DNA of 23,646 bases from a virus, in IMG/VR virus record IMGVR_UViG_3300038424_000586, positions 1 through 23,646 of that record. The stretch is one strand, 5' to 3'. This document shows, piece by piece, positions 1 to 23,646 of the stretch. The notes below the pieces were generated by a model that worked only from the letters and a program-made list of their open reading frames with translations, had not been told where the DNA came from and did no database searches. Position 1 is the first letter of the stretch. Each line of letters begins with the position of its first letter. Position numbers and translations under genes: made by a program.

Positions 1-16
1 GATTAAATCCTGCACA

Positions 17-45
17 AATATACTACATCATTTCGCAAAAGTCAA
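17..45 (-). promoter_or_regulatory. Leftward sigma70-type promoter pointing out of the window
   Basis: Read on the minus strand, TTGACT (45-40) is followed by exactly 17 bases and TATATT (22-17). The spacer end plus -10 reads GATGTAGTATATTT, identical to the promoter at 3249-3277. It lies just downstream of the last minus-strand gene (stop at 74) and would transcribe genes left of position 1, presumably more structural genes. Its target is not visible. Confidence 0.75.
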
Positions 46-73
46 GCTCGAATTCCGCCTGCGCGCCTCTTTT

Positions 74-361
74 TTAATAATCGTTCCTCACCCTCAATAT
101 CATCGCCAGCTCCTTAACGCGTCCCTCGCTCGTCGTGGCCTTGACGGTGACCGTGTAATCCGCGCCATCTGTGCCGCCCGTCAACCACACTTTGACGGTG
201 TTCGCCGACATCGAGGTGCTTGATACCGTCAGGCCCGACGGATTAACGGGGATTTGAACGGAGCTCACCGAATCCGTCGAGGGCAGATTAAACACGAAAT
301 CATAATCGAGCTTCTCGTCCGTCTGCTGTTCGAATTTCTTTATCACCTTTTGTAGCGACAT
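74..361 (-). CDS. Small fibre-like / Ig-like phage structural protein
   Basis: A 95-residue protein with no signal peptide. The second half contains the pattern VKVWLTGGTDGADYTVTV and ends in a short strand ending LRVRNDY. From memory this matches small phage proteins annotated as fibre-like, with a VxLSGGTxGxDYxVT core and an Ig-like beta sandwich. These are common virion accessory proteins. It is the last gene of the leftward operon, 10 bases after the repeat protein, with AAGG about 8 bases before the ATG. A structural role is inferred from family resemblance and position. The exact virion location is unknown. Confidence 0.6.
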   Translation of the reverse strand: MSLQKVIKKFEQQTDEKLDYDFVFNLPSTDSVSSVQIPVNPSGLTVSSTSMSANTVKVWLTGGTDGADYTVTVKATTSEGRVKELAMILRVRNDY

Positions 362-371
362 GCGGCGTGCC

Positions 372-1322
372 TTATTCTATAATGATGCGTGCCGGAGAGC
401 TATCCGGAATTGTCCGCGCTGCAGGGTAATCAAGGACTATTCTCGATACCGTGTCGGTGACGATACGTGTCGGCGATTTGTCCATGACGATCCTGGCGAG
501 GGTGTTGTCGCTCACTCTTCCTCCTCTGGCAGCGGGCAGCGACGCGTACCTGGCGATGATGCAAGTAAGACCCGCGATCTCACCATCGCTGATCGTTTGG
601 ATGCGCGATCGCCCGGCGACCTGCCTGTCAGATTCTGAACCGATCCGGCCTTTGCCCAGGATGGTCCGCGCGGTTCCGGAGGCGATGTCGGCCATACCCG
701 CTTGCGCGCGACCTGCTTTCGCCGTCACGCGCGATTTGGCGCTCGTTGGCTTTTCAGCCGTCACTTGCACGCGGGACACGGCTGTTTGAGTCCGGTCCGA
801 CTTGGCGCGCATGCGAGCAGTCCCCGCCTGGGTCTTATCTGTAGTAACCTCTAATCGGGATTTTCCTGGTTGAGTTGGATCCGACTTCTTCTGAACGCGC
901 CCCAGTCCGGTTTGCGTACGGTCGCTCGTCGCTCTGATATTCCCGATTCCGGCTTGGCTGCGATCCGTTTTGTTCTTGATGTTCCCGGTCCCTGCCTGCG
1001 TCTTGTCCGCCTTCGCCCTGACGCGACTCAGCCCGGCTTGCGTGCGATCGGTTTTATTCCTGATGTTCCCAACACCGGCCTGTGTCTTGTCGGTCTTCGC
1101 CGTAACGCGGGAGCTGCCGGTTTGTGTCTTATCCGATTTTGTTCGCAGTCGGGATTTTCCAGTCTGAGTCTGGTCAGACTTCTTTCCGATGCGCCCCAGT
1201 CCGGTCTGTGTCCGGTCCGTCTTGCCCTTGATGTTTGCTTTTCCGGTCTGGGTCTTCTGAGGGGGATCCGGAGCGTCGACTTTTATCCAGGAGACATATG
1301 CATATTTAGTTCCGCCTGCCAT
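372..1322 (-). CDS. 14-residue-repeat protein, probable fibre or adhesin shaft
   Basis: A 316-residue protein built almost wholly from repeats. Residues 22-259 are 17 consecutive 14-residue units with consensus D-[KR]-T-Q-[TA]-G-x-[SG]-[RN]-[IV]-x-x-[KT]-[ST]. The first twelve are regular and the last five degrade. Residues about 275-316 switch to a shorter 8-10-residue repeat built around ARIVxD. The N-terminal ~21 residues (MAGGTKYAYVSWIKVDAP) are non-repetitive and could be the attachment end. Strict periodicity with one hydrophobic position and T/Q/G turns suggests a beta-solenoid or extended fibre; this is inference. It starts at an ATG overlapping the previous stop (TAATG) and sits among fibre-like genes, which fits a receptor-binding or fibre role. 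No domain I can name with certainty. Confidence 0.7.
   Translation of the reverse strand: MAGGTKYAYVSWIKVDAPDPPQKTQTGKANIKGKTDRTQTGLGRIGKKSDQTQTGKSRLRTKSDKTQTGSSRVTAKTDKTQAGVGNIRNKTDRTQAGLSRVRAKADKTQAGTGNIKNKTDRSQAGIGNIRATSDRTQTGLGRVQKKSDPTQPGKSRLEVTTDKTQAGTARMRAKSDRTQTAVSRVQVTAEKPTSAKSRVTAKAGRAQAGMADIASGTARTILGKGRIGSESDRQVAGRSRIQTISDGEIAGLTCIIARYASLPAARGGRVSDNTLARIVMDKSPTRIVTDTVSRIVLDYPAARTIPDSSPARIIIE
546..1259 (-). repeat. Tandem 42-bp coding repeats (17 units)
   Basis: This is the DNA span encoding the seventeen 14-residue units of the protein at 372-1322. Units have diverged at the DNA level while keeping the T-Q-[TA]-G and [RN]-[IV] positions, so protein-level selection has probably maintained the period. 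Repeats near the N-terminal end are the most alike, which suggests recent duplication there. Such arrays can expand or contract by recombination and are also prone to assembly collapse. Confidence 0.8.
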
Positions 1323-1723
1323 TAGCTTGACGTCTGCTTGGTAACCTTAACGCTGAGATTGCTGAAATTTGTGATCGTCGACGCCGCAACGGTCAGAGTG
1401 TAGTTGGCGTAAGATGTCGTCAGAAGCTGGCTCGCATAGCCCCTCTGCGTTGCGCCCTCCATGAGATAGATACCGAGGTACTGGTCTGTCGCGCCCGAAT
1501 CCATTTTCGCTCTGACCGTCACAACAACGTTCTGGCTTTTATCCGGCGCCTTCGGAGGACTGCCAACCGACACCTCGAATGTATGGGCGGTGCCATCCTG
1601 AGCATTCGCCTGAACGTACCCTGAATCGTCGGGAGATGCCCCGTCATTGAGTTCGCTCCACAGCGGAGTGCTCGTCCAACTATCAGTGGAAAGGTCGCCG
1701 GTCGGATCAAGGCGCTGCGACAT
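1322..1723 (-). CDS. Small beta-rich phage structural protein
   Basis: 133 residues starting MSQRLDPTGDL. The start is the ATG that overlaps the upstream stop as ATGA at 1721-1725; upstream in-frame starts would lie inside the neighbouring gene. The sequence alternates short hydrophobic strands with turns (HTFEVSVG, VVVTVRAKM, YLGIYLMEG, YTLTVAAS, SNLSVKVTK). This is the look of a jelly-roll or carbohydrate-binding-type sandwich seen in phage fibre accessory proteins. No catalytic motif or signal peptide is seen. The function is inferred from fold appearance and its place between fibre-like genes. Confidence 0.6.
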   Translation of the reverse strand: MSQRLDPTGDLSTDSWTSTPLWSELNDGASPDDSGYVQANAQDGTAHTFEVSVGSPPKAPDKSQNVVVTVRAKMDSGATDQYLGIYLMEGATQRGYASQLLTTSYANYTLTVAASTITNFSNLSVKVTKQTSS

Positions 1724-2202
1724 CAGTCGATCTCCATTATCCGCTGCGCGACTTGCCCGAGCTGATCGGTGGCGTTCCAGCCGAGACAATAAACGATCGG
1801 ATCCTCCCACTGCCGGCCCATCTTCCCAGATCGGACGTTCACCTCGACGTTCGCTCGATGCTTTCGGAAAAAGGCCAACTTGTACACGCGAGATCCATCT
1901 CGCGCTCGCGGATCCATCCCGAAAGGCACGCCGTCGATTTCAAAATGTCCGTCGGTCAGATCTACAAGATACGTGTGTTGATTCTTTTTTGAGGCCGAGG
2001 TCGGCCCAACGAGGAAGAACGCCTGAAGGTTTTCCTGGTCAACGTCGAAAAAAGCCGATCGGTTCGGCTCCTTTGCGCTTACGTCCTCCGGGTTCTGTTG
2101 GAAGTGCGATCCATCCTTATAGACGGCAACGAAGAGGTACTTCAACGCCGCCTTTGACGAGGTATCCGCGACCTTCAGGTCGCGACTCTCTTTATCCGGC
2201 AT
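1723..2202 (-). CDS. Phage protein of unknown function in the leftward late operon
   Basis: A 159-residue soluble protein starting MPDKESRDLK. The chosen ATG overlaps the upstream stop as ATGA at 2200-2204; a TTG one codon earlier is less likely. Segments such as KYLFVAVYKDG and TYLVDLTDGHFEIDG suggest a beta-rich fold. A REP-like palindrome (1887-1904) is translated inside it as part of RARDGSRV. It ends at the ATGA coupling with the next gene. I do not recognise the family. Position argues for a virion or assembly role. Confidence 0.6.
   Translation of the reverse strand: MPDKESRDLKVADTSSKAALKYLFVAVYKDGSHFQQNPEDVSAKEPNRSAFFDVDQENLQAFFLVGPTSASKKNQHTYLVDLTDGHFEIDGVPFGMDPRARDGSRVYKLAFFRKHRANVEVNVRSGKMGRQWEDPIVYCLGWNATDQLGQVAQRIMEID
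1882..1904. repeat. REP-like palindrome inside a coding region
   Basis: GTAC followed by CGCGAGATCCATCTCGCG (1887-1904), with 8-bp arms. It is nearly the same palindrome as those at 2471-2488 and 10717-10734. It is translated in frame in the minus-strand gene 1723-2202. Confidence 0.65.
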
Positions 2203-2441
2203 CAAAGCCCGTTCAAAATGCCCTGCATTTCATCCTGCAGCTCCTGCTCCTTCGCCGCAGTCACGACCGGAACGTTGTCCCGGTTATGCGCATCGATGAG
2301 CGCTTGCAGCTCCTGGGCGGACGCAACTTTCGGAAACTTCACGAAGTGACCGCACGCGCACGTCGCATGGAACTCTTTCCCCGCGACCGAGAGAGTGTGA
2401 TCGGTGGGTTTCTGGCAGGTGGCACAAAACATTGTCTTCAT
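2202..2441 (-). CDS. Small zinc-ribbon protein
   Basis: 79 residues starting MKTMFCATCQK. The start is set by GGAG nine bases upstream; a GTG five codons earlier overlaps that ribosome binding site and is not credible. Two cysteine pairs, CATC near the N-terminus and CACG about 20 residues on, give a four-cysteine zinc-ribbon pattern. The second half is a charged helix. Many phages carry such small proteins of unknown role, often in nucleic-acid contact. It lies between the virion gene at 2489 and the structural cluster, and couples to the next gene by ATGA. Confidence 0.65.
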   Translation of the reverse strand: MKTMFCATCQKPTDHTLSVAGKEFHATCACGHFVKFPKVASAQELQALIDAHNRDNVPVVTAAKEQELQDEMQGILNGL

Positions 2442-2465
2442 AGATCGATTCTCCACTGGCTAATT

Positions 2466-2488
2466 GTAACCGCGAGATTTATCTCGCG
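2466..2488. repeat. REP-like palindrome
   Basis: GTAA followed by the 18-bp perfect palindrome CGCGAGATTTATCTCGCG at 2471-2488. It lies between the virion gene stop and the next start. The same 18 bases recur at 10717-10734. Confidence 0.75.
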
Positions 2489-3103
2489 CTAATTTTCCGC
2501 ATATTCCAACGTGAGCGTCTGCGTCCCCGTATCATTCGGCGCAGCGAGGGCGGACGTTTGCATCTGCGTGACGAGCCACTCCGAATATGCCGGGTTCGCC
2601 GTCGTCGAGGCTCCTTTGCCGGCCGCCTCCGGACCCGTCGCGCCGAACTGCACGGCCTGTCCCGATCCGATCGCAATCGCCGTCGTCATGTCCACGGTCA
2701 GGTTCGCGTTTGCGTTCACGCTCGGCGTTGTGTACCCGCCCGATGGAGCGACCTTGCCTTTCAGCGTCAGCCCGGTTCCAAGCGTCCCCGCTGTATGCGC
2801 GAAGAGCCCTGCGAGGATCTGATTGTACGTCCCGGAGAAATGTCCGAACTGCCATTTGTCGAAAGAGTTGTTGCCGGCCGTAACGGGGGCCGAAGAATAT
2901 GCCGTCGTCGAATCATCGATGTTCTTCCAGTTCACCTCCGCCCGCGCGGCCGTGCGCGTGGCGCCTTTCGCCGGCGTGCCAGTGGCGGCACCGTTGTCCT
3001 CCTCGAACTCAAAAGTTGCGGCCATTCCAAACGGAACTGCGCGATGAACGAACATGATGATGATGAGTGCTGCAAGGTAGGCAACGCAAAACGCAGTGTA
3101 CAT
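2489..3103 (-). CDS. Virion structural protein, first gene of the leftward late operon
   Basis: 204 residues. The start (MYTAFC) is fixed by the strongest ribosome binding site in the window, GAAGGAGA, about six bases before the ATG. From residue 27 (MAATFEFEEDNG) the protein resembles abundant structural proteins of metagenomic phages, with segments like TRTAARAEVNWKNIDD, WQFGHFSGTYNQI and a C-terminal TLTLEYAEN. Small-residue-rich beta segments fit a fibre, collar or decoration protein. Oddly, residues 4-20 are strongly hydrophobic (AYLAALIIIMFV), like a membrane segment or signal. The internal ATG at 3025 lacks a ribosome binding site. As first gene after the leader at 3128-3234 it should be highly expressed. 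Confidence 0.6.
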   Translation of the reverse strand: MYTAFCVAYLAALIIIMFVHRAVPFGMAATFEFEEDNGAATGTPAKGATRTAARAEVNWKNIDDSTTAYSSAPVTAGNNSFDKWQFGHFSGTYNQILAGLFAHTAGTLGTGLTLKGKVAPSGGYTTPSVNANANLTVDMTTAIAIGSGQAVQFGATGPEAAGKGASTTANPAYSEWLVTQMQTSALAAPNDTGTQTLTLEYAEN

Positions 3104-3127
3104 GTCGATCTCCTTCTATAGACAAAA

Positions 3128-3234
3128 AGTCCCGGCCTCTGCGAGTGATCGGGAGATTCACTGTTGCAGAAACCGGGACTCTTATTCGATAATCCCTGGT
3201 CGCCGAAGTGGCGCCTTGGCGCCACGCAGGCGAC
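3128..3234 (-). ncRNA. Structured leader of the leftward late operon (attenuator / put-like element)
   Basis: Read on the minus strand, hairpin 1 (3234-3199) is an outer GTCGCC/GGCGAC stem enclosing the perfect TGGCGCC-AA-GGCGCCA stem. Next comes the linker GGGATTATCGAATAAG (3196-3181). Hairpin 2 (3180-3128) pairs AGTCCCGG with CCGGGACT, then TTCTGC/GCAGA after a 2-nt mismatch, with an inner AGTGA/TCACT hairpin in its loop. A short U-tract follows (3127-3124). The ribosome binding site and ATG of the virion gene begin about 10-20 bases later. Linker and hairpin 2 closely match the element at 16592-16687. No terminator is seen between the lipoprotein gene and this point, so hairpin 2 would also intercept readthrough from the immunity operon. 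Confidence 0.65.
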
Positions 3235-3248
3235 TTTATACTGCGATA

Positions 3249-3277
3249 AATATACTACATCAAATCGGGAATGTCAA
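3249..3277 (-). promoter_or_regulatory. Leftward late promoter
   Basis: On the minus strand TTGACA (3277-3272), a 17-base spacer and TATATT (3254-3249). The spacer end GATGTAG plus -10 is shared with the promoter at 17-45. Transcription would start around 3242, directly before hairpin 1 of the leader at 3128-3234. Confidence 0.8.
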
Positions 3278-3286
3278 GCCCCTCGC

Positions 3287-3892
3287 CTACTTGGAGAGAT
3301 AGAACTTTAGTTCCGCGTACGCACGCAGCAGATTGATGTCTTGCTTGAAACCTTGCGCCGGCTCAAACGACAACGTGCTGTTGTCGAAATTCAAAGCCCA
3401 CGTGAAATGGGCGGTCTCTGGGATTACGAGTGACGCCCCCACGAGGAAAGAAGTGTTGGATGAAGTCGATATTGCCTTATCTTTCATTGAGAGGTCGCCA
3501 GTCGTCGAGCAGACTCCGCCCCGGAAGAAAATCCCCACCGATCCCACTTTGCCATCCGGATTCGATTCTTCCGGTCCTGTCTCTTGCTTCCTCCTCTCGG
3601 CCGCCGGCCAGGCAACCGCTTCAGAGAGAGTCACCAGATCCTTTTTCATTACGAATCCCACCTCTCCGGAGCCGAGAAGGACCTCATACATGAATGCATA
3701 TTGGCCGGTCACCATCACTGTATCGCCCCTGGAGAGGTCCGGCCCCGGATTGAGATTGTGCACTCCCCCGCGATAGAACTCCGTTCCATTTTCCTTAACA
3801 ATCATTTGGAATGATTCCATCTTCTCTGCCTGCGGGACGGCGCCGCATCCCCACAGAATCGTGGCGGAGGCAAGAACAAACAAAAGCTTCAT
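3287..3892 (-). CDS. Lipoprotein with SH3-like domain in the immunity operon
   Basis: 201 residues. MKLLFVLASATILWGC is a lipoprotein signal, with lipobox LWGC and Cys16 as the predicted lipidated residue. Residues about 30-90 (VKENGTEFYRGG ... GDTVMVTG ... GEVGFVMKKDLVTL) resemble a bacterial SH3-like domain. The C-terminal ~80 residues alternate like beta strands and end FYLSK. GGAGG lies five bases before the ATG. It sits directly downstream of the repressor gene on the same strand, where genes expressed in lysogens usually lie. A lysogenic-conversion or superinfection-exclusion role at the envelope is plausible but unproven. Confidence 0.65.
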   Translation of the reverse strand: MKLLFVLASATILWGCGAVPQAEKMESFQMIVKENGTEFYRGGVHNLNPGPDLSRGDTVMVTGQYAFMYEVLLGSGEVGFVMKKDLVTLSEAVAWPAAERRKQETGPEESNPDGKVGSVGIFFRGGVCSTTGDLSMKDKAISTSSNTSFLVGASLVIPETAHFTWALNFDNSTLSFEPAQGFKQDINLLRAYAELKFYLSK

Positions 3893-3951
3893 AATTCCTC
3901 CAATCTATTTTTTCTTGATTCGCTTAACCTGGTATTTGAGCATTTTCTCCC

Positions 3952-4374
3952 TTAGCACCATCGCCACATCCTGAGCAATATTCTGAGGGTTAAAAACTCT
4001 TCCAGTTGTTCCCTCGTCCTAATTCCAAGATGCTCCAAAAAATCGAGCATTGCAAATTTCTCTTTGAGGCCCTCCTGTATATTCGCTGCATCCATTCCCT
4101 GCAGCTCCGACGTGCGACGCAGCCACTCCTGGAATCTTTTCGAAATGCTCTTCTCGCCTTTCCCCTCCAAAAGCCATTCATCAGAAATTTGCAGCCGGAC
4201 CGCAATCTGTCGGATGAAGTCTGCCGATGGCTTTGTTTTGCCGCTCTCAAGGTCGCGAATTCGATGCCACTTGAGGTCGCCGATCAATTCTCCAAATTTT
4301 GCCTGAGAAAGCCGCCTTTCCTTGCGAATTTGGCGAATCCTCTTGCCTATTTCAATGGAAGAAAGATTCTTCAT
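3952..4374 (-). CDS. XRE-family phage repressor, probable 3' frameshift
   Basis: 140 residues. Residues about 8-66 are an HTH_3/XRE domain: IGKRIRQIRKERRLSQAKFGELIG, an ESGKTKPSADFI recognition region and the hallmark ISDEWLLEGKG. It diverges from the Cro-like gene at 4464, as a lysogeny repressor should. The last 13 residues (LTLRILLRMWRWC) look unnatural. At a T5 run (minus strand; 3996-3992) one extra T would give a continuation NPQNIAQDVAMVLREKML... ending at TAG 3907-3905, only 12 bases before the lipoprotein ATG. This implies a one-base deletion, a recoding site or a sequencing error. No ribosome binding site is seen. The annotated end is the uninterrupted frame. Confidence 0.75.
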   Translation of the reverse strand: MKNLSSIEIGKRIRQIRKERRLSQAKFGELIGDLKWHRIRDLESGKTKPSADFIRQIAVRLQISDEWLLEGKGEKSISKRFQEWLRRTSELQGMDAANIQEGLKEKFAMLDFLEHLGIRTREQLEEFLTLRILLRMWRWC

Positions 4375-4381
4375 TTTTTAC

Positions 4382-4421
4382 TTGACAAATGTAGAAAAAT
4401 TCTCTATATTCTCCCTGTCAA
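4382..4421 (+). promoter_or_regulatory. Early rightward promoter and likely operator region
   Basis: TTGACA (4382-4387), a 17-base spacer and TATATT (4405-4410), driving the Cro-like gene and the transposase operon. TGTCAA at 4416-4421 mirrors the -35, and on the minus strand it gives TTGACA for a weaker repressor promoter with no good -10. The short AGAGAAT-type direct repeats around 4397-4413 (minus strand) are candidate operators. Overlapping divergent promoters between repressor and Cro genes are the standard lysis-lysogeny switch layout. Confidence 0.75.
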
Positions 4422-4463
4422 CTTTTTGCAACGGTATCATAACAAATTAAGGCCAAAGAAACA

Positions 4464-4664
4464 ATGCCGACAACCCTCCGCGAACCGCTTCACATCACTG
4501 TCAAGAAATTGATGCTCGAAAAGGGTCTTCGTCAAAAAGACCTCGTGAAAAAAATCCGCGTGGACGCGAGCTATGTATCCAGAGCCCTCGCCGGAGAACG
4601 TCCGAGACTTCTCGCGGAGTTGTACGCCTACGTGAAAGCCTACGCCCCGAAGAGAGCCGCATGA
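4464..4664 (+). CDS. Cro/Ner-like small DNA-binding protein
   Basis: 66 residues with one helix-turn-helix: ITVKKLMLEKGLRQKDLVKKIRVDASYVSRALAGERPR, so the HTH covers about residues 10-48. It is the first gene of the early operon, opposite the repressor, which is the position of Ner in Mu and Cro in lambdoid phages. It probably turns down the early and repressor promoters. There is a weak AAGG about 10 bases upstream of the ATG. Its stop overlaps the next ATG as ATGA at 4661-4664. Confidence 0.7.
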   Translation: MPTTLREPLHITVKKLMLEKGLRQKDLVKKIRVDASYVSRALAGERPRLLAELYAYVKAYAPKRAA

Positions 4665-5080
4665 AAATGACAACAGACGTTCACGCCACACCATCGGCGC
4701 CGCCCTACGAATGCGGCGTCTTTGAATGCTCAATCGGCGAGTTAATAAGGAACACCAATCTCATCCTATGCAACGAGCGGGGCGATGCTCTCTTCTTTTT
4801 CGACCGCGATGAGGCCGGCAGCCCGATATTCCTCGTCTCGCCGATTGAGCCCCGCCACCGTGCATCGGTCAAGCGTTGGCAGAAGAGAATCCCCTGGGAG
4901 GATTACTCCTACTGCACGGGCGACGAGAAGGATTTCTTGATTCCCCGGGGCCGCGTCCGCCGGGCCTGCCGAATGCTCGGATTGACCCTCAAAAAACCAG
5001 CTCAGACCGAAAAACAGGTCTTGGCCTATCAGCGCAATGCCGCGAGTTTGAGACGCGCCGCGAAAGCCCCAACAGTATAG
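4661..5080 (+). CDS. Early-operon protein of unknown function
   Basis: 139 residues, translationally coupled to the Cro-like gene by ATGA. The N-terminal half carries ECGVFECSIGEL and LFFFDRDEAGSPIFLVSPI, a small mixed alpha/beta domain by eye. The C-terminal ~40 residues are basic (RGRVRRACRMLG, RRAAKAP), suggesting nucleic-acid contact. I do not recognise the family. Its place ahead of the transposase suggests a regulatory role, as inference only. Confidence 0.6.
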   Translation: MKMTTDVHATPSAPPYECGVFECSIGELIRNTNLILCNERGDALFFFDRDEAGSPIFLVSPIEPRHRASVKRWQKRIPWEDYSYCTGDEKDFLIPRGRVRRACRMLGLTLKKPAQTEKQVLAYQRNAASLRRAAKAPTV

Positions 5081-5087
5081 GTTGCAA

Positions 5088-5444
5088 ATGGCAAACCATG
5101 CTATAGCGCCGAAGGAACCAAAACAAAAGATCGGGATTGGCGGTTGTCCAGGGAAGTATGCCCTATACCGATCCGCGCTTTCTGGCATCGGCCTATCGCA
5201 GTATTTACTCTCTAAGCGCTTCGGCGTCCCGAAGTGCGCCGTTTCCAACTTTTTTGCGGGTCGCACTAAGAAAGCTGGTCGCGCCAACTGCCGCAAAATC
5301 CGGGCCGCGCTGCGTGAGCTTGGCATCATCAAACTCCGTCCTCGCTGCGCATGTCCGACCTGCGGGAAGATTCACGCTCAAGCTAAACACGCTTCATCTC
5401 CATCGTTGCCAGCAACACTCATAGAACGGCCATGCAAACAATAA
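5088..5444 (+). CDS. HTH DNA-binding protein upstream of the transposase
   Basis: 118 residues starting MANHAIAPKEPKQK; a TTG two codons earlier is possible. Residues about 33-75 (GIGLSQYLLSKRFGVPKCAVSNFFAGRTKKAGRAN) form a clear helix-turn-helix, followed by a helix (CRKIRAALRELGI) and CPTCGKIH, half a zinc site. The gene ends 13 bases inside the transposase reading frame, so their translation is probably coupled. It is a second small DNA-binding protein after the Cro-like gene and may act as regulator or transposition accessory factor. Confidence 0.6.
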   Translation: MANHAIAPKEPKQKIGIGGCPGKYALYRSALSGIGLSQYLLSKRFGVPKCAVSNFFAGRTKKAGRANCRKIRAALRELGIIKLRPRCACPTCGKIHAQAKHASSPSLPATLIERPCKQ

Positions 5445-7342
5445 CTCCCCAGTACGCTTTCGTTTACGAGCCAGCCACAGCCGCCCCCGCAGGACAGGAT
5501 TCGAATCCTGTCCGCATTATCGTGCCTACGGTCCCGGCCTCTAAAATCACCGACGACCTGATCGCAAAGGTCGCAGCGATGATCCGTTCCGTCTCTGCGG
5601 AAGACGTCACCCGGGTCGAAGCGGAAGTGTCCGCGCAACACGGGATCCCCGTCGGCACGCAGCGCCGCTACAAGCTCGAACTCAGACGTCTGTTTAATCT
5701 CGCTCCCCGCTCCCCGCTCATTGCTCTAAGCTCCCATCCGCAACTTCAACAGGCTCTCGAATATATATTGACGCGCAAAGAGCGCAGCGACTCCGGTATG
5801 CTCAGGGGCGCCGCCGGCATGAGCGTCACTGTGCCTGCAACCGGCGAGATGCTGTCAGTTGAAGAGTTTTTGAAAGCCCTTTACACCCGCGAAAATTCCA
5901 ACGCGATGAAGTGCTATCTCGCCCTTCGGGCCCGGTGTGTGAAAAAACAAATCGTGGGACGGGAATCCCTTCCCGTCAATATCGAGGATCTCCCCAGCGA
6001 AACATCCGTCATCCGATTCCTCGGCAACATCCGCAAGGTGAACGCCGCGGTCCGTCGCGGCAGGAGCCGCCGGCACGACTGGGAGGTCAACCAGCAGCCA
6101 TTCGTCACGCGCGACACGACGCAATACCGACCCGGCGAGCTGTGGATCGGCGACCACACCGAGCTCGACGTCGTCGTCACGAACGACCAGGGCAAGCTCG
6201 ATCACCGATGGGTCACGGCCTTCATCGACATGCGGACCAGGCTGATCCCCGGCTATCATTTGAACTGGATGCCGAACTCGCAGACTATCGCGCTGGCGTT
6301 CCGCAACGGCGTGCTCGCCCGTCAGCTCAAGGCGTACAACGGAGAAAAATACATCCCGCTCAATATCAACAGTCTCCCGGAAGAGATCCTGATCGACAAC
6401 GGCAAGGACTATCGCAGCACCTACACCCAGCGCGTCTTTGGCAAGATCGATTTTTCCGACGATGCCCGGCGCAGCATACAACGGCTCTCCAAACTTCATT
6501 ATGCTATTCCATACCACGGCCAATCGAAGGCCGAGATGGAACGCTGGTTCCGCACTATAACATACAGTGTCCTCAACTGCCTCCCCGGCTACAAGGGCAA
6601 CAAGTACCAGAACCAGCCCGACTCTTTAAAAGAAGAGATCAAGCAGGGGCGCATCATGAACTACGAGGACTTCGATGCGCTCTTCGCTGTCGCCGTAAAC
6701 GCCTACAATAATAAGATCCACCGCTCGCTCAACGGACAATCGCCTCTCCAGGTTTATCTAACGAACACAACGACGCAGCGATCCATCGAGCCCCGCGTAC
6801 TCGACTTCCTCATGATGAAAGTTTCCAACCGGACCATTCGCCGCTGCCAGGTCACGCTCCTGGGCAACGAATACTATAGCGATTCGCTGATGCCGTTCAA
6901 CGATAGGAAGGCCGATGTCTACTACGATCCGATGGACGTGGGCTTCATATCGATCTACGTGGGCGGAGAGTTTGCGGCCATCGCCTGCAACAAAGAAATG
7001 ATCGGGCAGGACGAGCGCGGCTGGCTCAGGATCCTCCACGACAGGAAGAAGAACGAGCGGACGCTCCAGGAAGAGGTGAAGGATCTTCACAAGGGCATTT
7101 CGAACGCCCAGGCCAAGCAGCTGCTGCTGGAAGGCGAGCTGCTCAACATCACGCCCGTCTCCCGCGAGCTGCTGCAGTGCAAGACAACCGCCGTCACGCT
7201 CCTCACCGGTCTTGAGCGTCAGGCGCGTGAGCAGGACGAGAAGCTCAAGGACCAGGAGCAGGCCGTCGAGATTGAAAAACGTGCGAAGAAGCGCGCCAAA
7301 CAAATGGAAATTACTGCGGACATGATCAGTCGCATCAGCTAA
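5432..7342 (+). CDS. A: Mu-type DDE transposase (MuA-like)
   Basis: 636 residues against 663 for Mu A. It catalyses strand transfer of the phage ends in integration and replicative transposition. The N-terminal ~200 residues should hold the end-binding part. The rve/RNase-H core has Asp241 (WIGDHTELD), Asp322 (LIDNGKDYRS) and Glu370 (SKAEMERWF), the expected D-D-E order with the KA-x-x-ER signature. A beta-barrel-like region follows around residues 445-520 (the Mu-transpos C type), then a charged coiled-coil-like tail (EREQ/KAKK-rich, about 520-636), where MuA contacts MuB and ClpX. Two REP-like palindromes are translated within it (residues ~20-28 and ~174-182), both outside the catalytic core. 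Likely binding sites are the repeats at 23488-23632. Confidence 0.95.
   Translation: MQTITPQYAFVYEPATAAPAGQDSNPVRIIVPTVPASKITDDLIAKVAAMIRSVSAEDVTRVEAEVSAQHGIPVGTQRRYKLELRRLFNLAPRSPLIALSSHPQLQQALEYILTRKERSDSGMLRGAAGMSVTVPATGEMLSVEEFLKALYTRENSNAMKCYLALRARCVKKQIVGRESLPVNIEDLPSETSVIRFLGNIRKVNAAVRRGRSRRHDWEVNQQPFVTRDTTQYRPGELWIGDHTELDVVVTNDQGKLDHRWVTAFIDMRTRLIPGYHLNWMPNSQTIALAFRNGVLARQLKAYNGEKYIPLNINSLPEEILIDNGKDYRSTYTQRVFGKIDFSDDARRSIQRLSKLHYAIPYHGQSKAEMERWFRTITYSVLNCLPGYKGNKYQNQPDSLKEEIKQGRIMNYEDFDALFAVAVNAYNNKIHRSLNGQSPLQVYLTNTTTQRSIEPRVLDFLMMKVSNRTIRRCQVTLLGNEYYSDSLMPFNDRKADVYYDPMDVGFISIYVGGEFAAIACNKEMIGQDERGWLRILHDRKKNERTLQEEVKDLHKGISNAQAKQLLLEGELLNITPVSRELLQCKTTAVTLLTGLERQAREQDEKLKDQEQAVEIEKRAKKRAKQMEITADMISRIS
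5490..5513. repeat. REP-like palindrome inside the transposase gene
   Basis: A 22-bp perfect palindrome at 5492-5513 (arm GGACAGGATTC) preceded by GCAG. It is translated in frame as AGQDSNPV near residue 20 of the transposase. Confidence 0.75.
5954..5977. repeat. REP-like palindrome inside the transposase gene
   Basis: GTGG plus GACGGGAA-TCCC-TTCCCGTC (5958-5977), an 8-bp stem with a TCCC loop. It is translated as VGRESLPVN, nearly the same peptide as the copies at 12477-12522. Confidence 0.75.
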
Positions 7343-7357
7343 CGAGAAAGGAAAGCC

Positions 7358-8308
7358 ATGCCACCGGAAGTCAATCGTCTAACGTTGATCGAACAAGCGC
7401 AGATCTCGACCGACAAGCCCGGAGAAGTGCGTGAGCACCTCAAGGGCCTCATCGCGTCGGGAGAAATAAATCTGAGGGAGATTGCGAAGTTCACGGGGTT
7501 CTCCACTTCGACCCTCAGCACGGCCATCAACGACAAGTATGAGGGCGACGTTGAAAAATTGGAGGACGCTCTTGCCCGGTTCTATCGCAACTGGCTCGCC
7601 CGCAATGCGATTGTAGACACAAGCGTCATCCGGCAGATAGGCGCGACGATGGACCTTGCCTGGAAGCGGAAAGAAATTGCCCGGATCATCGCTCCGTTCG
7701 GCCGGGGAAAAACCAAAGCCGGCTCCCGATACGTGATGGTCAATAGCGACTTCGCGGTCTATGTGGAGCTGACGAGCACGACCTCGCCGACATCATTGAT
7801 CCACCGGATCGCCGAGGCTCTCAACATCGAAGGGCAAATGCACGGGAGCCAGGATGATAAGTTATCATCTATAATCCGGGCGCTCCAGCGCCGGCCCCGG
7901 CTGCTCGTGATCGACGAGGCTGATAACCTGAAACCCCGGACGCTCGCAATCCTGAAGGACGTGCACGGCGGCGAGGCTGCCGAGCGATGCGCCATCGTCC
8001 TGATGGGAACGGAGCGCCTGCGAGAAATTCTGAAGGATCCGATTCTCGGTTACTTGAAGCGCCGCATACGAATCAAGCGCGCCGTCGGCGACATCAGCTT
8101 CGAAGAGGCGAAGAAGATCGCTGACCTCTGGATTCACTCGCTGGACCGCAAAGAGCTTGAGAAAGCCTGGGCCTGGAGCCTGACCCAATTCGGCGTCGCG
8201 AGCCTCGTTGCGCTCATGGCGCGAGCATACGACGAAATGCAGATGCACAAAAAACGTAAGATCGACAGCGATTCGCTCGAAGCAGCTTACAGCTGGCTGG
8301 TCGACTAA
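7358..8308 (+). CDS. B: MuB-like AAA+ transposition target ATPase
   Basis: 316 residues (Mu B is 312). Residues about 15-75 form an N-terminal HTH domain (INLREIAKFTGFSTSTLSTAINDKY), as in MuB. The ATPase core has a P-loop APFGRGKT with Lys118, Walker B LLVIDEAD with Asp186-Glu187, and a sensor-like IVLMGTERL. MuB binds target DNA non-specifically, forms ATP-dependent filaments, and delivers target sites to the transposase while protecting phage DNA from self-insertion. It lies 15 bases after the transposase gene with AAAGGAAA before the ATG, the conserved A-B order. Confidence 0.93.
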   Translation: MPPEVNRLTLIEQAQISTDKPGEVREHLKGLIASGEINLREIAKFTGFSTSTLSTAINDKYEGDVEKLEDALARFYRNWLARNAIVDTSVIRQIGATMDLAWKRKEIARIIAPFGRGKTKAGSRYVMVNSDFAVYVELTSTTSPTSLIHRIAEALNIEGQMHGSQDDKLSSIIRALQRRPRLLVIDEADNLKPRTLAILKDVHGGEAAERCAIVLMGTERLREILKDPILGYLKRRIRIKRAVGDISFEEAKKIADLWIHSLDRKELEKAWAWSLTQFGVASLVALMARAYDEMQMHKKRKIDSDSLEAAYSWLVD

Positions 8309-8343
8309 CTCAATCACAAACGACAGACCAAGGAGACGGGAAC

Positions 8344-8694
8344 ATGCGAAACGTACTCTCAGCGGAAGATCGCGACGCTATGAAGCGCCTGATCGGGGAA
8401 GGAAAGTCAACGGACGAAATCATTGCCGCGCTCGGCGGGCGCCCCTCTAGGCCGAGCATCTACAATATGCGAAACGCTCTCAAAAAATCGGGGGGGGGGG
8501 AGAAACCAGTGAAGCGTCAACCTCGCCAGGCTCGGAAGAATCTGAAGGCCGTCGCCGGCACATTGCCGCCGATCATCGCCATCCTGCTCCGGGAACGAGA
8601 CGCGGCGAAATCGCGCATCGAGAAGATCGACGCGCTCCTGGAAGTGTACGAGCAGGACATTCCGCTTCCTTCATCGCTCAAGGGCTCTGACTGA
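8344..8694 (+). CDS. Early-operon HTH protein with an in-frame poly-G tract
   Basis: 116 residues. Residues 5-45 (SAEDRDAMKRLIGEGKSTDEIIAAL ... RPSIYNMRNAL) are a helix-turn-helix. A G11 run encodes the glycine linker (KKSGGGEKP, residues ~46-54). The C-terminal half is a basic stretch then a helical hairpin (IAILLRERDAAKSRIEKIDALLEVYEQ), probably a coiled coil. A GGAGACGGGAAC ribosome binding site precedes the ATG. A one-base slip in the G-run would truncate the protein. The function is unknown; position after the transposition genes suggests an early regulator or accessory. Confidence 0.65.
   Translation: MRNVLSAEDRDAMKRLIGEGKSTDEIIAALGGRPSRPSIYNMRNALKKSGGGEKPVKRQPRQARKNLKAVAGTLPPIIAILLRERDAAKSRIEKIDALLEVYEQDIPLPSSLKGSD
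8490..8500 (+). repeat. Poly-G11 tract in a coding region
   Basis: Eleven consecutive G inside the gene 8344-8694, preceded six bases earlier by A6. Tracts this long are prone to slipped-strand mispairing and to sequencing error. The present length keeps the frame open. Confidence 0.85.
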
Positions 8695-8696
8695 TC

Positions 8697-8951
8697 ATGT
8701 CGGGCCCGGACGTTCAATACGTTTGCCAATGCCCCTGCGGCTGCAGGAAGTTCTTCAACGCCTGGCTTGCGGGCATGTTCTGGAAATGGAAGGAGACGCA
8801 ACTCTGCCCGGAATGCTACAGCGGCCGATGCGAAGCGGTCCGGAAGCTCACCGGCGGATACCAGCCGACGAGTAGTAACCTTGACCCGCAAAATCCGCCG
8901 CAAGGCGGCTCAGGCGTTCCTCCGGCTGAATCAAACCAGGTGAAGGCATGA
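8697..8951 (+). CDS. Small cysteine-rich (zinc-finger) protein
   Basis: 84 residues. Cysteines lie at CQCPCGC (residues ~10-16) and CPEC (~41-44), enough for one zinc ribbon. The C-terminal third is proline/glycine-rich and looks disordered. The ATG lies three bases after the upstream stop, and the stop overlaps the next ATG as ATGA. Family not recognised; many phage early regions carry comparable small zinc proteins. Confidence 0.6.
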   Translation: MSGPDVQYVCQCPCGCRKFFNAWLAGMFWKWKETQLCPECYSGRCEAVRKLTGGYQPTSSNLDPQNPPQGGSGVPPAESNQVKA

Positions 8952-9271
8952 ACGGGCCATTCCTCAATGACACTATTCCTCCCATGACGCATCCGCTTTC
9001 GAGGGCCTGGAGACAACCGTCGCCTGAAAGGATTTCCATGCATGAAACACATTGCGTGATGGACAAGGCGACGTTCGAGGAGCTTGAGGAGTACTCCTGC
9101 TCATTTCCGACCGGCGTGTACGAAGGCAAAATGTGGAAACGGCACGACGGGTCATTCGATAGAGCCTTCATAGCGCGAGGCGGCGAGCCTGTCTGGTTGC
9201 TCATGTGGTTTGGACCGTCAGACGATCCCAACAAGTGCAGCATTAACTCCCGGGAGATCATCTTGATATGA
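8948..9271 (+). CDS. Conserved-looking phage protein of unknown function
   Basis: 107 residues, ATGA-coupled at both ends. The motif PPMTHPLSRAWRQP followed by FEELEEYSCSFPTGVYEGKMWKR recalls, from memory, a recurring small phage protein with a 'THPLGRYWEQP...YSTSxPTGVYxGKMWK' pattern. I know no assigned function for it. The C-terminal part (VWLLMWFGPSDDPNKCSINSREIIL) appears beta-rich. No catalytic motif can be named. Confidence 0.6.
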   Translation: MNGPFLNDTIPPMTHPLSRAWRQPSPERISMHETHCVMDKATFEELEEYSCSFPTGVYEGKMWKRHDGSFDRAFIARGGEPVWLLMWFGPSDDPNKCSINSREIILI

Positions 9272-9801
9272 CCCGTTCCCAGTTCAACCATAGAATCCGC
9301 GCTCTCGCGCACGGCTCCTGCGGTCTCGACGAGGAGAACTACCGCACCGTCGTCGAATCCGTCACCGGCAAGCGGCACATCACACAGTGCGACGACGAAG
9401 AAGCCAACTTGGTGTTCCTGGCCCTGAAGAAAATGCGCGACAATGTAGGTCGAGCTTCCAGCTCGACCATAAACCCCGACCAGCACCGCATGATCGCCAA
9501 GCTCGGCTACATCCTCAAATGGGATTGGAACGACATCGCCCACTTCACTGCGCGTGAGGTCCACAAACAATCGACGAAGGCTTGCAACGCCGCCGAGCTG
9601 TCCAAAGTCATCCGCGGCATGATCGGAGTGATCGATTACAAGCTCAAGTGCGGCATGATCGGAATGGATGAAACGCAACGGTTCAATTACGAACGTCACG
9701 CGAGGCGCCACCGCAACGGCAACGGCCTGGGCGCCGAAGCTCGCAGAGCGCAGGCGGCCGCATCTAACCTCCCCTCACAACCGAAAGGAGTTCAACCATG
9801 A
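9268..9801 (+). CDS. GemA-like regulatory protein (DUF1018, Mu gp16 family)
   Basis: 177 residues. LDEENYRTVVESVTGKRHITQCDDEEANLVFLALKKM matches the N-terminal DUF1018/GemA layout. A second block (QHRMIAKLGYILKW ... FTAREVHKQSTKACNAAELSKVIRGM) matches its C-terminal half. In Mu, GemA is an early protein that affects host gene expression and supercoiling. Its place between the transposition genes and Gam is the usual one. A REP-like palindrome is translated between the two halves as NVGRASSST, where a linker tolerates insertion. ATGA overlaps at both ends. Confidence 0.75.
   Translation: MTRSQFNHRIRALAHGSCGLDEENYRTVVESVTGKRHITQCDDEEANLVFLALKKMRDNVGRASSSTINPDQHRMIAKLGYILKWDWNDIAHFTAREVHKQSTKACNAAELSKVIRGMIGVIDYKLKCGMIGMDETQRFNYERHARRHRNGNGLGAEARRAQAAASNLPSQPKGVQP
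9445..9468. repeat. REP-like palindrome inside the GemA-like gene
   Basis: GTAG overlapping GGTCGAGC-TTCCA-GCTCGACC (9448-9468), an 8-bp stem. This is the canonical GTAG-plus-hairpin REP layout. It is translated in frame as VGRASSST. Confidence 0.8.
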
Positions 9802-10175
9802 CCCTCATAGCAGGATACGTCCTCATCGTCCTATTGGCCATATACGCTTGGCACCGCCTTGTCAGCCACAACAAGAAGAGCGGTAGCCTCGACCTTCAGC
9901 TCGAGATAGAGATGTTGCGTAAGGCTCGCATCATGTTCCCGGAAGCAAGTAGTGACATTGTCGCGCTCGATGCGTTCTACCAGCACACCTTCCGCTCAAT
10001 GCTCATTGCTCAAAAGGAAGGCAACAGAGCGTGGATAGAATTGAAGCGCCAGTCCATCGCGATCTACAACGCCAAGAACCGCGCCATCATCGAGGCGGTC
10101 CGCTTTGAGGAAACATATATCTCGCCGTTCTCTCACGAGGCGGCACATCCAATCATTCCATTTCAAAGGAGTTAA
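9798..10175 (+). CDS. Small single-pass membrane protein
   Basis: 125 residues. Residues 3-18 (LIAGYVLIVLLAIYAW) form an N-terminal membrane helix, followed by a cytoplasmic-looking helical domain (LDLQLEIEMLRKARIMFPEAS ... LIAQKEGNRAWIELKRQ). There is an ATGA overlap with the GemA-like gene. No known family recognised. Its position directly before Gam might suggest an early host-takeover role, but this is speculative. Confidence 0.6.
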   Translation: MTLIAGYVLIVLLAIYAWHRLVSHNKKSGSLDLQLEIEMLRKARIMFPEASSDIVALDAFYQHTFRSMLIAQKEGNRAWIELKRQSIAIYNAKNRAIIEAVRFEETYISPFSHEAAHPIIPFQRS

Positions 10176-10177
10176 TC

Positions 10178-10696
10178 ATGGCAAAAAAAACCACAACGCT
10201 CAAAAGCTTCGAGGAGGTCGATCAGAGTCTGCTGCGGCTCGGCCAGGTCGAGGCATTCGTTCAGAAGCGCGAGGCTGAGATGAACGAGAAGATCCAGCTT
10301 CTCCGCGATGGCTTCGACAGAACGACTTCCGCTCCCAGGACGGAAACCAAACTCCTCCAGGACGAGATCGAAGCCTTCTGCATCCTGCACAAGGACGAGT
10401 TCGAAAAGTCCCGGAGCAAAGATCTGGTTCACGGTTCCGTATCGTTCCGCGTGGGCAACCCGAGCGTCGCTGCGCTCAACAGGAAATACAGCTTTAAGAC
10501 AATCATCGAGCTGCTCAAAAGACTCGGCCTGGCAAAGCTATATCTCCGCACGAAGGAGGAGATCGACAAAGAAGCCATCCTGGCGGACTATGCCGCGAAG
10601 AAAATCTCAGACGACAAGCTTGCCGCCGCCGGCATCAAGGTCGATCAGAAAGAATCCTTCAACATCGACATCGCCTGGGATTCCATCCATGACTGA
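10178..10696 (+). CDS. gam: Gam-like double-strand-end protection protein (host-nuclease inhibitor)
   Basis: 172 residues (Mu Gam is 174). The Mu Gam family pattern is visible: an N-terminal coiled coil (EVDQSLLRLGQVEAFVQKREAEMNEKIQ), KLLQDEIEAFCILHKDEF, then HGSVSFRVGNPSVAAL and a C-terminal IDKEAILADYAAK. Gam binds linear double-strand ends as a dimer, like Ku, and blocks RecBCD/exonuclease attack on injected phage DNA. AAAGGAG precedes the ATG. It is followed by a 59-base gap containing a REP-like palindrome. Confidence 0.9.
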   Translation: MAKKTTTLKSFEEVDQSLLRLGQVEAFVQKREAEMNEKIQLLRDGFDRTTSAPRTETKLLQDEIEAFCILHKDEFEKSRSKDLVHGSVSFRVGNPSVAALNRKYSFKTIIELLKRLGLAKLYLRTKEEIDKEAILADYAAKKISDDKLAAAGIKVDQKESFNIDIAWDSIHD

Positions 10697-10712
10697 CGCA
10701 CCATCTCGCAGT

Positions 10713-10734
10713 GTGACGCGAGATTTATCTCGCG
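10713..10734. repeat. REP-like palindrome after gam
   Basis: GTGA followed by CGCGAGATTTATCTCGCG (10717-10734), identical over 18 bases to the copy at 2471-2488. It is intergenic. Confidence 0.75.
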
Positions 10735-10755
10735 CGATCAGCCGGGAGAACCTCC

Positions 10756-11001
10756 GTGACTGACTTCCGCACGAAGTTCGCCGAGCAGCACCTGGACTAT
10801 CTTTACGCCAGGGTCGACCGTTTGAATCCCTGGGAAAAAGAGTTCGTCCTCAGTCTCCACGGAGTGGCCAACCTTTGGCAGTTGTCGACGGCCCAGTACA
10901 ACAAGCTCAAAGAGATCTACGACCTCCATCAGCCCAGGACAGGCCCGGGCGTCGGCACGCTGAGTTGGCCCCGGAGACAACGGAGCACTGCCAGTGGCTG
11001 A
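10756..11001 (+). CDS. Small early protein of unknown function
   Basis: 81 residues with a GTG start, chosen because GGGAG lies about 8 bases upstream. The first 55 residues are helical and charged (KFAEQHLDYLYARVDRLNPWEKEFVLSLHGVANLWQLSTAQYNKLKEIYDLH). This is the layout of small phage proteins with a helical hairpin ending in a Y/N-KL-x-I motif. The C-terminal ~25 residues look unstructured and overlap the next start by 8 bases. The family is not recognised. Confidence 0.55.
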   Translation: MTDFRTKFAEQHLDYLYARVDRLNPWEKEFVLSLHGVANLWQLSTAQYNKLKEIYDLHQPRTGPGVGTLSWPRRQRSTASG

Positions 11002-11452
11002 TCCCTTGACACACGCCCTTCTCGGCGCAGCGTGTGCGCCCGAGCATCCGATCCTCGGCGCATTCTTCGGCCTCGCCCCGGACGCGCCGTTGATCCCGAT
11101 GAACATCTACACGATCGCGAAACACGGCAAGCTCGCAACCGGCCAGGAGTCGTGGGACTCCGCGCCGGCAGCGTTGAACGATCTCTATGACGTCCTCCAC
11201 GGCGTCTTCGCCCCGGCTGCGGTCCTCTTTATGTGCTGGTTCTTTTTCCCCGCCGCCGTCCCGTTCGCCCTTGCGTACCTCTCGCATGTGTTCATCGACG
11301 CTCCGCTTCATAAGACGACGTCCTTTCTGTTCCCGCTGCGCGGCGCGAATCTTGCCCTCGGGAAAAACTGGTGGGAAGACTGGCGCATCCCGGCCGGCAC
11401 GATCTCCGGCTCGCTCGCGATTCTCATCCTTCGATCGTGGGGGCTGGCATGA
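10994..11452 (+). CDS. YdjM-like (DUF457) membrane protein
   Basis: 152 residues with a GTG start overlapping the previous stop. DPLTHALLGA at the N-terminus, a central DVLHG and SHVFIDAPLH give the conserved His/Asp pattern of YdjM-type, membrane-bound, metal-dependent-hydrolase-like proteins. Three or four hydrophobic segments are present (around residues 17-30, 70-85, 86-100 and 135-150). Its role in a phage is unknown: membrane modification, or lysis timing by analogy with holins, are guesses. It couples to the next gene by ATGA. Confidence 0.6.
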   Translation: MADPLTHALLGAACAPEHPILGAFFGLAPDAPLIPMNIYTIAKHGKLATGQESWDSAPAALNDLYDVLHGVFAPAAVLFMCWFFFPAAVPFALAYLSHVFIDAPLHKTTSFLFPLRGANLALGKNWWEDWRIPAGTISGSLAILILRSWGLA

Positions 11453-11730
11453 ACGTCGCCGAGATGATGTGGAAGATCTACGACGCGATCAATTTCATCA
11501 CGCGGCCGCTCGGCGTCCCGAAGCGCGTCGTCGTCGAGGCCGCAGAGGCAGCTTCAAACGTCATTCAAAAGCATTTAAACGATTATTCGAGCGACCATTA
11601 TGAACAAGAAAAAGTGGACGAAAGACCGCATCCTCGAATCGATCCGCTGGTGGCAGGACAAGGTGGGCCGGACACCGAAGGTGACCGACGTCCCGCAATA
11701 CCTCAGACGCATCGCCGAGAAGGAGTTTGA
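11449..11730 (+). CDS. Small hypothetical protein with a long 3' overlap
   Basis: 93 residues from the ATG that overlaps the previous stop. The first ~45 residues look like a real protein (MNVAEMMWKIYDAINFITRPLG ... VVVEAAEAASNVIQKHLND). The remainder, rich in R/P/D, runs 131 bases into the next gene in another frame and reads like shadow translation. Either the overlap is genuine or a stop has been lost by mutation. Function unknown. Confidence 0.4.
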   Translation: MNVAEMMWKIYDAINFITRPLGVPKRVVVEAAEAASNVIQKHLNDYSSDHYEQEKVDERPHPRIDPLVAGQGGPDTEGDRRPAIPQTHRREGV

Positions 11731-12196
11731 ATCCTGGGACAAAGCCGTGATGGCCGCGACCGGCAAGCCGTCGAACCATCACGCATGGACCGGTGGCGAG
11801 CTCCTCGAAACGCTCCGCTCGCTTTACGCCAGGCTCGGCCGCTATCCGACCCGGAAGGAAATCGAAGGCGAACGCAGAGGTCTCTTCACGAAAATCTGCA
11901 AAGAATATTTGAGCCTTAATGAGGCCCTGGAGTGCGCGATCGGCAAGAGTCCACGCCTGGAAGTTCTCCGGGCGCTGAGCGAGTTGACGCCGCCCGGCTG
12001 CGACAAAGCGACGACGTCGGACGTCCGGGCCCAGCTTGAGATGAAGGGCGTTATACTCTCGAACCAAATGGTCGCTCAACACCTTGCAGAATCGAGAATT
12101 CACAGGGATCTTGTCACAAGCGGCAAGTGCGATCGCACAACCTGGTGGAAGCTCACTCCGAAGGGCAAACAATGGCTGCAGGAGAAAATACCGTGA
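11600..12196 (+). CDS. Homing-endonuclease-associated repeat plus winged-helix DNA-binding protein
   Basis: 198 residues. The N-terminal part contains two copies of the ~50-residue helical repeat often attached to HNH homing endonucleases. Copy 1 is WTKDRILESIRWWQDKVGRTP ... FESWDKAVMAATG and copy 2 is WTGGELLETLRSLYARLGRYP ... LSLNEALECAIG. The C-terminal ~75 residues (LRALSEL ... LSNQMVAQHLAES ... TTWWKLTPKGKQWL) form a winged helix. No HNH or other nuclease motif is present, so it is likely a DNA-binding regulator or a nuclease relic. A late-gene activator role is possible; only position supports it. Confidence 0.6.
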   Translation: MNKKKWTKDRILESIRWWQDKVGRTPKVTDVPQYLRRIAEKEFESWDKAVMAATGKPSNHHAWTGGELLETLRSLYARLGRYPTRKEIEGERRGLFTKICKEYLSLNEALECAIGKSPRLEVLRALSELTPPGCDKATTSDVRAQLEMKGVILSNQMVAQHLAESRIHRDLVTSGKCDRTTWWKLTPKGKQWLQEKIP

Positions 12197-12399
12197 GCTT
12201 CTCCATTCATCGTCCTTCATCAGCGTCATCAGCGGTATCAGCGGTCTGCGGACAATTCCTCCACGAGTTGGAGCGTCTGAAGGATCCGAAATACCCGGAT
12301 GGCAAGGTCTGCACGCGGTGCGGCGAGATCTTCCCCTACGTTTTCGAGATCCGCTTGAGGAACGATCCAACGATTCAACGATCCAACGACCAGGAATGA
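12193..12399 (+). CDS. Small CxxC protein
   Basis: 68 residues with a GTG start (GTGA overlap) and GGAG 8 bases upstream. CTRCGEIFPYVFEIRLR is a half zinc ribbon. The N-terminal serine-rich stretch comes from an imperfect TCATCAGCG-type microrepeat. The end comes from a short AACGATCCAACGATTC direct repeat. Both suggest slippage has shaped the ends. Function unknown. Confidence 0.45.
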   Translation: MSFSIHRPSSASSAVSAVCGQFLHELERLKDPKYPDGKVCTRCGEIFPYVFEIRLRNDPTIQRSNDQE

Positions 12400-12827
12400 G
12401 ATACAAAAAAAATATATTGCGTCGCGACATCATCAACCGTTACGGCGAGGAGACCGGCCTGCCGTTGTTTGCCAATGTAGGACAGGAATCCCTTCCTGTC
12501 GGTAGGGAATCCCTTCCTGTCCACGTCAAAGCCCGACTCGAATCGGCACCGAAGGCCATCGCCCTCGCAACCGACACCCGGAAGCTCGGAGAGATGACCG
12601 CCAAGATCGATGAGATGAAGCTCGCCGATAAGCAGCAGGAAGTTCTCGACACCATGTATTATCGCGACGATTGGTCCTACCAGGAGCTCGCGCTCAAGCT
12701 CGGCTGGAGCGTTAACAGGGTCATCCCGCGCGTCACCGAGTTGCGGGAGATGGGGCTCGTCATCCCATACATCAAACGCCCCTGCGAGATCACAGGAATG
12801 ATCGTACAAACCTGGAGAGTAAAATAA
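12396..12827 (+). CDS. Winged-helix DNA-binding protein carrying two REP-derived inserts
   Basis: 143 residues starting MRYKKNILRRDII (ATGA overlap). Residues ~85-125 (QQEVLDTMYYRDDWSYQELALKLGWSVNRVIPRVTELREMGLVI) form a winged helix-turn-helix, and the C-terminus TGMIVQTWRVK is the wing. Residues 28-45 (VGQESLPVGRESLPVHV) are encoded by two adjacent REP-like elements, apparently inserted into a loop after the N-terminal helix. A transcriptional regulator is the natural reading; target unknown. Confidence 0.6.
   Translation: MRYKKNILRRDIINRYGEETGLPLFANVGQESLPVGRESLPVHVKARLESAPKAIALATDTRKLGEMTAKIDEMKLADKQQEVLDTMYYRDDWSYQELALKLGWSVNRVIPRVTELREMGLVIPYIKRPCEITGMIVQTWRVK
12477..12500. repeat. REP-like palindrome, first of a tandem pair
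   Basis: GTAG plus GACAGGAA-TCCC-TTCCTGTC (12481-12500), an 8-bp stem. It is translated as VGQESLPV in the winged-helix gene. Confidence 0.8.
12502..12522. repeat. REP-like palindrome, degraded second copy
   Basis: GTAG plus GGAATCCCTTCCTGTCC directly after the first copy. The left arm has lost several bases. It is translated as GRESLPV. Confidence 0.7.
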
Positions 12828-13003
12828 TGGATACAATCGAGGTCACCATTCGGAAGAAGCAGATGGAGGATTTCATTCTCAAAAAGATTAGTCACTTTGA
12901 GGAGACAACGGGCACCCGCGTAGCCAGTGTGCAGCTTCAAACGGAATATACGCTTGACGGCCAGACGAGGACGGTCAGTGCGTCTTGCGAAGTTCACTTA
13001 TAG
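12827..13003 (+). CDS. Short hypothetical protein
   Basis: 58 residues starting MDTIEVTIRKKQMEDF at an ATG overlapping the previous stop (TAATG). GGAGAG lies about 7 bases upstream. An N-terminal helix precedes a beta hairpin (ASVQLQTEYTLDGQTRTVSASCEVHL). Coupling, ribosome binding site and a sensible alternating pattern support it as a real gene. The function is unknown. Confidence 0.55.
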   Translation: MDTIEVTIRKKQMEDFILKKISHFEETTGTRVASVQLQTEYTLDGQTRTVSASCEVHL

Positions 13004-13012
13004 GAGAGTGAA

Positions 13013-13366
13013 ATGATCAGAGCAATTTCCGCCTCGAGTCCGGGATACACGAACGAAGCTTATGGTGTCCGGATCTATGTCGTTGACTGCCCACTCTGCG
13101 GGCTTCAATGCGAATATCGCCGCGGTATCACAAAAAGCTGTGAACACCTTGTGGCCTTCGATTACGTCAGCGACAATTTTATTTTCAACACTGAAATGTC
13201 GCCATCAGCGCCACCACCGCCGCGGCCACCGAACGACCGCCAACTGAGCGAACCAATCAACTCTCAAACGATCAAACGAATTTGCTTCGCCTGGGGCGCC
13301 CTTGCCGCCCTCGCCTTCGCATTGGTCGTATCCATCGTCCTATATGTCCTCCGGAGCCTCAGATGA
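13013..13366 (+). CDS. Zinc-motif protein with C-terminal membrane helix
   Basis: 117 residues. GGAGAG lies 6 bases before the ATG. CPLCGLQCEY plus a later CEH suggests a zinc site in the N-terminal half. A proline-rich linker follows (PSAPPPPRPPNDR). The C-terminal ICFAWGALAALAFALVVSIVLYVL is one membrane helix, so the zinc domain should face the cytoplasm as a tail-anchored protein. Family not recognised. Confidence 0.55.
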   Translation: MIRAISASSPGYTNEAYGVRIYVVDCPLCGLQCEYRRGITKSCEHLVAFDYVSDNFIFNTEMSPSAPPPPRPPNDRQLSEPINSQTIKRICFAWGALAALAFALVVSIVLYVLRSLR

Positions 13367-13590
13367 GACTCTGTCCGCACTGCGGGAAACAAATTCTGGG
13401 CGACACGCTCGAGCGGGCATACCGTTACATCCGCGATTGTCACCGATCCGTCACAACCCGGGAGATGTTTGAATCCTTCGAGGGCAGCCTTCAGACCTGG
13501 TGCACCAGGATGAGTCGACTGTACTCGGCCGGCCTTCTCACGCGAGTCCGGAGAGACAGGCGCAACAGTTTTTACTGGAGGGCGAAATGA
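13363..13590 (+). CDS. Small zinc/winged-helix protein
   Basis: 75 residues with an ATGA overlap. CPHCGKQIL at the N-terminus is a half zinc knuckle. RYIRDCHRSVTTREMFESFEGSLQTWCTRMSRLYSAGLLTRVRRDRRNSFYW is a compact winged helix with a basic wing. It is one of several such putative DNA binders in this stretch and could be a regulator. Confidence 0.55.
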   Translation: MRLCPHCGKQILGDTLERAYRYIRDCHRSVTTREMFESFEGSLQTWCTRMSRLYSAGLLTRVRRDRRNSFYWRAK

Positions 13591-13787
13591 CCGCGGACAA
13601 GGAAGAGCGAATCCCGAGTTTCTCCGCGTGGTTTTTTCGGCGCAGTGCGACGGTGAGGAAGAAGCTGGATGCAGATCGGAAGAGCCCGCCGATCACCAAG
13701 GAAGACATGCGTTTCATGAGGGCGATGATCACCCTGCATCGACTCTATCGGAGAGAGTCGTCTATCCTGAAGCCGATGAAAAGATAG
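13587..13787 (+). CDS. Short basic protein of unknown function
   Basis: 66 residues from the ATG overlapping the previous stop. It is highly basic and helical (RKKLDADRKSPPITKEDMRFMRAMITLHRLYRRESS). No motif recognised. Support comes from coupling to neighbours on both sides. Confidence 0.5.
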   Translation: MTADKEERIPSFSAWFFRRSATVRKKLDADRKSPPITKEDMRFMRAMITLHRLYRRESSILKPMKR

Positions 13788-13788
13788 G

Positions 13789-13950
13789 ATGCACATCACT
13801 GCATATTCATTCGGCGATAGAAGAGAGTTCTACTGCTACTTGAAGGACGATTCCGGAAGGATCGCCGAATCGATCGGCAGCGGATTCATCAGGGCACTCT
13901 TTAAGGCATTGCTCAAATTATGGAGAACAGAGACATGCAAAGACCTATGA
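13789..13950 (+). CDS. Very short hypothetical protein
   Basis: 53 residues, MHITAYSFGDRREFYCYLKDDSG at the N-terminus, then a hydrophobic helix (FIRALFKALLKLW). It begins one base after the previous stop and ends 16 bases inside the next gene. Plausible as a gene because of the tight spacing, but no family support. Confidence 0.4.
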   Translation: MHITAYSFGDRREFYCYLKDDSGRIAESIGSGFIRALFKALLKLWRTETCKDL

Positions 13951-14330
13951 CGTTAAACGAAATCGCGGCGCAGGTGCACCGGCAAGCAATCGAGAGTGGA
14001 TTCTACCCGGTCGGCAGGGAATTCAACGTGGGGGAGAAACTCATGCTGATCGTCTCCGAGCTCGGCGAAGCATTGGAAGCCGACAGGACAAAAAAGCGCA
14101 TCCCGCCTGGTCTCTCCATGGGGGCGGTGTGCGGATGGGTCAAGGACAAAGACTTCCGGTCATCGTTTGAGAAATACGTCAAGGACACCTTCGAGGACGA
14201 GATCGCGGACGCTATCATCCGGATATTGGACCTCGTTGCGGCCCTCAGCATCGACATCGATGCACACGTGCAGGCGAAAATGCGCTACAACGCTGGCAGA
14301 GAGTTCCGGCATGGCGGGAAGGCGTACTGA
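13935..14330 (+). CDS. MazG-like nucleotide pyrophosphohydrolase
   Basis: 131 residues from MQRPMTLNEIAAQ. The ATG at 13935 has GGAG about nine bases before it, while the ATG at 13920 is part of that site. MazG motifs are the E-x-x-E in IVSELGEALEADR and the E-x-x-D in FEDEIADAIIRILDLV, which bind Mg and the triphosphate. Phage MazG-like enzymes hydrolyse (d)NTPs or alarmone-related nucleotides and may keep the host metabolically active during infection. Confidence 0.75.
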   Translation: MQRPMTLNEIAAQVHRQAIESGFYPVGREFNVGEKLMLIVSELGEALEADRTKKRIPPGLSMGAVCGWVKDKDFRSSFEKYVKDTFEDEIADAIIRILDLVAALSIDIDAHVQAKMRYNAGREFRHGGKAY

Positions 14331-14331
14331 T

Positions 14332-15345
14332 ATGGCATCAAAATCCAACATCGAATGGACCGACGCCTCCTGGAACCCCGTCACCGGCTGCAGCAAGGTC
14401 AGCGCCGGCTGCAAGAACTGCTACGCCGAGACCTGGGCCAACATGCACCGGGGCGAATTCTCGAAGGATAAAAGCCGGGAGTTCACCGACGTCCGATGCC
14501 ATCCGGACAAACTGCCAATCCCCGTCCATTGGAGGAAGCCGAGAATGATCTTCGTCGACAGCATGAGCGACCTATTCCACGAGACCGTTGCCGACGAGTT
14601 CATCGACAAGGTTCTCGCCGTTTGTTCCCTCTGCTGGTGGCATACGTTTCAGATATTGACGAAGCGCGCATCAAGGATGTTCGCCTATTTCGAAGCCGAT
14701 TGGAAACCGAGAGTAGAAGAGACGGCCAGAGAGATGATTCGCACCGATCTTTTCATCCAGGCGAACTGCGTCGATCTACACTCCTCAGCGTGGATCGACC
14801 ACCTCCGGTACAATGAGGAAAACGTGGCGCATGTCGAGTTCGAATGGTCAAGCAAGTTGCCCAACGTTTGGCTCGGCGTCAGCTGCGAGGACCAGAAAAC
14901 CGCGCATGAACGAATCCCTTTGCTAATGGAGACACCGGCCGCGCGGCACTTTGTGAGTTGCGAGCCACTTTTAGGGCCGATAGACCTATTAAGAGAAATA
15001 GATTTCGTGCAGCTCAGGAGGCATCCTCAGTACAGTGGAGAAACGGACTTGAAGAACGACTGGTATCAAGACCTCCATTGGGTCATCGTCGGTGGCGAGA
15101 GTGGTCCCAACGCCCGTCCGATGCATCCGGACTGGGTCCGATCGATCCGGGATCAATGCCAGGCTGCCGGCGTGCGGTTCTTCTTTAAGCAATGGGGAGA
15201 ATGGTCTCCGCATTGTTATGGCAATCGAGTCGCAGTTCCCGCCATGAAATATTCGAACGGTACTCCAATGTTTCGAATCGGGAAGAGAATTGCCGGCCGG
15301 CTGCTCGACGGCCGTGAATGGGACGAATATCCGAAAGGCAAATAA
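14332..15345 (+). CDS. Phage Gp37/Gp68 family protein (DUF5131) with three-Cys motif
   Basis: 337 residues from MASKSNIEWTDASWNPVTGCSKVSAGCKNCYAE. C-x6-C-x2-C at residues ~19-29 is the family hallmark and resembles radical-SAM iron-sulphur ligands. MIFVDSMSDLFHE, TFQILTKRASRM, LPNVWLGVSCEDQ, FVSCEPLLGPIDL, HWVIVGGESGPNARPMHPDWVRSIRDQC and VRFFFKQWGEW are all standard family blocks. Length is slightly above typical, with an extra segment around residues 125-165. The reaction is unproven. In bacteria, relatives pair with TcmP proteins in defence islands; no such partner lies next door here. Confidence 0.88.
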   Translation: MASKSNIEWTDASWNPVTGCSKVSAGCKNCYAETWANMHRGEFSKDKSREFTDVRCHPDKLPIPVHWRKPRMIFVDSMSDLFHETVADEFIDKVLAVCSLCWWHTFQILTKRASRMFAYFEADWKPRVEETAREMIRTDLFIQANCVDLHSSAWIDHLRYNEENVAHVEFEWSSKLPNVWLGVSCEDQKTAHERIPLLMETPAARHFVSCEPLLGPIDLLREIDFVQLRRHPQYSGETDLKNDWYQDLHWVIVGGESGPNARPMHPDWVRSIRDQCQAAGVRFFFKQWGEWSPHCYGNRVAVPAMKYSNGTPMFRIGKRIAGRLLDGREWDEYPKGK

Positions 15346-15346
15346 C

Positions 15347-15541
15347 ATGACGATTGCAAAAAATCTGACAGGCATCGAACTGCGAGAAGACGAGCAGGGC
15401 CATTGGCTCTACATCACGGCCGCGGATGGGCATCAGGTCATCATCAACATTGAAGAGCATTGGTGGGGTAACTTCCACACCAAGAGAACCGTCCAGCAAT
15501 GGGCTGATGAACAAATTCGCGCAGCGTTGAAGGCCGGCTGA
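15347..15541 (+). CDS. Small hypothetical protein
   Basis: 64 residues starting MTIAKNLTGIELRED, one base after the previous stop. A small alpha/beta domain by eye (HWLYITAADGHQVIINIEEHWWG ... VQQWADEQIRAALKAG). ATGA overlap with the following gene. No family recognised. Confidence 0.5.
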   Translation: MTIAKNLTGIELREDEQGHWLYITAADGHQVIINIEEHWWGNFHTKRTVQQWADEQIRAALKAG

Positions 15542-16119
15542 TGCTCAGATTACTCCTCGGCTTCCTGCTTTTCCACGCGAATCGCGATCCGCTCGAGAAG
15601 AAATCGTTCTACGCCATCAAGGAGCGCCTCCTGCGAAGGTACGGGAAGAAGGTCGGCGCCGACGTCCAGCACCTCGCCGGCGTCAGATGCAACCGCTGCG
15701 ACCGGGGCAGACATTGGCACTGGATCTACGACTGGCACGGATTCGGTTACGAATCTTGCTGGCACTGCGACGGGACCGGATGGTATAAGCCGGAGCGGTG
15801 GGTACTTCTTCTGAGGATTCAGGTCGGCGGCCATATTTTCCATCGCCCCGTCTCGACGGCATACTACGAATGCTGGCTGCCGCCCACGGTCCGCGCGCGC
15901 GTGCTCGATGGCTACGTCAAGCATCCTTCGAGCCCATTTCATCTCAGCCGTGAATGCTGCTTGTGGCTCTATCTTTTCTTCGACCGTGAGCGATTTCGAA
16001 AAGAGATGCGCCTCGGGATCGGCTGCGAGCACTATTTCACGCCGTTCGTCGCCTGGCAGAATTATCTATTCCTCCTGCGGCAAGATTGGCCGCATGTTCA
16101 CATGCTGGACTGGGACTGA
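15541..16119 (+). CDS. Zinc-ribbon protein of unknown function
   Basis: 192 residues. CNRCDRGRHWHW ... CWHCDGTGWY (residues ~50-80) pairs two C-x-x-C sites, the second with the C-x-x-C-x-G-x-G of DnaJ-type zinc repeats. The remainder is rich in aromatic residues and histidines (HRPVSTAYYECWLPP, HSS..HLSRECCLWLYLFF). No enzyme motif recognised. It lies near the end of the early operon. Confidence 0.55.
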   Translation: MLRLLLGFLLFHANRDPLEKKSFYAIKERLLRRYGKKVGADVQHLAGVRCNRCDRGRHWHWIYDWHGFGYESCWHCDGTGWYKPERWVLLLRIQVGGHIFHRPVSTAYYECWLPPTVRARVLDGYVKHPSSPFHLSRECCLWLYLFFDRERFRKEMRLGIGCEHYFTPFVAWQNYLFLLRQDWPHVHMLDWD

Positions 16120-16126
16120 GAGTTTT

Positions 16127-16327
16127 ATGCCCGACGAATCCAAATTCCGGGAGCTGCTCGCTGTGCTCGTGAAGCTCGAATCGTCGAAGCGTCACTGCAA
16201 CGTCGAAATTCATTTCGACGGAAAGCGGTTCCACTGGTCAGTCAAGTTCGGCGGACTGCGCGCCTCCGAGTTCAATCTCGCGCAGCAATTCCCGCCCAGA
16301 AACACGTCGGAAGAGACTGGGCATTGA
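16127..16327 (+). CDS. Small hypothetical protein, last gene of the early operon
   Basis: 66 residues starting MPDESKFRELLAVLVKLESSK. A helix is followed by strands (CNVEIHFDGKRFHWSVKFGGLRASEFNLA). The start lies 7 bases after the previous stop, with a poor ribosome binding site. Its 3' end overlaps the -35 of the promoter at 16324. Function unknown. Confidence 0.45.
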   Translation: MPDESKFRELLAVLVKLESSKRHCNVEIHFDGKRFHWSVKFGGLRASEFNLAQQFPPRNTSEETGH

Positions 16328-16352
16328 TTTGATGCCAAGAATTAATTATATT
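16324..16352 (+). promoter_or_regulatory. Promoter for a candidate small RNA
   Basis: TTGATT (16324-16329), 17-base spacer and TATATT (16347-16352), the same -10 and spacing as the other phage promoters. The predicted start, about 16359, lies just before the long stem at 16365. Confidence 0.65.
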
Positions 16353-16358
16353 CTTTCG

Positions 16359-16490
16359 TTCAAACACGCTGTCGGTGCTCCGTTCTCTACGAGCGGCTGT
16401 ACCGGAAGGAAGTTCCGAGACGATCGGGGCAACCTTCCCGTCTCCGCGAGGAACGGGACGCCGACAGTGTGGCGTGAACGAGGGTGCCTC
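16359..16490 (+). ncRNA. Candidate phage small RNA with a 20-bp-class stem
   Basis: The arm at 16365-16387 (CACGCTGTCGGTGCTCC...) pairs with 16448-16471 (...GACGCCGACAGTGTG) over about 21 positions. Three of the pairs are G-U or U-G and would be mismatches on the other strand, so the structure points to plus-strand RNA. Inside, GAAGG (16394-) can pair with CCTTC (16432-). A small GAGG-GTG-CCTC hairpin followed by TTTCTT (about 16480-16496) could end the transcript. The reading frame across it resembles nothing. It may be a regulatory RNA or a long leader of the late operon. Ends are approximate. Confidence 0.5.
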
Positions 16491-16515
16491 TTTCTTCCGG
16501 GCGCCGCCCTTCCGA

Positions 16516-16544
16516 TTGATTTGCAGAAAGAATTGTTGTAAATT
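16516..16544 (+). promoter_or_regulatory. Possible rightward late promoter
   Basis: TTGATT (16516-16521), 17-base spacer, TAAATT (16539-16544). The -10 is weaker than in the other phage promoters, so it may need an activator, as Mu late promoters do. It lies directly before the structured leader of the terminase operon. Confidence 0.5.
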
Positions 16545-16563
16545 AATGCTGTAACCCCAGGCC

Positions 16564-16687
16564 GTAGCCCCAGGCTTCAGCCTGGGGAATCGGGATTATC
16601 GATTAACGAGTCCCGCTTCTGAGATCTGGCGATGAGCTGGTCCCCTCCCAGCGCGTTGCCTAATCAGAAGTGGGACTCTTTTTTTTT
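16564..16687 (+). ncRNA. Structured leader of the rightward late operon (attenuator / put-like element)
   Basis: Hairpin 1 is CCCCAGGC-TTCA-GCCTGGGG (16568-16587), preceded by GTAG so it also fits a REP. The linker GGGATTATCGATTAA (16592-16606) follows. Hairpin 2 pairs AGTCCCGCTTCTGA (16609-16622) with TCAGAAGTGGGACT (16664-16677), 14 bp including one G-U. Its loop contains GCTGG/CCAGC. U9 follows at 16679-16687. The terminase operon ATG is 16 bases later. As drawn, hairpin 2 is a convincing intrinsic terminator placed inside the leader. It shares linker and stem sequence with 3128-3196 on the minus strand. Confidence 0.7.
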
Positions 16688-16702
16688 ATCGGGAACAACG
16701 CT

Positions 16703-17140
16703 ATGGCTCACAAAACAGAGCGCTTGGAAGCTCGAAGATTGTACGTCGAGGAAGGCAAATCCATCCGCGAGATCGCGGCCACTCTCTCGCTGAACGAAAA
16801 AACCGTGTACCGCTGGTCCACCGAAGACGCGTGGGAGAACGAACGCGCATCGATGGCGTTCACCGGCATTTCTACTGTGAAGAACTCCCTGCTCCTCGCG
16901 GTCCGCGCAATGGAGAAGATGGTCCAGGCGAAGGAGATCAACGCCCGCGAGGTCGACGCCATCATGAAGTTGATCAAGGGTGCCAAGAGCCTTTCCCGCG
17001 ACATCGACAAACGCGGCAACATCCTCCTCGGCGTCGGCGAGCTGATCGAGTTCCTGCGCGAATCCCATCCCGAAAGCCTGGAGCAGCTACAACCCTTCCT
17101 CGTCGAGTTCGGCGGCTGGGTGAAAAGGAAATATCCATGA
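16703..17140 (+). CDS. Terminase small subunit-like HTH protein (DUF1804-like)
   Basis: 145 residues starting MAHKTERLEARRLYVEEGKS, with GGGA about 8 bases before the ATG. Residues 8-45 are an HTH (RRLYVEEGKSIREIAATLSLNEKTVYRWSTEDAWENER), the DNA-recognition domain typical of phage small terminases. The rest is helical (SLLLAVRAMEKMVQAKEINAREVDAIMKLIKGAKSLSRDID) and would form the oligomerisation part. It is the first gene of the late operon. The large subunit follows one gene later. Confidence 0.75.
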   Translation: MAHKTERLEARRLYVEEGKSIREIAATLSLNEKTVYRWSTEDAWENERASMAFTGISTVKNSLLLAVRAMEKMVQAKEINAREVDAIMKLIKGAKSLSRDIDKRGNILLGVGELIEFLRESHPESLEQLQPFLVEFGGWVKRKYP

Positions 17141-17481
17141 CAGACGAAGCACCGAGCATAAAGCCGTCGTCTCAAACAGAGTTCGACCTCGCAAGCCTGA
17201 ACCCGCGGATCTCTTCTGTTATAATCCGAGGCCAGAACTTCAAAGCCCTCGAATTCGATTGTCCGCTTGGTTGCGGATTTACACATTACGTGCCGTTCCA
17301 TGCGGCCGCTCCTATAAGAATTGGTGATAAGATCGCTGTGTGGTCCGCCTCTGGGCGGTTCGATGACCCACTCAAACTCAACATTTGCTATGAGCTCCAG
17401 TTCGAGCCGAGTTACTCCAGTCCGATCGAGAAGCCACACTTGCACTGTTGGATCTCCTATGGAAAATTGAGGCTTGTATGA
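17137..17481 (+). CDS. DUF6527-like small protein between the terminase genes
   Basis: 114 residues, ATGA-coupled on both sides. FDCPLGCGFTHYVPF and the C-terminal LKLNICYELQFEPSYSSP ... HLHCWISYGKLRLV resemble the DUF6527 pattern, with a Cys-x-x-x-Cys block, a later 'HPS'-like strand and a C-terminal HxWI-x-x-G-K. Elsewhere these proteins accompany ubiquitin-like conjugation genes; none is near. Its role in packaging is unknown. Confidence 0.5.
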   Translation: MTDEAPSIKPSSQTEFDLASLNPRISSVIIRGQNFKALEFDCPLGCGFTHYVPFHAAAPIRIGDKIAVWSASGRFDDPLKLNICYELQFEPSYSSPIEKPHLHCWISYGKLRLV

Positions 17482-19163
17482 GGCCTGTCACCTCCCAGCG
17501 CGAGTTCGAGAAGCAATGGTCTGACCTGATCAACCAGATCAGGACCAAGGCGACCGCGTTCCCGAGGGACTCGATTGAAAAGCGGGAGGCGCGTAAGAAA
17601 CGCGCGCGAACGGACAAGTTCTACTTCGCCGCGATGTACTTCCCACATTACATCCAGCTCGACGAGAAGTACCTCCGGAGCGTGCTGAAGATCCCGGAAA
17701 AGAGTCCTCTCCTCATCCCTCCGGATGCGGAGATCGATTGGGTTAAAGCCGGCTTCTCTCCCGACCATAAGAAGTTTTTCGAGCTCACCGAGCTCAGGAA
17801 CAAGTTTACCATCCTTGCCGCGTATCGTGAGTCCTCCAAGGATACCCTCCTCAGCAAGATCGACGTCATCCACAAGATGATCTTCGAGGAGATCTGGTAC
17901 GCGGTCGTCGTCGCTTTCTCGCATGAGCATGCGGCTACAAAGGTCATTCCCGTCCGGCTCGAATTCGAAAACAACGAGCGTTTGAAAAACGATTTCGGCG
18001 AGCTCAAAGGCAGCATAAAATGGGAAGAGGATGAGATTATCATTTCAAACGGCAGGAAACTCAAGGCTTTCGGCCGCGACGAATCGCTCCGGGGCGAGGA
18101 GAACTTTGGCCACAGGCCCGATTGGATACTGCCGAACGACATCGAGGACCCGACCAAGACCACGAACCCCGCACTCATCCTCAAGTACGTCGATTCAATC
18201 CGCCAGGATGTGCTGAAGTCCGTCAACTCACCGCGTTGGGGCGCGATCCTGCTGTGCAACTACGTGAGCAAACAATCGATCGTTCACGAGCTCCTCACCG
18301 GCGAGAACACATCTCACTTTGACAAGCAGATCTTCCGGGCGCTCGTCCCGAACGAGAAGAGGACCGACGAAGACCGCGAGATCGCGCGCCAGGCCCGGCT
18401 GCACAAGTTCCCGGACGGCTGGAAGTCCGCCTGGGAATTCCGCCATCCGACGCTCCGGCTGCTGCAGGAACAAAAGGACGATCCCGATACCTTCGACGCG
18501 GAGATGATGATGAGGCCGAAGGACAGGAAGAGCAAAAAGTTCAAGGACACTGATTTCAAGTATTACACGCAGCAGCAGATCGCCGGGATTGAGATGATTT
18601 ACTATACCATGATCGACCCCTCGGCGAAGGAGGCCGGCGATTACAAGGCCATCACCACGCTTGGGGCTCCGATCAAGTCGAAGGAATTCCGGCTCTATGT
18701 CATCAACGCCTGGATTCAGCAAGCCTCGATCGACGCCATGATCGAGGAAACCTACCGCGATTTCGAGCTGCACCGGCAGAAGCTGATCGGAGTTGAGATG
18801 ATCTCCTTTGCATCCCTCCTCGAGCGCGAGTACATGCGCCTGATGAAAGAGAAAAAGAAGCCGCTCCCGATCTACAAAATCGAGCATGTGGACCCGAAAG
18901 ATGCCGTGATCGAAAGCCTGGTGCCCCTCGTGCGCTCCGGCATCATACTGTTCGACACACAGCAGGGTGACCAGGCGCTGCTCATTAGGCAGCTGAAGGC
19001 ATTTCCGGACAGAACTCCCGTCGCTCGCGGCGGCATCGGCGATGATGGTCCCGACGCCCTCGGCAAATGCGTCCGGCTGGTCCAGGATTTCCCGTACGGA
19101 ATCGGCGTCGATTACCAGACCGTCGAAAAACGCCAGGCCGCATTCGGGAGAGGAGCGTACTGA
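17478..19163 (+). CDS. Terminase large subunit (Mu gp28-like)
   Basis: 561 residues (Mu gp28 is 551). It is the ATPase-nuclease that drives headful packaging. The ATPase P-loop region is degenerate: AYRESSKDT with Lys121 replaces the usual G-x-x-G-K-[ST]. Walker B-like RPDWILPNDIED has Asp221 and Glu223. The C-terminal RNase-H-type nuclease shows MIDPSAKEAGDYKAI with Asp380, and GDDGPDALGK with Asp522/523 and Asp526. The ATG overlaps the previous stop. In Mu-type phages the enzyme cuts outside the phage ends, packaging flanking host DNA. Confidence 0.88.
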   Translation: MRPVTSQREFEKQWSDLINQIRTKATAFPRDSIEKREARKKRARTDKFYFAAMYFPHYIQLDEKYLRSVLKIPEKSPLLIPPDAEIDWVKAGFSPDHKKFFELTELRNKFTILAAYRESSKDTLLSKIDVIHKMIFEEIWYAVVVAFSHEHAATKVIPVRLEFENNERLKNDFGELKGSIKWEEDEIIISNGRKLKAFGRDESLRGEENFGHRPDWILPNDIEDPTKTTNPALILKYVDSIRQDVLKSVNSPRWGAILLCNYVSKQSIVHELLTGENTSHFDKQIFRALVPNEKRTDEDREIARQARLHKFPDGWKSAWEFRHPTLRLLQEQKDDPDTFDAEMMMRPKDRKSKKFKDTDFKYYTQQQIAGIEMIYYTMIDPSAKEAGDYKAITTLGAPIKSKEFRLYVINAWIQQASIDAMIEETYRDFELHRQKLIGVEMISFASLLEREYMRLMKEKKKPLPIYKIEHVDPKDAVIESLVPLVRSGIILFDTQQGDQALLIRQLKAFPDRTPVARGGIGDDGPDALGKCVRLVQDFPYGIGVDYQTVEKRQAAFGRGAY

Positions 19164-19164
19164 G

Positions 19165-19464
19165 ATGGTCCGCGGTCTGATGAGAAGAATGCGTTTCCGG
19201 TGGTTCCTGCACCTGGTCAAACGCCAGCAACGCTGGAGACACCGGAGGGACGTGCTCAAGGCTCTCTTCGTGGCTTTCCTCGGTATCTTCAAACGGATCG
19301 AGCCGGTTGGGAAAAACAGCACGGAGGTCACCAAGCGCGGTAAGGTGCACCTCAACGTTTCATTGAGGACCGCTCGTTTGCTATCCTGGATCTTCGATGT
19401 TCGCCGCGCCGGCGCAGACGGCCATCCGGTCATCTATTTGAGACAAAGGCACAACCGTGGATGA
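19165..19464 (+). CDS. Small very basic protein
   Basis: 99 residues starting MVRGLMRRMRFRWFLHLVKRQQRWRHRRDVLKALFVAFLG. It is strongly basic with a short hydrophobic segment at about residues 31-43. The ATG lies one base after the terminase stop. Family not recognised. It could be a membrane-associated or nucleic-acid-binding protein. Confidence 0.45.
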   Translation: MVRGLMRRMRFRWFLHLVKRQQRWRHRRDVLKALFVAFLGIFKRIEPVGKNSTEVTKRGKVHLNVSLRTARLLSWIFDVRRAGADGHPVIYLRQRHNRG

Positions 19465-19573
19465 TACGGCCTCGACATTGAGTCTTTCAAACAACGTTCG
19501 AACGTTCCATGAAATTAATTCTGGGATGACACTGATACTGGTCCTATTCCTGCAATTAATCATGGAGAGCAAC

Positions 19574-20344
19574 ATGCAGAAACTGTTTGCATACCCGGGC
19601 GGCAAGTGGCCCATCCGCAATGAAGTGATTTCCTGTTTCCCTGATCACACCACATACGTCGACGTGTTCGGCGGCGCGGCATCGATCCTCATCGCGAAAG
19701 AGCCATCGAAGGGAGAGGTCTTCAACGACAAGAACGAGGAGGTTGTAAACTTCTTCCGGGTTGTAAAGCATCGGCCGGCTGAACTGGCGGAGAGGTCCAA
19801 GCACTGGATACACAGCCGCAAATTGGGGCAGGAAACCAGACAGCTCCCGCCGCCGGTCGACGAAATTGAGCGCGCATTCCGCTCGTGGGTGATGCTCGCC
19901 GACTCGTTCGGCGGCATGGGGGCCAACTTCGGAATGGCTCGAAGAGGCGTTCACTCGGTGACGCGTGCAAGAATGCACCTGACGATGGTCGCCGAGAGGC
20001 TGAAGAGCGTTCATATCGAATGTCTGAACTTCGATAAATGCATCGCGATCTACGATCACCCGGAGACCTTCTTCTATTGCGATCCTCCTTACCGGGGAAC
20101 GCGCGGCGGAGATACGAATTATGACCAGCTCACCGACGACGAATGGAAAACACTGGCGAACGTTCTCAAGAAAATCGAAGGGAAATTCCTCCTCTCGTCC
20201 AACGCGGATCCATTTGTCTTATCGCTGTTCAAGAGATTCCATGTCCGCCCCATCGAGGTCCCGGTAACCTTAGCCCGCAAGAAGCTGCTTGAGGCGCGGC
20301 GGGAGGTCTTGATCGCGAACTACAGACTCCCAAGGAAGGCTTAA
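19574..20344 (+). CDS. Dam-like N6-adenine DNA methyltransferase (D12 class)
   Basis: 256 residues starting MQKLFAYPGGK. GGAG about seven bases upstream fixes this ATG, and it gives the usual short N-terminus of the family. FAYPGGKW (residues 5-12) and VDVFGGAASI (29-38) bind S-adenosylmethionine. DPPY at 170-173 is the catalytic motif IV. The order FxxPGGK, then DPPY, is that of alpha-class adenine methyltransferases. It probably modifies phage DNA against host restriction. It is preceded by a 109-base gap and interrupts the usual terminase-portal order, suggesting an acquired gene. Confidence 0.88.
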   Translation: MQKLFAYPGGKWPIRNEVISCFPDHTTYVDVFGGAASILIAKEPSKGEVFNDKNEEVVNFFRVVKHRPAELAERSKHWIHSRKLGQETRQLPPPVDEIERAFRSWVMLADSFGGMGANFGMARRGVHSVTRARMHLTMVAERLKSVHIECLNFDKCIAIYDHPETFFYCDPPYRGTRGGDTNYDQLTDDEWKTLANVLKKIEGKFLLSSNADPFVLSLFKRFHVRPIEVPVTLARKKLLEARREVLIANYRLPRKA

Positions 20345-20348
20345 ACAA

Positions 20349-21005
20349 TTGCGGGACACTTTAAAATACATTGCGATCAGTATGGTGTGCATAACTGCCC
20401 TCATAACCATCTGGCGCCTCGAAACCTGCAACTCGAAGGACTCCAGCACAGTCACGGTCGTCACCCCGAAGGACACAAATTACGCCCCGGTCACTCATAA
20501 GGATTTTCAGCCGTCATCGCTCCCGTTTTTGAAAAAGAAATCCAGTGGCGTCAAGCTTCCTGCCGGCATCAGCGAGAAGGATGTTGAAAAAATAATCTCC
20601 GTCGCGGTCAAGGATGTCCCGAAGGACTCATGCAAAAGAATCGACATCATCCAGACCAAAGACGGAGAGGTTTTTGTCCACAAGGATTCGTCGGTCGAGT
20701 CAGTCATCGTTACGCGCTTCATTCCGCCGCTCATGGATTGGGATCTCAGGCTCGGGTACGGACTCACCGCTGCCCTGGCTCCCTCCTCGAGCAAGCTGAC
20801 GGCCTCTCCGGCTCTCATCGTCGCGCCCTTGTGCTGGTCTGGATGGCTCGACGCCCCGATGTTTCTCGCCGACCTCGACGGAATCGGTCTCGGTGCACAG
20901 GCGCGGCTTTATCACGACATCTTTGTCGGCGCCGCCGGCGTCTGGCGCTACGACACCCGTGCCCAGGCGAAAATCACTCTGAGCTATACACTTCACAATC
21001 ACTGA
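20349..21005 (+). CDS. Membrane-anchored protein with C-terminal beta-rich domain
   Basis: 218 residues from a TTG (AAGG about 13 bases upstream); an ATG 11 codons later would cut into the membrane helix. Residues 6-23 (KYIAISMVCITALITIW) form an N-terminal anchor. A charged linker follows (residues 30-75), then a small domain with SEKDVEKIISVAVKDVP and beta-rich C-terminal repeats (ALIVAPLCWSGWL, GLGAQARLYHDIFVGAAGVW). Topology suggests a periplasmic protein. An inner-membrane spanin-like or envelope role is possible. No family recognised. Confidence 0.5.
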   Translation: MRDTLKYIAISMVCITALITIWRLETCNSKDSSTVTVVTPKDTNYAPVTHKDFQPSSLPFLKKKSSGVKLPAGISEKDVEKIISVAVKDVPKDSCKRIDIIQTKDGEVFVHKDSSVESVIVTRFIPPLMDWDLRLGYGLTAALAPSSSKLTASPALIVAPLCWSGWLDAPMFLADLDGIGLGAQARLYHDIFVGAAGVWRYDTRAQAKITLSYTLHNH

Positions 21006-21013
21006 GGACTATC

Positions 21014-22381
21014 ATGCTCGACAACCTGCGCATCCGCACCGCTCTCAAACTGCTCCCGGGAAAAGCCCGGAACGTCCCCCCCGACCACATCGAGGTCGTC
21101 CCGTGGATGAACAAATATTCCATGTATCCCTCGGTCGGCCTCACGCCGGAACGTATCACGTCGATCAACAAGCAGGCCGATCTTGGATACACGCGGGAAC
21201 AGACGGACCTTTACGAGGAAATGCTCGAAAAGGATCTCTACCTGTTCGGGCTCATCAACCAGCGTATCCAATCCGTCGCCCGGAGGCAGTACCAAATCGT
21301 CCCGGCGAACGAATCGGCGGAGGCGAAGAAGCGGATGGAGTTCGCGAAGGATGCTGTTGGAGAGATCCGGGAGTTTCGCCAGGCGATCAGGGACGTTTTT
21401 GCGGCAATCGGCTACGGCGTCTCGTACCAGCAGATCAACTGGAAAGTCGATGGCAACGGGGCGTATATCGACTCATTCGAGTGGACGCACGGCCGGAACT
21501 TCCGCTGGGGCAAGGCAAGCGACCCGAACGACAACCTCCGGATTCCCCGCCGGTACACGTTCAGCAATCTCGTTGACGGCGTCGAGCTCGAGCCCTACAA
21601 GTGGCTCGTCTCGGTCATGCGTGCTCGGAGTGGTCATCCGGCCCGGGCAGCTCTTCTTCGAACCTGTGCCTGGATGTGGTTTTTCAAGAATATCGACATC
21701 AAGTCATGGGTAATATTCTGCGAGATCTACGGGATCCCCCTTCGGCTTGGCACATATAATGTCACGGCCAGCGAGGAAGACAAGGCCGTCATCCGTCGGG
21801 CCGTCCAGCAGCTTGGCGTCGACGCCTCAGCCGTTATCTCCGAGCTCACAAAGATTGACATCAAAGAGGCCGCGCAGAAATCATCAGGCGCCGAGATTTT
21901 TGAAAAGCTCAAGCAGACATGCAACAGCGAATACTCGGTTGGAGTGCTCGGTCATGAGTCCGCAGCGGCTGGAACTCCTGGCAAACTCGGGAAGGAAGAC
22001 ATGGCGGAGGACGTCCGCTTCGACCTCGTCGAAAGCGACGCTGAGATGGGAAATACAATCATGGAAGAACAAGTCCTCGATCCGATCTGCGATCTCAACA
22101 TGGGTCCCGATCCGGAGAACAATCCGAAGTGGGTGTTCACCGTCGAGCCTGAGCGTAATCGCAAAGAAGAGGCAGACGTCATCGACCTGGCGCGCAATCA
22201 GATCCGCATCCCGCTCAAGGCTTCGGAGGTTTACAATCGGCTCGGGCTCTCCCAGCCGGAGCCCGGAGATGAAGATGTTCTGCTGCCGCCGGCCACCCCT
22301 CCGCAGTCAGTAACGAGCGAGCCGACGCCGTTCAAGGCCGTCTCTCCTCTCGAGCGAATCGTGATGAAGGGACGCCGTTGA
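21014..22381 (+). CDS. Portal protein (Mu gp29-like, DUF935)
   Basis: 455 residues starting MLDNLRIRTALK. The start lies eight bases after the previous stop with TGAGGA upstream. DUF935 features include ITSINKQADLGYTREQTDLYEEMLEKDLYLFGLINQR at residues ~38-75, the WKVDGNGAYIDSFEWTHGRNFRWG block, ALLRTCAWMWFFKNIDIKSWVIFCEIYGIPLRLGTY, and a C-terminal helical region (ADVIDLARNQIRIPLKASEVYNRLGL). It forms the dodecameric ring through which DNA enters the head. It is followed by the F-like protein, as in Mu. Confidence 0.88.
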   Translation: MLDNLRIRTALKLLPGKARNVPPDHIEVVPWMNKYSMYPSVGLTPERITSINKQADLGYTREQTDLYEEMLEKDLYLFGLINQRIQSVARRQYQIVPANESAEAKKRMEFAKDAVGEIREFRQAIRDVFAAIGYGVSYQQINWKVDGNGAYIDSFEWTHGRNFRWGKASDPNDNLRIPRRYTFSNLVDGVELEPYKWLVSVMRARSGHPARAALLRTCAWMWFFKNIDIKSWVIFCEIYGIPLRLGTYNVTASEEDKAVIRRAVQQLGVDASAVISELTKIDIKEAAQKSSGAEIFEKLKQTCNSEYSVGVLGHESAAAGTPGKLGKEDMAEDVRFDLVESDAEMGNTIMEEQVLDPICDLNMGPDPENNPKWVFTVEPERNRKEEADVIDLARNQIRIPLKASEVYNRLGLSQPEPGDEDVLLPPATPPQSVTSEPTPFKAVSPLERIVMKGRR

Positions 22382-23367
22382 GCGACGTTCCCTCCTGGTC
22401 CGACGAGCACTTCGTCGGCGCTCTGCACTCGATCGTAAACGAGGCCATAGACGGTTCTCAAAAGGTCTTTGAACCGCTTCTGAGCCGCACTCAGGATGCC
22501 ATCAAGAACTCTGATAGCTATGATCAGGCGAGGCAGCTTCTCGGCCGTGAGCTGATCGACCCACACTTCATCCATGCGTTCGGCTCCCATCTGTATGAAT
22601 CCCACGTCGCTGCCGATGGACTCGGGAGGAGCTTCATCGTCCAGAAGGATCGCCATTTCAGTCAGCTGCACCGTCGCGTCCCGGCAAAATACCGCTACGG
22701 GAGGCTCTTTGTCCGGGCCGAAGGAATGAACTGGTACGAGTGCGCTGATCACGTTGACATCTCGTTCGACCTTATCCCGCAGGAGGCGCTCAACTACATG
22801 CGCGAGAAGTCGTTCTGGATTTCGGGGATCGAGGATCAAGCCTTGCTCGACGCCATCCAGGAGAAACTCGCAGCCGCCCTCCAGCAGGGAGCGGGCTACA
22901 AGGACTTCGTGCAGGGCATCCAAGACACGATTGATTCACTTGGATATAGCGGTCCGACGCCTTTCCGGCTGGAAACGATCTTCAGGACCAATCTCTACGG
23001 CGCCTACTCGATGGGGCAGCTCAGCCAGGTCGAACAGGTCAAAGATCGCTTCCCGATGTGGCGTTATCACGCGATCAAAGATAGTCGCACGCGCCCGATG
23101 CACCGCGAGCTTGACGGAATGGTCTTCAAACTCGGGGAGGGTCCTTTCCCGCCGATCGACTTCAATTGTCGCTGCACCGGTCAGTTCATCCACGATCTCG
23201 AGGCAGCAGGGATCACGCCGGTATCATCCGAAGGTGCCCAGGCGATTATGCAGCACAACAATGTCGTCCGCTTCGATCAGAAGGCTGAGTTCGAGAAGTG
23301 GCTGGCCCAGGAACAAGCGACGATGGATGGTCGGATCAAACAGGCTGTCCGGGAGGAGCTAAAGTGA
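22378..23367 (+). CDS. Mu F-like head morphogenesis protein (gp30)
   Basis: 329 residues with a TTG start overlapping the portal stop as TTGA; AAGGGA is upstream and there is no nearby ATG. The PF04233 signature is clear near the C-terminus: AIKDSRTRPMHRELDGMVF, then FPPIDFNCRC. The N-terminal ~110 residues include a segment (LLGRELIDPHFIHAFGSHLYESHVAADG) typical of the family. The protein is a minor head protein needed for assembly and contacts the portal. It is the last gene before the phage-end repeats. Confidence 0.85.
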   Translation: MSDVPSWSDEHFVGALHSIVNEAIDGSQKVFEPLLSRTQDAIKNSDSYDQARQLLGRELIDPHFIHAFGSHLYESHVAADGLGRSFIVQKDRHFSQLHRRVPAKYRYGRLFVRAEGMNWYECADHVDISFDLIPQEALNYMREKSFWISGIEDQALLDAIQEKLAAALQQGAGYKDFVQGIQDTIDSLGYSGPTPFRLETIFRTNLYGAYSMGQLSQVEQVKDRFPMWRYHAIKDSRTRPMHRELDGMVFKLGEGPFPPIDFNCRCTGQFIHDLEAAGITPVSSEGAQAIMQHNNVVRFDQKAEFEKWLAQEQATMDGRIKQAVREELK

Positions 23368-23396
23368 CAGGTTGGCAGACGGCCGAGAGTCGAAAC

Positions 23397-23482
23397 CGGC
23401 CAAAATAATTCGGATTTGCTGTGACATGGCCTCGCGCGAATGTCACAGATGTCACTGCGAGCGGCCAAAACGATTCGAATTG
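23397..23482 (+). repeat. Paired CGGCCAAAA direct repeats around a TGTGACAT hairpin
   Basis: CGGCCAAAAtaATTCGgATT (23397-23416) and CGGCCAAAAcgATTCGaATT (23462-23481) are direct repeats 65 bases apart. Between them TGTGACAT (23420-23427) pairs with ATGTCACA (23440-23447). There is no U-tract, so a terminator is not obvious. They may be part of the phage-end nucleoprotein site or a regulatory element after the last late gene. Confidence 0.5.
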
Positions 23483-23487
23483 GGGGG

Positions 23488-23637
23488 CGACTCTCATTTA
23501 TCTCGTCACTGATGGCACAAACTTCTCACTTTTCCCCCTCAATTCTCATTTATCGCGTGACCTCGATTCCCCGTAACCATTTGATATATCAACACATCGG
23601 CTTGTGACACGACTCTCACTTATCGTGACCCCCTACA
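23488..23637 (+). other. Right phage end (attR) with transposase-binding-like repeats
   Basis: Three inward-facing copies of one motif are present. Read on the minus strand they are GTCACGATAAGTGAGAGTCG (23632-23610), GGTCACGCGATAAATGAGAA (23562-23543) and GTGACGAGATAAATGAGAG (23509-23490). A partial copy, AAAGTGAGAAG, lies near 23521-23532. From memory, the Mu A binding site is close to GTTTCACGATAAATGCGAAAA, a striking match. Just outside the last copy the plus strand reads CCCCCTACA, so the end read inward is TGTAGGGGGTCACG, giving the TG...CA terminus expected at 23636-23637. Bases 23638-23646 would then be flanking host DNA. Confidence 0.7.
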
Positions 23638-23646
23638 GTCGGTTTG

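Follow-up and report, generated by a model that had tools for sequence, protein, structure and literature searches.

The 23,646 bases of phage DNA analysed here (the window) make up an entire IMG/VR record, and they raise the question of what is encoded between the early and the late genes, after the gene of a 66-aa protein (16127-16327) and before the leader and genes of the DUF1804/terminase operon. The initial annotation had seen no protein-coding pattern in this interval and had proposed either a stand-alone regulatory RNA or an attenuation domain that would come first in the late leader. By gene content, the window reads as a Mu-like transposable phage: its gene products include a MuA-type transposase, a MuB-type ATPase, Gam, DUF1804, a terminase, a D12 adenine methyltransferase, a portal and a minor head protein. 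A protein composed of KTDKTQTG(K/L)xR-type repeats, possibly a fibre-like protein, is encoded at 372-1322 on the minus strand.

The small protein encoded at 16127-16327 has no Pfam or PHROGs match; in relatives it measures 58-83 aa, contains one invariant Trp and, in the Mu-like ones, adjoins the RNA described below. The leader of the DUF1804/terminase operon (window 16530-16690; L004 5430-5540; L008 5400-5500; L022 5340-5470) contains a promoter and a conserved TTATCGCGGTTATCCGATAACAAG-like segment (clear in L004, L008 and L022), and several relatives present a strong terminator 5' of the first gene of the operon. These leader features suggest that the late genes are under antitermination control.

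Promoter, fold and relatives of the RNA gene

The features of the locus discussed in this and the following section are, all on the plus strand:

16324-16352 (+): promoter TTGATT-N17-TATATT
16358-16377 (+): putative 5' decoy arm, a1 (GTTCA, 16358-16362) and b1 (16365-16377), based on stem covariation and on copies of the arm at target genes of relatives
16425-16435 (+): 5' strand (b) of the closing stem of the core, pairing with 16482-16492
16436-16458 (+): hairpin with the GNRA tetraloop GCGA, stacked directly on the closing stem
16459-16479 (+): putative antisense strand, b' (16459-16471, loop of the small core hairpin) and a' (16475-16479), based on core folds and matching to the phages' own leaders
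16482-16494 (+): 3' strand (c) of the closing stem, then a U-rich tail, the probable 3' end of the RNA

To gather relatives, we used the DUF1804 and terminase proteins encoded next to the RNA as queries, which led to related Mu-like phages. In L004, L005/L006, L008 and L022, a similar element is present beside the same small gene despite greatly differing sequence. A covariance model (R1) built only from these elements, with the window left out, matches the window at 16358-16499 (31 bits, E 1.8e-6) and, in a search of 391 genomes, also recovered L052, L053, L054 and L056. R2, a model of the other subtype, recovered L022 and L053 in turn and led to the new members L064, L065, L070 and L071; the core model (R3), with L065 and L071 outside its training set, matches both of them (30 and 48 bits, respectively) as well as L089. 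Separately built models cross-match one another's members, and the family now comprises 14 distinct members, which reside in Mu-like and other prophages of Bacteroidota. No Rfam family was matched when the window and the members were scanned.

R1 detected no member in the related phages L007 and L023; L007, which has no model match, carries at the same place (4416-4535) another structured element with two interleaved inverted repeats. Weak model matches in L055, L072 and L073 were judged false or doubtful, and L088 is ambiguous: its doubtful core-model match (1500-1575, 38.6 bits) lies on the opposite strand, 5' of another adenine methyltransferase-like gene. A pattern search for TGAACAAGNGTTGCYCG in viral contigs gave, beyond L005/L006, matches that show no such RNA, because this 'motif' really corresponds to a conserved pairing. 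In L004 (5060-5085), L008 (4943-4962), L022 (5008-5030) and L052 (1490-1510), the RNA gene contains at its 5' end two or three copies of GTTCAAA at intervals of about 10 bases.

The promoter was found as first described, with TTGATT at 16324-16329, a 17-nt spacer and TATATT at 16347-16352. It is the sole promoter-like site within 15500-17500, and is weak as lone evidence, since shuffled sequences yield 0.7 such sites in the same region; it becomes significant because a TTG-N20-TAnnnT box is located 5-15 nt 5' of the RNA in 11 of 13 members (0.25 expected from shuffles). The 142-nt transcript folds with -70.5 kcal/mol, compared with -52.5 ± 3.7 for shuffles (z -4.8; 0/200 as good), and the minus strand folds less well (z -3.1). 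No conserved reading frame was seen across the RNA. The RNA gene is real, and the reading as a stand-alone regulatory RNA is supported by the promoter of its own, by a conserved fold specific to one strand, by compensatory changes among relatives in the stem originally named (see below) and by a position that moves freely relative to neighbouring genes.

Two alternative pairings and a conserved core

The 21-position stem reported initially exists: 16365-16377 pairs with 16459-16471 and the pairing extends inwards, G-U pairs included. Its 3' strand corresponds to the antisense strand (b', a') and its 5' strand to the decoy copy (b1, a1). In the 5' arm, segment P0 precedes P1, corresponding to a1 and b1, and these are paired to a' and b' with covariation. 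The outer helix of 5 bp is GTTCA/TGAAC in the window and GTCTG/CAGAC, among others, elsewhere. The comparison with homologous phages suggested in the initial annotation revealed the compensatory changes it had sought, with 8 pairs of the 13-bp helix changed on both sides among members.

That annotation missed a second helix, exclusive with the first, and with it the antisense logic. This closing helix (16425-16435/16482-16492) encloses a 65-nt core and measures 10-12 bp across members, in variants such as GGGCAAC/GTTGCCC, GGCCAAGTAT/ATACTTGGCC and GGATTGAGTTT/AAACTCAATCC; among 11 members, 10 of its 12 pairs have changed on both sides. The segment 16471-16488, previously read as a small hairpin plus TTTCTT, is better taken as the 3' strand of this conserved long-range helix. 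A U-rich tail follows the closing stem in nearly all members.

In an alignment of four members, 93.9% of cells are paired and the covariation score is 0.640 (0.295 shuffled); with eleven members, these values are 89.4% and 0.595 (0.268 shuffled). Slid versions of the structure drop to 37-51% paired cells, and for both helix sets the compensatory counts lie above those of every slid version and of each of 500 shuffles. Because the structures were chosen by inspection, the counts are somewhat biased in their favour; the model matches on untrained members are free of this bias.

Folded alone, the cores of all 14 members are predicted to form the closing stem, a hairpin with a GCGA, GTGA or GCAA tetraloop stacked on it, and a second hairpin whose loop holds b', the 3' strand of the 13-bp helix. 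Covariation supports no more than three pairs of this second hairpin. The a' segment (GAACA, AGACA, TGACA or GTCA) is unpaired in most folded cores. The linker from the outer helix to the second helix, about 3 nt, would be too short for both helix sets to form together, so that the RNA should have two mutually exclusive states. Rather than being the working structure, the 21-position stem would more probably serve to mask the antisense strand.

The sequence is dominated by inverted repeats, as would also be the case for a DNA-level element, i.e., a palindromic recombination or replication site without RNA role. We consider this very unlikely: G-U pairs are kept in the stems, the loops are of the GNRA type, one strand folds better in the window and the promoter lies at a fixed distance. 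An attC-like site was also considered and set aside.

Candidate target genes

The RNAs of this family look like distant relatives of the C4 immunity RNA of phage P1: each carries a strand that could pair with the beginning of one particular phage gene, in many cases that of a DNA methyltransferase, and would thereby probably switch this gene off. Sites resembling the decoy arm (a2/b2) are clear in seven members (L004, L022, L052, L054, L064, L071 and, from sequence reading, L089) and weak in L056, L065 and L070; none was found in L005 (a partial contig), L008 or L053. In L008, a complementary stretch of 13 nt (L062:3918) was discarded as a target, as it appears to lie upstream of the early promoter. 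When antisense strands and the phages' own leaders were permuted, 3 of 100,000 permutations gave pairings as good as the real ones.

These sites occur in two settings. In L064, L071, L054 and L089, the gene that immediately follows the RNA has copies of the decoy at its ribosome-binding site (e.g., GTCTAATTTCGATGG in the RNA gene and GTCTAATTCGATGGAGG 5' of the next gene). In L089, which was found after the hypothesis had been formed, the ribosome-binding site of the following gene carries TCCAAAAG and TTGAC, matching the prediction. In L004, L022 and L052, the site belongs to the D12 DNA adenine methyltransferase gene, which lies several kilobases from the RNA and whose leader contains GTTCGAAC followed by a b segment (CCAATGCAT, TCAGCACAC and TCCAGTACA, respectively); L056 has a weaker version of this site. 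L065 is the only member that precedes an antirepressor gene (Bro-N); a shorter decoy copy, a weak match, covers its start codon, which is the C4 arrangement proper.

Two sites (plus strand) come into consideration in the window:

4678-4699 (+): best candidate target, inside the start of the early gene 4661-5080; 20 of 22 positions complementary to the antisense strand
19495-19535 (+): leader of the D12 adenine methyltransferase gene; a2-like GTTCGAAC kept at 19496, b2-like match of only 6 nt

The methyltransferase site is thus degenerate in this phage. The site at 4678-4699, located 17 nt inside the reading frame 4661-5080, whose product has no family match, would form a duplex of 14 contiguous pairs, 2 mismatches and 6 pairs (-40.3 kcal/mol; runner-up -31.7). 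Among GC-matched control segments of the window, 4/200 reach this energy and 1/200 the gap to the runner-up, a moderate significance. The early gene at 4661 is thus a good candidate and the likeliest target of the window RNA, in trans, with less certainty than for the targets of the relatives.

We propose that, in the fresh transcript, the decoy arm would pair with the antisense strand and mask it; that the core would then be released by refolding or by 5' processing; and that the freed a' and b' would pair with the target leader, blocking translation. The targets would be the DNA adenine methyltransferase in Mu-like relatives and the next gene, once an antirepressor, in other prophages.

The two exclusive folds could also belong to a cis-acting leader, in which the decoy stem and the closing stem with its U-tract would switch termination before downstream genes. 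The folds do share strands, the closing stem is followed by the U-rich tail, and in several Mu-like relatives the small early gene comes immediately after the RNA. Such an attenuator nevertheless leaves unexplained why copies of the 5' arm occur at remote methyltransferase leaders, or at a ribosome-binding site behind the U-tract; moreover, the window RNA sits 3' of this small gene, and L057 has no phage gene 3' of the RNA. We regard this explanation as unlikely. The first annotation's more specific idea of an attenuation domain of the late leader is not supported by the position of the RNA in most Mu-like relatives, upstream of a small early gene and away from the late leader, nor by L057, a truncated element that keeps the RNA without any late genes. 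In L057, the RNA gene (9949-10062) is part of a truncated Mu-like element, from transposase to early genes only, beside a host suf operon.

The position 5' of terminase genes in the Mu-like members and in L054 could be that of a structural phage RNA, such as a packaging RNA. This is the least probable of the explanations weighed here: the RNA precedes the antirepressor gene in L065 and a RadC-like gene in L064, L057 is without packaging genes, and the strands that match gene leaders are variable in sequence.

Comparison with C4 RNAs

The arrangement of decoy, core and target is that of the C4 RNAs of phages P1 and P7 (RF01695; a1/b1 region RF03163), with which the family shares the order a1, b1, core and a2/b2 at a ribosome-binding site, and a core composed of a closing stem, a stacked tetraloop hairpin, a hairpin with b' in its loop and a single-stranded a'. 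When the annotated C4 RNA of P1 was folded in the same way, it gave the same core arrangement: the second loop contains b', and a' is left unpaired. In P1, a1 and b1 lie upstream of C4, and the start of icd carries a2 and b2. The core measures 60-78 nt here and 77 nt in C4. In contrast to P1 C4, where the tetraloop is UUCG, the family has GNRA loops; unlike in P1/P7, the promoter is directly 5' of a1, the decoy arm is near the core, and the targets are mostly not antirepressors and are genome-distant in the Mu-like members. The Rfam C4 model found no match in the window or the relatives scanned, even at E 5 to 10, and our core model does not match P1 C4. By model score the RNA is outside the Rfam C4 family, and the structural and positional features tested agree with C4. 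On this sequence evidence, we consider it highly probable that the RNA is a phage-encoded antisense RNA of C4 type.

In phage Mu, expression of the DNA modification gene mom is controlled post-transcriptionally by the protein Com. The control proposed here would likewise be a post-transcriptional control of a phage DNA modification gene, exerted by an antisense RNA instead of a protein.

The C4 precursor is processed by RNase P, and b' blocks the ribosome-binding site (PMC5320573). The C4-like Group 1 small RNAs of Acinetobacter baumannii are likewise phage-derived, with a C4 fold and variable a'/b' segments; unlike ours, they were found by the Rfam C4 motif and occur in a gammaproteobacterial host (PMC5320573). 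A survey from 2010 listed C4 only in Proteobacteria and phages (PMC2864571), and our literature search found no paper describing C4 in Bacteroidetes.

Tentatively, these RNAs might represent a widespread, undescribed Bacteroidota branch of the C4 type, in which exchangeable a/b segments have been retargeted between phages: towards the DNA adenine methyltransferase mRNA in Mu-like phages and, in the present phage, after loss of this site, towards an early gene 12 kb away, in trans. C4 has been known from phages of Proteobacteria. That its fold and its logic of decoy, antisense strand and target recur in a different phylum, where the C4 model does not detect them, suggests that temperate phages have long and commonly kept a gene silent in this manner. 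The family yields directly testable base-pairing predictions for uncultured phages and connects C4-type RNAs with the control of phage DNA methylation.
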